NCBI RefSeq assembly: GCF_014697415.1
Contig: NZ_JACJRT010000008.1
Span: forward strand, 124,001 to 188,000
DNA from: Cyanobium sp. FACHB-13342
GTDB taxonomy: Bacteria > Cyanobacteriota > Cyanobacteriia > PCC-6307 > Cyanobiaceae
Length of the DNA stretch: 64,000 nt
Reading direction: 5' to 3'
A program made the translations under genes and the position numbers. The notes beneath the pieces were generated by a model. That model was not told where the DNA came from. It searched no databases and saw nothing but the letters and a program-made list of their open reading frames with translations. Each line of letters begins with the position of its first letter. Positions within the stretch are counted from its first letter, which is position 1. Shown here piece by piece: positions 1 to 64,000 of this stretch.

Positions 1-829
1 CCACCAGCTCCTCGTACATGCGCAGGCCCAGGTGGCCGGCCCAGGGGAAGCCATCGATGCTTTCGGGCAGCAGGCTGCGGATCGCCGTGGGGCGTTGGAT
101 ATCGGCGGTGATAAGACGTGGTTCGCGGCTGACGGCCTCCCCCATGCCGACGCCCACCGCTGCCCGGGCCGCTTCCTCCAGGTTGCCGATCGTGGCGCTG
201 ATTGCCCAGGTACGCAGATTTGGCCGCAGCGACCGCAGCCAGCTGAGGCAGAGCTCGGCCTGCACGCCGCGCTTGCTGCCCATCAGCTCATGCCATTCAT
301 CCAGCACCACCGCCTGCAGGCCCCCGAACAGGTCGGGGGCCTTGGGATTAGCCAGCAGCAGGCTGAGGGATTCCGGCGTGGTGATCAGGATTTGGGGTGG
401 GGTGCGCAGTTGGCGGGTGCGCTCGCTGCTGGGGGTGTCGCCGTTGCGGATCGCGACGCGCAGCGGCCAGCCCATCGCATCGATCGGCGCCTGGATGGCC
501 AGGGCCAAGTCGCGGCTGAGGGCCCGCAGGGGCGTGAGGTAGAGCAGGCGCAGGCCGCTAACGGTGGCTCGTTGTTGCGAGCGTGTGGCGTTCTGTACAA
601 GCTGTACAGAATCCAAGACACTGGCCCGGTCACCCCACTGGCCAGCGTCCTGGTGCAGCATCTCGGCGATTGGGCCCATCACCGCCGCATAGGTTTTGCC
701 GGAGCCGGTGGGCACCTGGATCAGGCCGCTCTCCCCCGCCAGGTAGGCCTGCCAACACGCGCGCTGGAAGGGAAGCGGCGTCCAGCCCTGCTCAGAAAAC
801 CAGGCTTCGATCGGCGCCAGCAGAGTCAT
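1..829 (-). CDS. Ligase-associated DEAD/DEAH-box helicase (Lhr-type), 3' part outside window
   Basis: Open frame from the ATG at 829 to the left edge (276 codons, no stop), so the C-terminal part lies outside. It would be an ATP-dependent DNA helicase acting with the neighbouring ligase and exonuclease in repair. Visible motifs are Walker A 'PTGSGKTYA' (residues 40-48), motif Ia 'YLTPLRALSRD' (97-107), 'ITTPESL' (149-155) and the DEAH-box variant 'DEWHEL' (177-182), which is typical of ligase-associated helicases. Residues about 66-90, between motifs I and Ia, look like a local insertion and contain a perfect DNA palindrome (591-611). The start codon overlaps the stop of the upstream HTH gene (ATGA), which suggests translational coupling. 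Confidence 0.85.
   Translation of the reverse strand, partial: MTLLAPIEAWFSEQGWTPLPFQRACWQAYLAGESGLIQVPTGSGKTYAAVMGPIAEMLHQDAGQWGDRASVLDSVQLVQNATRSQQRATVSGLRLLYLTPLRALSRDLALAIQAPIDAMGWPLRVAIRNGDTPSSERTRQLRTPPQILITTPESLSLLLANPKAPDLFGGLQAVVLDEWHELMGSKRGVQAELCLSWLRSLRPNLRTWAISATIGNLEEAARAAVGVGMGEAVSREPRLITADIQRPTAIRSLLPESIDGFPWAGHLGLRMYEELV
591..611. repeat. Perfect 9-bp inverted repeat, 3-bp spacer, inside the helicase gene
   Basis: TTCTGTACA-AGC-TGTACAGAA, a perfect inverted repeat. It encodes part of an apparent insertion between helicase motifs I and Ia. It could be a protein-binding site or chance. The GTAC half-sites are 5 bp apart, one more than in the cyanobacterial LexA consensus as I remember it, so I do not call it a LexA box. 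Confidence 0.6.
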
Positions 830-1710
830 GGCGCTGGGGGCAGTGGCAACAGGGTGAGCTCGGGCGCCGCCGCGGCGAAGGCCTCCAGGCGCCGGTGCAG
901 TTCAGCCGCCAGGGCCAGGGTGTGGGGGTGGGGGCCAAACTCCCGCCGCACCACCAGGGACTCGCCGCTGGTGAGCGGCAGATCGAGAGGCAGCCGTACC
1001 AGGCTGCCGGCCACCCGCTCACTGAGCACGGTGGCGTAGCCGATGGTGAGGTCGGCCTCGGTCTGGCCTTCCCAGCGCTCCCGCCGATAGCGCCGCATCC
1101 GCACCGGGGCGTTCCACAATCCCAAGTGCTTCAGGCAGGCCTCCACCTTGGGATAGGTGCCCGGCGGGAGGGCCAGGCTGGGGAAGGCGGCCACGTCGTC
1201 CCAGCTGATGGGCCCCTGGTTCAGCAGGGGATGGTTGGGGCCCACCACCAGGTGCACCGGATAGCGGCACAACGGCAGGGCCACCAGCTCGGGGTCGTCG
1301 GGGTCGGGCCAGTCGGGCCCAGCGGCGATCCAGCCGTCGATCACCCGCTGGCGCAGCAGGGCCATCGGGAGCCCCACCCCCACGATGTCGCAGGTCCCGA
1401 GCAGCCAGCCCGCGGGCGCTGGCGTGGCCAGCAGGGGCCCGGACCAATAGGTGGCCTCCAAACGCAACGGGGCCAGGTCTTGCCAGCGGGCCAGCTGGTG
1501 CACCCGCCGTTCCAGCTGGAGCAGGGCAGCATCACCCTGCAGGCTCCACTCCTGGTCCTGTTTGACCAGCTCCAGGCCGAACAGCTCGAGGGCCTGATTG
1601 CATTTGCGGCTCACGGACGACTGGTTGAGGCCCAGGCGCTGACCGGCGGCCTGCCCGGAGCGGAGCCATAGGGACAGATCCAGGCTGGCCAGGCACTCCA
1701 GTGTCAGCAC
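826..1710 (-). CDS. LysR-like helix-turn-helix protein of the ligase/helicase operon
   Basis: 294 aa from a GTG start at 1710. The first 50 residues hold a winged-helix HTH of LysR type ('AAGQRLGLNQSSVSRK', about residues 21-36). The rest resembles a LysR-type effector-binding domain, with alternating hydrophobic strands and segments such as 'YPVHLVVGPNHPLLNQG'. The start overlaps the ligase stop and its TGA overlaps the helicase ATG, so it is embedded in the repair operon rather than divergently transcribed as usual for LysR regulators. It may regulate the operon or may have been co-opted; no effector can be inferred. The HTH call is fairly secure, the role is not. Confidence 0.7.
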   Translation of the reverse strand: MLTLECLASLDLSLWLRSGQAAGQRLGLNQSSVSRKCNQALELFGLELVKQDQEWSLQGDAALLQLERRVHQLARWQDLAPLRLEATYWSGPLLATPAPAGWLLGTCDIVGVGLPMALLRQRVIDGWIAAGPDWPDPDDPELVALPLCRYPVHLVVGPNHPLLNQGPISWDDVAAFPSLALPPGTYPKVEACLKHLGLWNAPVRMRRYRRERWEGQTEADLTIGYATVLSERVAGSLVRLPLDLPLTSGESLVVRREFGPHPHTLALAAELHRRLEAFAAAAPELTLLPLPPAP

Positions 1711-3386
1711 GGGCCACGCTCGAGCAGCGCCAGGGCGGTGGCCAGGGTGTCGGCCTCCTGGGCCGGCTTGTCGTGGCGCCAGCGGCGAATGCGGGGAAAG
1801 CGCACGGCCAGGCCGCTTTTGTGGCGGGGCGATTGTTGCAGGCCCTCGAAGGCCAGCTCAAACACCTGCAGGGGCTCCACGGCCCGCACCGGACCAAAGC
1901 GCTCGGTGGTGTGCTGGCGGATCCAGCGGTCCAGGGCCGTGATCTCGCCGTCGTCCAGGCCGGAGTAGGCCTTGGCGAAGGTCACCAACCGGCCGTCACC
2001 ATCCCAGAGGCCGAAGCTGTAGTCGGTGAAGAGGTTGGCGCGCCGTCCACTGCCCGCCTGGGCGTAGAGCAGCACCGCATCCAGGGTGTAGGGGTCGCGC
2101 TTGTGCTTCCACCAGGCCCCCCGCCGCCGGCCCGCCCGGTAGGGGGAGTCGAGGTCCTTGAGCATCAGCCCTTCGGCCGCCGCCGCCGCGGCCTGTTGGC
2201 GCAGGGGCTCCAGCTGGTCCCAGGCCGTTAGGGGCAGGCGGGGGGAGAGGCGCAGGAGCCCGGCTGCGGGGGTGGGTGTCGCCTGCTGGAGCTCCGAGAT
2301 CAGCGACTCCAGGGCGGCCCGGCGTTGGCGCAGGGGCCGCTGGCGCCAGTCGTCGCCCTGCCACTCGAGCAGGTCGTAGGCCACGAACGCGGCTGGACAG
2401 GCCGCCAACAGGGCCCGGCCCGGGGCCTTGCGCCCCAGGCGCCGTTGCAGCTGGCCAAAGGGGGCCGGGCGGTCACTCCCCTGGGGCCACACGAGCACCT
2501 CGCCGTCCAGCACGGTGCCCTCCGGCAGGCAGGCCGCTGCCGCGATCAACTCGGGAAAGGCGCCGTTGATCAGCTCCTCGCCCCGGCTCCAGAGGAACGC
2601 CTGGCCGGCGCGGCGGATCAGCTGGCCGCGGATGCCATCGAACTTCCACTCCGCCAGCCAGTCCTCGGCAGCGCCGGGCGGCAGATCTTCGAGTGGGGAG
2701 GCCAGGAAGAACGGATAGGGGCGGCTCGGCACCGCCTCGGTTTGGTTGGCGGGGGCCAGCAGGTGCCGGTAGGCCTGGGGGCTGGGGCTGAAGCCGCCCA
2801 TCAGCCGGTGCTGCAGCAGGGCCGTCTCCAGGCCGCTGAGCTGGGCCAGGGCCCGCAGCACCAGTCCCGGTCCAACGCCCACCCGCAGGCCGCCGGTGAG
2901 CAACTTGTTGGCCACCAGCAACTCGTTGGCGCTGAGCCCCAGCCAGAGCTCTCGCACCGCCTCAGCCTGGGCCTCGCCCTCGAGGGCGGCGGCGGCGGGC
3001 AGCAGCTCCTCCAGCCAGCGGTGGAGTGGTTCGGCGGCCAACGTCTCCTGCCGTTCGCCGTTGCCGTGACCATCGCGCCCTCCTGGTGCTGCCGGTGCCT
3101 CCGGTTGGAGCTGGCGCCAGAGCAGGGCGATGGTTTCGGCGGAATCGCCCACCTGGGCGTAGCAGTCGTCAAACAGCCACTCCGGCAGTGACGAGTCGGC
3201 CAGGCAGATCTCGCGCAGGCGCCGTCCGGTGATCAGGCGTTTGCCCTGTTTGCCCAGCAGCACGTGCAGGGCCCAGGCCGCATCGGCGGCATCGGTGTCG
3301 TCGAAATAGGCCGCCAGGGCGCCCACCTTGGCCGTGGTGCCGCTGGAGGCATCCAGCGCGCTGTACAGCGCGGCAAAACGGCGCAT
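1704..3386 (-). CDS. ATP-dependent DNA ligase
   Basis: 560 aa from the ATG at 3386, five bases after the stop of the phytochelatin-synthase-like gene; the open frame extends further upstream but only over that gene. It seals nicks using ATP through a ligase-adenylate intermediate. The N-terminal about 220 residues look like the ligase DNA-binding domain. The nucleotidyltransferase domain has motif I 'EWKFDGIRG' with adenylated Lys248 and motif III 'LDGEVLVW' (about 293-300); the OB-fold region is C-terminal, with 'WWKHKRDPY' before it. Association with a helicase and an exonuclease on both sides is the known bacterial ligase-associated repair cluster. This would act beside the NAD-dependent LigA that replicates the chromosome (not in this window). 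Confidence 0.9.
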   Translation of the reverse strand: MRRFAALYSALDASSGTTAKVGALAAYFDDTDAADAAWALHVLLGKQGKRLITGRRLREICLADSSLPEWLFDDCYAQVGDSAETIALLWRQLQPEAPAAPGGRDGHGNGERQETLAAEPLHRWLEELLPAAAALEGEAQAEAVRELWLGLSANELLVANKLLTGGLRVGVGPGLVLRALAQLSGLETALLQHRLMGGFSPSPQAYRHLLAPANQTEAVPSRPYPFFLASPLEDLPPGAAEDWLAEWKFDGIRGQLIRRAGQAFLWSRGEELINGAFPELIAAAACLPEGTVLDGEVLVWPQGSDRPAPFGQLQRRLGRKAPGRALLAACPAAFVAYDLLEWQGDDWRQRPLRQRRAALESLISELQQATPTPAAGLLRLSPRLPLTAWDQLEPLRQQAAAAAAEGLMLKDLDSPYRAGRRRGAWWKHKRDPYTLDAVLLYAQAGSGRRANLFTDYSFGLWDGDGRLVTFAKAYSGLDDGEITALDRWIRQHTTERFGPVRAVEPLQVFELAFEGLQQSPRHKSGLAVRFPRIRRWRHDKPAQEADTLATALALLERGPC

Positions 3387-3391
3387 CGCAG

Positions 3392-4141
3392 TCAGGGGCG
3401 CTTCACCACCACCACCCCGCGGCTGCGGCCGGAGCTGCTGTCGGTCGTGCGGATGGCCCGCCAGAGATCGGCCAGGGGCACCCACACCGAGGGATAGCGA
3501 TAGCGGGCCACATCGAGGATCAGCACCCGATCCGTGGCGGCGTGGTACGCGGCCACCGGTGAGATGTGACCGCCACCGGCCTGCCCCAGGGCCTGACGGT
3601 CGTAGTTCACCAGCAGTCGATCCGAAGGATCACTGAGGTTGCTGCGCAACAGCAGGCGGAACTGGGCCTGGCTGAGCTGGTCGCCGTGGACGGCCCTGGC
3701 CTGGACCCCATGGCTGGCCAGTAGCGCCCGCAATTGGTCCAGGGTCATGCCCTGGCGGGCCACCACCTCGGGGCCGAGCACCGCCCGGGTGCTGGCGGAT
3801 TCGAACACGTTCTGCTGGGTCCAGAAGCGGTAGTTGCCGTAACCTGCCGCCGCCGGGGCCGGCACCGCCAGGCTGTTGAGCACCATCACCATGCTGGCGA
3901 CGCCGCAGTAGGCCAGGTTGGCCTGGGTGAGGAACTGCTCGGCGAGGGGGCCGTAGTCGGCGCGATCCACGCTCTGCAGCAACAGGGTCTGACCCTCACG
4001 CTCCGGCAGGGGAATGGTTTTGCCTGGCTGGGCCAGGGCGACGGGGCCCGGGGCCAGCAGGGTCACCCAAGCCAAGCCAAGGGCGCCGCAGAGATGGAGA
4101 GTTCGCCCCCTGGTGGTTGGTGTTTCGGGTTGGGGCAGCAC
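3392..4141 (-). CDS. Phytochelatin synthase-like cysteine protease
   Basis: 249 aa with an N-terminal signal or anchor (hydrophobic residues 14-37, ending 'ALAQ'), so probably exported or lumenal. A papain-like triad is visible: Cys79 in 'LAYCGVAS', His192 in 'GGGHISPV' and Asp210 in 'ILDVARYRYPSVW'. The His-Asp spacing of 18 equals that of plant phytochelatin synthase (His162/Asp180 of Arabidopsis PCS1). Cyanobacterial short homologues mainly remove glycine from glutathione rather than make long phytochelatins. It sits between the repair exonuclease (27-bp gap) and the ligase (5-bp gap), apparently co-transcribed, an unexpected place for a thiol-metabolism enzyme. Family confidence high; substrate inferred. 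Confidence 0.85.
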   Translation of the reverse strand: MLPQPETPTTRGRTLHLCGALGLAWVTLLAPGPVALAQPGKTIPLPEREGQTLLLQSVDRADYGPLAEQFLTQANLAYCGVASMVMVLNSLAVPAPAAAGYGNYRFWTQQNVFESASTRAVLGPEVVARQGMTLDQLRALLASHGVQARAVHGDQLSQAQFRLLLRSNLSDPSDRLLVNYDRQALGQAGGGHISPVAAYHAATDRVLILDVARYRYPSVWVPLADLWRAIRTTDSSSGRSRGVVVVKRP

Positions 4142-4168
4142 GGTTGGCGATTGGGCGCTCGCCCCAGA

Positions 4169-5167
4169 TCATGGTCCCCCTTGCCCCGCCAACGGCGCGG
4201 CGCTGAGGCCTTCCACCTCCCGCAGGTAGCGGGCCAGCCCATCGCTGTTGCCGTGGGTCACGTACACCTGGCGGGCGCCGCTCTGCTTCACGCTCCGGAT
4301 CAGGCCAGGCCAGTCGGCATGGTCGCTGAGCACAAAGCCCCGTTCATACCCCCGGCGGCGGCGGGCACCGCGCACGGCCATCCAGCCGCTCACGAAGGCC
4401 GTCTGGGGCTGCTTGAAGCGCTTCATCCACACCGACCGGTGGGCCGAAGGGGGCGCGATCACCAGGCGGCCCGCCAGGGACTCCCCCTTGGCGAGCGCGC
4501 TCACCGCTCTGGTGGGCGGCAGCACCACGCCGGCTTCCCGGTAGGCGGGCATCAGCGCCTCCACGGCGCCGTGCAGCAACACCTCCTCGGCGACGCCGAT
4601 GGCGGCCAATTCGGCCAGTAACCGCTGGGCCTTGCCAAAGGCGTAGGCAAACAGCAGCGAGGGCCGCTCCGGCGCCGCTTGCCACCAGCTCAGGATCTCG
4701 CCGGCCACCGTGGCGCCGCTCTGCCAGCGGTAGATCGGTAGGCCGAAGGTGGCCTCAGTGATGAACACATCTGCCGTTACGGGGGCAAAGGGGGTGCAGC
4801 TGGGGTCGGCGCAGCGCTTGTAGTCGCCGCTCACCAACCAGCTCTCGCCGCCAGCCTCCAGCCGGATCTGGGCGCTGCCGAGCACGTGGCCGGCGCTGTG
4901 GAACGACACCCGGGCGTCACCGATGCGGTGCAGCGCTCCGTAGTCGACGGGGATCAGGTTGATCGTGGCGCCGAGCCGTTGGCGCAGGATCGTCTCACTG
5001 GCGCCGATCGCCCAGTACTCGCCGCAGCCCGGCCGGGCGTGGTCGGCGTGGGCATGGGTGATCAGGGCGCGGGGTACCGGCTGCTGGGGATCGATCCAGG
5101 CGCCCGCCGCCGGGCAGTAAAGCCCCTGGGGGGTGAGCTCGAGCAGGCTGCCGGCGGGAAGGGCCAT
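4169..5167 (-). CDS. Ligase-associated DNA exonuclease, metallo-beta-lactamase fold
   Basis: 332 aa from the ATG at 5167 ('MALPAGSLLEL'); the longer frame upstream lacks family features. Metal-binding 'THAHADHA' (HxHxDH at residues 38-43), later 'SAGHVLGSA' and 'SGDYKR' are the metallo-beta-lactamase motifs II to IV; the C-terminal 'LSDHADW' is a beta-CASP-type motif. The enzyme is a Zn-dependent nuclease of the SNM1/CPSF type that would trim DNA ends before ligation. It is the first gene of the minus-strand repair operon and is divergent from the aldolase gene, with an 86-bp spacer that must hold both promoters. Confidence 0.88.
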   Translation of the reverse strand: MALPAGSLLELTPQGLYCPAAGAWIDPQQPVPRALITHAHADHARPGCGEYWAIGASETILRQRLGATINLIPVDYGALHRIGDARVSFHSAGHVLGSAQIRLEAGGESWLVSGDYKRCADPSCTPFAPVTADVFITEATFGLPIYRWQSGATVAGEILSWWQAAPERPSLLFAYAFGKAQRLLAELAAIGVAEEVLLHGAVEALMPAYREAGVVLPPTRAVSALAKGESLAGRLVIAPPSAHRSVWMKRFKQPQTAFVSGWMAVRGARRRRGYERGFVLSDHADWPGLIRSVKQSGARQVYVTHGNSDGLARYLREVEGLSAAPLAGQGGP

Positions 5168-5253
5168 CGGCCGATTGTGGCGAGGGAGGCACGCCACCGT
5201 TGACGGCGGCGCGGGGCCCACCTAGGCCGGGGGGGCACGGCAGGCCCCACCCC

Positions 5254-6336
5254 ATGGCTCTGGACACCTTTCGCGACGAGCTGGCGGCCACGGCGGCGGC
5301 CCTGGCCGCTCCGGGCACGGGCCTGCTGGCCGCCGATGAATCCACCGGCACGATCGGCAAGCGCTTCGACGCCATCGGACTCGAGAACAGCGAAGCCAAC
5401 CGCCGTGCCTACCGCACCCTGCTGGCCACCACCGATGGTCTGGGCGCGTCGATCTCCGGCGTGATCCTCTACGAGGAAACCCTGTTTCAGACCAGCGGTG
5501 CCGAGGCGGGGGGCGCCCCGATCGTGGACCTGTTCCAGCACCAGGGCATCGTGCCCGGCATCAAGGTGGATCTGGGGGTGGAACCCCTGCCGGGGGGACT
5601 GGAGGGGGAGTCGTGGTGCACCGGCCTGCGCGGCCTGGCCGAACGGGCTGCCCGCTACTACGCCCAGGGGGCCCGATTCGCCAAGTGGCGCGCCGTGTTG
5701 CGCATCTCCGCCGCAGGCTGCCCTTCGGAGCTGGCGGTGCGGGAGAACGCCTGGGGCCTGGCCCGCTACGCCCGCACCGTGCAGGAGCAGGGCCTGGTGC
5801 CGATCGTGGAGCCCGAGATCCTGATGGATGGTGACCATGACATCGCCACCACCGCCGCCGTGCAGGAGTGGGTGCTGCGCAGCGTCTACGAGGCGCTGGC
5901 GGTGCACGGGGTGTTTCTGGAAGGCAGTTTGCTCAAGCCCTCCATGACCACCGCTGGGGCCGACTGCCCGGAGCGTCCTTCGCCCGAGCAGGTGGGCGAC
6001 TTCACCCTGCGCACCCTGAGCCGCACCGTGCCGGCGGCGGTGCCGGCCATCCTGTTTCTCAGTGGCGGCCTGAGTGAAGAAGACGCCAGCCTCTGCCTCA
6101 ACGCCATCAATGCCGCCGCCGCCGACACGGGAGCGCCCTGGCACCTGGGGTTCTCCTTTGGCCGGGCCCTCCAACACAGCTGCCTCCAGCACTGGGGTGG
6201 CCAGGATCGGCCCGCCGGCCAGGCGGCCCTGCTGGCCCGGGCCCGGGCCAATGGCGCCGCCAGCCGCGGTCGCTATGTGGCGGGGTCCGAGCCCTCGGAT
6301 GACGCCACCCTGTTTGTGGCCAACTACAGCTACTGA
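5254..6336 (+). CDS. Class I fructose-bisphosphate aldolase
   Basis: 360 aa from the ATG at 5254. It cleaves fructose-1,6-bisphosphate to dihydroxyacetone phosphate and glyceraldehyde-3-phosphate, or runs in reverse in the Calvin cycle and gluconeogenesis, through a Schiff base and without metal. Seen: 'GLLAADESTGTIGKRF' near the N-terminus, Lys144 in 'RFAKWR', Glu186 in 'PIVEPEI' and the Schiff-base Lys228 in 'EGSLLKPSM', all at nearly the same positions as in the rabbit enzyme (146, 187, 229). Cyanobacteria usually also have a class II enzyme; this metal-free isoenzyme is not linked to other carbon genes here. Full length, single-gene transcript likely. Confidence 0.95.
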   Translation: MALDTFRDELAATAAALAAPGTGLLAADESTGTIGKRFDAIGLENSEANRRAYRTLLATTDGLGASISGVILYEETLFQTSGAEAGGAPIVDLFQHQGIVPGIKVDLGVEPLPGGLEGESWCTGLRGLAERAARYYAQGARFAKWRAVLRISAAGCPSELAVRENAWGLARYARTVQEQGLVPIVEPEILMDGDHDIATTAAVQEWVLRSVYEALAVHGVFLEGSLLKPSMTTAGADCPERPSPEQVGDFTLRTLSRTVPAAVPAILFLSGGLSEEDASLCLNAINAAAADTGAPWHLGFSFGRALQHSCLQHWGGQDRPAGQAALLARARANGAASRGRYVAGSEPSDDATLFVANYSY

Positions 6337-6350
6337 CGGGATTCAGGGGA

Positions 6351-6785
6351 TCAGGACCAGCGCAGCCGGCCGTAGACCTGGCGCTGGAACCCGCTGGGTC
6401 CGTTGCTGTATTTCACCAGCTCCTGGGCTTCCACCCGGTAAAAGATGCGGCACTGATAGGTGTAGGCCGTGGGCGGATCCCCCGGTTCGGGCCCGGCGCC
6501 CATCACCGTGCAGGGCCGGGCTTCGGTGATCCTGAGGTCGAGCTGGCGGTCCACCTGGCAGACCCCCTGCTCCAGCAGGATGCGGGTGGCGGTGGTCTGT
6601 TCGTTGGGCACCAGCCAGCGGGCCGTACGGCCGCTCCCCTCGGCGAACTGGGCGGCTTCCCAGAGGTCGAAGCAGTGGGGTGTGCCGGGTGGTTCCTCCT
6701 GGGCCTGAACCCCCGCGAGCGGCGGGGCCGCCAGGCCCAGGGCGGCGAGCAGGGTGATGCAGCGATGGCGACGCAGGCGGCTCAG
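6351..6785 (-). CDS. Small exported protein of unknown function, downstream of nadA
   Basis: About 144 aa. No ATG is available; the best start is a CTG at 6785, overlapping the nadA stop, because it begins a clear signal peptide: basic 'RLRRHR', a hydrophobic stretch '[17 protein letters not shown]' and an 'AQA' cleavage site. The mature part has three to four cysteines ('PHCFDLWE', 'GVCQVDR', 'RPCTVMG', 'QCRIFYR'), so a disulfide-bonded periplasmic or lumenal protein is likely. Its position suggests translation coupled to nadA. I do not recognise the family. The start is uncertain and could lie further upstream inside nadA. Confidence 0.55.
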
Positions 6786-7735
6786 CGGCTCATCTCCAGC
6801 ATTTTCTGGATGGGAGCGAGGGCCCTCAGCCGGATGGTCTCGTCGAGTTCGATGGCCGGGGCCATCGTGTCGAGACAACGCCACACCTTCTCCAGGGTGT
6901 TGAGCCGCATGTAGGGACAGGCGTTGCAGCTGCAGCCATCCGAGCCAGGCACCGCATAGAAAGCTTTGTGGGGCACCGCCTTGCCCATCTGGTGCAGGAT
7001 CCCCGGCTCGGTGAGCACGATGAAGCTTTCGGCCGGGCTGGCTTCGGCCCGGTGGAGGAGCTTGCTGGTGGAGCCGATGAAATCGGCCAGATCGAGCAGA
7101 TGTTGCTGGCATTCCGGGTGGGCCAGCACCTCGGCGTCGGGGTGCTCCAGCTTGAGCTGCAGGAGGGCCTGCTCACTGAAGGTTTCGTGCACGATGCAGC
7201 TGCCGGGCCAGAGGGTGAGGGCGCGCCCGCTCTGGCGCTGCACCCAGCGGCCCAGGTTTTGATCGGGGGCGAACAGGATCGGCCGATCGGCGGGCAGTTG
7301 GTTCACCAGATCCACCGCATTGCTGCTGGTGCAGATCAGGTCGCTGAGGGCCTTCACCGCCGCCGAGCAATTGATGTAACTCACGGCGATGTGGTCGGGG
7401 TGCTCGGCGCGGAAGGCGGCGAAGGCCTCGGCGGGGCAGGCGTCAGCCAGGGAGCAGCCCGCCTCCAGATCGGGCAGTAACACCGTTTTCTGTGGGCTGA
7501 GGATCTTGGCGGTCTCCGCCATGAAGTGCACGCCGCAGAACACGATCACCTCGGCATCGGTGGCGGCGGCCTGGCGGGAGAGCTCGAGGGAATCGCCGAT
7601 GAAGTCGGCGACGTCCTGGATCTCAGGCTCCTGGTAGTAGTGCGCCAGGATCACGGCCTTGCGCTGGTGCTTCAGCGCCGCAATAGCCCCGGGCAAATCG
7701 GCGGCTGGTGGGTTCTGGATGGCGGCGAAAACCAA
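6782..7735 (-). CDS. nadA: Quinolinate synthase
   Basis: 317 aa, start read as TTG at 7735 since no ATG fits better. NadA condenses iminoaspartate with dihydroxyacetone phosphate to quinolinate, in the de novo NAD pathway, using a 4Fe-4S cluster. Conserved segments: '[15 protein letters not shown]', '[13 protein letters not shown]', '[14 protein letters not shown]', '[10 protein letters not shown]', 'AHPECQQHL', and the C-terminal 'CSCNACPYM' with cluster cysteines. Length is normal for the short NadA type. Neither nadB nor nadC is in the window. A small exported protein follows with overlapping codons. Confidence 0.96.
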
Positions 7736-7782
7736 CCGGGGGCCTCAGCTGATGCAGGATGGCATGAGCCTAAGCATCAGAG

Positions 7783-8673
7783 ATGGTGGTAACCAGCGGA
7801 GGGAAAACGCTCCGCATTGCCATCGCCGGAGACCTTCACGGGGCTTGGGACCACAGCGATCACGCGCTGCTGCAAACCGTGGCGCCCGATGCCCTGCTGG
7901 TGGTGGGGGACCTCAGCGATGGCCAGCAGCGCATCCCGGCCCTGCTGCGCCAGCTGCCCTTGCCCGTGGCCTGCATTCTCGGCAACCACGACGCGGGTAA
8001 GGATGCCTCGGGCCGCACCCTGCAGCGCCAGATCGACCTGCTGGGGGAGGTGCATTGCGGCTGGAAGTTGCGCGCCTTGAGCCCACCGGGGCTGGCGGTG
8101 GTGGGGGGACGGCCCGGAACCGCCGGCGGGGGCTTTCACCTCTCCCGAGCCGTGCAGGCGGCCTTCGGCCCGGTGACCCTGCAGGAATCGGCAGATCGCA
8201 TTACGGCCGCCGCTGCTGCCGCCCCCGACGACTGGCCCCTGGTGCTGCTGGGCCACAGCGGTCCCTCCGGGCTCGGCAGTGACGCCGCCTCTCCCTGTGG
8301 CCGCGACTGGAAGCCCCCGGCCTGCGATTGGGGTGACCTCGACCTGGCCCTGGCCATTCAGCAGATCCGCCGCCGTCGCCCCGTACCGCTGGTGGTGTTC
8401 GGCCACATGCACCACGCCCTCAAACGGGGCCAGGGCCATCGTCAGAGCTTCTGCCGGGATCGGGCCGGCACGGGCTATCTCAATACGGCCTGCGTGCCCC
8501 GCCATGGCACCGACGGCGCCGGTCAGGCCCTGCGCCATCTGAGCTGGGTGGAGTTGGTGGGTCAGGAGCTGCGCAGTGCCAGCCATCGCTGGTATGGCCT
8601 CGGCGGGGAGCTGCTCTACGAAGAGCGGCTCTGGACGGCCCCCACCCCCTCGCCAGAGCTCGCGCCGTGCTGA
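7783..8673 (+). CDS. Metallophosphatase of the cyanobacterial TIGR04168-like family
   Basis: 296 aa from the ATG at 7783. Calcineurin-like phosphoesterase motifs occur in order: 'IAGDLHGAW' (GDxH), 'VVGDLSDG' (GDxxD/G), 'ILGNHDAG' (GNHD), 'LLGHSGPSG' and 'VFGHMHHAL' (GHxH), which together bind a dinuclear metal centre. The protein is cytosolic, with no signal. The substrate is unknown; in plants and cyanobacteria related proteins are conserved orphans. The stop overlaps the GTG of the next gene, so the two are probably co-translated. Fold and metal site are certain by motif, specificity is not. Confidence 0.85.
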   Translation: MVVTSGGKTLRIAIAGDLHGAWDHSDHALLQTVAPDALLVVGDLSDGQQRIPALLRQLPLPVACILGNHDAGKDASGRTLQRQIDLLGEVHCGWKLRALSPPGLAVVGGRPGTAGGGFHLSRAVQAAFGPVTLQESADRITAAAAAAPDDWPLVLLGHSGPSGLGSDAASPCGRDWKPPACDWGDLDLALAIQQIRRRRPVPLVVFGHMHHALKRGQGHRQSFCRDRAGTGYLNTACVPRHGTDGAGQALRHLSWVELVGQELRSASHRWYGLGGELLYEERLWTAPTPSPELAPC

Positions 8674-9767
8674 TCTACGCGTGTGTGAGTGCCCATGGCT
8701 TCGGCCATGGCTCCCGCACCGCCGCCGTGCTCACCGCCCTGCATGGGCTGCATCCCGATTGGCGCCTGGTGGTGTCCACGGCCCTGCCGGTCAGTTTTCT
8801 GCGCACGGCCCTGGGTCCGGTGCCCTTCGAACACTGCTCCTGCCGCTGGGATGTGGGGGTGGTGCAGGCCGATGCCCTCGGGGCCGACGCCGCGGCCACC
8901 CTGGAGGCCTTGACGGCCCTGGAGACCCAGCTGCCGCAGCAGTGGGAGCGGGAGCAGGCCTGGCTGGAGGCCCAGGGCCAGCCGCTGTTGGTGCTGGGGG
9001 ATGTGCCACCGGCCGCCGCCGAGCTGGCCCGGCGTGTGGGGGCCCCGTTGGTCTGGCTGGCCAGCTTCGGCTGGGAGGCCATTTACGACCCGATGGGCCC
9101 AGCCTTCGCTGGCTGGGCTGGTCGCGCCCTGGCGGCCTACCGCGAGGGCGATCTGCTCCTGCACTGCCCGTTGGCGATGCCCATGGCCTGGGGAATCCCC
9201 GAGGTGGCGATCGGCCTCACCGTTGGTCAGCCCCGGCTCGATCCCGCCGATTTGGCCGAGCAGATGGGCCTGCCGCCCGAACGGCACCGCTGCGTGCTGA
9301 TCAGTTTTGGCGGTCTGGGCCTCGGGCTGGCCCCGGAACTCCTGCAGCGCTGGCCCGAGCACGTGTTCATCACAGCGGATCCCCAGCTGGCTGCAGCTCC
9401 CAATGCCCGCCTGTTGCCTGCCGGGGTGCGCCCCCTGGAGGTGATGGGGCTCTGCGACCGTCTGCTCACCAAGCCCGGCTACAGCTCCTTCTGCGAGGCC
9501 CTGGTGGCCGGGGTGGGGGTGCATCTGGTGCACCGGGAGGGCTTTGCCGAGGCCCCCGTGCTGGAGGCGGCCCTGGTGCGCCATGGCTGGCACCGACTGC
9601 TCAGCCAGGAGCAAGCCCTCCAGGGGGACTGGCAACTCGATCAGCCCCTTTTGGCGCCCCTGGGCCCGGCTCTCGAGGCCGATGGCAGCACCCAGGCCGC
9701 CCTGGCCATCGACGCTTTGCTTGGCTCCCAGGCCGGCCTGGGACCATTGACTGATCGGAATTCGTGA
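8667..9767 (+). CDS. Glycosyltransferase-like protein (GT-B fold)
   Basis: 366 aa from a GTG at 8667 overlapping the phosphatase gene. N-terminal 'CVSAHGFGHGSRTAAVL' and C-terminal 'LTKPGYSSFCEAL' with 'GVGVHLVHREGFAEA' resemble the acceptor loop and the nucleotide-sugar-binding loop of MurG/UGT-type GT-B enzymes. 'VLISFGGLGLGL' marks the start of the second Rossmann domain. No membrane segment. Donor and acceptor cannot be told from the sequence. Co-translation with the metallophosphatase suggests that the two act on the same sugar-phosphate or nucleotide-sugar metabolite, but this is inference. Confidence 0.75.
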   Translation: MLIYACVSAHGFGHGSRTAAVLTALHGLHPDWRLVVSTALPVSFLRTALGPVPFEHCSCRWDVGVVQADALGADAAATLEALTALETQLPQQWEREQAWLEAQGQPLLVLGDVPPAAAELARRVGAPLVWLASFGWEAIYDPMGPAFAGWAGRALAAYREGDLLLHCPLAMPMAWGIPEVAIGLTVGQPRLDPADLAEQMGLPPERHRCVLISFGGLGLGLAPELLQRWPEHVFITADPQLAAAPNARLLPAGVRPLEVMGLCDRLLTKPGYSSFCEALVAGVGVHLVHREGFAEAPVLEAALVRHGWHRLLSQEQALQGDWQLDQPLLAPLGPALEADGSTQAALAIDALLGSQAGLGPLTDRNS

Positions 9768-9987
9768 TCATTGCGCCCTAAGAGGTGCATTTTATGGCGC
9801 AGATTGGGCGCAGCACAGTGATCTGAACCATTAACGGTGATTGTTGATACTGGTGGACACCTGTGTGATTGGCACTATCACCATCGTGTTTCGGTGAATT
9901 GATAGGCAAATTGGCGCGATCGAATCTTTTCTTCCTTTTTCCAGATTCGGCCGCCTGCAGGCGGTCTGCCGTTTGATCCGCTCCGGT
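9768..9987. other. AT-richer spacer before the lysozyme-like gene; no gene seen
   Basis: 220 bp clearly richer in A+T than the surroundings, which is unusual for this window. It holds a short hairpin (CCGCC-TGCA-GGCGG, 9951-9964) near the end and several imperfect repeats of GGTGA/CACTATCACC type around 9835-9892. No open frame with family features was found on either strand. It probably carries the promoter of the following gene; no promoter box is clear enough to call. Confidence 0.4.
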
Positions 9988-10743
9988 ATGACCCCGCCCC
10001 GCATCCGTTTCCGATCCGGTTTGGCCCTCTCCTTGGGCGTTGCCGCTCTGGCTTGGCAGGCTCCGTCCGCCCAGGCCCAAGCCCTCGAGCTGGTGGGCTC
10101 GGGCGGCCATCCCCACACGGCGATGGCCCTGCCCCTGCCGCCGCCCCCCCCGCGGATCTTCGCCATCACCCCCGAGCGCCGGGCCCTGCTCAACACGATC
10201 CGCTACGCCGAGGGCACCTGGGCGGGCGGCGATGACATCGGTTACCGCATCATGTTTGGCGGTGGCCTGATGCCCTCCCTGGAGCGCCACCCCGACCGGG
10301 TGGTTCGCACGGCGCGCTATGCCAGCGCCGCCGCCGGGGCCTACCAGTTCATGCCCTTCACCTGGAATCTGGTAACGCGCTCCCTGGGGATTGCCGAGTT
10401 TGGCCCCCAGGTGCAAGACCAGGGCGCCATCTTCCTGATTCAGCGACGCGGGGCCCTCGCCCTGGCCGATCAGGGCAGCTTCACGCGCCAGCTCGCGGCC
10501 AAGCTCGCTCCCGAGTGGGCCAGCTTTCCCACCCTGGCGGGCCACAGCTACTACGGCCAGCCGGTGAAGCGCTTCCACGATCTCAAGCGCTTCTACGACG
10601 ACAACCTGGCCCGCCTGCGCGGCCAGCTTCCGGTGGCCGCCGCTGAACCGGCGAAACCGGCCTGCACCCCGGCCACCTCCCTGCGCTGTCAGCTCGAGAA
10701 CCTGGAGCGGCTGGGGCCGAAATCCCGCACCAGTTCCCTCTAG
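9988..10743 (+). CDS. Exported lysozyme-like muramidase (lambda endolysin/GH104-like)
   Basis: 251 aa from the ATG at 9988 (an in-frame TTG at 9973 is weaker). N-terminal signal peptide: basic 'RIRFRS', hydrophobic 'GLALSLGVAALAW', then 'APSAQAQA'. The catalytic domain has 'RRALLNTIRYAEGT' with putative catalytic Glu75, 'GYRIMFGG', and 'AAGAYQFMPFTW', the signature of phage-lambda-type lytic transglycosylases. It would cut peptidoglycan glycan strands in the periplasm. The C-terminal tail carries a Cys pair. No holin or phage genes lie nearby, so it looks like a resident cell-wall enzyme rather than a prophage piece. Confidence 0.82.
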   Translation: MTPPRIRFRSGLALSLGVAALAWQAPSAQAQALELVGSGGHPHTAMALPLPPPPPRIFAITPERRALLNTIRYAEGTWAGGDDIGYRIMFGGGLMPSLERHPDRVVRTARYASAAAGAYQFMPFTWNLVTRSLGIAEFGPQVQDQGAIFLIQRRGALALADQGSFTRQLAAKLAPEWASFPTLAGHSYYGQPVKRFHDLKRFYDDNLARLRGQLPVAAAEPAKPACTPATSLRCQLENLERLGPKSRTSSL

Positions 10744-10761
10744 GGCGAGAGAGGCTTGCCC

Positions 10762-11583
10762 TCAGCCCGTGCCGTCCTGGTCCCGGAGTCGCGCTTTCCC
10801 CACGGTGGCTCCGGCCACCAGGTAGGCGGCCAGGGCTGCTCCCAGGAAGGCCAGGCTGTTGCGGACCACCGGCAGCAGGTCACTGGTGCGGGTCAGAACC
10901 GGCCCGAGACCCAGGGCCCCGAACAGGATCAGCCACAGGGGTGAGAGCAGCAGCACCCAGGCCCACTCCACCTTGCGCCCCTCCTTGCGGGGATAGGCGG
11001 CAAAGCCCACCACCAGCCCCCCCAGCACGGAGGTGGAGAGGGTGAGCAGCCACTGCTCCTGGGGCAGCCCGGGAACCACCTGGCAGCCGCCGATCACCAG
11101 GCAGCCCTTGGCGGCATGGAGGGCGTCGAGGATGGCCGCATCCTCCCCGTTGTCGCGCACGTAGTACTGGTTGCCGTAGCGGGTTTGCAGCTCCACCCAG
11201 TAGGTGCGCGGCATCAGGGCAAACAGGGCCTCACCCACGTTGAAGTTGAGCAGGTTGCCGCCCCGCTCATCGGCGATCAGCAGCAGCGAGCGCTCATCCA
11301 GGTTCCAGAAGTCCTTCACCGCCAGGCCGGGGGTGCGGTCGTACTGGGTGAGCACCCGCAGCTTCCAGCCGCTGGTGTGCTCAAACTCCTCCAGCTCGGC
11401 CTCCAGCGCTTGCCGCTGGCTGTCGGTGAGGGCCTTGGCCAGGTCGATCACCGGCGTGGGGTGGTCGGGCAGCAGGTCGGGGTTGTCGTAGGCCAGGGCA
11501 GGGGCCGCGCCTCCACCCAGCCAGCAGCCCAACACCAGGACCATGGCCGCCATGGCCATCACGGCCTTTTGCACGCGACCCAT
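10762..11583 (-). CDS. TPM-domain protein, Psb32-like
   Basis: 273 aa. Signal peptide at the N-terminus (hydrophobic residues 8-28, 'ALA' before 'YDNPDLLPD'), then a TPM domain: 'PTPVIDLAKALTDSQRQALE', 'LEEFEHTSGWKLRVLTQYDR', 'SLLLIADERGGNLLNFNVG', ending near residue 165. The C-terminal part has three hydrophobic helices that would anchor it in the thylakoid or plasma membrane. In cyanobacteria and chloroplasts this family (Psb32/TLP18.3) is linked to photosystem II repair and protection. Convergent with the muramidase gene (18-bp gap) and divergent from the methyltransferase gene. Confidence 0.82.
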   Translation of the reverse strand: MGRVQKAVMAMAAMVLVLGCWLGGGAAPALAYDNPDLLPDHPTPVIDLAKALTDSQRQALEAELEEFEHTSGWKLRVLTQYDRTPGLAVKDFWNLDERSLLLIADERGGNLLNFNVGEALFALMPRTYWVELQTRYGNQYYVRDNGEDAAILDALHAAKGCLVIGGCQVVPGLPQEQWLLTLSTSVLGGLVVGFAAYPRKEGRKVEWAWVLLLSPLWLILFGALGLGPVLTRTSDLLPVVRNSLAFLGAALAAYLVAGATVGKARLRDQDGTG

Positions 11584-11630
11584 TCACCTGCCTCAGGGAA
11601 GATGCATTCTCCCTGAACAGCCATCCGAGC

Positions 11631-12815
11631 GTGAATCCGTGCCCCCGTGGCCCCGTGCCCGCCTGGCTGCTGCAGCGCCTTGAAGCCGCCGGCGGCACCG
11701 TGCCGTTCCGCACCTACATGGAGTGGGTGCTGCACGACCCCGACCAAGGCGCCTACGGGGCTGGCCGGCTGCGCATTGGCCCGGCGGGGGATTTCGCCAC
11801 CGCTCCGTCCCTCGGACCCGAGTTCGCCGCCCTGCTGGCCCCCCAGATCGCCGACTGGCTGGCGCAGCTGGCGGGGGTTCCCCTGGCCCTGGTGGAGACG
11901 GGGCCGGGCGAGGGCCACCTGGCCCTGCAGCTGGCCCAGGCCCTGGCGGCCGGTTGGCCCGATCTTGCGGCCTGCACGGAGCTGGTGCTGGTGGAGCCCA
12001 ACGCCGGCATGGCCGAGCGTCAGCAGGCGACCCTGCAGGGGTGTCCGATGCCCTGCCGCTGGGCCAGCTTCGCCGAGCTGGCGGCGGCGCCCGCGCGGGG
12101 CGTGGTGCTGGCCCATGAGGTGCTCGATGCCCTGGCGGTGGAGCGGATCGAATGGGACGGGGCGCTCTGGCGCCAGCAGGTGGTGGCGCTGCACGGGGAT
12201 CCGGCCGCCGGGCCCTCGCTGCGGCTGGAACCCGGCGCGCCCCTAGAGCCTGGAGCGGCCGCCCAACTCGAAGCCCTGGGCCTCCTGCCCCCCACGCCCC
12301 AGCGCCCGCCCGGCTGGTGCACCGAACTCCATCCCGGCCTGGCCCCCTGGCTGGCGGGTGCTGCTGCGGCCCTGGAGGCGGGCCCCTTGCTGGTGATCGA
12401 CTACGCCCTGGAGGCCTGGCGCTACTACGCGCCCCAGCGCTCCGCCGGCACCCTGATGGCCTACCGGAGCCAGGAGGCCAGCAGCGATCCGTTGCAGGAG
12501 CCGGGCCGCTGGGACCTCACGGCCCACCTCTGCCTTGAAAGCCTGTTGGAGGCGGGCCGGGCCAGCGGCTGGCAGCTGCTGGGCCAGGCCCGCCAGGGGG
12601 AGGCCCTGCTGGCCCTGGGCCTGGCGGAGCGCCTGCATGGGTTGCAGCGGGGCAGCACCGCCGATCTCGGTGCCCTGCTGGCCCGGCGTGAGGCCCTGCT
12701 GCGCTTGGTGGACCCCCACGCCCTTGGCGACTTCCGCTGGGTGGCCTTGGCCCGGGGGATGGCGGAGGAGGCGCCCCGCTTCAGCCGGGAGCCCCAGCCG
12801 TCAGCCACTGGCTGA
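11631..12815 (+). CDS. SAM-dependent methyltransferase, MidA/NDUFAF7 family
   Basis: 394 aa from a GTG at 11631. Family features: 'FRTYMEWVLHDPDQGAYGAG' near residue 25, 'GDFATAPSLGPEFAALLAPQ', the SAM-binding 'VETGPGEGHLALQ', 'LVEPNAGMAERQ', 'LAHEVLDAL' and 'LLVIDYALE'. In mitochondria NDUFAF7 methylates an arginine of a complex I subunit. The cyanobacterial target may be the NDH-1 complex, but this is not shown. The last 35 bp overlap the 3' end of the convergent reductase gene. Confidence 0.85.
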   Translation: MNPCPRGPVPAWLLQRLEAAGGTVPFRTYMEWVLHDPDQGAYGAGRLRIGPAGDFATAPSLGPEFAALLAPQIADWLAQLAGVPLALVETGPGEGHLALQLAQALAAGWPDLAACTELVLVEPNAGMAERQQATLQGCPMPCRWASFAELAAAPARGVVLAHEVLDALAVERIEWDGALWRQQVVALHGDPAAGPSLRLEPGAPLEPGAAAQLEALGLLPPTPQRPPGWCTELHPGLAPWLAGAAAALEAGPLLVIDYALEAWRYYAPQRSAGTLMAYRSQEASSDPLQEPGRWDLTAHLCLESLLEAGRASGWQLLGQARQGEALLALGLAERLHGLQRGSTADLGALLARREALLRLVDPHALGDFRWVALARGMAEEAPRFSREPQPSATG

Positions 12816-13473
12816 GGGGTTGGGGCTCCTGCTCCGGGCTGCTGGTGATTTCGATGATCCGGCCGATGCTGGCTGGGCTGGCCAGGGCCTCCAGGCACAC
12901 CTGGGCCACCAGACGCCGCGGAATGCTGTCCCGTTCCTGCTGATCGGGCCCGCTGAACACCACGCCCTCACGGTCCGTGCGGCTGTCGTCTTCGCTGAGG
13001 CCCCCGGGGCGGATCACGGTCCAGTCGAGGCCGCTCTGCTCCAGCAAGCGCTCGCCCAGGCGCTTCCACACCAGGATCAGACCGAAGAGGTTGAGCGGGT
13101 GCTGCCAGCGACCGGCACAGAGGGAGCTGACCAGCACCACCCGCCGCAGCCCCACGGCCTGGCAGGCCCGGATCTGATCCCGCACGCCGAAGGCGTCCAC
13201 CTTGAGGGGCCCCGCCAGATCCACCGACGGGCGAGCCCCGGTGGCGATCACCAGCGCGTCACAGCCGCTCAAGGCCCCGTGCAGGGCCTCGGTCTGCCCC
13301 AGCTCCAGCCGCAGCACCGCCAGCCGCCCCTGCCGTTCGGCCTCGGCCAGGGCAGCCGGCAGCACCGAGCCGGGTCGCACGATCGCCCGCACCTCAAGGC
13401 CCTGCCGCAGGGCCCCATCCACCACCCGCCAACCCGTCTTGCCGGAGGCACCGGTCACGGCCACCACGGTCAT
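12781..13473 (-). CDS. NAD(P)-binding NmrA/SDR-like reductase
   Basis: 230 aa from the ATG at 13473 ('MTVVAVTGASG'); ATGs at 13482 and 13500 are alternatives. The Rossmann glycine motif 'VTGASGKTG' lies at the N-terminus and is followed by 'VRAIVRPG', 'CDALVIATGARP', 'VVLVSSLCAG' and 'DWTVIRPGGLSED', as in atypical SDR proteins of the NmrA/HSCARG or Ycf39/Tic62 type. The catalytic YxxxK is not obvious, so it may be a nucleotide sensor or assembly factor rather than an enzyme. Convergent overlap with the methyltransferase gene. Confidence 0.8.
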   Translation of the reverse strand: MTVVAVTGASGKTGWRVVDGALRQGLEVRAIVRPGSVLPAALAEAERQGRLAVLRLELGQTEALHGALSGCDALVIATGARPSVDLAGPLKVDAFGVRDQIRACQAVGLRRVVLVSSLCAGRWQHPLNLFGLILVWKRLGERLLEQSGLDWTVIRPGGLSEDDSRTDREGVVFSGPDQQERDSIPRRLVAQVCLEALASPASIGRIIEITSSPEQEPQPLSQWLTAGAPG

Positions 13474-13550
13474 GGTTCCCATCCACTCGCTGTCGCCCAT
13501 GCTGGCCCGCAGCCGCTAGAACCGCGGCCTGCACCTTGTCTGGAGTTGCC

Positions 13551-13844
13551 ATGACCACCGAAGCCCGTTGGAACGGCACAACGATCGCCAGCAGCGACGC
13601 CATCGTGACCGTGGAGGGCAACGCCTACTTCCCGCCGGAGGCCCTGGTGGAGGGTTGCTTCCGCCCCTCCAGCCACCGCACGGTGTGCGGCTGGAAAGGG
13701 GAAGCCCACTACTACGACGTGGTGGTGGACGGCCAGGTGAATGCCAATGCCGCCTGGTTCTATCCAGAGCCCAAAGAGGCCGCCGCCGAGATCAAGGGGC
13801 GGGTGGCCTTCTGGAAAGGGGTGCAGGTGTCGAGCGCCGCCTGA
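13551..13844 (+). CDS. DUF427 domain protein
   Basis: 97 aa from the ATG at 13551. The sequence has the DUF427 beta-barrel features 'ARWNGTTIASSD', 'VTVEGNAYFPPEAL', 'TVCGWKGEAHYYDVVVDG', 'AAWFYPEPKEAA' and 'GRVAFWKGVQV'. Small cytosolic proteins of this family are widespread, and their biochemical role is unclear. It stands 10 bp upstream of the ABC ATPase and may be co-transcribed with it. Confidence 0.88.
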   Translation: MTTEARWNGTTIASSDAIVTVEGNAYFPPEALVEGCFRPSSHRTVCGWKGEAHYYDVVVDGQVNANAAWFYPEPKEAAAEIKGRVAFWKGVQVSSAA

Positions 13845-13854
13845 GGGGCGCCCC

Positions 13855-14835
13855 GTGAGCACCATCCGCGCCCGGGATCTGGCCAAGACCTACCGCATCA
13901 GTGAGAAGCAGCCCGGCCTGGCCGGCACCCTGCGCCACCTGGTGAACCGCCGCCATCGCGACGTGGTGGCGGTGGACCGGATCAGCTTCTCCATCGAGGC
14001 GGGCGAGATCGTGGGGTTCCTGGGGCCCAACGGGGCCGGCAAGACCACCACCCTCAAGATGCTCACGGGCCTGATCCATCCCAGCGCCGGCGAGCTGGAG
14101 GTGGCGGGTCACCAGCCCTGGCGGCGTCAGGCGGCGTTCCTGCGCCAGATCACCCTGGTGATGGGCAACCGCCAGCAGCTGATCTGGGACCTGCCGGCCC
14201 TCGATTCCCTGCGGGTCAATGCCGCCGTCTACGGCATCGACGAGCGCGAAGCCCAGCGGCGGATCGGCGAGCTGGCCGAGATGCTGGAGCTGGGCCCGGA
14301 GCTGCAGCGTCCCCTGCGCAAGCTCTCGCTGGGCCAGCGCATGAAGGCCGAGCTGCTGGCCGCCCTGCTGCACCGGCCGGCGGTTCTGTTTCTCGATGAG
14401 CCCACCCTGGGGCTGGATGTGAATGCCCAGGCGCGGGTGCGCGATTTCCTGGCCGACTACAACCGCCGCACCGGCGCCACCGTGCTGCTCACCAGCCACG
14501 ACATGGGCGACATCACCGCCCTGTGCCCGCGGGTGATGCTGATCCACCAGGGGCAGCTCTTCCACGACGGCTCCCTGGCCCAGCTCACCCAGCGGCTGGC
14601 CCCCTGCCGCCAGGTGCGGCTGGAGCTGGCCCACCTCCATCCCCCGGAGGCCTTTGCCGGCTACGGCGCGATCGAATCCCACCAGGGTCACCAGGTGCGC
14701 CTGCTGGTGCCCCGCGCCCTGCTCACTGAACGGGTGGCGGCCCTGCTGGAGCAGTTCGCTGTGGTGGATCTGGAGGTGAGTGACCCGCCGATCGAGGAGC
14801 TGATCGGGGGCCTGTTTCGGCAGGGGGGCCTATGA
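13855..14835 (+). CDS. ABC transporter ATP-binding protein of an ABC-2 type exporter
   Basis: 326 aa from a GTG at 13855, just after the DUF427 stop. Walker A 'GPNGAGKTTT' about residue 58, Q-loop region 'VMGNRQQLIWDL', signature 'LSLGQRMKAELL', Walker B 'AVLFLDEPTLGLD', and switch 'LTSHDMGD'. The N-terminal 'AKTYRISEKQPG' and the size match the subfamily that pairs with DUF990-like ABC-2 permeases; two such permeases follow at 15599 and 16400. Together they would export an unknown substrate across the plasma membrane. An opposite-strand phosphatase gene separates the ATPase from the permeases. Confidence 0.93.
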   Translation: MSTIRARDLAKTYRISEKQPGLAGTLRHLVNRRHRDVVAVDRISFSIEAGEIVGFLGPNGAGKTTTLKMLTGLIHPSAGELEVAGHQPWRRQAAFLRQITLVMGNRQQLIWDLPALDSLRVNAAVYGIDEREAQRRIGELAEMLELGPELQRPLRKLSLGQRMKAELLAALLHRPAVLFLDEPTLGLDVNAQARVRDFLADYNRRTGATVLLTSHDMGDITALCPRVMLIHQGQLFHDGSLAQLTQRLAPCRQVRLELAHLHPPEAFAGYGAIESHQGHQVRLLVPRALLTERVAALLEQFAVVDLEVSDPPIEELIGGLFRQGGL

Positions 14836-14843
14836 GCGCAGCG

Positions 14844-15479
14844 TCAGCGCCCCGTGGCGCAGCGTTGGGAGTCCATGGTCGCCTGAGAGAGCAGGGTGAC
14901 CTGGGGAGCGCCTCCCGCCTCGGGGTAGCGCAGCAGCCAGAGGCTGTCGAAATCAGCGTCGTCGATGCGCCCCATCCCCTCCCAGCCCAGGCCCCGCGCC
15001 AGTTCCGGCAGATGGCGATGCTCCCAGGCGATCACCAGCAGGGCACCACCGTTGGCAGGATCAGCCAGCAGCTGACGCCCATCGGCTTCGGAGCCAGACT
15101 CCGCATCGCTGTACACCCGGATGGTGGCTCCGGTGGCCACGGCCAGCGGCACCAGGGTCTGGTAGCTGCGGGCGTTCTTGCCGGTTACCGGATCGAACCG
15201 GTAACTGGCCAGGCGCAGCCGCCTGCCTCGTACAAAGCAGGCAGGAATGATCTCCGCCAGGTGCTGCGCCTGCAGCCAGCCCCTGGCGGAGAGATTGGTG
15301 TTGAGCGTCATGCCGTTGGCCCGCTCAGCGGGTTTGTGGCCATGGCGCAGCAGCAGCACCTCCGCCGGCCGGGCCTGGGCCGCTCCGAGCTGCAGCAACG
15401 AAACCAGCAGACCCGCCAGAGCGCAGTTGTCAAGGCGGATGCGGCGGCGGGAGTCGCCCTGGCGAAACAATGCAGCCAT
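14844..15479 (-). CDS. Exported histidine phosphatase family protein
   Basis: 211 aa from the ATG at 15479. Hydrophobic N-terminus ('NCALAGLLVSLLQLGAAQA') indicates a signal peptide. The phosphohistidine motif 'LLLRHGHKP' follows directly and the second catalytic His lies in 'VIAWEHRHLPEL', so the branch is phosphoglycerate-mutase-like/acid phosphatase. 'LSARGWLQAQHLAEII' is also typical. Substrate unknown. It lies on the opposite strand between the ATPase and permease genes of one ABC exporter, with only 8 bp to the ATPase, so it interrupts that operon. Confidence 0.8.
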   Translation of the reverse strand: MAALFRQGDSRRRIRLDNCALAGLLVSLLQLGAAQARPAEVLLLRHGHKPAERANGMTLNTNLSARGWLQAQHLAEIIPACFVRGRRLRLASYRFDPVTGKNARSYQTLVPLAVATGATIRVYSDAESGSEADGRQLLADPANGGALLVIAWEHRHLPELARGLGWEGMGRIDDADFDSLWLLRYPEAGGAPQVTLLSQATMDSQRCATGR

Positions 15480-15598
15480 CGACCGGCAGCGAACCTCTGT
15501 GATTGTCTCCACGGGGAAACCCCTTTGTCAGGTCGGTGCATCGGTCGCCTGCAGCCGGAGGACGCCGGAGCACGGACTGCTGTCGCCACGATGACGGT

Positions 15599-16396
15599 AT
15601 GAGCAGTCGACGTCGGGGAGCACGCATCGCCTGGGCCCTGCTGGGCAGCCAGTACGCGCTGATGCTCGAATACCGGGCCGAGATCGCCCTGTGGGCCCTG
15701 TCTGGGGTGCTGCCCCTGATCATGCTGGGCGTGTGGAGTGGCTCGGGCGCCGGCGCGGCGGCCGGTCTGACGCCCCAGCAGCTCAGCCACTACTTCCTGG
15801 CGGCCTTTGTGGTGCGCCAGTTCACGGTGGTGTGGCTGATCCACGTGTTTGAGGAGGACGCCCTCCAGGGCCGGCTGTCGCCCCTCCTGCTCCAGCCCCT
15901 CTCGCCCCTGTGGCGCTACCTGGCGGCCCACTTCAGTGAGCAGGCCACCCGGGTGCCCTTCGTGCTGCTGATGCTGGTGGTGGTGGGGCTGGCGGCACCG
16001 GGGGTGCTGTGGTGGCCCTCGCCGGGAGCCCTGCTGCTCGGAGCTCTGGCGATCCTGGCGGCCTTCCTGCTGCGCTTTCTGCTGCAGGTGATCGTCACCA
16101 CCCTGTGCTTCTGGAGTGAGCGGGCGGCGGCCCTCGACCGCCTGCTCTTGATCCCCTACCTCTTCCTCTCCGGTCTGGTGGCCCCCCTGGACACCTTCCC
16201 GCCCGCGGTGCGGCGGCTGGCCCTGGCCACTCCCTTCCCCTGGATGGTGGATTTTCCGGCCCGGCTGCTGGCCGGTGAACCCGTGAATGCGGCCCTGGGA
16301 TTTGGGGCCATCGCGGCCTGGTGCCTGCTGTTGTGGCCGATCGCGCACCTGCTGTGGCGGGCCGGCCTGCGCCGCTACTCGGCGATGGGGGCCTGA
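15599..16396 (+). CDS. ABC-2 type transporter permease 1
   Basis: 265 aa from the ATG at 15599. About six hydrophobic helices, for example 'IALWALSGVLPLIMLGVW', 'YFLAAFVVRQFTVVWLI', 'FVLLMLVVVGLAAPGVLWW' and 'CLLLWPIAHLLWRAGL'. The pattern 'PLLLQPLSPLWRYLAAHF' and the final 'YSAMGA' are characteristic of the DUF990/ABC-2 family. It is separated by 3 bp from the second permease and would form a heterodimeric channel with it, energised by the ATPase at 13855. Confidence 0.87.
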   Translation: MSSRRRGARIAWALLGSQYALMLEYRAEIALWALSGVLPLIMLGVWSGSGAGAAAGLTPQQLSHYFLAAFVVRQFTVVWLIHVFEEDALQGRLSPLLLQPLSPLWRYLAAHFSEQATRVPFVLLMLVVVGLAAPGVLWWPSPGALLLGALAILAAFLLRFLLQVIVTTLCFWSERAAALDRLLLIPYLFLSGLVAPLDTFPPAVRRLALATPFPWMVDFPARLLAGEPVNAALGFGAIAAWCLLLWPIAHLLWRAGLRRYSAMGA

Positions 16397-16399
16397 CCC

Positions 16400-17227
16400 A
16401 TGCGCCTGCCCCTGATCCGCGACATCCGCCGCTATGCCCGCAGCCTGCGCTGGTTCTGGGGCACCTCCCTTGCGGCCGAGCTGGAGTACCCGCTCAACGC
16501 GGCCATCGAGCTGGTGTCGGTGCTGGGCAATCTGGCCGGCAGCCTGTTCGTGCTGCGGTTGCTGTTTGCCGGTGGGCTGAGCCTGGGGGGCTGGAGCTGG
16601 AGTGGGGCCCTGGTGGTGCTCGGGCTCTACACCCTGCTGGATGGCTTCACCACCTGCCTGCTGCAGCCCAACCTCAGCCGCATCGTCAACCACGTCCAAA
16701 CCGGCACCCTCGACTACGTGCTGCTCAAGCCGATCGACAGCCAGTTCTGGCTCTCGGCCCGCACCGTGTCGCCTTGGGGACTGCCGGCGATGGCGGCGGG
16801 CCTGGGGCTGATCGGCTGGGCCCTGGCCCAGGCCGGCCCGGGGGCTGGCCCAGGCCTGCTCGCGCCGGGGGCCGTGCTGCTGCCCCTGGCGCTGCTGCTC
16901 GCCGCCCTGGTGATTCTCTACAGCCTCTGGTTTGTGCTGGCGGCCCTGAGCATCTGGTTTGTGAAGGTGTGGAATGCCACCGAGGTGTTGCGCTACACCC
17001 TGGTGGCTGGGCGCTATCCCATCAGTGCCTACCCGCCGGCACTGCGTCTGCTGTTCACCTTCGTGTTACCGGTGGCGTTCCTCACCACCGTGCCGGCCGA
17101 GGCCCTGCTGGGGCGGGGGTCTGCCCTGTGGGCCGTCGGGTCGCTACTGGTGGCAGTGCTGTGCCTGGCGGGCAGCCGCCTGCTGTGGCGCTTTGCCCAG
17201 CGGTTTTACACCTCGGCGTCCAGCTGA
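16400..17227 (+). CDS. ABC-2 type transporter permease 2 (DUF990-like)
   Basis: 275 aa from the ATG at 16400. Six membrane segments and the family phrases 'LQPNLSRIVNHVQTGTLDYVLLKPIDSQFWLS', split here by a short loop, and 'VWNATEVLRYTLVAGRYPISAYP'. It follows permease 1 with a 3-bp gap, so the two are co-translated. Known family members are exporters of largely unknown substrates. No hint of the cargo is given by the neighbours, a Rieske oxygenase and a phosphatase. Confidence 0.87.
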   Translation: MRLPLIRDIRRYARSLRWFWGTSLAAELEYPLNAAIELVSVLGNLAGSLFVLRLLFAGGLSLGGWSWSGALVVLGLYTLLDGFTTCLLQPNLSRIVNHVQTGTLDYVLLKPIDSQFWLSARTVSPWGLPAMAAGLGLIGWALAQAGPGAGPGLLAPGAVLLPLALLLAALVILYSLWFVLAALSIWFVKVWNATEVLRYTLVAGRYPISAYPPALRLLFTFVLPVAFLTTVPAEALLGRGSALWAVGSLLVAVLCLAGSRLLWRFAQRFYTSASS

Positions 17228-17274
17228 GCCGCGCCATCATCCAGCCATCCTTCCTGCCCACCGGCGGTCCGTCC

Positions 17275-18630
17275 ATGGTTGCTTCCCCCTCCGCCGATGC
17301 CGCGAGCCTGCAGCGCTGGCAGGAGCACTGGCAGCAGCGCTGGTATCCGGTGGCCTACCTCCAGGACCTCGACCGCCTCAGGCCCACACCCTTCACCCTG
17401 CTGGGTGAGGACCTGGTGCTCTGGTGGGATGCCGCGGCCTGTCAGTGGCGCGCCTTTGCCGATGTCTGCCCCCACCGGCTCGTGCCCCTCAGCGAAGGCC
17501 GGCTGAACGATCGGGGCGAGCTGGAGTGCCCTTACCACGGCTGGAGTTTCAACGGCGAGGGTCGCTGCACGGCCATTCCCCAGGCGGAGCCGGAGGAGGC
17601 CGCCACCGCCTGCGCCAGCTTCCGCAGCGCCTGCCGCGCCTATCCCACGGCCACCGGCCAGGGGCTGCTGTTCGTGTTCGCCGCCGGGGCGGAGCCAGCT
17701 GGGGAGAGGCCCCTGCCCCTGGTGCCCGTGCTCGATGAGCCCGGCTGGCTGGTGCAGGACACCTTCCGCGACCTGCCGATGGATGCCCTCACCCTGCTGG
17801 AAAACGTGCTCGACGTGAGCCACGTGCCCTTCACCCACCACCGCACCGTGGGCCGTCGCGAGAACGCCGCACCGGTGGCGGCCTCGCTCACCGGGTCTGG
17901 GCCGGAGGGGTTCACCCTCGCCTGGCCTGAGGGACCGCGGCGGGGAAAGCTCGGCAGCCAGTTCACCACCTTCGTGGCCCCCGGTCTGATGTGGCATGAC
18001 CTCACGGCCGAGGGCTTTGCCCGCTTCCTCACCGTGGTGTACGCCACGCCGATCCGCCCCGGGGAATGCCGCCTGTTCGCCCGCTTCCCCTTCCAGTTCC
18101 GCTCCGCCCTGCCGCGGCTGCTGCTGCGGGCTAGGCCCCAATGGTTGCAGCATCTCGGCAACCACATCGTGCTCGAGGACGACCAGGTGTTCCTGCATGG
18201 GCAGGAGCGGGTCCTGGCCGCCCGCGGGGGCAGCGGGGCCTTTCCCCAGGCCTGCTTCCTGCCCACCAGCGCCGATGTCTACGTGCAAGCGCTGCATGCC
18301 TGGGTCACCGGCGTGGCCGGGGGTCCGTTCCCCACCGGCTCCCTGCCGCCGCGGCTGGGATTGGCTCCGCTGATGGATCGCTACGAGAGCCACACCCGCC
18401 ATTGCCGGGCCTGCTCCGGGGCCCTGCGCGGTGTGCGGCGCTGGCGGCCCTGGCTGTTGGCGGCCCTGGGGCTGGAATTGGTGCTGGCGGCCTGGGCCCC
18501 CGGGGTCGCGGCCCGCACGGCCCTGGTGCTCCTGCTGGGCCTCACGGCCCTGGTGCTGCGCCAGCTCAGCCGCTGGGAGCGCCAGTTGCTGCGAGGCGAG
18601 GGCCATCCGCCCCGCAATGCCCGGTCCTAG
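17275..18630 (+). CDS. Rieske 2Fe-2S oxygenase, pheophorbide a oxygenase-like
   Basis: 451 aa from the ATG at 17275; the longer open frame upstream only overlaps the permease. Rieske cluster ligands 'CPHRL' and 'CPYHGW' lie around residues 65-90. The mononuclear iron site is 'LLENVLDVSHVPFTHH'. A C-terminal 'HCRACSG' CxxC is the mark of the PaO/Tic55/chlorophyllide a oxygenase family, followed by two hydrophobic helices that anchor the protein in the membrane. PaO opens the chlorophyll macrocycle in plants; the cyanobacterial substrate is less certain. The stop codon overlaps that of the convergent Nif11-like gene. Confidence 0.9.
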   Translation: MVASPSADAASLQRWQEHWQQRWYPVAYLQDLDRLRPTPFTLLGEDLVLWWDAAACQWRAFADVCPHRLVPLSEGRLNDRGELECPYHGWSFNGEGRCTAIPQAEPEEAATACASFRSACRAYPTATGQGLLFVFAAGAEPAGERPLPLVPVLDEPGWLVQDTFRDLPMDALTLLENVLDVSHVPFTHHRTVGRRENAAPVAASLTGSGPEGFTLAWPEGPRRGKLGSQFTTFVAPGLMWHDLTAEGFARFLTVVYATPIRPGECRLFARFPFQFRSALPRLLLRARPQWLQHLGNHIVLEDDQVFLHGQERVLAARGGSGAFPQACFLPTSADVYVQALHAWVTGVAGGPFPTGSLPPRLGLAPLMDRYESHTRHCRACSGALRGVRRWRPWLLAALGLELVLAAWAPGVAARTALVLLLGLTALVLRQLSRWERQLLRGEGHPPRNARS

Positions 18631-18851
18631 CCCCGTTGCTGTAGGGGTTCCTGACGGCAGTGCAGCAGCCAGGCGCGCTGCAGGTCCACCCGGGTGATCC
18701 GGTAGCCCAGCCGCCTGCCGGCCAGCACCAGCTCCTGTTGGGAGCGGCAGTGCCGCAGGGCCCGCCTCAGGCTGCCTTCGCCTTCCGCGTCGTCCACCAA
18801 CCGTTCCAGTTCGCTCCAGCTCATGGCCTCGCCATCCGGGTCTCTCACCAT
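18627..18851 (-). CDS. Nif11-like domain protein without a core peptide
   Basis: 74 aa from the ATG at 18851; ATGs at 18941 and 18824 are alternatives. The segment 'SWSELERLVDDAEGEGSLRR' plus 'SQQELVLAGRRLGYRITRVDL' matches the Nif11 helical pattern (conserved 'A..lGy.it..dL'). Nif11-type leaders direct some cyanobacterial peptides to lanthionine synthetases and C39 exporters, but this protein has no double-glycine site and no cysteine/serine-rich core after it, so it is probably a stand-alone Nif11 protein. Its TAG overlaps the stop codon of the convergent Rieske gene. Confidence 0.65.
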   Translation of the reverse strand: MVRDPDGEAMSWSELERLVDDAEGEGSLRRALRHCRSQQELVLAGRRLGYRITRVDLQRAWLLHCRQEPLQQRG

Positions 18852-18986
18852 GGCCAGCGGTCGGGGTTGGTGCAAGGTTCGGGCGGGCACGAACCGCCGA
18901 AGGATCAGGGCTGCTGATCGTCGGGCCCGAAGCATGGGCAAGTGGCGCTGGCGGCCCTAGCAGGGAGGGGGAACAGGGGCGGGCGG

Positions 18987-19331
18987 ATGGTGGATCAACC
19001 CGGGGATCAACCCCTCGATTCAGGGGCGGATCAGCCAGCGCCGATCACGCCCCACGCCACGCCGGTGCTCGATGGCCAGGGCCAACTCACCTATGTCGGC
19101 GACGATGGCCGCCGCTATGTGGTGGGCCTGCCGCCGGAGGCCGATGAGCAGAGCGTCGAGCGGGTGATGGCCACCCTCCAGGCTGGTGGAGACCTGTTTC
19201 AGCAGATTGAGGGGCTCTGCCACCGCTGGATCGCGGCCGTGAGCGGGCCGGATCTCGATGCCCGTGCCGCCCTGGTGCTGCTGATCACCACCCTGGAAAC
19301 GGCCCTCGAGGACACCTACGGCGAGAGCTGA
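18987..19331 (+). CDS. Conserved small protein of unknown function
   Basis: 114 aa from the ATG at 18987 ('MVDQPGDQ'). Acidic and soluble, with a beta-rich first half ('[28 protein letters not shown]') and a helical second half ('[18 protein letters not shown]', '[18 protein letters not shown]'). I do not recognise a named family. The gene overlaps the 3' end of the convergent aroB by 16 bp, and its promoter must lie in the 135-bp gap behind the Nif11-like gene. Confidence 0.6.
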
Positions 19332-20428
19332 CGGATCGAGGCCTCGGTGACATCGCTGCGGATCTCCACGGCGCCGATCGCGGTGGGCAACACAAACCTC
19401 ACCCGCCCCTGCTTCACTTTTTTGTCGCCCTGCAGGCAGGTCAGCACGGCCTCGGGGTCGAGGCGCGGCCAGTCCAGCGGCAGGCCGGCAGCGGCGATCA
19501 CCGCCCGCTGGCGGCTTTGATCCGTGGCGCTCCAGAGCCCCATGGCCTGGGCGATCTCGCCGGCCGCCACCATTCCCATCGCCACGGCCTCGCCGTGCAA
19601 CCAGGTGCCGTAGCCGCAGAGGGTTTCCACCACGTGGCCGAGGGTGTGGCCGTAGTTGAGGATCGCCCGCAGGCCCCCTTCGTGTTCATCGGCCGCCACC
19701 ACGGCCGCCTTGGCGGCGGCGGAGCGCTCCAGCAGGGTTTGCAGCAGGGCTGGCCCCACCGCGCCCATGCTGGAGAGATCCCCGGCGGCCTCCAGGGCCT
19801 CGAACAGGTCCCGATCCCTGATCACGCCGTACTTGATCACTTCGGCCATGCCCGCCCGGAACTCCCTCTCCGGCAGGGTGGCCAGGGCGGTCGGATCGAC
19901 TAGCACCAGCCGCGGCTGGTGGAAGGCGCCGATCAGGTTCTTGCCGCCGGGATGGTTGACGCCGGTTTTGCCGCCGATGGCCGCATCCACCATGGCCAGC
20001 AGGGTGGTGGGCACCTGCACCACGGCGATGCCCCGCAGCCAGGTGGCTGCCGCGAATCCGGCCATGTCGCCCACCACGCCGCCGCCGAGGGCCACGATCA
20101 GCGACCCCCGCTCGAGTTTGCGGGCGAAGGCGGCGTCGTGGATCAGGGCCACGGTGGCCGGGGTCTTTTGGTCTTCGCCCGCCTCGATCACCAGGGTGCT
20201 GGCCTCGAAGCCGGCGGCCTGCAGGCTGGCCAAGGCGTCCGCGCCGTAATGGGCTTCCACCACGGGATTGGTGACGATCAGCACCTTGGTGCCCGACGGG
20301 AAGCCGCGCTGGCGGATCTGCTCACCCAGCCCGCCCAGGGCTCCGGCGCCGATCACCACCGGATAGGGATTGGCCTGCAGGGCCACCGTGATGGAGCACA
20401 GCGGGCGGGCGGCTGGGGTCGCAGTCAT
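19316..20428 (-). CDS. aroB: 3-dehydroquinate synthase
   Basis: 370 aa from the ATG at 20428. It converts DAHP to 3-dehydroquinate in the shikimate pathway, using NAD and Zn. Seen: '[14 protein letters not shown]', NAD-binding '[25 protein letters not shown]', '[22 protein letters not shown]', '[17 protein letters not shown]', and metal ligands in '[14 protein letters not shown]' and '[11 protein letters not shown]'. Standard length. It lies alone on the minus strand, divergent from the sugar permease gene with a 119-bp spacer. Confidence 0.97.
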
Positions 20429-20547
20429 CGGCAGCTGTGGGTTTGTCCGAGGCTAAAGGTGCCCCCCGGCTTGGGCTGGAGGCCGGAGCCGGGGGGTGGC
20501 TGTCCGTTAGACCCGGGTTCCACAATGCCCCCACCAAGAGAGTCGTG

Positions 20548-21432
20548 ATGTCCAGCTCCGCCCCCCGCACCGCCACGGCCTGGGGGTTCCTGCTTCCGGC
20601 CCTGGTGCTGGTGGGGTTGTCGGTGTTGATTCCGGCGGCGATGGCCCTGGTGATGAGTGTCAGCCAGGCGGGCCTCGATGTGAGTGAGCCGTTGCGGTTT
20701 GTGGGCCTGGCCAACGTGCGGCGCCTGCTGGCCGATCCGATGTTCTTCCGGGTCACGGGCACCACGTTTTTGTATCTGGTGGGGGTGGTGCCGCCCATCG
20801 TGCTGGGCGCCCTGGCCCTCGCCGTGCTGGTCAACCGCCAGCTGCCCGGCATTCACTGGTTTCGCGGCGCCTTCTACACCCCGGTGCTGGTGTCGATCGT
20901 GGTGGCGGCGATCGCCTTCCGCTGGATCTATGCCGAAAACGGCCTGGTGAATGGCTGGCTCAGCGCCCTGTTACCCGGCTCCTTTCAGCCCATTGCCTTT
21001 CTCACCTCCCCCCTGCTGGCCCTGCCCTCGGTGATGCTGGTGACCCTCTGGAAGGGCCTGGGCTACTACATGGTGATCTTCCTCGCGGGGCTCCAGGGCA
21101 TCTCCCCGGATCTCTACGAGGCGGCTGCCCTGGATGGCAGTGAAGGCCTGCGCAAGCACTTCGACATCACCCTGCCCCTGCTGCGGCCCTACATCACCCT
21201 GGTGGCCGTCATTTCGGCGATTGCCGCCACCAAGGTGTTCGAGGAGGTGTATCTGATGACCCAGGGCGGACCCGCCGACTCCACCCGCACCCTGGTGTAC
21301 TACGTCTACGACCAGGCCTTTTCCGAGCTGGAGATCAGCTATGCCTGCACCATCGGCCTGGCCCTGTTCCTGATCGTGTTGCTGCTGAGTCTGGTGCGCT
21401 ACCTGTTCGCTGGCGACCGTGCCCTCACCTGA
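20548..21432 (+). CDS. Sugar ABC transporter permease (MalF/UgpA type)
   Basis: 294 aa from the ATG at 20548 (a GTG lies just before it). Six membrane helices, beginning 'GFLLPALVLVGLSVLIPAAMA', and the EAA loop 'YEAAALDGSEGLRKHFDITLPLL' that contacts the ATPase. 'TQGGPADSTRTLVYYVYDQAF' is a conserved periplasmic loop of the carbohydrate uptake permeases. In cyanobacteria such a permease often belongs to the glucosylglycerol/sucrose/trehalose system, but no binding protein, second permease or ATPase is adjacent, so the substrate is open and the partners are encoded elsewhere. Confidence 0.88.
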   Translation: MSSSAPRTATAWGFLLPALVLVGLSVLIPAAMALVMSVSQAGLDVSEPLRFVGLANVRRLLADPMFFRVTGTTFLYLVGVVPPIVLGALALAVLVNRQLPGIHWFRGAFYTPVLVSIVVAAIAFRWIYAENGLVNGWLSALLPGSFQPIAFLTSPLLALPSVMLVTLWKGLGYYMVIFLAGLQGISPDLYEAAALDGSEGLRKHFDITLPLLRPYITLVAVISAIAATKVFEEVYLMTQGGPADSTRTLVYYVYDQAFSELEISYACTIGLALFLIVLLLSLVRYLFAGDRALT

Positions 21433-21509
21433 AACCCTCACCGGCCGCCCCATGACCCTGGACCAACCCGCTTGGGGCGCCTAGGGTTCGCCCGCCTGAA
21501 ATCCCGGCT

Positions 21510-22877
21510 ATGGCGCCTTCCGGTGGCAGACCCAGCTCCAGATTGAGCGAGCGGCAGATGGTCGGCCTGTTCAGCCTGGGGCTGGGAGTGGTCCTGTTTC
21601 TGCTGATCCTGGTGCGGGGCCAGCAGGCGGCCCGGGAGGGCAATCAGGAAATTCGCAACGACACCTACTGGGTGCTGGTGTCCCCCCTGGTGTTTTCCGC
21701 CTTTGGGGTCGCCCTGCTTCGGGCGCCGAAGGGGGGGACACCAGCGCGGCCAGGCCGCCGTGGCGGGGCGCCCGTGGTCATGCGTCCCCAGGTGAGTCGG
21801 GCTCTGGAGCAGTCCTCCAGCACCGCCCGCACCGCCGAGGCGTCGCTGGCCCGGGTGGAGGCGGACAGCCGGCAGCAGCTTGCCCGTGCCCGGGAGGAAG
21901 CGGCGGCGGCTCTCGCGTCGCTGCGCAGTCTGGAGGCGGAGCGGGATCGGGCTGCGGCCCAGGCTGCCGAGCGGATTCGCGAGCTCGAACGGGAACTGGC
22001 CCAGGTTCGCCAGGCCCGGATTGCCCTCGATGCTGATTTGCGGCGTTCGCTTGTCAGCCAGTCCTCGGATGCCAGTGGCGCCCTGGCCGCCGTGCAGCTG
22101 GTGGAGGGTCAGGTGGATCAGCTGGCCGTAGGCCTCAACGATCAGATGGCCAGCGCCCGCGACCAACTCGACCAACTGATCCGCCGCCAGGAGGAGCAGC
22201 TCAACCGGCTGCGGGGCGAGGCCACGGAGGCTCGCACGGCCCTCGACCGTCTGCGTGCCGACCAGGATGCCCAGCTGGCCCAGGTGCGGGCCGATGCCTC
22301 CGCGGCCATCCAGGCCTCCCAGCTGGCCCAGGTGCGCTCGCAGGAGGTGGCCGAGAGCGTCACTGGCCAGATGGCCACCATGGATCAACGGATCCAGCAG
22401 GCCCAGCAGAGCTGCACCCGGGCCGAAGCGACCCTCAGCGCGGCGGTCGCCAGCACCGGCAAGGTGCAGGCCGATGCCCGGATCGGCGCCGAGCAGGCCC
22501 AGCGGCGGGTGGAGGAGTTGGCCGGTAGCCTCTCGGCCCAGATGGACCAGGCCCGCCAGCAGCTGGCCGCGGCCCTCCAGGCCAGCCAGGAGGCCCAGGC
22601 CCTGGTGGATCGCCTGGAACAGGGCGCCTTCGCGGCCCCAGCAGCCCAGGAGGGCTGGTCGACCGTCGCCGGCGATCCTTTCCTGAGCTGCTATCGGGAG
22701 GCCTGCGAGGAGCTGGGCGTGTTGCCCGGCAGTGGCTGGCAGGAGGTGCGGGCCACCTGGCGCCGTAACCTGATGCACTGGCATCCAGACCAGGGGGGTG
22801 ACCCCAGGCTGTGGTCGCGCCGCAGCGCCGCCTATCAATTGCTGGTGGCCTGGTACGAGTTCAACGGGGCGTCCTGA
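21510..22877 (+). CDS. Membrane-anchored coiled-coil protein with a C-terminal J-like domain
   Basis: 455 aa from the ATG at 21510. Two hydrophobic segments at the N-terminus ('MVGLFSLGLGVVLFLLILV' and 'YWVLVSPLVFSAFGVALL'), then a long, Ala/Gln/Glu/Arg-rich coiled coil from about residue 90 to 370 with heptad-like spacing ('LEAERDRAAAQAAERIRELE'). The last about 65 residues form a DnaJ-like helix pair: 'CYREACEELGV', 'LMHWHPDQGGD' with an HPD tripeptide, and 'SAAYQLLVAWYEF'. A J domain recruits Hsp70; here the coiled coil would place it away from the membrane. Overall function unknown. It is 5 bp from purK, with no clear link. Confidence 0.72.
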   Translation: MAPSGGRPSSRLSERQMVGLFSLGLGVVLFLLILVRGQQAAREGNQEIRNDTYWVLVSPLVFSAFGVALLRAPKGGTPARPGRRGGAPVVMRPQVSRALEQSSSTARTAEASLARVEADSRQQLARAREEAAAALASLRSLEAERDRAAAQAAERIRELERELAQVRQARIALDADLRRSLVSQSSDASGALAAVQLVEGQVDQLAVGLNDQMASARDQLDQLIRRQEEQLNRLRGEATEARTALDRLRADQDAQLAQVRADASAAIQASQLAQVRSQEVAESVTGQMATMDQRIQQAQQSCTRAEATLSAAVASTGKVQADARIGAEQAQRRVEELAGSLSAQMDQARQQLAAALQASQEAQALVDRLEQGAFAAPAAQEGWSTVAGDPFLSCYREACEELGVLPGSGWQEVRATWRRNLMHWHPDQGGDPRLWSRRSAAYQLLVAWYEFNGAS

Positions 22878-22882
22878 TCTAG

Positions 22883-24106
22883 ATGGTGCAGATCCAGATG
22901 GGACAACAGGGGACTCCCCCGGACGCCCCATCCATCGGGGTTGTGGGAGGGGGGCAACTCGCCTGGATGTTGGCATCGGCGGCCCGCAACCTGAACGTGC
23001 CCCTGCATGTGCAGACCCCCGGAACCCACGACCCGGCCACGACCCTGGCCACCAGCGTGGTGCAGGCGGAACTCGACGACGTGACGGCCACCCGGGAGCT
23101 GGCCCGTCGCAGCAGCGCCATCACCTTTGAGAACGAGTGGGTCGACCTGCCGGCGCTGGCCCCCCTCAGTTTCGATGGGGTGGCCTTTCTGCCCAGCCTG
23201 GAGGCGCTTTCCCCCCTGGTGTGCAAACGCAGCCAGCGTCAACTGCTGCAGACCCTCGGCCTGCCCTGCCCCCGCTGGAGCGAGCTGCCCAGTGACGGCG
23301 CCTTGCCCGAGGGCTTTGCCTACCCCGTGATGGCCAAGGCCACCACGGGCGGCTACGACGGCAAGGGCACGGCCGTGTTGCGATGCGCGGAGGATCTCGA
23401 GGCCCTGTTGGCACGCGTCAGCGCCAGCGATTGGATCCTGGAGGAGTTGGTGCTGTTTGAGCAGGAGCTCTCCCAGCTCGCCTGCCGCGACCGTGATGGC
23501 AATGTGCAGTGCTATCCCCTGGTGCAGACCCACCAGCACCAGCAGATCTGCGATTGGGTGTTGGCACCGGCGGCGGTGCCCCATGCGGTGCAGGCCTACG
23601 CCCGCAACATTGCGGCCTCCCTGCTCACGGCGATCAACTACGTCGGCGTGCTGTCGATTGAACTGTTCTATGGGCCCGGTGGCCTGCAGGTGAACGAAAT
23701 CGCTCCCCGCACCCACAATTCCGGTCACTACACGATCGAAGCAGCCCGCACCAGCCAGTTTGAGCAGCAGGTGCGGATCGTGGCGGGCCTGCCCATGGGG
23801 GCGGTGGACCTGCAGGTGCCCGGCGCCCTGATGGTGAATTTGCTCGGTTTTGAAAGCTCCGAGGCGGATTACCTGGTCCAGCGCGACGCCCTGGCGGCCC
23901 TGCCCGGTGCCAGCGTGCACTGGTACGGCAAGCAGGGCTCCAGTCCCGGGCGCAAGTTGGGCCACATCACCCTGCTGTTGCAGGGCACCACACCCCAGGA
24001 GCGCGGCCCCCAGGCTGAGCAGCTGCTGGAGCAGGTGCGTCGGATCTGGCCCCTGCCCCCCCTGTTGCCCACGCCGCCGGCTCCAGTTCTGGTCAAAGGG
24101 GCGTAA
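22883..24106 (+). CDS. purK: N5-carboxyaminoimidazole ribonucleotide synthase
   Basis: 407 aa from the ATG at 22883. It makes N5-CAIR from AIR, bicarbonate and ATP in purine synthesis. ATP-grasp features: N-terminal 'IGVVGGGQLAWMLASAA', 'ITFENEWVDLPAL', 'YPVMAKATTGGYDGKGTAVL', 'WILEELVLFEQELSQL', 'VLSIELFYGPGGLQVNEIAPRTHNSGHYT' (seen in two blocks) and 'LGHITLLL'. A candidate 6S RNA follows 37 bp after the stop, an arrangement known in other cyanobacteria. Confidence 0.96.
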   Translation: MVQIQMGQQGTPPDAPSIGVVGGGQLAWMLASAARNLNVPLHVQTPGTHDPATTLATSVVQAELDDVTATRELARRSSAITFENEWVDLPALAPLSFDGVAFLPSLEALSPLVCKRSQRQLLQTLGLPCPRWSELPSDGALPEGFAYPVMAKATTGGYDGKGTAVLRCAEDLEALLARVSASDWILEELVLFEQELSQLACRDRDGNVQCYPLVQTHQHQQICDWVLAPAAVPHAVQAYARNIAASLLTAINYVGVLSIELFYGPGGLQVNEIAPRTHNSGHYTIEAARTSQFEQQVRIVAGLPMGAVDLQVPGALMVNLLGFESSEADYLVQRDALAALPGASVHWYGKQGSSPGRKLGHITLLLQGTTPQERGPQAEQLLEQVRRIWPLPPLLPTPPAPVLVKGA

Positions 24107-24139
24107 AGTTCCGGCGGACTGCCTTGTTGGTGACTGCCT

Positions 24140-24325
24140 TTTACAGTTTTCTGATCTGACTCCCTTTTCGACATGGGGGGTCTGCAGCGGAAGCAACGTA
24201 AGCCGGCCTTGCAGCCGGAAACGGCGCCCCGTCCTTGATCCCCCTTCTGGTTCCACCAGGTCGAACACTGGGGCAAAACGGCACGGCGGTCCACCCTTTT
24301 CTCGGACGATTCAGAAACTGTCCTC
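24140..24325 (+). ncRNA. ssrS: Candidate 6S RNA downstream of purK
   Basis: About 185 nt, the usual 6S length. The ends pair: ACAGTTTTCTGA (24143-24154) with TCAGAAACTGT (24311-24321), forming a closing stem. Inside, GGGGGTC (24176-24182) can pair with GATCCCC (24237-24243), a second hairpin has arms CCGGC/GCCGG (24202-24217), and CTGGT/ACCAG (24247-24259) forms another. The flanks between closing stem and inner helices are unpaired, as in the 6S bubble that mimics an open promoter. Known biology: 6S RNA binds RNA polymerase, and its cyanobacterial gene typically follows purK. Strand is inferred from that synteny. I cannot run a covariance model. Confidence 0.6.
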
Positions 24326-24398
24326 CAAGACTTGCTGGCTTGGCTGACGTTCAGGGGTTGCGTCTTCACGCTGGAGAGGTAATTAACCAGCTGCTTTC

Positions 24399-24560
24399 GT
24401 GACTCCCTCAGTTTTGGGTTCTGAGCGCGCCCACGCCGTGATGGCTCACAAGTTGGCCGGTCTGCTGCGGGCTGCCGAGGCCGACCAAGGCCGTCAGCCA
24501 GCAGACGCCTGGCGTCGCAAACTCCAGCCCCTGGTGGCGGCGTTGCAGGCAGCCCGTTGA
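24399..24560 (+). CDS. Possible small basic protein, 53 aa
   Basis: Open frame from a GTG at 24399; an internal ATG at 24441 gives 39 aa. The peptide is amphipathic and helical ('MAHKLAGLLRAAEAD', 'AWRRKLQPLVAALQAAR'), Arg/Ala-rich and cysteine-free. A GGAGAGG stretch lies about 20 bases before the GTG, too far for an ideal ribosome site. It fills the gap between the 6S candidate and the convergent nitroreductase gene. No recognised family. It could be chance coding in GC-rich DNA. Confidence 0.4.
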   Translation: MTPSVLGSERAHAVMAHKLAGLLRAAEADQGRQPADAWRRKLQPLVAALQAAR

Positions 24561-24579
24561 CGAGTCTGGGCCTCGGCAA

Positions 24580-25227
24580 TCACCGCACTTCGATGAGTTC
24601 GCTGGCCGCGTAACGCACCTTGGCCAGGTTGGCGTAGGCGTCGCTGGCAGAGCGATAGCCAGCGGCGCACACCACGCAGCTGCGGTAAGGCGAATCCTCC
24701 AGTCCCAGGATCCTGTCGTAGGCCTCGGGGGAGAAGCCCTCGATGGCGCAGGTGTCCACTTCCAGCAGGGCCGCCGCCGCCATGAAGGTGCCCAGGGCGA
24801 TGTACACCTGGTTGCTCACCCAGCGCTCGATCTGCTGACTGCGGGGGCCCCGGATCAGATCGACGTCGATCATCTCGCGGTAGGTGGCCAGCTGGTCTGG
24901 GGCCAGTCCCCGGATGCGCGCCATCGTCTCAATCAGGCGGTCGGCCTCGGGGGCGCCGATGCGCCGTTGGGCCAGGAACACCACCAAATGGGAGGCATCG
25001 GTGATCTGGCTCTGGTTCCACGATTCGGGACGCAGCTGCTGGCGCAGGTCCGGGTCGCGGATCACCAGAAATTTCCACGGTTGCAGGCCATAACTCGATG
25101 GGCTTTGCACCAGGGCATTTTCCAGGGCTCCCCAGGTGCGGGCATCGATTGGGCGGCTGGGGTCAAACACCTTGGTGGCGTAACGCCAGGCCAGGGCCCC
25201 TTCGAGCTGGGCTGGGGTGAGCGGCAT
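24580..25227 (-). CDS. Nitroreductase family NAD(P)H oxidoreductase
   Basis: 215 aa from the ATG at 25227. FMN-dependent family signs: 'LAWRYATKVFDPSRPID', 'SPSSYGLQPWKFLVI', 'ASHLVVFLAQRR', 'YIALGTFMAAAALLEVDTCAIEGF' (in two blocks) and the C-terminal 'CVVCAAGYRSASD'. It resembles NfsB-type enzymes, which reduce nitroaromatics or quinones; the natural substrate is unknown. Its C-terminal cysteine pair 'SCVVCA' replaces the more common hydrophobic residues. Confidence 0.88.
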   Translation of the reverse strand: MPLTPAQLEGALAWRYATKVFDPSRPIDARTWGALENALVQSPSSYGLQPWKFLVIRDPDLRQQLRPESWNQSQITDASHLVVFLAQRRIGAPEADRLIETMARIRGLAPDQLATYREMIDVDLIRGPRSQQIERWVSNQVYIALGTFMAAAALLEVDTCAIEGFSPEAYDRILGLEDSPYRSCVVCAAGYRSASDAYANLAKVRYAASELIEVR

Positions 25228-25307
25228 GGGGGCGACGACAGCAGGCGGGATCAGGCGGCATTCTGGATGGGGTGGTGACCCGAAGAGGGTTTGGCTCGTC
25301 TGTGCTG

Positions 25308-25742
25308 ATGAACCCGTTCCAGCAGGCCTTTGAATCCCTGCTCTCCGTGGCGCCGGGCCCCGTGTTTCCCCGGGCCCGCGAGCTCTACCTGCGCAAATAT
25401 CCGCTCGAGGGTCGACTGGCAGAGGCTGGTTCCGCTGCCGAATCCGCTGTGGGCTCGGCGCGGTTTCGCACTTTCCTTCTGGAGGAGGAGATCCAGGAGG
25501 CCCCGGGAGGGATCGTGCGGGTGCGGGCCGTGGCCTTTGCCGTGGTGCACTGGCAGGCCCCCCAAACCAATCTGGAGGACTACTCCAGCTACCTCCAGGC
25601 GCGCTGGGACCTCCATCCCGATGGTCTGACTCTGGAGGAGGAGAGCTGGTTCCGGGAGGGCGGGGCCTATGCCCGCTTCGGGGCGGCGGCGGTTTATGAA
25701 CGCGCCCCGTCCGGCGAGCTGCTGTTGGGTGGGGGGGCCTGA
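25308..25742 (+). CDS. Conserved protein of unknown function
   Basis: 144 aa from the ATG at 25308 ('MNPFQQAFESLLS'). Soluble, with helices at the start and a beta-rich centre ('EIQEAPGGIVRVRAVAFAVVHWQAPQTNLEDY') and '[27 protein letters not shown]' at the end. No family recognised. The 3' end overlaps that of the convergent DUF2103 gene by 49 bp. Confidence 0.6.
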   Translation: MNPFQQAFESLLSVAPGPVFPRARELYLRKYPLEGRLAEAGSAAESAVGSARFRTFLLEEEIQEAPGGIVRVRAVAFAVVHWQAPQTNLEDYSSYLQARWDLHPDGLTLEEESWFREGGAYARFGAAAVYERAPSGELLLGGGA

Positions 25743-26014
25743 CCCAGCAGCTGATCGAGCTGCCCTTGCAGCTGCTCGCGGTTCCAGTCGGTGACCACGA
25801 ACACCTCCTGGACGCTGCTGCCCCGCCGGGCCACCAGCTTGTGCCCGCCGGTGATCGGTGCCGACACCCGCAGCCGCAGCTGGGCGCTGCGGCCCCGCAC
25901 CCGGCTGATCACCGCGGGCGTGACGGTGTCGATCCCGGGGCAGTGGGCCAACCGCTTCAACAGGGGGATCAACCCCTCGATGTAGGTGCTGTGGGTGATC
26001 ACCACCCGTCCCAT
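25694..26014 (-). CDS. DUF2103 domain protein
   Basis: 106 aa from the ATG at 26014. '[20 protein letters not shown]', '[18 protein letters not shown]', '[20 protein letters not shown]' and '[10 protein letters not shown]' match the small cyanobacterial DUF2103 family, described as a predicted metal-binding or nucleic-acid-binding fold. Its ATG overlaps the clpS TGA by one base, so the two are translationally coupled. Role unknown. The C-terminal 49 bp are shared with the convergent gene. Confidence 0.75.
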
Positions 26015-26304
26015 CAGGCGGGCTCCAGGGGGGCCATCGTCAGGCCCTCTGCCCCCAGTTGCTGGTGGTAGAGCTCGGCCTGCTCCTGGGGGCCGCACCA
26101 CACCACGGCCGAGCCTTCGCTGTCGATGCGGTGGGCCAGATCCCAGGCCTGGTCGGGCTGCATGCCGGGAATGATCCGCACCAGGCACTCCACCACGTGC
26201 TGGAAGGTGTTCACGTCGTCGTCCAGCACCACCACCTTGAAGTGGGGGTACGGCTGGCGCAGCCGTTGCCGCTCCTGCACAGGGCTGGGGGAGGAACTGG
26301 CCAT
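26014..26304 (-). CDS. clpS: ATP-dependent Clp protease adaptor ClpS
   Basis: 96 aa from the ATG at 26304 ('MASSSPSPV'); an in-frame start upstream is less likely. ClpS delivers N-degron substrates to the ClpA/C-ClpP protease. Conserved: '[23 protein letters not shown]', where the DDxxNT loop binds the substrate N-terminus, followed by '[17 protein letters not shown]'. The gene precedes DUF2103 in an overlapping pair and is divergent from petN. Confidence 0.92.
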
Positions 26305-26397
26305 CACCCCACGGAGACCGAGGTCCAGAACCACAACTGCAGATGCCAGGCAGGCTCCACCCTAGGTAAAGTGCCGCCAACGACTGATGGCTGCGCC

Positions 26398-26499
26398 ATG
26401 TTGAACACCGTGGGTTGGGCTTCTCTGGCAGCCCTGTTCAGCTTCTCGATCGCCATGGTGGTCTGGGGTCGTCATGGCGACAACAGCATCAAGTTCTGA
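26398..26499 (+). CDS. petN: Cytochrome b6f complex subunit PetN
   Basis: 33 aa, too short for most ORF callers. Single membrane helix '[18 protein letters not shown]' followed by '[10 protein letters not shown]', nearly identical in pattern to PetN of other cyanobacteria. It is the smallest subunit of the b6f complex, needed for its stability in the thylakoid membrane, and thus for electron flow between photosystems. The upstream region 26360-26397 (with CTAGGTAAAGTG) must hold its promoter and that of clpS. Confidence 0.93.
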
Positions 26500-26519
26500 G
26501 CGCGGCGTGGCCAATTTCA

Positions 26520-26672
26520 GTGCCTGAGCTGCCCATTTCTGCCTCCCAGGTGCTGTCTGGTGTGGCAGCCCTGTTGTTGGTTTTTGTCAGCGGAGGCGTC
26601 CTCTACCTCTCCACGATTGAGTGGCGGGATCGCCGGCGCCGTAAGGCCCTTGAAGCCAAACGCCGCCCGTGA
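26520..26672 (+). CDS. Small single-helix membrane protein downstream of petN
   Basis: 50 aa from a GTG at 26520. One hydrophobic helix ('VLSGVAALLLVFVSGGVLYL') followed by a basic tail ('EWRDRRRRKALEAKRRP'), giving an N-out, C-in topology. The stop overlaps the GTG of cofH, so translation is probably coupled. I cannot name the family; its position behind petN suggests a possible thylakoid role, without direct evidence. Confidence 0.6.
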   Translation: MPELPISASQVLSGVAALLLVFVSGGVLYLSTIEWRDRRRRKALEAKRRP

Positions 26673-27943
26673 GGGCTGGCACTCCTGCGGGATTGGCCGA
26701 CTGGGCCTGGCAGCTTGCAGACCAGCTGTTGGTTCCGCCCCCTGCCCTGCCCCCCACGCCCCACCCTGGGTGCGGCGATGACCCCATCCCCCTCGCCAGC
26801 CTGCTGAGCGCCATTGCCGCAGCCCACGGCGTTGCAGCTGAAGAGCCCGCCTGCCCTGCTGCCCTGGGGCCCTTGGCCCTGGCCCTGCTGAGTCGGGTTC
26901 CCTCGGCCAACGAGGACGAGCAGCTGCGTCAGGCGGCTGATGCCCTGCGCCAGGAGCTGGCGGGTGACGCCGTGACCTACGTGGTCAATCGCAACCTCAA
27001 CGTCTCCAACCACTGCATCAAGCACTGCAGTTTCTGCGCCTTCCGCCGGGACGCCGGCGAACCCGGGGCCTATTGGCTCACGGAAGCGGAGCTGGAGCAG
27101 CGGGCCGCCGAGGCCCAGGCTGCCGGTGCTACGGAACTGTGCATCCAGGGGGGGCTGAACCCAGCCGCCACCGTGGATGGCAGCCAGCTGGCCTACGCCG
27201 AGGGGCTGTTGCGCTTGCTGCAGGGGGCGGCTCCGGGGATCCACCTGCATGCCTTTTCCCCCCAGGAGCTCCTCTACATGGCCCAGCACGATGGGCTGCC
27301 CCTCGATCGGGTGTTGGAGCGGTTGCGGGCGGTGGGGATGGCGTCCGTGCCGGGTACGGCCGCGGAGGTGCTCAGTGAGCGGGTGCGTCGGGTGCTCTGC
27401 CCTGAGAAACTCTCGGCCCGCGAGTGGGTGGCCGTGATCCTCCAGGTGCAGGCCCAGGGGTTGCCGGCCACCAGCACCTTGATGGCCGGCCACATCGAGG
27501 CACCGGCCGATCTGGCAGCCCACCTGCTGACCCTGGTGGCACTGCAGCGCCACGCCTGCCAGCATCACCGCCAGGGATTCACCGAGTTTGTGCTGCTGCC
27601 GTTTGTGGGTGCTTCGGCGCCTGCTGCCCTGCGGGCCCGGGTGTGCCGGGACCAGCCCGACCGCAGGGCCATGCTGCGGCTGACGGCCCAGGCCAGGATT
27701 CTGCTGGGGCCCTGGTTTCCCAACCATCAGCCCAGCTGGGTGAAACTCACCCTCGCCGGGGCCACCGAAGCTCTGCGCTGGGGCTGCAACGATCTGGGGG
27801 GCACCCTGATGGAGGAACACATCACCACGATGGCGGGCGCCAGCGGTGGCACCCGTCAGTCGCCCCAGGCCCTGGAGGGGGCCGCCCGTCACCTGGGGCG
27901 TTCGGTGCGGCGGCGCACCACCCTCTACGGGGCATGCCCATGA
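26669..27943 (+). CDS. cofH: Radical SAM deazaflavin synthase subunit 2
   Basis: 424 aa from a GTG at 26669 that overlaps the upstream stop. The radical SAM cluster is CxxxCxxC in 'NHCIKHCSFCAFRRD' (Cys116, 120, 123). 'GEPGAYWLTEAELEQRAAEA' and 'GATELCIQGGLNP' are CofH hallmarks, as are 'STLMAGHIE' and 'EFVLLPFVGASAP'. CofH transfers a tyrosine-derived group to 5-amino-6-ribitylaminouracil; with CofG this makes the F0 (8-HDF) chromophore used by DNA photolyase. CofG is not in this window. About 80 extra N-terminal residues precede the usual start. Confidence 0.92.
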   Translation: MRAGTPAGLADWAWQLADQLLVPPPALPPTPHPGCGDDPIPLASLLSAIAAAHGVAAEEPACPAALGPLALALLSRVPSANEDEQLRQAADALRQELAGDAVTYVVNRNLNVSNHCIKHCSFCAFRRDAGEPGAYWLTEAELEQRAAEAQAAGATELCIQGGLNPAATVDGSQLAYAEGLLRLLQGAAPGIHLHAFSPQELLYMAQHDGLPLDRVLERLRAVGMASVPGTAAEVLSERVRRVLCPEKLSAREWVAVILQVQAQGLPATSTLMAGHIEAPADLAAHLLTLVALQRHACQHHRQGFTEFVLLPFVGASAPAALRARVCRDQPDRRAMLRLTAQARILLGPWFPNHQPSWVKLTLAGATEALRWGCNDLGGTLMEEHITTMAGASGGTRQSPQALEGAARHLGRSVRRRTTLYGACP

Positions 27944-29277
27944 ACACCCTGGCGGCGACCCGCTCCCTCCCCCTGCGGTGGAGCGCTGCCCTCACGGCCC
28001 TGCTGCTGCTGGTGCCCGCCGGGGTCTTGCTGCGCTGGCCCCGGCCCCGGGCCGAGGGGCTGGAGCGGCTGTTGTCCCAGTCCGCCCTGCTGCAGAGTTT
28101 TCCCGCGGCGCCCCAGCGTCCGGTGCCCGCCCTCTGGACCCAGCGCCTTGGCGAGCCCCTGGCCCGCCGGGTCTGGCGTCGCCAAAGCCGGGTGTGGTGG
28201 CAGTTCTGGGGCCGCGATGGCGATGGGGGCGCCTTTCTGGCTTTCCCCGCCCAGGATCTGCCAACGGCCCCACCAGCCCATGCCCTGCGGGTGGATGACC
28301 TGATCGTGGTGGCCCCCGACCCCCTGTCCCAGCGGCTTCTGCAGGATCAGCTCAAGTTGGCCCAGCGCCAGCGCCGGGGGCTCGAACAGCGCTGCCTGCA
28401 GCGGCTCCAGCAGGAGCAGGCCGTGTTCTGGGCACCCTTGGGCCTGGGGGTGATGGCCGGGCCCATGGCGCCGCTGCTGCAGCGCTTTCAGGAGGGCTGC
28501 CTGAGCCTCCGCCTGAAGGGAACCAGCCTCCAGTTGTCGGGGGAAGCCAGTGCGGCCGGTGGCTTCCTGGCCGATCCGGGGCCCAGCGCTGCGGCCTCCT
28601 TGCCTGAGCCCCTGGCCCATGATCTGCTGCTGGAGTGGCGCGGCCCGGCCCTGGAGGGAGTGCTGCAGGGGCTGCTCAGCCGTCAGCTGATCCGTGACCC
28701 CCTGGCCGCCCGCTATGGCATCGGCGAAGGCCAGTTGGCCCTGGTGCGCCGGGTGCCCTTTGTGTTGCAGTTGCGTTCCCTTGCCCAGGGCCCGTTTCAG
28801 GCGGGTCTGGCCCTGCAGTTGGAGGTGACGGGGGACCGCCGGCCCTGGAATCGGCTGCTGGAGGGGCTGAAGGCCCCGCTGGAGGCCCAGGGGCTTGAGG
28901 CCACCAGTGGCGGCTCGACGTCCCTGCCCGCCCTGCGCTGGCGGCGGGAGGATGGGCAGGTGGTGGGTGGCTGGCGCTGGGTGTTGCCCCGATCTGCCCC
29001 CCCCGCGCTTCTGCTGTACCTCGGCCCCGAACCCAGCAGTTCCCCAGCCGCCATCCCCCCGCTGCAGGGCGGTGGCCGCGAGTCCCAGTTGCGGGCCAGG
29101 CCAGCGACGCTGGCGGCAGCCGGGCTGCTGCCACCGGAGTTTCCCCTGCTGGTGCGCCAGGCCAGCCAGCTCAGCCTGGTGGCCTCCAGTTCAGCGCCGG
29201 GCAAACGGGTGTTGCTGTCCCCGCTCAGCCAACTGACGGGGTCGATTCAGTTGCAGCCTCGCTCTCCGGCCCGCTAG
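27940..29277 (+). CDS. Membrane-anchored conserved protein of unknown function
   Basis: 445 aa from the ATG at 27940, overlapping the cofH stop (an in-frame ATG at 27934 is also possible). An uncleaved N-terminal helix ('AALTALLLLVPAGVLLRW') anchors it, and the rest should be periplasmic or lumenal. Blocks such as 'RVWWQFWGRDGDGGAFLAFP' and 'DDLIVVAPDPLSQRLLQDQL' recall DUF3352-type cyanobacterial proteins, but I cannot assign it firmly. The 3' end overlaps convergent thf1 by 53 bp. Confidence 0.6.
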   Translation: MNTLAATRSLPLRWSAALTALLLLVPAGVLLRWPRPRAEGLERLLSQSALLQSFPAAPQRPVPALWTQRLGEPLARRVWRRQSRVWWQFWGRDGDGGAFLAFPAQDLPTAPPAHALRVDDLIVVAPDPLSQRLLQDQLKLAQRQRRGLEQRCLQRLQQEQAVFWAPLGLGVMAGPMAPLLQRFQEGCLSLRLKGTSLQLSGEASAAGGFLADPGPSAAASLPEPLAHDLLLEWRGPALEGVLQGLLSRQLIRDPLAARYGIGEGQLALVRRVPFVLQLRSLAQGPFQAGLALQLEVTGDRRPWNRLLEGLKAPLEAQGLEATSGGSTSLPALRWRREDGQVVGGWRWVLPRSAPPALLLYLGPEPSSSPAAIPPLQGGGRESQLRARPATLAAAGLLPPEFPLLVRQASQLSLVASSSAPGKRVLLSPLSQLTGSIQLQPRSPAR

Positions 29278-29944
29278 TCAGCCCCTGCTGCTGGCGTTCC
29301 CGTTTGCGCCGTTCGGCAGCCACGGTTTCCTCCATCAGCTCCACCGCCTGGGCCATCTTTTCCAGGTTGCCGGCATAGAGGTTGAGGTCTTTGTCGAGCC
29401 GCTCCCGCAGCAGGCCCATGGCGCCGCCGAGGTCGTGGGCGTAATTGCGCAGGGCAATGGGATCCATGGCATCGGCGCCCTGGGCTTGCTCGAGCAGGCT
29501 CAGCAATCCCACCGCCATCAGCCTTGAGTAGTGAAAATCGCTGCGCCGGATGCTGGCCAGGGCCGCCGCCACCGGCTCCGGGGCGCCGTTGCCCTCCTGC
29601 TCAATCCAATGCTTCACCTGCTCGACGCTGTGGCTGCCCATGGCGGCCATGGCGGCGTCGCGCTGTTGGCGCAGGGCCGTGGCATCGAAGCCCGAGGCGG
29701 CGCAGAGGGCGCTCAACAGCGGAGCCCGTTGGGCCTCAGGTTTGTACCCCTTGGCAAAGCTGTCGAACACCTGGATCAGTCCACAGGCGAACAGGGGATC
29801 GCTGCGGAACCCCTTTTGGCGACTGAGCAGGTGAAGCTCCACCAGCAGCTCATCCACCATGCGCCGGTAGAGGGGCGCAATGACGTGGGGGAAGGCGGCG
29901 TGGAAGGCTCGCTTGCTGTCGGCAACAGTGAGAGCTGCACTCAC
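29225..29944 (-). CDS. thf1: Photosystem II biogenesis protein Psp29/Thf1
   Basis: 239 aa from the ATG at 29944. Family phrases: 'TVADSKRAFHAAFPHVIAPL', 'YRRMVDELLVELHLLSRQKG', 'DPLFACGLIQVFDSF', 'GYKPEAQRAPLLSALC', 'FHYSRLMAVGLLSLLE' and a C-terminal coiled coil ('LEKMAQAVELMEETVAAERR'). Thf1 is required for thylakoid formation and photosystem II biogenesis, and in cyanobacteria it influences the stability of FtsH complexes. clpP and ftsH are close by. Divergent from clpP with a 76-bp spacer. Confidence 0.94.
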   Translation of the reverse strand: MSAALTVADSKRAFHAAFPHVIAPLYRRMVDELLVELHLLSRQKGFRSDPLFACGLIQVFDSFAKGYKPEAQRAPLLSALCAASGFDATALRQQRDAAMAAMGSHSVEQVKHWIEQEGNGAPEPVAAALASIRRSDFHYSRLMAVGLLSLLEQAQGADAMDPIALRNYAHDLGGAMGLLRERLDKDLNLYAGNLEKMAQAVELMEETVAAERRKRERQQQGLTSGPESEAATESTPSVG

Positions 29945-30020
29945 GCGGGATCAGGCCAAGGTGGGCCGACCCTAGCCGCCCAGGCTCAGTAAGATCGGGT
30001 TCAACCGCCCCAGCAGCTCC

Positions 30021-30611
30021 ATGATCCCGATCGTCATTGAAGAGTCGGGCCGGGGTGAGCGCGCGTTTGACATCTATTCCCGCCTGCTGCGGGAGCGCAT
30101 CATCTTTTTGGGCGAGCCGGTGACGTCCGAGTCCGCCAACCGGGTGGTGGCCCAGTTGCTGTTCCTGGAGGCGGAGGATCCGGAGAAGGACATCTTCCTC
30201 TATATCAATTCCCCAGGTGGTTCGGTGTACGACGGCCTGGGCATTTTCGACACCATGCAGCACATCAAGCCCGATGTGCAGACGGTGTGCGTCGGTCTGG
30301 CGGCGTCGATGGGTGCCTTCCTGCTCTGTGCCGGCACCAAGGGCAAGCGCAGCAGCCTCACCCACTCCCGGATCATGATCCACCAGCCCCTGGGTGGTGC
30401 CCGCGGTCAGGCCAGTGACATCCGCATCCAGGCGGACGAAATTCTCTACCTCAAGAAGAAGCTCAATACGGAGCTGGCCGACCGCACCGGCCAGCCCCTG
30501 CCCCGCATTGAGGAGGACACCGACCGCGACTTCTTCATGTCGCCGGCGGAAGCCGTCAGCTACGGCCTGATCGACAAAGTGATCGAGAAGCGGCCCGTTC
30601 GTCCGGTCTGA
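30021..30611 (+). CDS. clpP: ATP-dependent Clp protease proteolytic subunit
   Basis: 196 aa from the ATG at 30021. The catalytic triad is visible: Ser96 in 'GLAASMGAF', His121 in 'MIHQPLGG', and the Asp in '[10 protein letters not shown]'. '[16 protein letters not shown]' is the oxyanion-hole region. ClpP forms a barrel with Clp ATPases and degrades unfolded or tagged proteins; clpS lies 4 kb upstream. A TAAGAT at 29990-29995, 25 bases before the ATG, is a plausible -10 box. Cyanobacteria keep several clpP paralogues; this one has an intact active site and is not clpR. Confidence 0.96.
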
Positions 30612-30636
30612 GCCAAATCACGGCCCTTGTGGGTGG

Positions 30637-30670
30637 CGGTGGCTGCTTGACGGTGGCTGCTTGACGGTGG
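30637..30670. repeat. 14-bp tandem repeat, 2.4 copies
   Basis: The unit CGGTGGCTGCTTGA is repeated exactly at 30637-30650 and 30651-30664, followed by a partial copy CGGTGG. It sits in the 104-bp spacer between clpP and the monooxygenase-like gene. Possibly replication slippage; no function visible. Confidence 0.85.
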
Positions 30671-30715
30671 AAGGCGGGCTCACCAGATTTGGTGGGCACT
30701 CCGCCAGTCCTGTTG

Positions 30716-31021
30716 ATGTACGCCACCCTGCGGGAGTACGAGGGAATCCAGGATCCAGCGGAGGCCACCCAGCCCCTGCTCGATGGGTTGTTGGCTGAAA
30801 TGCAGGCCCTGCCGGGCTTTGTGTCCTATTACTTCGTGGATGTGGGTGATGCTGGAGACCGCATGATCTCCCTCAGCGTGTTTGAAACCAGCGAGGCCGC
30901 GGAGGAATCGAACCGGGTTGCCGCCAAGTGGGTTCAGCGCTGGATGGCCGAGCATCCCAGCACCGCACCCACGGCCAGCCGGGTGGACGCTGGCCCGGTG
31001 ATGGCCAGCGCCGTCGCCTGA
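30716..31021 (+). CDS. Antibiotic biosynthesis monooxygenase (ABM)-like small protein
   Basis: 101 aa from the ATG at 30716 ('MYATLREYEGI'). A dimeric ferredoxin-like alpha/beta fold is suggested by 'MQALPGFVSYYFVDVGDAGD', 'MISLSVFETSEAAEESNRVA' and 'AAKWVQRWMAE'. Members of this fold include heme- and quinone-modifying enzymes and stress proteins; no metal or cofactor ligand is visible. Substrate unknown. Convergent with ftsH, with adjoining stop codons. Confidence 0.65.
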   Translation: MYATLREYEGIQDPAEATQPLLDGLLAEMQALPGFVSYYFVDVGDAGDRMISLSVFETSEAAEESNRVAAKWVQRWMAEHPSTAPTASRVDAGPVMASAVA

Positions 31022-32947
<1,926 letters not shown>

Positions 32948-33006
32948 AGCTGAGACACATTCTTAACAAGTGTAACGGCGCCGCGGACGCCCCAGGAGCG
33001 TTGCGA

Positions 33007-33342
33007 TTAACCCGCGATGGCCCAGAGCCCCAGATCGTCTTCGGGGTCGGCATCGGCCTGGTGCTGGCCGCTGCCGGGCAGGGCTTCCAGGGGTCCGGTG
33101 CTGGCCGCCGGTTCGATCAGGAGTTCCTCCGTCTGGATGGTCTCCACCAGTTCCGGTCCCCCCAGACCGTGGGTCCAGATCTTCACCTCACTCTGGGGCG
33201 GGCATTGGAAGCTCAAGAGCTCAAAGGGAAACACCACCCGCTCGAGAAAGAACTCCTCGGGTCCCACGCAACGCAGGATCACCATCCGATCACTGGAGTT
33301 GCGGTAGCCGCACGCCAACAGAGCCACGCCGTTCCAAACCAA
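33007..33342 (-). CDS. DUF1830 domain protein
   Basis: 111 aa from the ATG at 33342. The pattern 'CGYRNSSDRMVILRC' then 'EEFFLERVVFPFELLSFQCP' and 'SEVKIWTH' matches the cyanobacterial DUF1830 family (Tyr-x-Asn, 'fERVvfP' core). The remaining acidic tail ('EDDLGLW') is variable. The opposite-strand frame at 33001-33387 has no family features. Function unknown; it is upstream of ftsH in the same orientation. Confidence 0.8.
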   Translation of the reverse strand: MVWNGVALLACGYRNSSDRMVILRCVGPEEFFLERVVFPFELLSFQCPPQSEVKIWTHGLGGPELVETIQTEELLIEPAASTGPLEALPGSGQHQADADPEDDLGLWAIAG

Positions 33343-33440
33343 TCCAATCCATCCATCAAGCCATTGGCCTGCGTTGGGGTTTGGTGACGAAGGCCACGGT
33401 TTTTGCTTTTTAACAGTTTCTTCGGTTTCTCGGCGGAGGT

Positions 33441-34670
33441 CTAAAGGCTGCGCAGCGCCACGATCGGATCGAGGCGGGCCGCCCGCCGGGCGGGCACCAC
33501 GCCGAAAAACAGGCCGATCGAGCCGGAGAGCACCACCGTGCCCAGCACGGTGGCACCCCCAATGGCAGCCGGCAGGGGCGTGATGGCGGCCACCAAGGTG
33601 ACCGTGCCGATCCCCACCGCACTGCCGATCACCCCTCCCAGGCTGGCCAGCACCAGCGATTCCACCAGGAACTGGAGCAGCACATCGCCGCTGCGGGCGC
33701 CGAGGGCCTTGCGCAGGCCGATCTCCTCGGTGCGCTCACTCACCGACACCAACATGATGTTCATGATGCCGATGCCGCCCACCAGCAGGGACACGGCACC
33801 AATGGCACCCAGCATCAGGGTGAGCCCGCCGGTGATGGTGCTGACGATCGTGAGGGCATCCTTCTGGGAGCGCACGGCGAAGTCGTCCTCCCGCAGGATC
33901 CGGTGCCGCTGGCGCAGCAGGTTGGTGATCTGGAAGGCGGCGGCGCCGGTGCTCTGCTCGTCGCGGGCCTCGACGCTGATGAAGTTGAGGTTGACGCCGT
34001 AGGTGGGGTCCCGGCCGGAGAGTTTGCTCACCATGGTGGTGAGGGGGACATAGGCATTCTCGTCCTGGTTTTGGCCGAACACGGCCCCCTTGGGTTCCAG
34101 CACGCCGATCACCTCGAACAGCTGGTTGCGGATGCGCAGCTGGCGGCCAACCGGAGCCTTGCCCGGGAACATCTTGACGCCCAGATCCGGGCCCACCACC
34201 GTGACATTGCGGGCGCTGTTCAGGTCGCTGGCGGAGAAGAAGCGGCCCTGGGCCACTTCAAACTGGCGCACGGGCAGGAATTCCGGCGTCACCCCCGACA
34301 CCGAAGCGGTGCTGCTGATCCCACCGGCCTGGATCACCTCACTCAGGGTGATCTGGGGCGCCACCCGTTTAACGCTGGGCACCTGCTCAGCGATGGCTTC
34401 GGCGTCCTCCAGCACCAGGGTTCTGGGGAAGTCGATCCCCTGGCGGCGGGTGTCGTTGTTGCCTGGCACCACGAAGAGCACGTTGGCCCCCAGATTGCTG
34501 AGCTGGCCTTCCGCCAGGTTCTGGGCGCCCCGACCAACCCCCACCAGGGTGATCACCGAGGCGTTGCCGATCACGATGCCGAGCATGGTGAGCAGGCTGC
34601 GCAGCCGGTTGGCGCGCAGGGTGGAGAGGGCCATCCCCACCGTTTCCCGCATGGGGAGCTTGGATGCCAT
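33441..34670 (-). CDS. MacB-like ABC transporter permease
   Basis: 409 aa from the ATG at 34670. An N-terminal helix ('LRSLLTMLGIVIGNASVITL') is followed by a large periplasmic domain (about residues 45-270) and three C-terminal helices: 'TLMLGAIGAVSLLVGGIGIMNIML', 'VLASLGGVIGSAVGIGTVTLV' and 'TVVLSGSIGLFFGVVPARRAA'. 'ERTEEIGLRKALGARSGDVL' is the typical FtsX-fold coupling segment. This family exports peptides, lipids or toxins with an ATPase and a periplasmic adaptor; neither is beside it here. The gene lies 20 bp from pyk. Confidence 0.88.
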   Translation of the reverse strand: MASKLPMRETVGMALSTLRANRLRSLLTMLGIVIGNASVITLVGVGRGAQNLAEGQLSNLGANVLFVVPGNNDTRRQGIDFPRTLVLEDAEAIAEQVPSVKRVAPQITLSEVIQAGGISSTASVSGVTPEFLPVRQFEVAQGRFFSASDLNSARNVTVVGPDLGVKMFPGKAPVGRQLRIRNQLFEVIGVLEPKGAVFGQNQDENAYVPLTTMVSKLSGRDPTYGVNLNFISVEARDEQSTGAAAFQITNLLRQRHRILREDDFAVRSQKDALTIVSTITGGLTLMLGAIGAVSLLVGGIGIMNIMLVSVSERTEEIGLRKALGARSGDVLLQFLVESLVLASLGGVIGSAVGIGTVTLVAAITPLPAAIGGATVLGTVVLSGSIGLFFGVVPARRAARLDPIVALRSL

Positions 34671-34690
34671 GGCTGTGCGGCGGGTGGGCC

Positions 34691-36481
34691 CTAGACGATG
34701 GAGCCGTTGGGGTCAGCGTGGTGGCTTCGGGCCCCGCGATGCACTTCACCGCGGATCAGATCCAGGGTGACGATCTCCCCCTGGCGCAGGCTGGCAAAGG
34801 CGTTGTCCACCCCCACGATGGCGGCAATGCCGGTGCGCTGGGCAATCACGGCCGCGTGGCTCTCCACACCGTCTGCTTCAGCGATCACGGCCTTGGCCTT
34901 GCGGATCGCCTCCACGTAGGCGGCCGTGCTGTCGCGCACCACCAGGATTTCGCCGGGCTGAATCGCCGCGGCCGCTTCCGCAGTGTCCGCCAGGCGCACC
35001 CGGCCGCTCACCGAGCCGCTGCCGATGCCGGTGCCCTTCGACAGCACGGCCGAAACGATGCCCACCTTGATGAAATCGGTGGAGCCACTGATGCCAGCGA
35101 GGGTGCCGGCGGTCTGCACGACCAGATCGCCATCCTGGAGAAAGCCCAGTTCGCGGGCCTTGCCCATGGCGAGGCTGAAGGTGCTGGTTGAGGAGCTCTG
35201 TTCTTCCACCAGCAGGGGATTGACCCCCCAGCAGAGCTGCAGCTGGCGGGCCACGCTCACCTCACTGGTGATCGCCAGGATCGGGGTGCTGGGACGGAAC
35301 TTGCTGACGTTGCGGGCCGTGGATCCCCCCTTGGTGAGCGGCAAGATCGCGGCGGCGTTGAGTTGGCGGGCGATGCTGCTCACCGCCTGACAGATGGCAT
35401 TGGGGATGGTGGTGGCCATGTGGCTGTCCAGCACCCGTTGGGGATAGTCGCGCTCGATGCGCCTGGCGATGGTGGCCATGGTGGCCACGGCTTCCACGGG
35501 GAAATCCCCTACGGCGCTCTCGTTGGAGAGCATCACGGCGTCCGTGCCGTCAAGGATGGCGTTGGCCACGTCGCTCACCTCGGCCCGGGTGGGCCGGGGA
35601 CAGCTCACCATGGAATCCAGCATCTGGGTGGCGGTGATCACCGGGATGCCGAGGCTGTTGGCCTTGCGGATCAGCTCCTTCTGCAGCAGGGGCACTTCCT
35701 CAGCGGGCATCTCCACGCCGAGGTCACCGCGGGCCACCATCACCCCGTCACAGAGGGGCAGGATGTCGTCGATCTGATCGATGGCCTCGAATTTCTCGAT
35801 CTTGGCCACCACGGGGGTCTGGTGGCCGTGGCTGCGGATCAGCTCCCGGATCTCGCGCATGTCGGACGGGTTGCGCACAAAGCTGAGCGCCACCCAGTCC
35901 ACCCCCTGCTTGAGCCCGAAGGCCAGGTCGATGCGATCCTTCTCGGTGAGGGCCCGGATTGAGAGCTGCACATCCGGGAAGTTGACCCCCTTGTTGTTGG
36001 AGAGCACCCCCCCAACGGTGACGCTGCAATACAGGGTCTGCTCAGGTTGGTCGACCCGATCGACCACCATTTCCACCCGGCCGTCATCCAACAGAATGCG
36101 GCTGCCTGGCACCACCTCGTCGGCCAGCTTGTCGTAGGTGACCGTGGCAATCGTCTGATTGCAGGCCACATCCCTTGAGGTGAGGGTGAAGGGATCGCCC
36201 TTGGCCAGGGTGATGGGCCCATCGGCGAAGCGGCCCAGGCGAATCTTGGGCCCCTGCAGGTCTTGCAGGATGCCTATCTCAATGCCGAGCTCGGTGGCCA
36301 CCTGACGGATCGTGGCGATGCGAGCCGCGTGCTCGCTGTGGTCGCCGTGGGAGAAATTGAGGCGGAAGGTGGTGGCACCGGCGGCGATCAGCTCGCGCAG
36401 CCGTTCGTGGGATTCCGTGGCGGGCCCGATCGTGGCCACGATCTTGGTGCGACGCATGAGATCGGGCTGGGGCATCAACAC
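34691..36481 (-). CDS. pyk: Pyruvate kinase with C-terminal PEP-utilising domain
   Basis: 596 aa from the ATG at 36481; 36457 ('MRRTKIVATIGPAT') is an alternative. It converts PEP and ADP to pyruvate and ATP. The active-site segments 'RLNFSHGDHSEHAARI', 'AKIEKFEAIDQIDDIL', 'VARGDLGVEMPAEEVP', 'TATQMLDSM', 'PTRAEVSDVANAI' and 'LSNESAVGDFPVEAV' are all present. The last about 110 residues form a PEP-utilising mobile domain ('GEILVVRDSTAAY', 'ADGVESHAAVIAQR'), as in the longer bacterial pyruvate kinases. The opposite-strand MazG-like gene starts in the spacer beyond the start codon. Confidence 0.96.
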   Translation of the reverse strand: MLMPQPDLMRRTKIVATIGPATESHERLRELIAAGATTFRLNFSHGDHSEHAARIATIRQVATELGIEIGILQDLQGPKIRLGRFADGPITLAKGDPFTLTSRDVACNQTIATVTYDKLADEVVPGSRILLDDGRVEMVVDRVDQPEQTLYCSVTVGGVLSNNKGVNFPDVQLSIRALTEKDRIDLAFGLKQGVDWVALSFVRNPSDMREIRELIRSHGHQTPVVAKIEKFEAIDQIDDILPLCDGVMVARGDLGVEMPAEEVPLLQKELIRKANSLGIPVITATQMLDSMVSCPRPTRAEVSDVANAILDGTDAVMLSNESAVGDFPVEAVATMATIARRIERDYPQRVLDSHMATTIPNAICQAVSSIARQLNAAAILPLTKGGSTARNVSKFRPSTPILAITSEVSVARQLQLCWGVNPLLVEEQSSSTSTFSLAMGKARELGFLQDGDLVVQTAGTLAGISGSTDFIKVGIVSAVLSKGTGIGSGSVSGRVRLADTAEAAAAIQPGEILVVRDSTAAYVEAIRKAKAVIAEADGVESHAAVIAQRTGIAAIVGVDNAFASLRQGEIVTLDLIRGEVHRGARSHHADPNGSIV

Positions 36482-36532
36482 GCCATCAGACAGCTGGAAA
36501 CTACCATCCAGGCCTGCAATGGGCTGCCCCAG

Positions 36533-36862
36533 TTGGATTTCCAGGCCTACCAGGAGCGCTCCCGCGCCACCGCCCGCTACCCCGAGGCGGGTGCCAACCC
36601 CATCTACCCCACCCTGGGTCTGTGCGGTGAGGCCGGCGAGGTGGCCGACAAGGTCAAAAAGGTGCTGCGCGACCAGAACGGCTCCTTCAGCCCGGAGGTG
36701 ATCGCCGCCCTGGAACTGGAACTGGGCGATGTGCTCTGGTACGTGGCCCAGCTGGCCACCGAGCTGGGTTTGGAGCTCGATCAGATCGCCCAGGCCAACC
36801 TGGACAAACTCGCCAGCCGTGCCGCCCGTAACGTGATCGCAGGCAGCGGGGATACGCGGTGA
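36533..36862 (+). CDS. MazG-like NTP pyrophosphohydrolase
   Basis: 109 aa from a TTG at 36533 ('DFQAYQERS'); no in-frame ATG is available and the open frame extends far upstream over pyk. 'TLGLCGEAGEVADKVKKVL' and 'LELELGDVLWYVAQLATELG' hold the EExxD-type metal ligands (Glu-x-x-Glu, Glu-x-x-Asp) of the all-alpha MazG superfamily. It would hydrolyse abnormal nucleoside triphosphates to monophosphates. The stop overlaps the GTG of the next gene. Confidence 0.82.
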   Translation: MDFQAYQERSRATARYPEAGANPIYPTLGLCGEAGEVADKVKKVLRDQNGSFSPEVIAALELELGDVLWYVAQLATELGLELDQIAQANLDKLASRAARNVIAGSGDTR

Positions 36863-37326
36863 TCATGCTTGTGCTGGCTCCCCTTCTGGCGGCCCTGTTG
36901 CTGCTGGCCCCCCCCTCCGCCTGGGCCGCTGACCTCCAGGTGTCGGAGGTGACCCTGGAGCCCTGCCCCGCGGAGGATGTGGGCGCCCAGCCCGAGTTGC
37001 GGCGCCCCTCAGGGGCCAGCTGCTACGCCCTGCGGGGCACGGTGCTGAATCCGGGCCGCAAGCCGGTGGTGGACACCGACGTGTTTGCCCTGATCGTGGA
37101 TTCCAGTGGCGAACCGGTGCTGCAAAACCGCACCCGGGTGGGCTCCATCGGCGATGTGCCCCCCGGGAGCTCAGCCTTTGCCCTGCGTCTCTCCGTGCCG
37201 GCCGGCACCCCGGGTCCGCTGAGCTTCCGCAACGTCAAGGCCCGCGGCTTCAGTGCCCCGGTGCGCACCCGGGCTGGAGACGACGACGAACTGCTGCCGC
37301 TGGAACAGGCTTTGGCCGCTCAATAA
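36859..37326 (+). CDS. Exported protein of unknown function
   Basis: 155 aa from a GTG at 36859 (an ATG at 36865 is the alternative). Clear signal peptide: 'LVLAPLLAALLLLAPPSAWA' then 'ADLQVSEVTLEPC'. The mature domain is beta-rich ('CYALRGTVLNPGRKPVVDTDV', 'ALIVDSSGEPVLQNRTRVG', 'ALRLSVPAGTPGPLSFRN'), resembling immunoglobulin-like extracellular domains such as FxLYD. Two cysteines could form a disulfide. Probably periplasmic; role unknown. Coupled to the MazG-like gene by overlap. Confidence 0.7.
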   Translation: MIMLVLAPLLAALLLLAPPSAWAADLQVSEVTLEPCPAEDVGAQPELRRPSGASCYALRGTVLNPGRKPVVDTDVFALIVDSSGEPVLQNRTRVGSIGDVPPGSSAFALRLSVPAGTPGPLSFRNVKARGFSAPVRTRAGDDDELLPLEQALAAQ

Positions 37327-37333
37327 GTCCAGC

Positions 37334-37621
37334 TCAATAACCCGAGCTGAGCAGCGACACACTGGCCCCCTCCAGCAGGCTCTGGGCCAGCTGCAACACG
37401 ATGAAGGCCAGGATGGCGGAGAGGTCGAGGCCTCCCAGGGGGGGGATTAGCCCGCGGAAGGCATTCAGGTAGGGGTCGGTGATCGAACTCACCGTGGAGA
37501 GCACGGGGTTGCCCCAGTCGAGGTTGGGGAACCAGCTGAGCAGCACCCGCACCAGCAGCACCAGGGTGTAGATGCTCAGGGTCTGGGCCAGCACCTGCAG
37601 CAGAAAACTCAGCGCGTCCAT
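37334..37621 (-). CDS. YggT/Ycf19 family membrane protein
   Basis: 95 aa from the ATG at 37621. Two hydrophobic helices ('FLLQVLAQTLSIYTLVLLVRVLLSW' and 'LSAILAFIVLQLAQSLL') separated by the conserved loop 'DPYLNAFRGLIPPLGGLDLS'. The family is encoded as ycf19 in some plastids and has been linked to chromosome or chlorophyll-complex distribution, without a settled biochemical function. It follows scpB on the minus strand. Confidence 0.88.
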   Translation of the reverse strand: MDALSFLLQVLAQTLSIYTLVLLVRVLLSWFPNLDWGNPVLSTVSSITDPYLNAFRGLIPPLGGLDLSAILAFIVLQLAQSLLEGASVSLLSSGY

Positions 37622-37659
37622 GGATGGTGCTCGTCGGCGGAAGGCTCGGTGGGGGAACT

Positions 37660-38253
37660 CTAGGCAGCCTCTTCCCAGGCTTCAGGCTCGCTTGATGCTG
37701 GTGCCGGCTGGGGTTCGGACCCTTCGGGCTTGACCGGTCTGGCGCGGGGCTGCAGGTCGGCGGCCTTAACGGCGAAGGTGCGGTGGAATTTCTCGCTCAG
37801 GGTGAGCCAGTAGGAGCGGCCATCACTCTGACGCTTGCGTTCGATGAAGTCCTGGGCCAGCAGTTCCTTGATGTGGTCGTAGGCGCCGGAGCCCCGCAGC
37901 TCCACCAGATCCGATTGGAGGATGCGCTTCTTGAGGGCAATGGTGGCGAGGGTGCGCAGGGCGGCGGTGGAGAGGTCCACCGGCAGCAGGTTCTGCACCA
38001 GGTCGCCCAGGCCGTCGCGCAGCTGCAGGCTGTAGCGGTTTCCCTCCTGGCGCACCTCCAGGGCGGTGTCCCGGTGGGCGTAATCGGTGATCAGGGTGAT
38101 CAGCCCCAGTTCCGCTTCTTCCCGGCTGACGGCGGCGATCTCGGCCAGCTCGGCCAGGCTCACGGGCCGGCCCTTTAGATAGAGGATGGCCTCCATCCGC
38201 GCCGGCAGCGAGAGACCCTGGATCGCCTCTGTGGCCGCTGAGCCTGTGTGCAT
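37660..38253 (-). CDS. scpB: Segregation and condensation protein B
   Basis: 197 aa from the ATG at 38253 ('MHTGSAATEAI'). ScpB is a winged-helix dimer that joins ScpA and SMC in the condensin complex for chromosome segregation. Seen: 'LPARMEAILYLKGRPVSLAELAEI', 'RQEGNRYSLQLRDGLGDLV', 'LSTAALRTLATIALKKRILQSDLVELRGSGAYDHIKELL' in separate blocks, and 'FIERKRQSDGRSYWLTLSEKF'. The C-terminal 35 residues are Pro/Glu-rich and probably disordered. ilvA ends 28 bp upstream. Confidence 0.93.
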   Translation of the reverse strand: MHTGSAATEAIQGLSLPARMEAILYLKGRPVSLAELAEIAAVSREEAELGLITLITDYAHRDTALEVRQEGNRYSLQLRDGLGDLVQNLLPVDLSTAALRTLATIALKKRILQSDLVELRGSGAYDHIKELLAQDFIERKRQSDGRSYWLTLSEKFHRTFAVKAADLQPRARPVKPEGSEPQPAPASSEPEAWEEAA

Positions 38254-38281
38254 GGCCGCACGGTACCGCAGCTGTTCGGGC

Positions 38282-39853
38282 TCAGGCCAGGGCTGGTAAA
38301 GAGGCGGTGCTGGGGCCGAGAAACAGCCGGTAGGCCGGGTTGTCGGTTTCATCCCAGTGCTGGTAGTCGAGTCCGTTGAGGAACGCCTGCCAAGCAGCCC
38401 TCTCCCCTTGGGGCACCTGCACCCCCACCACGATGCGCCCCACGTCGGCCCCGTGGTTGCGGTAGTGAAAGATGCTGATGTTCCAGCTGGCGTGCAGGGC
38501 GTTCACGAACGCCATCAGGGCTCCGGGTTTTTCGGGAAACTCGAAGCGGTAGAGGAGTTCCTCCCCCTGCTCGAGGGCGGCGGCGGCACTGGCGGGCAGC
38601 CGCCCGCCCACCATGTGGCGCAGGTGCAGCTTGGCCAGTTCGTCCTTGGAGAGGTCGAGGCAGGGGAAGCCCGCGCGGCGCACGTCGTCGATCAGGGCCT
38701 GTTCATCGGCAGTGCCGCTGGTCTGCACCCCCACGAAGATGTGAGCCACCCGCGGATCGGCCAACCGGTAGCTGAATTCGGTGAGGCTGCGTTGGCCCAG
38801 CACGCCGCAGAAGCGCCGCAGGCTGCCGGTTTGCTCGGGGATTTCCACCGCCAGCATGGCCTCGCGGTCTTCGCCGATTTCGGTGCGTTCAGCCACGAAC
38901 CGCAGCCGATCAAAATTCATGTTGGCGCCGCAGGCCACCGCCACCAGGGTGAGGCCATGGAGCCCCTGCTGGGCCACATCCCGTTTCATGCCAGCCACTG
39001 CCAGGGCTCCCGCGGGTTCGAGGATCGAGCGGGTGTCTTCGAACACGTCCTTGATGGCCGCGCAGATGGCATCGGTGTCCACCGTGACCATCCGATCCAC
39101 CGTTTGCTGGGCCAAAGCAAAGGTGTGCTCGCCCACCTGGCGCACGGCCACCCCGTCGGCAAACAGGCCCACCTGCTCCAGCTGCACCCGTGCTCCGGCG
39201 GCCAGGGAACGGGTCATGGCATCGGCATCCACCGGCTCCACCCCCACGATCTGCACCTGGGGCCAGAGGGTTTTCACGTAGGCGCCGATCCCCGCAATCA
39301 GGCCGCCTCCGCCCACGGCCACGTAGATCACATCCGGAGGGGAGGAGCACTGGCGCAGGATCTCCAGGCCGATCGTGCCCTGGCCGGCGATCACATCTGG
39401 ATCGTCGAAGGGGTGGATGAAGGTGAGCCCCCGTTCCGCCCCCAGGCGGGTGGCCTCGGTGCAGGCGGCGTCGTAGTTGTCGCCGTGCAACACCACCTCG
39501 GCGCCGCGGGCGGCCACGGCCTTCACCTTCATCTCCGGCGTGGTGACCGGCATCACGATCACGGCGCGGCAGCCCAGTTTCTGGGCCCCGAGGGCCACCC
39601 CCTGGGCATGGTTGCCAGCGCTGGCGGCGATCACGCCGCGCTCCAGTTCGGCGGCGCTCAGGCCAGCCATTTTGTTGTAGGCGCCGCGCAGCTTGAAGCT
39701 GAACACCGGCTGCAGATCCTCCCGCTTCAGCAGCACCCGGTTGTGCAGACGCGCCGACAGATTCGGGGCTGGATCGAGGGGCGATTCGATCGCCACGTCG
39801 TACACCCGCGCCCGCAGGATGCGCTGCAAATAGCTCTGGGGGGCCTCGCTCAT
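38282..39853 (-). CDS. ilvA: Threonine ammonia-lyase, biosynthetic
   Basis: 523 aa from the ATG at 39853. It deaminates threonine to 2-oxobutyrate, the first step to isoleucine. The PLP lysine lies in '[12 protein letters not shown]'; '[17 protein letters not shown]', '[21 protein letters not shown]' and the glycine loop '[15 protein letters not shown]' are typical. Two C-terminal ACT-like regulatory domains follow ('[16 protein letters not shown]' and '[16 protein letters not shown]'), which bind isoleucine and valine in the feedback-controlled enzyme. Divergent from dxs; the spacer contains an 8-bp inverted repeat. Confidence 0.96.
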
Positions 39854-39884
39854 GGCACCAGTGTCGCAATCGGCACCTTTGGGA

Positions 39885-39909
39885 GGGTGCAAAGGCCTAG
39901 ATTGCACCC
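39885..39909. promoter_or_regulatory. Inverted repeat in the ilvA-dxs divergent spacer, candidate operator
   Basis: GGGTGCAA (39885-39892) and TTGCACCC (39902-39909) are perfect inverted repeats with a 9-bp centre that itself contains AGGCCT. The two start codons are only 73 bp apart, so a dimeric repressor or activator bound here could control both. The function is inferred from position only. Confidence 0.45.
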
Positions 39910-39926
39910 CACCTCCAGGGTTGTGC

Positions 39927-41855
39927 ATGCATCTCAGTGAGCTGAATCATCCGAATCAGCTGCACGGCCTGAGCACGCCGGAGCTCGAAGCCATTGCCCG
40001 CCAGATCCGGGAGCGCCACCTCGAGGTGGTGAGCACCAGCGGCGGTCACCTCGGCCCGGGCCTGGGGGTGGTGGAACTCACCCTGGCCCTCTACCAAACC
40101 CTCGACCTCGACCACGACAAGGTGGTGTGGGACGTGGGGCACCAGGCCTATCCCCACAAGTTGGTGACGGGCCGCTACAAAAGTTTCGACAGCCTGCGCC
40201 AGAAGGACGGTGTGGCGGGCTATCTCAAGCGCTGCGAGAGCCGCTTTGACCACTTCGGCGCCGGCCACGCCAGCACCTCGATTTCGGCGGCCCTGGGCAT
40301 GGCCCTGGCCCGGGATCGCCGCGGTGAAGATTTCAAATGCGTGGCGGTGATCGGCGATGGCGCCCTCACCGGCGGCATGGCCCTCGAGGCCATCAACCAC
40401 GCCGGCCACCTGCCCACCACCAAGCTGCTGGTGGTGCTGAACGACAACGACATGTCGATCAGTCCTCCGGTGGGGGCCCTTTCCACCTATCTCAATCGCA
40501 TGCGGTTGAGCCCGCCGCTCCAGTTTCTGCAGGGCAATGCCGAGGAGGCGATCAAGCACCTGCCCTTCCTCCACGGCGAGCTGCCCACCGAGCTCAAAAC
40601 CCTCAAAGAGAGCATGAAGCGCCTGGCGGTGCCCAAGGTGGGCGCCGTGTTCGAGGAGCTGGGCTTCACCTACATCGGTCCGATCGATGGGCACGACATC
40701 GCCGGCATGGTGCGCACCTTCGAGCAGGCCCACCGCACCGAGGGTCCGGTGTTGGTGCATGTGGCCACCACCAAGGGCAAGGGCTACGCCTACGCCGAGG
40801 CCGACCAGGTGGGCTACCACGCCCAGAGTGCCTTTGACCTGGCCACCGGCAAGGCCTATCCCTCCAGCAAGCCGAAACCCCCCAGCTACAGCAAGGTGTT
40901 CGGCCAGACGCTGGTGAAGCTCTGCGAACAGGACCCCACCGTGGTGGGCATCACCGCCGCCATGGCCACCGGCACCGGCCTGGATCTGCTCGAGAAGGCC
41001 CTGCCGGATCAGTATTTCGATGTGGGCATCGCCGAGCAGCACGCCGTCACCATGGCGGCGGGCATGGCCTGCGAGGGCCTCAAGCCCGTGGTGGCGATCT
41101 ACAGCACCTTCCTGCAGCGCGCCTTCGACCAGCTCATCCACGACGTGGGCATCCAGAACCTGCCGGTCACCTTTGTGCTGGACCGGGCGGGCCTGGTGGG
41201 GGCGGATGGCCCCACCCACCAGGGCCAATACGACATCAGCTACTTCCGCGCCATCCCCAACTTCACGGTGATGGCGCCCAAGGACGAGGCCGAGCTGCAG
41301 CGCATGCTGGTGACCTCCATCCACCACAGCGGTCCCTGTGCCCTGCGCATTCCCCGGGGAGAAGGGGAGGGGGTGCCCCTGGCGGAGGAGGGCTTCGAAC
41401 CCCTGCAGATTGGCCGCGGAGAGCTGCTCACCGATGGCGACGACCTGCTGATCGTGGCCTACGGCGCCATGGTGGCGCCGGCGATGGCCACCGCCGGCCT
41501 GCTGCAGGAGCAGGGCGTGCGGGCCGCCGTGATCAATGCCCGCTTCCTGCGGCCCCTTGATGAGGCCCTGATCCTGCCGATGGCCCAGCGCATCGGCAAG
41601 GTGGTGACGATGGAGGAAGGGGCCCTGGCCGGAGGCTTTGGGGCCGCGGTGGTGGAAATCCTCGTCGACCACGACGTGCTGGTGCCCGTGTTGCGGATCG
41701 GCATTCCCGACGTGCTCGTGGACCATGCCAGCCCTGATCAGAGCAAGCAGAGCCTGGGCCTCACCCCGCCCCAGATGGCCGATCGCATCCTGGAGCGCTT
41801 CGCCGCCGTGCTGCCGTCCCAGCGCACCGGTGCTGCCCAGCCTGTGGCCGTCTGA
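39927..41855 (+). CDS. dxs: 1-deoxy-D-xylulose-5-phosphate synthase
   Basis: 642 aa from the ATG at 39927. It condenses pyruvate and glyceraldehyde-3-phosphate to DXP with thiamine diphosphate, entering the MEP pathway for carotenoids, phytol and quinones. Seen: '[20 protein letters not shown]', '[15 protein letters not shown]', '[18 protein letters not shown]', the ThDP motif '[20 protein letters not shown]' and later '[14 protein letters not shown]', the second-domain '[20 protein letters not shown]', and '[19 protein letters not shown]'. Standard length. A geranylgeranyl-reductase-like flavoprotein gene follows with a 17-bp gap. Confidence 0.97.
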
Positions 41856-41872
41856 CCCTGCCGTGCTGTGAG

Positions 41873-43051
41873 GTGCTGGTGGTTGGGGCCGGTCCGGCCG
41901 GTGCCGAGCTGGCCCGGCTCCTGGCGCTCGCCGGTGTGGATGTGCTGCTGGTGGATCGCCTCAGCGACCTGCGTCAGGCCGCCTTCAGCAGTGCGGCCCT
42001 GCCCCTGGATGCCGTGGAGCGCTACGGACTGCCGCCCCAGGTGGTGGCCGCCCGCTGGAGCGGCTGGCAGCTGGTGGGGCCGGGGGATCAGCGGCGTCAC
42101 TGGAGTGCGGCCCAGCCCCTGGGGGCCGTGCTGGATTTCGGCGCCCTGCGCCAGTGGTTGGCCGATCAGGCCCTCGGCTGGGGCGCGCGGCTGCAACTGG
42201 GGGTCACGGCCCTGGGCTGGCAGATGGAGCCTTCAGGCACCTGCCTCACCCAGGTGCGGGATGCCTCAGGTGTCCGTCACCAGATCCGCAGCCGCTGGGT
42301 GGTGGATGCCAGCGGCGAAGGCCGGGCCCTGATTGGGGAGCCCCCTTGCCAGAACGATCCCTTGGTGGCGGGTGTGGGGGTGGAGTGGTTGCTGCAGGTG
42401 AGCCCCGAGGTCTCCGCCGCCTGGGCGGATCGGCTCAGCTTTTTCCTCGGCAGCCACTGGGTGCAGCAGGGCTACGGCTGGGTGTTCCCGATGGCACCGG
42501 GGCGGCTCAAGGTGGGGGTGTGCCGCCTCCACGATCCAAGACGTGATCAATCTGCGCTGGGGCAGGAGCTCGGGGCCTTGCTGCAGCGCAGCGGCCTGGA
42601 GGGAGCATTGGTGCTTGACCGCCACGGCGGACGCATCCGCAGCACGGTGCGGCGTCGGGAGCGGCATCGCCAGGGCCCGTTGATCGGCCTAGGGGATGCG
42701 GTGAGCACCGCCAACCTGCTGGGCGGCGAGGGGATTCGCCATGCCCTGGCCAGTGCCCGGGTGTTGGCGCCCCTGCTGCTGCAGGCTCTGGCCCACCCGC
42801 AGGACACAGCCCAGCTGGACCGCTACCCAGCCCTGCTGCGACGAGAGCTGGGCTGGCGCTGGAGCCTGAGCGGTCGATTGGCCCGACGCACCTGGCTCGG
42901 CCTGGCCAGCGAGCGGGGGGATCGTCGCCTGGAGCGGTTGCTGCAGGGATTGCACACCAGAAAGGCGGAGGATCTCTCCGCCCTGTTGTTTCACTACCGC
43001 TTTGAGCGCTATGGGCTCAAAGCGTTGCCCTATCTGTTGGGCTGGCGGTGA
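41873..43051 (+). CDS. FAD-dependent oxidoreductase, geranylgeranyl reductase-like
   Basis: 392 aa from a GTG at 41873; weaker non-ATG starts lie just upstream. The N-terminal FAD-binding motif is 'VLVVGAGPAGAELARLLALAG' (GxGxxG), with a second flavin segment 'GLGDAVSTANLLGGEGIRHAL'. 'VVDASGEGRAL' and 'YGWVFPMAPGRLKVGVC' are typical of the geranylgeranyl reductase/lycopene cyclase flavoprotein superfamily. Its place behind dxs suggests work on isoprenoids, but the substrate is not shown. No membrane segment. Confidence 0.8.
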   Translation: MLVVGAGPAGAELARLLALAGVDVLLVDRLSDLRQAAFSSAALPLDAVERYGLPPQVVAARWSGWQLVGPGDQRRHWSAAQPLGAVLDFGALRQWLADQALGWGARLQLGVTALGWQMEPSGTCLTQVRDASGVRHQIRSRWVVDASGEGRALIGEPPCQNDPLVAGVGVEWLLQVSPEVSAAWADRLSFFLGSHWVQQGYGWVFPMAPGRLKVGVCRLHDPRRDQSALGQELGALLQRSGLEGALVLDRHGGRIRSTVRRRERHRQGPLIGLGDAVSTANLLGGEGIRHALASARVLAPLLLQALAHPQDTAQLDRYPALLRRELGWRWSLSGRLARRTWLGLASERGDRRLERLLQGLHTRKAEDLSALLFHYRFERYGLKALPYLLGWR

Positions 43052-43070
43052 AGGCGATCGTGCCTCTCGC

Positions 43071-43328
43071 TTAGACGACGCCGCGGGAGGCCAGGCCGAG
43101 GATGGCGCCCATGCCGAGGATGTGGCCCAGGCTCAGGGTGCCGAGCATGGCGCCATGGCCGAAGCCGCCGAACAGGCTGGGGCTGGGCAGTTGCAGGCCC
43201 ACGTTGGGGTGCTTGATCGTGGCCTTGCCGATGGCAATGGCGATCACGTTGCAGACGATCATCACCAGCGCCACCTTGGGAGACCAGGTGATGGAGGCGG
43301 GGGCCAGAGCCAGAAGCGGAGCGATCAT
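43071..43328 (-). CDS. psaK: Photosystem I reaction centre subunit PsaK
   Basis: 85 aa from the ATG at 43328. Two membrane helices ('SPKVALVMIVCNVIAIAIG' and 'HGAMLGTLSLGHILGMGAIL') flank the stromal loop 'KATIKHPNVGLQLPSPSLFG', the family signature. PsaK sits at the edge of photosystem I and takes part in antenna binding and state transitions. It stands alone, convergent with the flavoprotein gene and behind the receptor-channel gene on the same strand. Confidence 0.93.
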   Translation of the reverse strand: MIAPLLALAPASITWSPKVALVMIVCNVIAIAIGKATIKHPNVGLQLPSPSLFGGFGHGAMLGTLSLGHILGMGAILGLASRGVV

Positions 43329-43383
43329 GGAACGGATGCCGACGCCCCATCTTCCGGGTCCGATCGCTGCGGGCGCCTGCTGC

Positions 43384-44487
43384 TTAAGACTTGTTCATTG
43401 CCTGCTGCCGCAGCCGCGTCACCACTCCATCGCGTTTGAGGCGGCCGAGGGCCACGTTGATGCGGTTGACCTGGTTGTCGCTGAGCGCCGGTGACAGGGC
43501 AAAGGCCTGGGACTGGGGGTTGAGCTGGCGCAGCGCCAGTCCGTAGCGTTTGTGGGGCAGCTGGTGCAGCAGGTAGTCGAGCTGAATGTCATCGGCCATC
43601 ACCGCATCCACCGCCCCACTGCCGAGCAGGGCGTCGGCCTGGGTGATGCGATCCAGCTTGCGCAGCTGGATGGCTGGCTCCAGGCCGGTGGCATTCAGCC
43701 GCCGCAGCAGCTCGTCGCTGACGGTGCCGGGCCGAACCGCCACCCGCTGACCCGCCAGGTCCTGGAGGTTGCGCAGGTTGCGGTTGCTGAGCTCCTGGTT
43801 GCCCCGCACCACATTCAGGGTGACGTAGCTCACCAGCAGGGAGGCGGTGACGATGCGCACCAGATAGGCGAGGAACACCAGGGTGTGACCCCTGGAGCTC
43901 ACCACCACCGTGTTGGTGCCGGGGCCGGTGGCCAGCACCTGAAAGATCAGGGCGAAGGCGCGCCGCCGACCCACCTCCCACCGGGCGGGATTGCTGCCGT
44001 TGCGCTCCACCCGCCACACGCCGAGGCTTAGCAGGCTGATCAACACCACGTAGGCCAGCAGCAGCCGGATCAGGTCGGGAGCCACCAGGGCCCGCAGCAG
44101 GGAAGCGCCCAGCTCCAGCTGGTTGCGTCGGGTCATCACCCCGAGCCCGGATTCCTGGAACGGCAGGGAAAAGCGCGTGGTGCTGAGCCGTTCCGGCGAC
44201 ACCGTGATGCAGCCGATGGCCACGTCCAGATCGCCCCGGCGGGTGGCTTCCAGCAGGCTGGCGGCACTGTTGCCGGGCACCAGCACGTAGGGCAGCCGTT
44301 CCTGGTCGGCGACGCGTTGCCAGAGTTCCACGGCCAGGCCGCTCCAGCTGCCCCGCTCCCGGTAGGAGCAGGGCTGGGCCCCATCGGCCACCCCCACCCG
44401 CAGCACGGCACTGGGGGGTGGGGGAGTCGTGGCCAGTACCGGTGCGGCTCCCAGGCTGAAGGCGAGGGCCAGGGCTCCCAGCATCAC
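43384..44487 (-). CDS. GluR0-like ionotropic receptor channel (periplasmic binding domain plus pore)
   Basis: 367 aa from the ATG at 44487. Signal peptide (residues 1-20), lobe 1 of a family-3 solute-binding domain ('VLRVGVADGAQPCSYRE', 'LDVAIGCITVSPERLSTTRFSLPF'), then a membrane insertion: helix at about 141-158, a pore loop about 175-197, and helix at about 203-226. Lobe 2 follows ('RNLRNLQDLAGQRVAVRPGT', 'AVDAVMADDIQLDYLL'). This is the layout of the cyanobacterial glutamate receptor GluR0. The potassium filter TVGYG is absent; the loop reads 'VLATGPGTNTVVVSS', so selectivity must differ. Ligand unknown. Confidence 0.85.
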   Translation of the reverse strand: MMLGALALAFSLGAAPVLATTPPPPSAVLRVGVADGAQPCSYRERGSWSGLAVELWQRVADQERLPYVLVPGNSAASLLEATRRGDLDVAIGCITVSPERLSTTRFSLPFQESGLGVMTRRNQLELGASLLRALVAPDLIRLLLAYVVLISLLSLGVWRVERNGSNPARWEVGRRRAFALIFQVLATGPGTNTVVVSSRGHTLVFLAYLVRIVTASLLVSYVTLNVVRGNQELSNRNLRNLQDLAGQRVAVRPGTVSDELLRRLNATGLEPAIQLRKLDRITQADALLGSGAVDAVMADDIQLDYLLHQLPHKRYGLALRQLNPQSQAFALSPALSDNQVNRINVALGRLKRDGVVTRLRQQAMNKS

Positions 44488-44813
44488 GGCTCAGGGCGGC
44501 GGGAGGTGACCGCTGCCCCCACGCCGCTGAATCCCAGCACCACCAGCAGGTTGGAGAGGGTGAGCAGGGATTCGGCCCCGCCGTGCAGGGGATCCACATT
44601 GGCCAGCAGGGCCCCGTAGCGCAGCTGGGCCACCACGGCGGCGGCGATCGTGACGGCCACGAACACCAGGGTCATCTGGAACCCCCGCAGGGCAAGCCGC
44701 GGGAACCCGTCGATCCGCCCGGCCCACCAGAGGAAGGCCAGGTAGGGCAGCAGCGACAGCACGAACAGGGGGGTGGGATCGATGCCGGCCAGCCAGCTGA
44801 GCAGCCCTGTCAT
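44484..44813 (-). CDS. DUF3593 membrane protein
   Basis: 109 aa from the ATG at 44813. Three hydrophobic segments: 'TPLFVLSLLPYLAFLWW', 'FQMTLVFVAVTIAAAVVAQL' and 'LLTLSNLLVVLGFSGVGAAV'. The loop 'AQLRYGALLANVDPLHGGAE' and the 'FLWWAGRIDGFPRLALRGF' block match the cyanobacterial and plastid DUF3593 family. The start overlaps the DUF2499 stop (ATGA) and its stop overlaps the start of the receptor-channel gene, so the three are translationally coupled. Function unknown. Confidence 0.78.
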   Translation of the reverse strand: MTGLLSWLAGIDPTPLFVLSLLPYLAFLWWAGRIDGFPRLALRGFQMTLVFVAVTIAAAVVAQLRYGALLANVDPLHGGAESLLTLSNLLVVLGFSGVGAAVTSRRPEP

Positions 44814-45115
44814 GGGGTGGTTCGGCGCTGTTGCCGCAGCAGATTCCAGGCGGCCAGGGCGAGGGTGCCATTGCCGAGGGTGGTGAGTCCGGCCTGCAGC
44901 ACCACCAGTCCCTGCAGGTCGGGACTGTTGTCGAACAGGTGCCAGGTGCAGGCGGCCATGGCGCTCACCAGGGCGGGCAGCATGGCCAGGCTCAACCAGC
45001 GCCAACCGCCTTCCTGCCGGCGGACTCCCAGCTGTTGAATGGCCAGCATCGCCGCCATCCACTCCAGCACCGAGGTGATGTGGATCCACCACGTGGGCAG
45101 GGAGAGGGCGTGCAT
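44810..45115 (-). CDS. DUF2499 membrane protein
   Basis: 101 aa from the ATG at 45115. 'ALSLPTWWIHITSVLEWMAAMLAI' at the N-terminus and 'MLPALVSAMAACTWHLFDN' with 'LVVLQAGLTTLGNGTLALAAW' are the family landmarks; about three membrane helices. DUF2499 and DUF3593 genes are adjacent in cyanobacteria and occur as nuclear plastid proteins in plants, suggesting a joint thylakoid or envelope role. The start is close to the divergent csaB. Confidence 0.8.
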   Translation of the reverse strand: MHALSLPTWWIHITSVLEWMAAMLAIQQLGVRRQEGGWRWLSLAMLPALVSAMAACTWHLFDNSPDLQGLVVLQAGLTTLGNGTLALAAWNLLRQQRRTTP

Positions 45116-45132
45116 GGGCCGATCCTGGCAGG

Positions 45133-46290
45133 GTGCGAAGCTGTGGTTGTGATCGTGGACAGCCCGTGCGCGAGTTTCGTGACGAGGGCGGGCATTTCAA
45201 AGGTGACGCGGCGCGGCCCCGCGTACTGCTGTGCGGCTATTACGGCGAGCACAACCTCGGCGACGACGCCTTGCTCGAGGTGTTGCTGAGCCAGTTGCCC
45301 GCCGCTTGCCAGGCGGTGGTGACCGCCCATGACACCACCCTGGTGCACGAGCGCTTTGGCGTGGAGACGGTGCCCCGTCGGCGCTTGGCCCTGGTGCTCA
45401 AGGCCCTGGGTCGCTGTGATGCCCTGGTGCTGGGCGGAGGCAGCCTGCTGCAGGACTCCACCAGCTTCCGCAGCCTCCTTTATTACGCCGCCCTGATCGC
45501 CGCGGCCCGGCTGGAGGGCAAGCCCGTGCTGCTCTGGGGCCAGGGCCTGGGCCCACTGCGCCGCCGGCGCAGCCGGTTGCTGGTGGGACGCCTGTTGCGC
45601 CTGGTCACCGCGGTGAGCTGGCGGGATGCGGAGTCGGCGGCCCTGGCCAAACGCCTGGGGCGCGAGGGGCCGGTAGGCAGTGATCCGGTGTGGGCCCTAC
45701 CGCCCCAACCCTGGCGGGGCACCGGTGGGCCCCTCGTGCTCTGTTTCCGCCCCACCCAGCAGCTGCAGGGCGAAGCCTGGCGCCCCTACCTGGCGGCCGT
45801 CGATCAGGTGGCCGCCACCCAGGATCGGGAGGTGATCTGGCTGCCCTTCCACGCCGGCCAGGACCGGGGCTTACTGGCTGAACTTCGCCAGACGGGGGTA
45901 CTGCCGGCTGGCCTGGCGGCCCGCAGCCGGGAGGTGGATGCGGAGCGGCCCAGCGAGGCGATGGCGGTGTTCAGTGGTGCGGGGCTGGTGGTGGCCATGC
46001 GCCTGCACGGGCTGATCCTGGCGGCCCTCGCCGGAGCCCCCTGCGCTGCCCTCAGTTACGACCCCAAGGTGGCCGCCGCCGCCGCTGCCCTGGGTTGCCC
46101 CTGCCAGGGCCTGGATCAGGCGCCGGCTTCTGACGTTCAGTCCTCAGAGCTGCAGGCCCTTTTGCTGGCTTCCTGGAGCGCTGCGCTCGACACCCCGCCG
46201 CCAGCAGCTCGCTTGGCGGAGCTGCGCCGCCAGACGGCTGTTCACCGCCAGGTGCTCCAGACCCTGGACGCCTCGGGCGGTGCTTGCTAG
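45133..46290 (+). CDS. csaB: Polysaccharide pyruvyl transferase CsaB
   Basis: Up to 385 aa; the start is a GTG at 45133, but a GTG at 45166 is also possible and only the part from 'RPRVLLCGYYGEHNLGDDALL' has family features. 'DALVLGGGSLLQDSTSFRSLLYY', 'LLWGQGLGPLRRRRSRLLV', 'VSWRDAESAALAKRLG' and 'AMRLHGLILAALAGAPCAAL' fit CsaB. The enzyme adds pyruvate ketals to cell-wall polysaccharide, which in other bacteria is the anchor for SLH-domain S-layer and outer-membrane proteins. No SLH protein is in the window. Confidence 0.9.
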   Translation: MRSCGCDRGQPVREFRDEGGHFKGDAARPRVLLCGYYGEHNLGDDALLEVLLSQLPAACQAVVTAHDTTLVHERFGVETVPRRRLALVLKALGRCDALVLGGGSLLQDSTSFRSLLYYAALIAAARLEGKPVLLWGQGLGPLRRRRSRLLVGRLLRLVTAVSWRDAESAALAKRLGREGPVGSDPVWALPPQPWRGTGGPLVLCFRPTQQLQGEAWRPYLAAVDQVAATQDREVIWLPFHAGQDRGLLAELRQTGVLPAGLAARSREVDAERPSEAMAVFSGAGLVVAMRLHGLILAALAGAPCAALSYDPKVAAAAAALGCPCQGLDQAPASDVQSSELQALLLASWSAALDTPPPAARLAELRRQTAVHRQVLQTLDASGGAC

Positions 46291-46298
46291 CAGGGGGT

Positions 46299-46874
46299 AT
46301 GGGCTCCACCACCACCGGGGCGCTCGGCACCGTGCTGCCGGTGCGCCAGTACTACGTGCAAACCGACAGCGCCCTGCCAGGCCAGGCCTATCGGATGTGC
46401 TTCTCCAGCACCTGTGCGATGGCGGTGAAGTATCTGAGGCCTGGGGCGTTGCTGGGCGCGAATGCCGACGACACCTATCTGCGCACCGTGCAGCGCTTCG
46501 GCGACACCACCTCCCCTTCAGCCCAGATCGCTGCCTGCGCCCACTACGGGGTCGCGGCGCGCTTCGGCACCCACGGCACCAGCAGCCTGCTGCAGCGGGA
46601 GATCGATGGGGGCTTTCCGGTGGGGACGGGCTTTCTGCACCATGGCCCCAGCCAAGCGCCCCGCGGTGGCGGCCACTGGATCCTGGCGATTGGCTATGCC
46701 CCGGCCGCTGGGGTGTTCAACGACCCCTATGGCGAGCTCAACAACCCCGCCGGTGGCTACGTGCAGGTGGGCCGGGGCGGTCGAGCGGTGCACTACAGCT
46801 GGCGCCACTGGTTGCCCCGCTGGGAGGTGGAGGGCACCGGCACTGGCTGGTTCATGACCTACCGGCTGGCCTGA
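46299..46874 (+). CDS. C39-like cysteine peptidase family protein
   Basis: 191 aa from the ATG at 46299, preceded by AGCAGGGGGT. 'MCFSSTCAMAVKYL' (Cys34 or Cys39), 'GGGHWILAIGY' with His126, and 'FNDPYGELNNP' with Asp142 give the Cys-His-Asp order of papain-like C39-type peptidases. There is no transporter domain and no signal peptide. Start and end blocks ('VLPVRQYYVQTDSALPGQAY') resemble C39-like proteins found in phages and cyanobacteria. Substrate unknown. It is followed by the convergent peroxiredoxin gene. Confidence 0.78.
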   Translation: MGSTTTGALGTVLPVRQYYVQTDSALPGQAYRMCFSSTCAMAVKYLRPGALLGANADDTYLRTVQRFGDTTSPSAQIAACAHYGVAARFGTHGTSSLLQREIDGGFPVGTGFLHHGPSQAPRGGGHWILAIGYAPAAGVFNDPYGELNNPAGGYVQVGRGGRAVHYSWRHWLPRWEVEGTGTGWFMTYRLA

Positions 46875-46878
46875 CGGC

Positions 46879-47460
46879 CTAGGGATTGGCCTGAAGCTCG
46901 AGTAGGGCGCTGAGCACTTCCCTGCTGTGGCCGCTGGGTCGCACCGCCACCCAGCTGGCCCTCAGCACACCGCTGGGGTCGATCAGAAAGGTGTGGCGCT
47001 GGGAGAAGGGTGGGATCCAACTGCCGTAGGCCCGGCTCACCGTGCCGGCCGGGTCGGAGAGCAGGGGAAAGGCCAGGCCTTCGCTGGTGCAGAAGTCGGC
47101 GTGGGAGTCGGCGTCATCGGCGCTCACCCCCACCACGGCCGCATCGGCGGCTTGGAAGGCGGCCAGATCCGTCTGGAAGCCCCGGGCTTCCAGGGTGCAG
47201 CCGCCGGTGAAATCGCGTGGGTAGAAGTAGAGCACCAGCCAGCGCCCACGGAAATCCGCCAGGGTCAGCCGGGTTTCCAGCGCCTGGCCATCGGCGGCGG
47301 GCGCGATGCCGGGCAGGTCGAAGTCCGGAGCCGGGGCGTTGAGGCTGGGCAGGGTGCCCCCCAATGCGAAAGCCCGCCGGCCGAAGGCCAGCAGGCTTGA
47401 GGTGCCGGCCGCTACCGGCAACACACCAACCAGGCGATGCAGAAAAGCCCGGCGTTGCAT
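46879..47460 (-). CDS. Peroxiredoxin (PrxQ/BCP type) with Tat-like leader
   Basis: 193 aa from the ATG at 47460. The catalytic segment 'VLYFYPRDFTGGCTLEARGF' has the peroxidatic cysteine in 'GGCTLEA'; 'VVGVSADDADSHADFCTSEGL' contains another cysteine that could resolve it. PrxQ reduces hydroperoxides with thioredoxin. The N-terminus 'MQRRAFLHRLVGVLPVAAG' has a twin-arginine with a hydrophobic stretch, so export of the folded protein to the periplasm or thylakoid lumen is likely. Confidence 0.87.
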   Translation of the reverse strand: MQRRAFLHRLVGVLPVAAGTSSLLAFGRRAFALGGTLPSLNAPAPDFDLPGIAPAADGQALETRLTLADFRGRWLVLYFYPRDFTGGCTLEARGFQTDLAAFQAADAAVVGVSADDADSHADFCTSEGLAFPLLSDPAGTVSRAYGSWIPPFSQRHTFLIDPSGVLRASWVAVRPSGHSREVLSALLELQANP

Positions 47461-47467
47461 CAGGGGC

Positions 47468-47704
47468 TCAGATCTTGGCGAGGTCGACGCCGAGTTCCTT
47501 GGCGTAGGCGCCTAGGCCCTTCTTTTGGATGGTTTTGAGGGCGCGGGTGGAGACGCGCAGCTTGACGAAGCGGTTGCCCTCGGCCCACCACAGACGGCGC
47601 TCCTGGAGGTTCACCTGCTGGAGCTTCTTGGTGCGCACGTGGGAGTGCGACACGGCCATGCCGTTGTTGGCGCGCTTGCCGGTGAGCTGGCAGACCCGGG
47701 ACAT
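47468..47704 (-). CDS. rpmB: 50S ribosomal protein L28
   Basis: 78 aa from the ATG at 47704. '[20 protein letters not shown]' and '[15 protein letters not shown]' are the standard L28 blocks; basic throughout. It binds the 23S rRNA of the large subunit. The 205-bp region upstream to 47909 is the spacer to the C39/ABC gene and should hold both promoters; a TTGGTAGGGTTAATG on the minus strand (47744-47758) may contribute. Confidence 0.96.
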
Positions 47705-47909
47705 GACCGATTTCCGAAACGACTTGCAGGCACTAGGCCTAAGCATTAACCCTACCAAAGTGCGGACCCCCCGCTCCCAACCGACGGGGCTGAGAGCGGA
47801 GATACCCAATATCTGCGAGGCCTGCGGCCTCAGTGATTTTTAGGGTCTTTGCGAGGTCAGATCACCTGGCTTCCAGGGGATCCACCCCCTGTCGCAGCCT
47901 CCCAGCCCG

Positions 47910-48662
47910 ATGAGCCGCTACGCCTGCGTTCAGCAGCATGCCCAGGAGGATTGCGGGGCGGCATGCGTGGCCACGGTGGCCCGGCAGTACGGCAAGCGCC
48001 TGCCGATGGCACTGGTACGCGAATGGGTGGGTACGGGGTCCACCGGCACCAGCCTGCTGGGCCTGAGTCGCGGCGCTGAAGGCATCGGCTTCCATGCCCG
48101 CTCGGTGCGAGCCAGACCCGAGCTGCTCAATCAGCTGGAGGCCGTGCCGTTGCCGGCGATCTGCCATTGGCGCGGCAACCACTGGGTGGTGCTGCATGGC
48201 CGCGCCGGTCAGCGCTTTGTGATCGCCGACCCCGCCGTGGGCCTGCGCTGGTTGAGCCGCGAGGAACTGGAGGCCGGATGGAGCAACCGGGTGATGTTGC
48301 TGCTGGAGCCCAACCATGCCCGGCTTGATGCCCTGGAGGAGGGGGAGGCGCGGCCCTGGCTGCAGCTGCTGCGCCAGGTGTTGCCCTACCGCGGTTTGCT
48401 GCTGCAGGCCTTGCTGATCAACGCGGCAGTGGGCCTGCTGGCCCTGGCGATGCCGCTGCTGATGCAGCTGCTCACCGACGACGTTCTGGTGCGGCGCGAC
48501 AGCCAGTTGCTGCTCAGCCTGGGCCTGGGGATGTTGCTGCTCTTCGGCTTCCGCAACCTGCTGGGGCTGATCCAGGGCCATCTGGTGGGGTACTTCGTCC
48601 AGCGCCTGCAATTGGCGATGGAGCTGGATTACTGCCAGCGGCTGTTCCAGCTGCCGATGTAA
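47910..48662 (+). pseudogene. Truncated peptidase-containing ABC transporter (C39 domain plus partial membrane domain)
   Basis: 250 codons from the ATG at 47910 to TAA at 48660-48662. The C39 protease domain is complete: 'QEDCGAACV' with Cys15, 'HWVVLHG' with His91, 'VIADPAVG' with Asp107. It is followed by two membrane helices (about 163-190 and 200-225) and the conserved start of a loop, 'MELDYCQRLFQLPM', where it stops. Whole exporters of this type have about 700 residues; the rest of the membrane domain and the entire ATPase are missing. The protein might still be expressed as a membrane-bound peptidase, but it cannot export on its own. The kinase gene ends 10 bp beyond, so the break coincides with a foreign-looking segment. 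Confidence 0.85.
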
Positions 48663-48671
48663 CGATGGTGT

Positions 48672-50603
48672 TTAGGTAGAGGCGTTGAGGGGTAGTTCCA
48701 GCGCCACCTCGGCTCCGCCCAGCTCGGCGCTGCGACCGATGCGCAGCTGCCCTCGGTGGTTGGTGGCGGCTGTTTGAGCCACAAACAAGCCGATTCCCAT
48801 GCCGGTGATCTTGGTGCTCTTAAGTAGCTCCCAGCTACGGCTGTAGTCAAACTCGTCGGGAAACCCCGGGCCGCTGTCACCCACGCGCACCTCCACAGCG
48901 TTCGATGACTTGATCAACTGCACCAGTAAGTGGCGGTTGGCCAGGGGAAGGTGGTCCGTCGCCTGAACCGCATTGCGGATCAGGTTTACCACCGCCATCT
49001 GCAACTGGGCCCCATCCCCATGGATCCAGCATGGCTGATCAAGGCCCGCCACTCGCAGGTTCAACTGGTCTGGCTTCAGCTCATTCTTGAGATACACCAG
49101 AGCACTATCAAGGTTGATACTCAGATTAATTTGGTTCTGATCACTTTCCACGTTGCGCAGCAGCATCCGCATGCGTTCAACGGTGGTCACAACCCGTTCA
49201 CCTTCCAGGGTGAGCCTCCTCAGGCTGTCCTGAAGTAAAGCGGGCAACTGATTGGGGGATAGTTCCTGCAGGCTCTCCATCGCCATTTGGCAGTTGAGCA
49301 GGATTGCGCTCAGGGGCTGCTGGATTTCGTGGGCCGCTGCCGCTGCGGTGAGGCTGGTTTTTAGCTTCTGATTGAGCTGGAGGGAGCGCTCTGCTTCAAC
49401 CTCCCGTTCCTGTGCCCAGGCCTTGGCCAGCTCCGCTTCGGCCTGGCGTTGTTCGGTGATGTCGAGAAAACTGCCATACAGCATCCCCTCAACGACCAAA
49501 CAATTGATCAGTACATCGCGCACCTGTCCGTTTTTGCAGGTGACGCGATATTCCAACGGCCGTGGCATTCGATTCTCCTGCACCGACGCAGTCACTTCCG
49601 CATCAAATTCATCAAACACGGCTTTGCGGTAGGCCTCATCCGGATACGCACAGCGAGCCCAATCCGCCATGGTGGGACAATCGAGCTGTGTGTAGCCAAA
49701 GGTTTGGGTGAAGGCCAAGTTTACGAAGATCACCTCACGCTCCGGTGTGGTCAGCGTTGTGGCCACCGGAATGGGTAGATGGTTAATCATGTTGTGGAAG
49801 CGCTCCTTGGCCTCGATCAACTGCTGCTCGGCCTGTTTGCGGGTCGTGAAGTCAATGAAGACCCCCTCCCATGCCACTTCGCCTGTCGGCAGACGGCGTG
49901 GCACGGATTCAATGGAGATCCACTTCACGTTGCCATTTTGTAGCCAACGACCTTCCCAAGTGTAGGGCTCGAGGGCAGCGGCACCGGCGATGTTGTGGGC
50001 GATTGCTGCTTCCCGGTCATCGGGATGCACTATCGAAAAATAGTGGGCAAAATCTTGTTTCAGCTTGTCGGGATCAAGGCCAGTCATCTCCAGAAAGCGC
50101 CTACTCAGGAAGGAGTAGCGCTGTGGTCCTTCCCGAGGGCTGAGCAGCACGTAGGTGCCTACCGGAATACTTTCAGTGAGCTGCAGAGCCTTATTCGCTT
50201 CCTCCAGGGAAGTGCGTTGCTCGGTGATATCGATCACTGCGCCATCCCACACCGTCTGACCATCGGGCAGTTGCCGCGAGCAGGAATCCAACCGATACCA
50301 TCGTGTTTGGCCGCGAATGATGTAGCGGCTTTCGTTAATGAAATTAGTCTGATTGCGTACAGCTTCGTCTGAGGCCTTAAAGAACGCGTCAATATCGTCC
50401 GGATGCATGCTGCGGTAAGCATTCATCGGATTGGCATCCAGCTCCTCTCTGGTGAGATCCAGCATCTCCAAGAGTCGGTTGCTGAAGAAGCTGAAGCTGG
50501 GCTGCTGGGTGACCGGGTCTCGGTAGAAAACATAAGCGCCCACAGGAAAGTTTTCCGTGAGCTGCAGGGCCTGGAACGAAGCGGGGATGGCCGGTGGGGT
50601 CAT
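48672..50603 (-). CDS. PAS-domain sensor histidine kinase
   Basis: 643 aa from the ATG at 50603, which overlaps the stop of the response regulator (ATGA). Three PAS domains (about residues 14-130, 137-265, 275-395) share 'HPDD' turns and 'FIDFTTR', 'VIDITEQR', 'FLDITEQR' ends. The kinase core has the H-box 'AAAAHEIQQPLSAILL' with phospho-acceptor His425, N-box 'NLIRNAVQA', G1 'VGDSGPGFPD' and G2 'GMGIGLFVA'. There is no membrane segment, so it senses a cytosolic signal, perhaps redox or a bound cofactor. Base composition is lower in GC than the neighbours. Confidence 0.93.
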   Translation of the reverse strand: MTPPAIPASFQALQLTENFPVGAYVFYRDPVTQQPSFSFFSNRLLEMLDLTREELDANPMNAYRSMHPDDIDAFFKASDEAVRNQTNFINESRYIIRGQTRWYRLDSCSRQLPDGQTVWDGAVIDITEQRTSLEEANKALQLTESIPVGTYVLLSPREGPQRYSFLSRRFLEMTGLDPDKLKQDFAHYFSIVHPDDREAAIAHNIAGAAALEPYTWEGRWLQNGNVKWISIESVPRRLPTGEVAWEGVFIDFTTRKQAEQQLIEAKERFHNMINHLPIPVATTLTTPEREVIFVNLAFTQTFGYTQLDCPTMADWARCAYPDEAYRKAVFDEFDAEVTASVQENRMPRPLEYRVTCKNGQVRDVLINCLVVEGMLYGSFLDITEQRQAEAELAKAWAQEREVEAERSLQLNQKLKTSLTAAAAAHEIQQPLSAILLNCQMAMESLQELSPNQLPALLQDSLRRLTLEGERVVTTVERMRMLLRNVESDQNQINLSINLDSALVYLKNELKPDQLNLRVAGLDQPCWIHGDGAQLQMAVVNLIRNAVQATDHLPLANRHLLVQLIKSSNAVEVRVGDSGPGFPDEFDYSRSWELLKSTKITGMGIGLFVAQTAATNHRGQLRIGRSAELGGAEVALELPLNAST

Positions 50604-51196
50604 GCGAGCTTCCGACTCAGCAGAGTGGCTTTGTGGACCAGCGCTGCACCGCTGAGGCCAAATTTCTGGCAGATGCTGCGGCGATGGGTTTCCACAGTGC
50701 GCACAGACACGCACAGCTTTTCGGCGATGGTTTTGGAGGAGTGGCCGGCACCGATCTCCTGCAACACCTCCAGCTCCCGCTGGGTGAGCTGCTCAGTATT
50801 AAACGATGGTTCTGGCAGAGGATCCAACCCGATCGGCAGCAGAGGCTCAATTTCATGGAGCAGGTCTTGAAACGCTCGATTTTTATCGAGAATGGCAACA
50901 ATCGCAGTGCTCAATTCGGGCGGCCGCTCCACGGTGCTGGCAAAACTCGACAGGACGATCACGCGGGCTGACGGCCGCAGCACATGCAAGGCCTGGGCCA
51001 CCTGCAGCCCATCGCCATCGGGCAGGGCCATGTCGAGGATCACCAGGTCGGGCAGCAGGGTTGCACAGGCCGTAATGCCCTCGGCCGCGCTGCCCACGCT
51101 TCCCACGACCTCCAGGGCCGGATGGCGTTCCAGCATGCCAACCAGCAACTGCTGCAGCATCAGCTGATCTTCAACAATGAGAACGCGAAGAGCCAT
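50600..51196 (-). CDS. LuxR/NarL-family response regulator
   Basis: 198 aa from the ATG at 51196. Receiver domain: 'VLIVEDQLMLQQLL', phospho-acceptor Asp55 in 'DLVILDMALPDGDGL', 'VIVLSSFAS', and the lysine in 'AILDKN'. The C-terminal HTH is 'LTQRELEVLQEIGAGHSSKTIAEKL' and 'SVRTVETHRRSICQKFG'. It lies upstream of its kinase with overlapping codons, so the two are a pair. Its start is divergent from the cadherin-like gene; the 218-bp spacer carries phased repeats that may be its binding sites. Confidence 0.93.
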   Translation of the reverse strand: MALRVLIVEDQLMLQQLLVGMLERHPALEVVGSVGSAAEGITACATLLPDLVILDMALPDGDGLQVAQALHVLRPSARVIVLSSFASTVERPPELSTAIVAILDKNRAFQDLLHEIEPLLPIGLDPLPEPSFNTEQLTQRELEVLQEIGAGHSSKTIAEKLCVSVRTVETHRRSICQKFGLSGAALVHKATLLSRKLA

Positions 51197-51305
51197 AGGA
51201 GGCAACGCAGGCCAGGACCTCGGCAGACCGGTCAACCGAATGTACGCCTATTAAGGATTGGAGGGACCAACGCCAAAAGCTTTTACGCACTGCGACCGCC
51301 AACTC

Positions 51306-51378
51306 TCAGTATTAATACGCAGAATAAGGCGCTGCCTGCGTGTTAATGCTGACATGGGTCCCATTATTCAGTGTTAGT
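51306..51378. promoter_or_regulatory. Phased direct repeats and inverted repeat between the regulator and the cadherin-like gene
   Basis: Three 9-bp elements of the form [A/C]GT[A/G]TTA[A/G]T begin at 51308, 51339 and 51370, exactly 31 bp apart (about three helical turns). The first two lie in a 17-bp imperfect inverted repeat (51306-51322 and 51336-51352; 15 of 17 positions pair), and the first includes the palindrome GTATTAATAC. The last repeat ends 36 bp before the first ATG of the cadherin-like gene. The layout is typical of sites bound by a dimeric response regulator; here the likely binder is the gene product at 50600-51196. Confidence 0.55.
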
Positions 51379-51414
51379 GGCCATGCCGGAACTTGGTGCT
51401 GGCACCCAAGGTGA

Positions 51415-52866
51415 ATGGAATCTGCTCTCTATGCAATGGCGACCACCTGGACATTTGGTAGCGAAGGCTCGGCCCTTTGGTTCACCATCTCGATCAATGA
51501 TTCAGGTCTGGCCACGGTTGAGATGCTTGCGGGATCGATGGATCTCAATGCCCTCTGGTTCTCCGATGGAGATGCCACGCCGGATGGCAGCACGTCTCTG
51601 ACCAAGACTCAGACCTCTCTGAACATGAATGGCTCAGGTTCCCTTGATGCCGAGGGCAATCTGATCACCTGGGACGAGGTGACCGTGCTCAGCACATCGG
51701 GGCTGGGCAAGTTGGGTACGACTAAAACGACCTATCTCACCGCTGGTGAAGAGCAAACGTTTACCCTTGATGCAGGAACACTTGCATTCCTGGATTCGTT
51801 CAAAGAAGAGAGTGAGGGCAGCGAAGGTGGTACTTATGATTTCTCATCCCTCACATTGGGTGTGCGTGCCACATCAGTGAATGGGGGTGACAGTGTCAAA
51901 CTTAATGCCGTTGCTGACGTGGATGACACGGCACCAGTGGTGGGTGGCGACCAGAGCTTTGACTACGCTGAGAATCAAAGCGCTGGCGCAGAGGTTGGCC
52001 AGGTGCAGGCCACAGACGATGTGGCTGTGACACAGTATCGCTTTGCTGATTCTGAGGGCACCACCTCTGCGGATGGCTACTACCAAATCGACAGTACCGG
52101 TAAAATCACGATCACGGCTGCGGGTGTTGCTGCTGGAGTTGCAAACAACGATTACGAAACGACTCCCAACCAATTCACATACGGCATCCAAGCCGGTGAT
52201 GCGACTGATAACTGGTCTGAGTCTGTGGATGTCACGTTAAACGTGACTGATTTGGACGATGGCGGTGGCGGGGGGAGCGAAGTCTTTGTGTCGTACAGGC
52301 GCTTTACTGATGGCGAAGGTTCATTTGATCGTGCTTGGTTAGACACCGACAAGGATGGTGTATTCGACGGAGGAGAGCAAAATCTGCTGCTCTCCTCCTC
52401 ATCTAACTGGACCTTTGGAACAGGTTCTGGCCCTGACTCAACTAAAAGCACCAAGAAGCTTGACGCAACTCAGGTTGATTTTGCTAGCGATGCCGTTACC
52501 ATCAAGTATTGGAATATCAATGTCACCGGTCTTGACTTAACGGGGTTTACCGATGACGATAAAATTGCCATCGATTTTGAGGGCATGACTGACGCCTTGG
52601 TTGGTGACTTCTCAAATCGCACTTTCTCCTCTGTCAAGTCGATTGCTACAGTGACGACAGTGGGGCCACATTTTGCCCTGTGGAGTAATTTAGGGCACAT
52701 GACATTTGTTCTTGATGGTGTCGTTGATGGTGGGCAAGGATTTTATATGCAAAGAGATCCAAATGGCGCCATCCCGGAACGCTATCTCCTTGGCGTATTT
52801 GCTTTCGATACCAGTGCTGATCTTGGACGTCTGGACCAATTTGATGTGACCTTCCCAACTCCGTGA
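51415..52866 (+). CDS. Cadherin-like, calcium-loop protein, probably secreted without Sec signal
   Basis: 483 aa from the ATG at 51415 (an ATG at 51436 gives 'MATTWTFGS'). No Sec signal. Residues 1-165 are beta-rich and acidic ('LNALWFSDGD' and 'DVDDTAPVVGG' near the end). Residues about 170-282 form a cadherin-like domain ('FDYAENQSAGAEVGQVQATDD', 'YQIDSTGKITITAAG', 'SVDVTLNVTDLDD'). After a Gly linker comes a calcium loop 'DTDKDGVFDGGE' (310-321), EF-hand or dockerin-like, and a C-terminal beta domain. The profile resembles RTX-type surface proteins exported by type I systems. GC content is visibly low, so transfer is likely. Confidence 0.72.
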   Translation: MESALYAMATTWTFGSEGSALWFTISINDSGLATVEMLAGSMDLNALWFSDGDATPDGSTSLTKTQTSLNMNGSGSLDAEGNLITWDEVTVLSTSGLGKLGTTKTTYLTAGEEQTFTLDAGTLAFLDSFKEESEGSEGGTYDFSSLTLGVRATSVNGGDSVKLNAVADVDDTAPVVGGDQSFDYAENQSAGAEVGQVQATDDVAVTQYRFADSEGTTSADGYYQIDSTGKITITAAGVAAGVANNDYETTPNQFTYGIQAGDATDNWSESVDVTLNVTDLDDGGGGGSEVFVSYRRFTDGEGSFDRAWLDTDKDGVFDGGEQNLLLSSSSNWTFGTGSGPDSTKSTKKLDATQVDFASDAVTIKYWNINVTGLDLTGFTDDDKIAIDFEGMTDALVGDFSNRTFSSVKSIATVTTVGPHFALWSNLGHMTFVLDGVVDGGQGFYMQRDPNGAIPERYLLGVFAFDTSADLGRLDQFDVTFPTP

Positions 52867-52927
52867 GGCTTGCGCTTGAAGCTCAGCCGTTTCTTTCTGC
52901 GGCCGCTTCTTCGCGAACGCTCTCGTA

Positions 52928-55342
52928 TTGCGACCCCGAGAATTGAGTCCTGACTCCCCGGCTGCTGCGTATCGCCTGATGCTGGCTGGGCAGCGTGATG
53001 ATGCTCGTGCTGCCTTGATGGCCTTGCCTGACCCAGAAGAGTTGCTCGATAACGAGCAGCGTGTCTGGGCAGGCGCAACCTGGCTTCGACTTGGCGACCC
53101 ACAGAAAGCTTTCCGCTATTTGCAGGGAGATTGGTTGGGGGTTCCTGCCCATGTGGCCGGTATTGCCGGTGCGAGCTTGCTCGCTTTGGGTTGTCTGGAT
53201 GCTGCTCTACCTGCCCTCGAATGGGCCGTAGCGGGCGAGACTTCGGATCCCGGCGCTCATAGGCTCAACCTAGGCCGCACACTCACCTTGCTGGGCCGGG
53301 CGGATGAGGCGCTCGAGCCGCTGCGTGAGGCCCTGCGGCTTGTTACCCACGATCAATCCCTGGCCCGGCGCTCGCTTGCCGAGGCGCTGCTGGCCTTGGG
53401 CCAGATCGAAGAGGCGCTGGATCTGCTGCCGGAGGCCAGTGACGACGTCACCACCCTCATGGCCCGTGCTTTCACGCTCGCCTCGGCGGCCCGCCATGAC
53501 GATGCCGCTGCCCTACTGCGAGACGCCAGCACCCGCCTGCCCCATGAGCCCCAATTGCTGCGCACGGCGGCTGAGCTGGCCCAGCTGCGTGGTCGTTTTG
53601 CTGAAGCAGAGCTGTTGCTGCGCCAGGCCTTAGAGGCGGATCCCACCAATGTGGCGCTCTGGGCTTCCTTGGCGCAGCTGGGCCAGGGCGCCCTGAACCC
53701 CGCCACTGCCCGCGAGGCAGCTGATCGGGCCCTCGAGCTCGCTGTAGGTAAAGACTCCTACTCCTGGGCTCTGGCCCTCTCCGCCCACGCCCATGTGCTG
53801 GCTGACGGCGGAAACGGGGCTGCGGCGGAGGCTGCCTGGCGTGAATCCCTGGCGGTATCCCCCTCCCTTGCGCCGGCCCTGGCCGGGTTGGGGCATGGCT
53901 TGCTGCAACAGGGCCGCCTGGAGGAGGCCCTCGATTGTTTCCGACAGCTTCGAGCCACTGCGCCCCTGCAGGGCTGGAGCCAGCTGATTCATGCCCGCGA
54001 GGTGCCTGACGATCCCGCCGTGTTGGAACAGATGGAATGCAGGGCCCGGCAGCCCAGCCTTGAAGGGAGAGTGCGCAGTGGCCTGTTGTTCACTCTGGCG
54101 GCCGCCTGGGACCGCAAAAAAGAGTATGGGAGGGCCTTCGCCCTGGCTCAGGAGGCCAACGAGGCCAGCAAGCTCCATCTCCACTACTCCCCGCCCGCCC
54201 ACCGCGAACGCGTGGAGGAGGTCATGGCCGTGTTTTCGGAGTCGTTGCTCGCCTCCCGATCGGATTGGGGCCATCCCTCCCGCCGACCCGTGTTTGTGTT
54301 GGGCATGCCCCGCTCAGGCACCACCTTGGTGGAGCAGATCCTGGGTAGCCACAGCCAGGTGCATGGGGCCGGTGAACTCTCCCAGGTGGGCGAGTTGATC
54401 CAGCGAATGATTGCCTGGGAGCTTCATCTGGGGAGTGGTCTCAGTTATCCAGCCTGTGTGGCCGATCTCACCGCCGCCGATCTGCAGCGACATGGCCAAC
54501 ACCTGCTCGATGGCCTTTCAGCTTTGGCCCCGGGCCCAGAACGCCATGTGATCGACAAGTTGCCCCACAACTTTGAGCACATCGGCCTGATCAAGCTCGT
54601 GTTTCCCAATGCCGCAATCCTGCACGTGCGGCGGGATCCGCGCGACATCGCCATCTCCAACTACATCACCGATTACGCCGCGAAATTCGGCGGCATGGGC
54701 TTCGCCTACGACCTCGGCTGGATCGGCGAACAGCTGGTAGACCACGACCGCTTGATGACCCATTGGCACCGCCTGTTTCCCGGGCAGATCCTTGAGGTGC
54801 CCTACGAAGACCTCGTGGACGACACCGAGGCCTGGGCTCGGCGAATGCTGGAGCATCTGGGCCTGGCCTGGGATCCAGCCGTGCTCGAGTTTCAAAGCCT
54901 GGAGCGCTCAGTTAAAACCGCGAGTGTTTGGCAGGTGCGGCAGCCGGTTTACACCAGCTCCAAAGCCCGCTGGCGCCGCTACGCCGACCACCTCGCTGCC
55001 CTCGACGCGGTGCTGGCTGCATCCCCCCCGGCAGATCCGGATCCGCTTCCGCCACCCGAGCTTCCGCCGGGGCAATTCGCAGCCGGGATGGAGGCCTTGC
55101 AGGCGGGCCGAGCCGATCTGGCGCGCCAGCAGTTCGCCTGTGTGTTGGTGGCCAACCCCCGCCATGCCGCTGCCCACCATTTTCTGGGTGCGGCTCTAGC
55201 GCAGCTGGGGAATCTGCCTGCTGCCCGCGAAGCCATGCAGCGCTCGGTGCAGCTCCATCCGCGCCAACCGAGCTGGCAGGGCAACCTGGCGGCGATCCAG
55301 GCGGCGCTCGATCGCGCAGGCTCGGGGAACAGGCAGCCATGA
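52928..55342 (+). CDS. TPR protein with sulfotransferase domain
   Basis: 804 aa, start read as TTG at 52928 (another TTG at 52943); the N-terminus is uncertain. Residues 1 to about 370 are tetratricopeptide-like helix pairs. The sulfotransferase domain starts near residue 455: 'FVLGMPRSGTTLVEQIL' (PAPS 5'-phosphosulfate loop) and 'LHVRRDPRDIAISNYI' (3'-phosphate motif) around 567. Another two or three TPRs close the protein ('AHHFLGAALAQLGNLPAAREAM'). It would transfer sulfate from PAPS to a protein or glycan. The next gene (parvulin) overlaps it by four bases, so they act together. Confidence 0.85.
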   Translation: MRPRELSPDSPAAAYRLMLAGQRDDARAALMALPDPEELLDNEQRVWAGATWLRLGDPQKAFRYLQGDWLGVPAHVAGIAGASLLALGCLDAALPALEWAVAGETSDPGAHRLNLGRTLTLLGRADEALEPLREALRLVTHDQSLARRSLAEALLALGQIEEALDLLPEASDDVTTLMARAFTLASAARHDDAAALLRDASTRLPHEPQLLRTAAELAQLRGRFAEAELLLRQALEADPTNVALWASLAQLGQGALNPATAREAADRALELAVGKDSYSWALALSAHAHVLADGGNGAAAEAAWRESLAVSPSLAPALAGLGHGLLQQGRLEEALDCFRQLRATAPLQGWSQLIHAREVPDDPAVLEQMECRARQPSLEGRVRSGLLFTLAAAWDRKKEYGRAFALAQEANEASKLHLHYSPPAHRERVEEVMAVFSESLLASRSDWGHPSRRPVFVLGMPRSGTTLVEQILGSHSQVHGAGELSQVGELIQRMIAWELHLGSGLSYPACVADLTAADLQRHGQHLLDGLSALAPGPERHVIDKLPHNFEHIGLIKLVFPNAAILHVRRDPRDIAISNYITDYAAKFGGMGFAYDLGWIGEQLVDHDRLMTHWHRLFPGQILEVPYEDLVDDTEAWARRMLEHLGLAWDPAVLEFQSLERSVKTASVWQVRQPVYTSSKARWRRYADHLAALDAVLAASPPADPDPLPPPELPPGQFAAGMEALQAGRADLARQQFACVLVANPRHAAAHHFLGAALAQLGNLPAAREAMQRSVQLHPRQPSWQGNLAAIQAALDRAGSGNRQP

Positions 55343-56058
55343 GCCTCGCCTGGTTGCAGGACAACCGAGCCTCCATGGCGCGCTGCGGCTTGTTGCGCCA
55401 GGCGCTGCGGGTTGAGCTGATCGAGCTGGCCCTTGCGGAGGCCCAGGTTCCGCTGCCCCCCCCTGACCAATTGCAGATTGCGCTTCAGGCGTTCTGGAAG
55501 CAGCGGCAACTGCCGCCGCCGAAGCGGGCGGCCTGGCTCGCCGAGCGCGATCTCACGGAGCAGGATCTGGCGCTGATGGTGAGCCGCTCCGGCCGCTGGC
55601 AGCAGTGGTGCGGGCAGCAGTGGCACCAGAAGCACGAGGCCCTCTTTCTCAAGCACAAAAACCAGCTGGATCAGGCCACCGCCTCGGTGTTGCGGCTGGA
55701 GGAGGAGGGCCTGGCACGGGAGCTGTATTTGCAGCTCGCCGAGGGTGAAAGCAGCTTTGCCGAGATTGGTCGCCACTTTTGCGGTGAGCACCCCAACCGC
55801 CAGAGCGGCCAGTGGGGACCCAAACCCCTCAGTGAGCTGCCGCCAGCCCTGGCTGAGCTGATCCGCACCACGCCCGTGGGCCAACTGCGCGAACCCCACC
55901 GCCTGGGCCCGGGCGACTGGGTTGTGCTGCGGGTGGAAGCGTTCACGGGTAGCCGGGTGGATGACCCTGAGGTGCAGCAGCGGGTGCTGCGCTTGGAGGG
56001 GGAGGCCTGGCTGGATCAGCGGATTGAGGCGTGGCTGAAGGGCTCTTTGCCTGGATGA
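55339..56058 (+). CDS. Parvulin-like (PpiC) peptidyl-prolyl isomerase
   Basis: 239 aa from the ATG at 55339, overlapping the sulfotransferase stop. The N-terminal about 95 residues are a helical SurA-like chaperone part. The parvulin domain covers about residues 105-215: 'LARELYLQLAEGESSFAEIGRHF', 'GQWGPKPLSELPPALAELI', 'PVGQLREPHRLGPGDWVVLRVE'. No signal peptide, so it folds client proteins in the cytosol. In other cyanobacteria such genes accompany C39-type exporters; here the exporter at 47910 is truncated. Confidence 0.82.
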   Translation: MSLAWLQDNRASMARCGLLRQALRVELIELALAEAQVPLPPPDQLQIALQAFWKQRQLPPPKRAAWLAERDLTEQDLALMVSRSGRWQQWCGQQWHQKHEALFLKHKNQLDQATASVLRLEEEGLARELYLQLAEGESSFAEIGRHFCGEHPNRQSGQWGPKPLSELPPALAELIRTTPVGQLREPHRLGPGDWVVLRVEAFTGSRVDDPEVQQRVLRLEGEAWLDQRIEAWLKGSLPG

Positions 56059-56147
56059 GTGCCGAAGCCAAGCCGTTAGCCCCGCACGAGCCCCTCAGCC
56101 TCACCCGGCTGATTGAATTGAGGATGGCTGCCCGCGGGAGACGAATC

Positions 56148-56468
56148 TCAGGGAATGGGCAGTTCTGCGTAGGCGCCGTTGCGAATGTTGTTGATCGCAC
56201 CTTGGATTTCGGCAACAACCGCGCGAATGCGTGGCCAGCTGGTCGTCGTCAGCACCAGGATCGCCATGGTCCGACCATTGAGATTCTGCTGGTAGCGCAA
56301 GTTGGTGTCCGTGGTGATCAGGAGCTCAAAGCCTTCTTGTTCCGCCAGGCGAATCAAGTCCCCATTTGTGACGGTGGACCAACCCAGCTCATAGGCAGTT
56401 TTCACGACGTGGCCGTTGAGGGAGCGGCGCAACGGCACCGGCGTTCCCTGGTCAAACAGGATGCGCAC
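56148..56468 (-). CDS. DUF5615 PIN-like toxin
   Basis: 106 aa from a GTG at 56468, directly behind the antitoxin stop. 'ILFDQGTPVPLRRSLNGH', 'TAYELGWSTVTNGDLIRLAEQ' and 'ELLITTDTNLRYQQNL' have the acidic metal sites (Asp6, Glu and the Asp of 'TTDTN') of the PIN/Mut7-C-like DUF5615 fold. With DUF433 upstream it forms a toxin-antitoxin pair, the toxin presumably being an RNase. A damaged copy of the pair lies at 57029-57251. Confidence 0.82.
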   Translation of the reverse strand: MRILFDQGTPVPLRRSLNGHVVKTAYELGWSTVTNGDLIRLAEQEGFELLITTDTNLRYQQNLNGRTMAILVLTTTSWPRIRAVVAEIQGAINNIRNGAYAELPIP

Positions 56469-56702
56469 TCAGGCCAAGGCCGCAGCGCTGCTGCGGGCTG
56501 CGTGCTCCAGCACCTGCCGGGCTTGCTCCAGCTCCACACCTGGGAAGAGTGCCAGGAATTCCGTCATCGAGATGCCGTCTTCCAGGTTTTCAAACAGGGC
56601 GGCAACAGGGACCCTGGTGCCGCGGAACACCCAGGCACCGCTAACCCGCTGGGGATCGCGCTCAACCGCAGTGCAGCCAGCCCAGCCGAGATCGCTCTGC
56701 AT
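56469..56702 (-). CDS. DUF433 antitoxin
   Basis: 77 aa from the ATG at 56702. 'RDPQRVSGAWVFRGTRVPVAALFENLEDGISMTEFLALFPGVELEQA', read in several blocks, is the DUF433 winged-helix pattern: 'P...gG.p.i.GTRvpv..l...l..g.s..efl..fP.l...q'. It probably neutralises the DUF5615 toxin and represses the operon. Stop and toxin start are adjacent. The sequence upstream (56703-56786) is shared with the decayed second copy. Confidence 0.83.
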   Translation of the reverse strand: MQSDLGWAGCTAVERDPQRVSGAWVFRGTRVPVAALFENLEDGISMTEFLALFPGVELEQARQVLEHAARSSAAALA

Positions 56703-56786
56703 CCTCAGACCTCCCGTCCGTGGGTGATCGCTCTCAGGGTAGACAGGCTGTTGGCATCGAGGAAGGGGTGAACCACCACTTCGGTG

Positions 56787-57032
56787 TCAGGGGCGCTGGC
56801 GAGCCACAGCTGCTGCGATGGCGCGCTCCATGTCGTCGAGGCTCAGCACGCGTTTCACCTGTGGGTGATTGCGGAAGAGCTCTTCCGGCTCGTGGTGTGC
56901 GGGCACCAGCATGAGCCGGCCCTGGGCATCCACGCTCACCTGCAGGCGAGATCCTGCTGTCAAGCCGAGCTGATCCAGCAAGTTGCGCGGGATCGTCAGC
57001 TGATCCTTGGAGCTCAGGCTGACAGTGGTCAT
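56787..57032 (-). CDS. AbrB/MazE-type antitoxin without an adjacent toxin
   Basis: 81 aa from the ATG at 57032. The swapped-hairpin AbrB pattern is 'VSLSSKDQLTIPRNLLDQLGLTAGSRLQVSVDAQGRLMLVP'; the C-terminal 30 residues are the toxin-binding tail. Normally a VapC or MazF toxin gene follows, but the next gene is DUF433, with an 84-bp spacer encoding only a short fragment without domain features. A fragment of a DUF5615-like gene (57029-57169) ends within its start codon. Either the toxin was lost or the protein acts elsewhere. Confidence 0.8.
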   Translation of the reverse strand: MTTVSLSSKDQLTIPRNLLDQLGLTAGSRLQVSVDAQGRLMLVPAHHEPEELFRNHPQVKRVLSLDDMERAIAAAVARQRP

Positions 57033-57169
57033 GAGAAAAGTGTAAGGCGCACGGCCTTACATGGCCTTGGAGCCTTGGGCCTCAAATCCTCAAAGCCGCC
57101 TTGTTCCGCTAGGCGAATCAGCTCTCCATTCGTAACAGTGGACCAATGCAGCTCGTACGCCGTATTCAT
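57029..57169 (-). pseudogene. Remnant of a DUF5615 toxin gene
   Basis: Frame from 57169 to TGA at 57029, 46 codons, beginning 'MNTAYELHWSTVTNGELIRL'. It matches 'TAYELGWSTVTNGDLIRL' of the intact toxin (56148-56468) almost residue for residue, continuing 'AEQGGFEDL' for 'AEQEGFELL', then diverges. The first about 20 residues (with the catalytic Asp) and the C-terminal half are missing, so no active toxin can be made. The stop overlaps the AbrB start codon. Confidence 0.8.
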
Positions 57170-57180
57170 GCATTTCCTGG

Positions 57181-57251
57181 TCAATCAGGGCTGCGGGCCG
57201 CGTGCTCCAAAACCTGCCGGGCTTGCACCCCCAGCCGAGTTCGCCCTGCAT
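57181..57251 (-). pseudogene. Remnant of a DUF433 antitoxin gene
   Basis: The ATG at 57251 starts 'MQGELGW', matching 'MQSDLGW' of the intact antitoxin. About 50 codons are then missing, and in another frame the text resumes 'QARQVLEHAARS' (intact: 'QARQVLEHAARS') to a TGA at 57181. Upstream DNA 57252-57310 also resembles 56703-56770, so the duplication included the spacer. It is a duplicated module that has decayed by deletion and frameshift. Confidence 0.78.
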
Positions 57252-57317
57252 CCGCAAGCCTCCAATCCTTGGATGATGTCTTTCAACGTAGACAGGTTGC
57301 TGGCATGGAGGATGGCC

Positions 57318-57530
57318 TCACGCAAGCCCTAAAAATACAACCGCGGCCTGATGGAGTCTCTGCAGGTCATTGCGACCCAGCTTGCCGATGCAGGCTCCGA
57401 GACGTCGCCGCGACACGGTTGTGATCTTGTCGACCATTAACTGGCCTGTGGCCGCGAGCCCGTTGCCACTGGTGAAGGCACAGATCGTGATTGAATCCGT
57501 TGGTGATGCGAGGCCAGATCCAGGAGTCTC
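57318..57530 (-). pseudogene. MazF/PemK toxin remnant
   Basis: On the minus strand the frame ends at 57318 with 'VDKITTVSRRRLGACIGKL', 'GRNDLQRLHQAAVVFLGLA', the typical C-terminus of MazF/PemK endoribonucleases. Upstream, in the same frame, 'PTDSITICAFTS' resembles the MazF core strand 'p.d.itvcp.t'. It is fused directly to 'GNGLAATGQLM', so a central piece is deleted. The N-terminal part with the catalytic Arg is gone; the reading runs into the 3' end of htpG. No cognate MazE is adjacent, only the AbrB protein at 56787-57032, with which it might once have been paired. Confidence 0.68.
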
Positions 57531-57531
57531 T

Positions 57532-59454
57532 TCAGAGCCCCCGCTGCATCAACTGGCCCATCAGCGTCGCGCTGCGTTGCTGGAAGCCCGCCAATTCATT
57601 GGGTTCCAGGCCGCCCACTGCCAGGCGGGCGAGCTCGTAGATGTGGCGGCTGAGGTCGTCGGCCAGTTGTTGGCTTGGCGAGCTGCCGCCGGCGCCCGTG
57701 ATCACGGAACCGGCCGAGAGCTTGAGCAGGCCCTCCACCAGCGGGTGCTTGCGGTTCACCAGCAGCACGTGGTGATCGGGCAGGCCCGGCAGGCGCTGCT
57801 CCATCAGGGCACCCATGTCGTTGATGCGGCGCATCTGCTCCGGCAGCAGGATCAGGGCGGCGGGGGCGTTGTCGCCCTTGAGGGCCTGCACCTGGATGGT
57901 CACCTTGTCGTTGGCCAGGGCGCCCTTGAACAGCTCCCGCACCTTCTCGCTGGAATCCTTGCCCTCGGCGTCACTCAGTTCGCTCTCCTTCTCCTGCAGC
58001 GAGTCGTCGAGCTCGCTGTCCACCCGTTGGAACTTCAGCTCCTCGTGGCGGTACTCCAGCCAGGGAATGAACTGGGTGTCGATGAAGGTGTCGGCCAGCA
58101 GCACTTCGGCCCCCTGGCTCTTCCACAGGGCCAGGGCCCCAGCCTGGCCGGCCTCATCGGTGCAATACAGGATTCGCTTGTCGTTGTCGGCCGCCAGGCG
58201 CGTGCGGTAGCCCGCCAGGGTCGTGTAGGCCTTGCCACCCTCAGCGGGGATGGGGTCGAGGCTGTCGCCTTCGCCCGCCGCCGCAGTTGTCCCGAAGAGC
58301 ACCAGATCGGCCACCTGCTCGGCGAACTTGTCGTCCTCCATGGCGCCGATCTTGATGAACGGGGCCAGCGATTCCCAGATCTCCGCGTAGCGCTTGGGAT
58401 CGTCCCTGTGGAGCTCCTTGAGCCGGTCGCCCACCTTCTTGGCCACAAAGCCACCGATCGAGCGCACCCTCCGGTCGGTCTGCAGGGCTGACCGGCTCAC
58501 GTTCAGCGGGATGTCCGGCGAATCGATCACCCCGCGCAGGGGCAGCAGGTAGCGGGGCACCACCTCCTTGATCGAGTCGCTCACAAACACGTTGTTGCAG
58601 TAGAGCTTGATCTCGTCCTTCTCCCAATCGGCCCGGCCGCTGGATTTGGGGAAGTAGAGGATGCCCTGCAGGTTGTAGGGGTAGTCGGTGTTGAGGTGCA
58701 CCCACAGCAGCGGGTCGCCCTGGAAGGGGTAGAGGTAGCGGTAGAGCTCGATGTAGTCGTTGTCGCTGAGATCCCTCGGGCTCTTGCGCCAAGGCGATTC
58801 ACGCTTGTTGACCGTTTCGCCCTCCAGCTGCACCGCCACTGGCAGGAAGTCGCAGTAGGTGGTGATCAGGGTGCGGATGCGGGCCGGCTCGATGTACTCC
58901 AGCTCCTCCTCCATCAGATGCAGGATCACATCGGTGCCCGGCTCGCTGCGCTCGGCTGCCTCCAGGCTGAAGTTGGGCGAGCCATCGCAGCTCCAGCGCA
59001 CCGCCTCGCTGCCGTCGCGGGCGGAGAGGGTCACCAGCTCCACCTGCTTGGCCACCATGAAGCTGGAGTAGAAGCCCAGGCCGAAGTGGCCGATGATCGC
59101 GTCGCTCTCGCTTTTGTATTTCTCCAGGAAGTCTTCGGCGCTGGAGAAGGCCACCTGGTTGATGTAGCGCTTCACCTCTTCGGCATCCATGCCGATGCCG
59201 TTGTCAGAGATGGTGAGGGTGTTGGCCTCGCGGTCGATGCGAATCGAAATCTTGCCCTCGGGCCCTTCGCTGCAGTCGCCCGCCATGGCGGCCATGCGCC
59301 GCTTGCTGATGGCATCGACGCCATTGCTCACCAGCTCCCTTAGGAACACCTCATGGCCGCTGTAGACGGCCTTTTTGATGATCGGGAAGATGTTCTCGGT
59401 GTGGATCTGGATCTGGCCCTGTTCCGCCTGCAGCACCACAGCTTTTGAAATCAC
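57532..59454 (-). CDS. htpG: Molecular chaperone HtpG (Hsp90)
   Basis: 640 aa from a GTG at 59454 ('ISKAVVLQAEQGQIQIHT'). The ATPase domain has 'FLRELVSNGVDAISKRRMA', 'ISDNGIGMDAEEVKRY', 'IGHFGLGFYSSFMVA' and 'GTDVILHL'. The middle domain carries 'KLYCNNVFVSD' and 'RGVIDSPDIPLNVSRSALQ'. HtpG is a dimeric chaperone; in cyanobacteria it helps under heat, light and oxidative stress and stabilises phycobilisome linkers. A MazF remnant adjoins its stop codon. Divergent from the DUF3598 gene. Confidence 0.95.
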   Translation of the reverse strand: MISKAVVLQAEQGQIQIHTENIFPIIKKAVYSGHEVFLRELVSNGVDAISKRRMAAMAGDCSEGPEGKISIRIDREANTLTISDNGIGMDAEEVKRYINQVAFSSAEDFLEKYKSESDAIIGHFGLGFYSSFMVAKQVELVTLSARDGSEAVRWSCDGSPNFSLEAAERSEPGTDVILHLMEEELEYIEPARIRTLITTYCDFLPVAVQLEGETVNKRESPWRKSPRDLSDNDYIELYRYLYPFQGDPLLWVHLNTDYPYNLQGILYFPKSSGRADWEKDEIKLYCNNVFVSDSIKEVVPRYLLPLRGVIDSPDIPLNVSRSALQTDRRVRSIGGFVAKKVGDRLKELHRDDPKRYAEIWESLAPFIKIGAMEDDKFAEQVADLVLFGTTAAAGEGDSLDPIPAEGGKAYTTLAGYRTRLAADNDKRILYCTDEAGQAGALALWKSQGAEVLLADTFIDTQFIPWLEYRHEELKFQRVDSELDDSLQEKESELSDAEGKDSSEKVRELFKGALANDKVTIQVQALKGDNAPAALILLPEQMRRINDMGALMEQRLPGLPDHHVLLVNRKHPLVEGLLKLSAGSVITGAGGSSPSQQLADDLSRHIYELARLAVGGLEPNELAGFQQRSATLMGQLMQRGL

Positions 59455-59579
59455 GATGCCCCCACATTCCCCTGGGGTGGGCCTGGCCGCCAAGGGGGTG
59501 CCATGGGCAGGAAACCGACCAAGCCCGCGGGCGGAGTGGGCTCCATAGGATCAGCCCCTCCCCCTCTCTGCCTCCGCAC

Positions 59580-60323
59580 ATGGCCAGCCAGTGGCAGAAC
59601 TTCTTGCTCAACCTGGGCGCCTGGCAGGGCTCCTTCACCGGCATCAGCCCCACCGGCACGCTGCTCAAGGACACTCCCTCTCTGCTGACGCTCGAAGCCG
59701 GCGAGCAGAACGGCGACGGAGCGGTCACCATGGTGCGCTTCAGCTTGCAGCGTTTTGAGGGGGGCGACCGCAGCGCTGCCCCCAGCAGCGACCTGAGCCA
59801 GGAATACCGCAGCCTGGGCCGCCAGGTGGTGTTTTTTGACACGGGCACGTTCTGCAAGGGGTCCCTGCAGCTGGCTCCGGGCACGGTGTTTGGCGGGGAG
59901 TTCGGGTTTGTGCATGGCGACCGGCGCCACCGGTTGGTGTTGCTCTATGGCGAGTGCGGCAGTGCCGACCAGCTGGTGCTGATCCGGGAATTCCGGGTTG
60001 GTTCCGACGCCCAGGAGTGCCCGCCGCTGACGGCCGAGCAGGTGCAGGGCCCCTGGCAGGGCACGGCTGCCACCATTGCGGCCGACTGGCCCGAACCCGA
60101 CCACGCCGAGGCCCAGGTGAGCTTCTCGGCCGGCGAACTGGCTGGGTTCCAGTGGCTCGCCGATGGGGGGTATTGCCGCTGGCCCCAGCAGGTGAGCCAC
60201 CGGCAGGCCTTCAGCGTGGAGGCCGGCTGGCTCACGGCGCCCGATCGGCTCGAGCGCCTGATCCGCCGCTACGACGGCAGCGGCGCCTGGATCTCCGCCA
60301 CCCACGAGGTGTTGCTGCGCTAG
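59580..60323 (+). CDS. DUF3598 lipocalin-like protein
   Basis: 247 aa from the ATG at 59580. 'WQNFLLNLGAWQGSFTGISPTG' and 'RSLGRQVVFFDTGTFCKGSLQL', with 'GGEFGFVHGDRRHRLVLLY', show the repeating beta-strand pattern of the DUF3598 family, which is common in cyanobacteria and plant plastids and has a double lipocalin-like barrel. It may bind a pigment or lipid; no ligand site is proven. Full-length, with a short spacer to htpG. Confidence 0.8.
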   Translation: MASQWQNFLLNLGAWQGSFTGISPTGTLLKDTPSLLTLEAGEQNGDGAVTMVRFSLQRFEGGDRSAAPSSDLSQEYRSLGRQVVFFDTGTFCKGSLQLAPGTVFGGEFGFVHGDRRHRLVLLYGECGSADQLVLIREFRVGSDAQECPPLTAEQVQGPWQGTAATIAADWPEPDHAEAQVSFSAGELAGFQWLADGGYCRWPQQVSHRQAFSVEAGWLTAPDRLERLIRRYDGSGAWISATHEVLLR

Positions 60324-60332
60324 GCAGGCGTC

Positions 60333-60557
60333 TCAGCCCGCCTGCTGCAGCTCGGGTTTCTCCTCGGGCAGGATCGCCCCCGCCACCGGGCACACCTGCA
60401 GGCAGATGCCGCAGTCGATGCAGGTGTCGAAGTCGATCCAATAAAACGCCGTGCCCTTGCTGTTGGCGCCCTGGCCCGGATGGATGCAGGCCACCGGACA
60501 GGCATCCACGCAATCGGCCACCCCTTCACAGATGTTGGTGACGATCGTGTGGGCCAT
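60333..60557 (-). CDS. Bacterial-type ferredoxin with two Fe-S sites
   Basis: 74 aa from the ATG at 60557. 'ICEGVADCVDACPVACIHP' (CxxxxxxCxxxCP) and 'CIDCGICLQVCPVAG' (CxxCxxCxxxCP) coordinate the two clusters; the wider spacing in the first motif is as in seven-iron 3Fe-4S/4Fe-4S ferredoxins. Conserved picocyanobacterial ferredoxin, distinct from the plant-type PetF. Electron partners unknown. Its start is 25 bp downstream of the hisZ stop. Confidence 0.92.
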   Translation of the reverse strand: MAHTIVTNICEGVADCVDACPVACIHPGQGANSKGTAFYWIDFDTCIDCGICLQVCPVAGAILPEEKPELQQAG

Positions 60558-60582
60558 GAACGGGGCGGATGCTGGCCGGATC

Positions 60583-61752
60583 CTAGGGAGCGATCCAGAG
60601 GGTGCGGCTGCAGCCCCGTTCCTGGCCGATGGCTTCGGCGGCGGCCTGGCTGGCGGTGGCACCGCTGAGCAGCTCGGCGGCACTGCCAGCCTGGTGCAGG
60701 GCCTCCAGATGGTCGAGGGCCGTGGCCAGTTGATCGGGGCGGCCGTAGGCCACCAGCACGGGTGCGGCGCTGTCCAGGGTGGGCGCCACGAGTTCGCGAA
60801 CCGCCTCGATGTCGAAGCCGAACCCCACGCCGGCGGCCTGGCTGGGCTCCGGGCAGAACCGCCCCACCAGGGCGTCGTAGCGGCCGCCGCTGGCGATCTC
60901 CACCGGGGCCTCGGCTCCCTGGCAGACCAACTTCAACACCAGCCCGTCATAGAGGGCGAAGTGGGGCTGGAAGCTGGGATCGAGTTGGAGCTGCACGCCG
61001 AGACGTTGGGCGGCCGGGGCCACCGCCGCCAGGGTGTCCGCCAGGGCGCTGAGCAGGGGGATTGGTCCGAGCCACTGCTCCAGTTGATAGAGCACCCGCA
61101 CCGGTTCCCCCCGCAGGCGCATCAGTGCCGCCAGTCGCTGGCGATCTCCCTCCGCCAGGGGCAGCTGGGCCAGGGCCAGCGGGTCGAAGCTGGTGAGGGC
61201 ATGGCGGGCGGCACTGCGATGCTCCGCCGGCAGCTGGGCCAGCAGGGCGCTCAGCAGGCCGTGGTGTCCCACCAGCAGGCGCGGCTGGTGGCGGCCTTCC
61301 AGTCCCAGCTGGCCGGCGGCGGCCAGTAGCAGGCGCATCAGTTCCACATCGGCGGCGGCCGATTCCACCCCGAGCAGTTCCACGCCGCTCTGGAGCTGTT
61401 CCAGGATGCGCTGGCCGCCCCCATCCCCAACCGCGCTGCGGAAGGTGCTGCCCATGGCCCAAAGCCTCAGGGGTCGGGGCCGCTCCGCCATGCGGGTGCT
61501 GGCGGCCCGGGCGATCGAGGCGGTGAGCTCCGGACGCAGCCCGAGGGGTTCATCGGTCGCTAACCGCACCAGTTCCCGGCCGTCGATGCCGCCGCCCGCT
61601 TCCAGGGTGTCAAGCCGCTCAAAACTCGGCGGTGCCACCTCCTGGTAGCCCCAGAGCCGATACACCGCCGCCAATTGCTCGGCGATGCGCCGGTTGCCTT
61701 CCACCTCGCGGGGGTTGCGATCCCGGGCGCCGGCGGCGGGTTGGAGGGCCAT
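60583..61752 (-). CDS. hisZ: ATP phosphoribosyltransferase regulatory subunit
   Basis: 389 aa from the ATG at 61752 (open frame continues further, over the next gene). It has the histidyl-tRNA synthetase catalytic fold: 'VYRLWGYQEVAPPSFERLDTL', 'LRPELTASIARAASTRM', 'FRSAVGDGGGQRILEQLQSGVELLG' in several blocks and 'GRYDALVGRF'. The anticodon-binding domain of true HisRS is absent, and the class II motif 2 is altered, so it fits HisZ, which activates the short HisG in histidine synthesis, rather than a tRNA synthetase. hisG is not in the window. Confidence 0.85.
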   Translation of the reverse strand: MALQPAAGARDRNPREVEGNRRIAEQLAAVYRLWGYQEVAPPSFERLDTLEAGGGIDGRELVRLATDEPLGLRPELTASIARAASTRMAERPRPLRLWAMGSTFRSAVGDGGGQRILEQLQSGVELLGVESAAADVELMRLLLAAAGQLGLEGRHQPRLLVGHHGLLSALLAQLPAEHRSAARHALTSFDPLALAQLPLAEGDRQRLAALMRLRGEPVRVLYQLEQWLGPIPLLSALADTLAAVAPAAQRLGVQLQLDPSFQPHFALYDGLVLKLVCQGAEAPVEIASGGRYDALVGRFCPEPSQAAGVGFGFDIEAVRELVAPTLDSAAPVLVAYGRPDQLATALDHLEALHQAGSAAELLSGATASQAAAEAIGQERGCSRTLWIAP

Positions 61753-61787
61753 TGCGGCGAGGGGCTGGAGAACGGGGTGGCCTGATC

Positions 61788-62696
61788 CTATGGATCGAGC
61801 CTGGGCGGATCGAGTTCGGGGACGCCGTAGCTGGCGCCGGCCAGGGGCCGGCACTGGGACAACCCCTCGATCAGCGGCCGCTGCAGGCTGGGGCCGCAGG
61901 CGAGGATCCGGCCGGATTGGATGTCCAGGGGGCTGCCGTCGTAGGCGCTCACCACGCCACCGGCTTCCTCCACCAGCACCACACCCGCGGCCAGATCCCA
62001 GGGGGAGAGCCCCCGCTCCCACAGACCATCGAGCTTGCCAGCAGCCACAAAGGCCAAATCCAGGGCCACCGAACCGCCCCTCCGGACCCCCTGGGTGCGA
62101 TGGGTGAACCAGGCGAATTCGGCGTAGTTGTTGTCGAGCCTGGTGCGGCGGTCGTAGGCGAACCCCGTCACCAGCAGGGCCTGATCCAGGCTGGGGCAGT
62201 CGCTGACCTGCAGGCGGCTGCCATTGCACCAGGCTCCCAGCCCGGGAGCGGCCCAGTAGAGCTGCTCGAGCCCCGGGGCCGCCAGAGCTCCCAGGAGGGG
62301 TTGGCCGCGCCAGCACAGCCCCACCGAGGTGCCAAAGAAGGGATAGCTGTGGGCGTAGTTGGTGGTGCCGTCCAGGGGGTCGACGCACCATTCCAGATCG
62401 CCGGGTCTGGCCTGACGGCCGCTCTCCTCGGCCAGCACGCCGATGGCTGGGGTTTCCGCCGCCAGCACGGCCAGCACCGCCGCTTCGGCGGCGTGGTCCG
62501 CCTCGGTCACCAGGTCGCCCGAGCGCCCCTTTTCCCGCACCTGCTCCAGCTTGCCGAAGTACTGGCGCAGCTGATCTCCCCCCGCTTCGGCGGCCCGGCG
62601 GCCCACCTCCAACAGCCGCTCCAGTTCGGCCAAGCCGAGCCCGGAACGCTCGAAGGCGTCACTGGACTGGCGGATGCCGGTGCCGGTCTGGGCCAT
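61788..62696 (-). CDS. Inositol monophosphatase family phosphatase
   Basis: 302 aa from the ATG at 62696. Metal- and substrate-binding motifs: 'DLVTEADHAAE', 'GVLAEESGR', 'VDPLDGTTNYAHSYPFFGTS' (WxxDPxDGTxxF type) and 'LSPWDLAAGVVLVEEAGG' (WDxAAG). It hydrolyses a sugar or inositol monophosphate in a Mg-dependent way; cyanobacterial relatives include fructose-1,6-bisphosphatase-like, histidinol-phosphatase and 3'-phosphoadenosine-5'-phosphate phosphatases. Histidinol-phosphate phosphatase would fit the neighbouring hisZ, but this is only inference. Its start overlaps the ferredoxin stop. Confidence 0.85.
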   Translation of the reverse strand: MAQTGTGIRQSSDAFERSGLGLAELERLLEVGRRAAEAGGDQLRQYFGKLEQVREKGRSGDLVTEADHAAEAAVLAVLAAETPAIGVLAEESGRQARPGDLEWCVDPLDGTTNYAHSYPFFGTSVGLCWRGQPLLGALAAPGLEQLYWAAPGLGAWCNGSRLQVSDCPSLDQALLVTGFAYDRRTRLDNNYAEFAWFTHRTQGVRRGGSVALDLAFVAAGKLDGLWERGLSPWDLAAGVVLVEEAGGVVSAYDGSPLDIQSGRILACGPSLQRPLIEGLSQCRPLAGASYGVPELDPPRLDP

Positions 62697-63076
62697 CACT
62701 CCTCGTCCAGCGGCAGCCCGGGGCGCACCCGGCCCCGTCCGAAGTGGCGTCCGAACTGGAGCTCGTAAACCTCATCTTCGTCCTGGGTTTCCACCTCCAG
62801 GGGGCCGGTGGCACGGGCCACGCACAGCAGGCCATAGCCCTTGGCCCGCAGCTCCCGGGACAGGCCGAGGGCTTCGCGGTGGTCGATCTCACCGGCCAGC
62901 ACCCGCACCGCACAGGCGGTGCAGCAGCCGTTGCGGCAGCTGAAGGGCAGGGGGTCGCCCTGCTGTTCAAAGCTGCGCAGGATGTACTCCCCTTCAGGCA
63001 CGTCGTGCTGGATCACCTGGCCGGTCTGGCGCCAGTGGATCGTCACCGGGTGGGTGCGCGGGGCGGAGCTACTCAT
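62696..63076 (-). CDS. 2Fe-2S ferredoxin-like protein
   Basis: 126 aa from the ATG at 63076. The cluster motif is 'SCRNGCCTACAVRVLAGEI' plus 'GYGLLCVARATG', i.e. Cys-x4-Cys-Cys-x2-Cys and a distal Cys, as in plant-type 2Fe-2S ferredoxins. 'PEGEYILRSFEQQG' is the strand before it. The C-terminal acidic tail is longer than in PetF. It would be a cytosolic electron carrier with unknown partners. Its start lies 39 bp from the tRNA-Ser gene on the opposite strand. Confidence 0.88.
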   Translation of the reverse strand: MSSSAPRTHPVTIHWRQTGQVIQHDVPEGEYILRSFEQQGDPLPFSCRNGCCTACAVRVLAGEIDHREALGLSRELRAKGYGLLCVARATGPLEVETQDEDEVYELQFGRHFGRGRVRPGLPLDEE

Positions 63077-63114
63077 GCTGCTACATTGCCATCCGGTTGC
63101 CCCATTTTGCCCCT

Positions 63115-63201
63115 GGAGAGGTGGCCGAGTGGTCGAAGGCGCAGCACTGGAAATGCTGTATAGGGGCAACTCTATCGAGGGTTCGAATCCCTCCCTCTCC
63201 G
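63115..63201 (+). tRNA. tRNA-Ser(GGA)
   Basis: 87-nt cloverleaf. Acceptor arms GGAGAGG/CCTCTCC pair fully; the anticodon stem is CAGCA/TGCTG with loop CTGGAAA, anticodon GGA (decodes UCC/UCU). The long variable arm (TAGGGGCAACTCTA region) is typical of serine tRNAs. The T arm is GGGTTCGAATCCC. The discriminator base is G. No CCA is encoded. A strong terminator follows. Confidence 0.97.
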
Positions 63202-63205
63202 TTCC

Positions 63206-63233
63206 AAAAGCCGGCTTTGCAGCCGGCTTTTTC
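63206..63233 (+). terminator. Rho-independent terminator after tRNA-Ser
   Basis: AAAAGCCGGC (63206-63214 plus) and GCCGGCTTTTT form a GC-rich stem with a TTTGCA loop and a T run at 63228-63232. The A-run on the 5' side allows it to work also for the convergent pstB transcript. Confidence 0.88.
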
Positions 63234-63278
63234 ATGGCCTGATCGCAGGACTAGCTGCTCTCCGAGCACGACGGATTC

Positions 63279-64000
63279 TCAACCGAAACGGCCGCTCACG
63301 TAATCCTGGGTGGCCTGTTGTCCCGGGGCATTGAAGATGCGTTCGGTGTCATTGAATTCCACCAGATAGCCCACCTTGCCGGTGCCACCTTCGACGGCTT
63401 CAGCGTTGAAGAATGCGGTTTGATCGGCGACACGGACCGCCTGCTGCATGTTGTGGGTCACGATGATGATCGTGTAACTCCGCTTGAGCTCATGCATCGT
63501 TTCTTCGATCTTGAGCGTGGAGATCGGATCGAGGGCGGAGCAGGGCTCGTCCATCAGAATCACCTCCGGTTCGGTGGCGATGGCCCGGGCAATGCAGAGG
63601 CGTTGCTGCTGGCCACCCGAGAGGGCAAAGCCGCTCTCACGCAACTTGTCCTTGCACTCATCCCACACGGCGGCCTTGCGCAGCGAACGCTCCACCAGTT
63701 CGTCCATGTCCCCTTTGAAGCCATTGATGCGAGCCCCAAAGGCGATGTTCTCGTAGATCGATTTGGGGAAGGGATTCGGTTTTTGGAACACCATGCCAAT
63801 GCGGCGCCGCACTTCCACCGGATCCACCCGGGGGTCGTAGAGGTCGTGCCCGTCAAACACCACCCGACCCTTGAGCTTGCAACCTGGGATCAGGTCGTTC
63901 ATCCGGTTCAGGGCCCGCAGGACGGTGGATTTGCCGCAGCCTGATGGGCCGATGAAGGCCGTCACCCGCCCCCTTGGAATGTCCATGAAGACATTTTTGA
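63279..64000 (-). CDS. pstB: Phosphate ABC transporter ATP-binding protein, 5' end outside window
   Basis: Frame open to the right edge ('[20 protein letters not shown]' lies at the edge), so the first about 30 codons are missing. Walker A 'GPSGCGKST', '[20 protein letters not shown]', signature '[14 protein letters not shown]', Walker B '[13 protein letters not shown]' and switch 'IIVTHNMQQ' are the PstB hallmarks. PstB powers high-affinity phosphate uptake with PstS, PstC and PstA, presumably encoded just beyond the window. The C-terminus '[10 protein letters not shown]' is complete. Confidence 0.97.

Follow-up and report, generated by a model that had tools for sequence, protein, structure and literature searches.

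The window considered here (the whole stretch of 64,000 nucleotides analysed from Cyanobium sp. FACHB-13342) harbors, between the rpmB and htpG genes, a series of genes that begins with a short open reading frame (ORF) on the forward strand (47910–48662), running from ATG to TAA and encoding 250 amino acids. It is followed by a PAS-histidine kinase, a LuxR-type response regulator and a protein labelled cadherin-like in an earlier first-pass annotation of this DNA, then by a TPR-sulfotransferase and a parvulin-like protein (Table 1).

Table 1. Positions in the window of the genes and features of the rpmB–htpG region
Feature	Position	Strand	Remark
rpmB	47468–47704		
Apparently accessory DNA between rpmB and htpG	47770–57531	.	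Similarity to relatives breaks on both sides
Probable leftover 5' part of a short-type C39 peptidase-containing ABC exporter	47910–48659	+	Peptidase domain at residues ~4–135
Junction	48659–48660	.	21 bases identical to the intact gene of congener G005, then no similarity
PAS-histidine kinase	48672–50714	-	Lower GC
LuxR-type response regulator	50600–51235	-	Upstream of the kinase, same direction
Cadherin-like protein	51415–52866	+	Lowest GC
TPR-sulfotransferase	52928–55342	+	Residues 317–804 97% identical in congener G008, beside htpG
Parvulin-like protein (Rotamase_2, under cut-off)	55339–56058	+	G008 copy 96–97% identical; remnant in congener G007
htpG	57532–59493		

Short-type C39 exporters, of the bacteriocin type in cyanobacteria, cleave double-glycine leaders during peptide export, and six membrane helices are usual in such proteins. 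The 250-residue ORF contains a complete Pfam Peptidase_C39 domain (residues 4–135, E 4e-32), in which C15, H91 and D107, presumably the catalytic residues, are invariant in a 38-row alignment (the window fragment plus 37 of the 80 scan loci described below), so that the peptidase domain is indeed intact, as first annotated. The membrane domain is represented by just positions 4–89 of the 274 of the ABC_membrane profile (23.7 bits, against a 28-bit cut-off), and a Pfam search of the ORF did not find ABC_tran; the earlier statement that the gene ends within the membrane domain and lacks the ATPase is thus correct. The ORF comprises a complete C39 peptidase domain and, joined to it, the beginning of a membrane domain of the short exporter type, the remainder being absent. 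Two long helices are predicted after the peptidase domain (149–195 and 198–246), immediately before the stop, and with these two helices and no ATPase, the product should be incapable of export. A structure model computed from the 38-row alignment (mean pLDDT 82, pTM 0.59) shows a peptidase fold with two long helices after it. In Foldseek, PCAT1 comes first (query TM 0.51, the rmsd being high when the full length is compared), and good matches are also obtained with isolated peptidase domains of ComA and with 6mpz (target TM 0.82–0.89), the latter being apparently LahT150 according to its entry title and to PMC6363468. Against the NCBIfam bacteriocin exporters, the fragment stays below the cut-offs of TIGR03796 (114 of 853 bits) and TIGR01193 (81 of 524 bits); since its intact homologue in G005 does so as well (425 of 853 and 337 of 524 bits, respectively), the label "bacteriocin" is given by domain layout.

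This homologue, carried by congener G005, is the closest one found. It is an intact exporter, 81% identical to the fragment, in which C39, membrane and ATPase domains are all present; it measures 716 amino acids from the start that aligns to that of the window (755 from an earlier GTG), and an HlyD gene lies directly downstream. Similarity between the two DNA sequences stops at base 48659, the next codon in the window being TAA while the G005 gene continues, and the exporter is thus cut off at residue 250, as had been proposed. Among 60 related genomes, 47 have a match to the fragment at E <= 0.001, and the frame stays open over 716–770 codons in the seven other best-matching genomes (44–81% identity). 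A scan that took a single genome for each species (537 relatives passing, with the best 80 loci kept) gave a similar picture: 76 of these 80 loci stay open over 712–796 codons counted from the match start, two are still open at the contig end (L128 and L147, at 420 and 598 codons), and in two others (L145 and L148) the frame is disrupted, or part of it masked, at a later point. None of the 80 ends at residues 240–260, and a conserved short form is found neither in the 60 relatives nor in the best 80 loci. As no locus ends near residue 250 and 76 read on, the fragment is, judged from these homologues, a truncated exporter and not a member of a conserved short family. The record that contains L128, whose exporter is 66% identical to the fragment, is titled as a Bifidobacterium breve MAG, and is probably a mislabelled or contaminated bin.

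Where, then, is the rest of the gene? The C-terminal half of the G005 protein yields 38 matches in the genome of the strain, the best of which (38% identical) belongs to another exporter, a 982-aa long-type protein encoded on contig C6; this protein has no Pfam C39 match, and its cyclic-nucleotide-binding match is slightly under cut-off. At the orthologue level, the missing half is found on no contig of the genome, nor at the right end of the low-GC segment, and an orthologous HlyD partner is likewise not found in the genome (best match 30% identical), the window itself giving one chance-like HlyD match (E 0.04, at 1.4–1.7 kb).

The region between rpmB and htpG spans 9.8 kb in the window, as against ~50–1,700 bp in 11 of the 12 congeneric stretches fetched (taken from 15 congeners with an htpG match). 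Similarity to relatives ends on the left at 47707–47769, depending on the relative, and resumes on the right at 57321–57539, or earlier in G008 and G007, through parvulin DNA in common. As this similarity ends left of the fragment and resumes to its right, the fragment itself is, by synteny, part of the accessory DNA; the G005 exporter sits elsewhere in its genome, on a different contig from the rpmB–htpG pair. The twelfth stretch, that of G008, breaks in this region: one contig stops just past rpmB, and another starts inside the TPR-sulfotransferase. Its htpG, parvulin and TPR-sulfotransferase are 95–97% identical to those of the window (the parvulin copy having one in-frame stop within the matched stretch), and no close copy of the fragment is found in G008 (best 28–30%). 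Such contig breaks in the homologous region could suggest that unrelated stretches were wrongly joined at 48659/48660 during assembly, and that the exporter of the strain is actually intact; this is very improbable, since the contig in which the junction is embedded is 477 kb long and the assembly is 99.4% complete in 18 contigs, on none of which the missing half or HlyD is found.

In G007, the gap of 1.7 kb (L064:3112–4818) contains a ParA-like ORF and a MazF-like ORF (both labelled by reading their translations) together with a parvulin remnant, and these contents show turnover at the rpmB–htpG spot, which can be regarded as a site of gene gain and loss in the genus. In the window, DUF5615 and MazE-like antitoxin ORFs lie at 56148–57032, and DNA repeats (56325–56766 versus 57089–57315) are present between the parvulin gene and htpG. 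The search for RNA families, tRNAs and repeats near the block gave nothing useful, the sole tRNA of the window being at 63114. On the other side of rpmB, a stand-alone Peptidase_C39_2-like ORF (46284–46874; Pfam 23.4 bits, cut-off 24) sits beside a pyruvyl-transferase gene; G007 has an 83% identical copy and G011 an internally shortened match, the G008 DNA aligns through it at 90%, and nine other congeneric stretches give no match.

A distance of 10 bp separates the stop of the fragment from the kinase gene, whose minus-strand ORF has its 3' end at 48672; the break is hence next to an AT-richer gene set, in agreement with the first-pass annotation. The GC content is 0.68 for the fragment, as against 0.57 for the kinase, 0.61 for the regulator and 0.52 for the cadherin-like ORF, and GC3 values are also lower in these three genes (0.67, 0.70 and 0.52, respectively) than in the other 12 genes measured, including the fragment (0.83–0.92 for nine of them, 0.73–0.78 for three to the right). 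The GC drop is gradual, from about 0.60–0.65 at 48.7–48.9 kb to 0.53 at 49.0 kb. The dinucleotide signature of the 48.66–52.93 kb segment is not exceptional (delta* 0.070, with a maximum of 0.084 over the 253 overlapping, equally long windows taken outside the segment) and is ruled out as proof of foreign origin, for which the case is thus made by GC content and rarity. Relatives of the cadherin-like protein, which has no Pfam or NCBIfam match, occur in four of 300 family genomes including that of the strain, the others covering part of the protein, and the kinase, probably starting at an ATG near 50603 that overlaps the regulator stop, matches the six congeners tested through its kinase part only (23–44% identity). 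Taken together, the set looks accessory. Two particular sources were considered and rejected: a viral one (a search of viral_contigs gave one 29% match for the fragment and none for the cadherin-like protein), and a plasmid one for the kinase (897 records, all below 60% identity, with 25–27% in the eight rows listed).

That this segment is lower in GC and rare in the genus would suit a simple insertion that split the exporter, the other half being still present. The absence of this half, both beyond the low-GC segment and elsewhere in the genome, leaves a simple split unsupported and already contradicts this form of insertion; moreover, no transposase is found among the block genes searched in Pfam, and no matching terminal repeats around the block, making this scenario scarcely credible. 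The first proposal, namely an exporter locus split or partly deleted by the 48.7–52.9 kb segment, is supported as regards the broken exporter and its accessory neighbours, and unsupported as regards the simple split.

The genes to the right had been seen as typical companions of such exporters, a view that is not supported for the short type: in 81 short-type exporter loci searched at E 1e-5, no match is obtained for either the TPR-sulfotransferase or the parvulin, while HlyD is matched somewhere in 72 of them. As flanks of at least 5 kb on both sides are available for 48 of the 80 scan loci (10 kb for 40), the absence of companions is testable in about half of them. Parvulin matches occur in 181 of 251 family genomes, and in all five places compared by eye (G003 contig C391, G010 C3, G013 C22, G002 C9 and contig C6 of the strain itself) the parvulin adjoins an exporter whose frame is open over 858–1007 codons. 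In agreement with this, PMC3140520 places SurA (a rotamase) with the long-type exporters of groups I, II and VI, and HlyD in every group.

Could the remaining protein still serve as a membrane-anchored free C39 peptidase, cleaving leaders inside the cell without export? Its catalytic residues and predicted fold appear intact (from the pLDDT and Foldseek target values given above), its reading frame is undecayed, and it is the sole PF03412 match in its own genome. According to PMC6363468, isolated C39 domains can be active, but the excised domain of Prochlorococcus MIT9313 was inactive in the authors' hands, and both PCAT1 and NukT gain activity from their membrane domain; besides, this form is present in no relative. 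As for possible substrates, ten Nif11-leader matches were found in the genome and read as ORFs, none of which has Gly-Gly at the leader end, and none of which is close, the nearest (L213, at 18.7 kb in the window, ~29 kb off) being devoid of such a site. Three of them (L205, L208 and L211, on contigs C7 and C18) carry Ala-Gly in an end that resembles a leader, with 15, 18 and 12 residues after it, respectively, which keeps a trans-acting role in play. The double-glycine motif scan of the window gave seven matches, none convincing or adjoining the fragment, but a good precursor was found at only three of ten intact loci (G005, L097 and L128), with nothing good at the seven others, so that the absence of a convincing precursor beside the fragment says little. 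Near the intact G005 exporter, ~400 bp upstream, a 100-aa ORF (L032:11249–11551, minus strand) has a double-glycine leader, LSPSEEEHLSGG, ending in LSGG, and is likely a substrate of this exporter. With no good substrate identified for the fragment, the free peptidase suggested at first is possible but unlikely, and it seems quite unlikely that truncation freed a leader peptidase, with cleavage uncoupled from export, that could act in trans on Nif11-type ORFs elsewhere.

What the ORF preserves is, with high probability, the 5' third of an ABC exporter of the short C39 peptidase-containing type, cut off by a rearrangement and likely non-functional. An illegitimate rearrangement, either a deletion or a replacement by the kinase/regulator/cadherin-like DNA, would have joined codon 250 to unrelated DNA in which TAA comes at once, leaving a recent, non-functional remnant whose frame would still be undecayed. 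The frame has no internal stop, its pairwise dN/dS with G005 is 0.21, and Tajima tests indicate that the fragment does not evolve faster than G005 (chi2 0.03–1.09 with five outgroups, two of which are near-identical to each other). Such an undecayed frame is compatible with a recent break and with retained function alike, and most of the divergence between the fragment and G005 may predate the break. Six changes are specific to the window and two to G005 at columns where all the remaining sequences of a set of eight agree, counts too small to be decisive. Disruptions of this type have precedents, as truncations, insertions and frameshifts are described as frequent in such clusters by Wang et al. 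(2011; PMC3140520), who report eleven incomplete clusters; a limited literature search gave no paper on a truncated C39 bacteriocin exporter in Cyanobium. For annotation, the ORF would be better labelled a partial exporter than a peptidase.

Compared with known systems, the fragment resembles the cyanobacterial short-type C39 exporters (groups III–V of PMC3140520) by its C39 domain at the very N-terminus and the lack of a cyclic-nucleotide-binding domain, as well as by its 81% identity to an intact member adjoining HlyD, and differs from them in lacking most of the membrane domain, the ATPase, an adjacent HlyD and an evident nearby precursor. It also matches PCAT1 (residues 3–250, E 4e-22) and ComA (residues 10–250, E 2e-18), with the same peptidase fold, but both of these are full-length exporters. 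With the free C39 peptidase FapD, it shares the C39 fold and a weak NCBIfam match (42 bits, cut-off 330), far under the family cut-off, and is thus not a member, its closest relatives found being exporters. The locus adds one more disrupted peptide exporter to those already known; the ORF is most likely what remains of such an exporter, and not an enzyme of a novel type.
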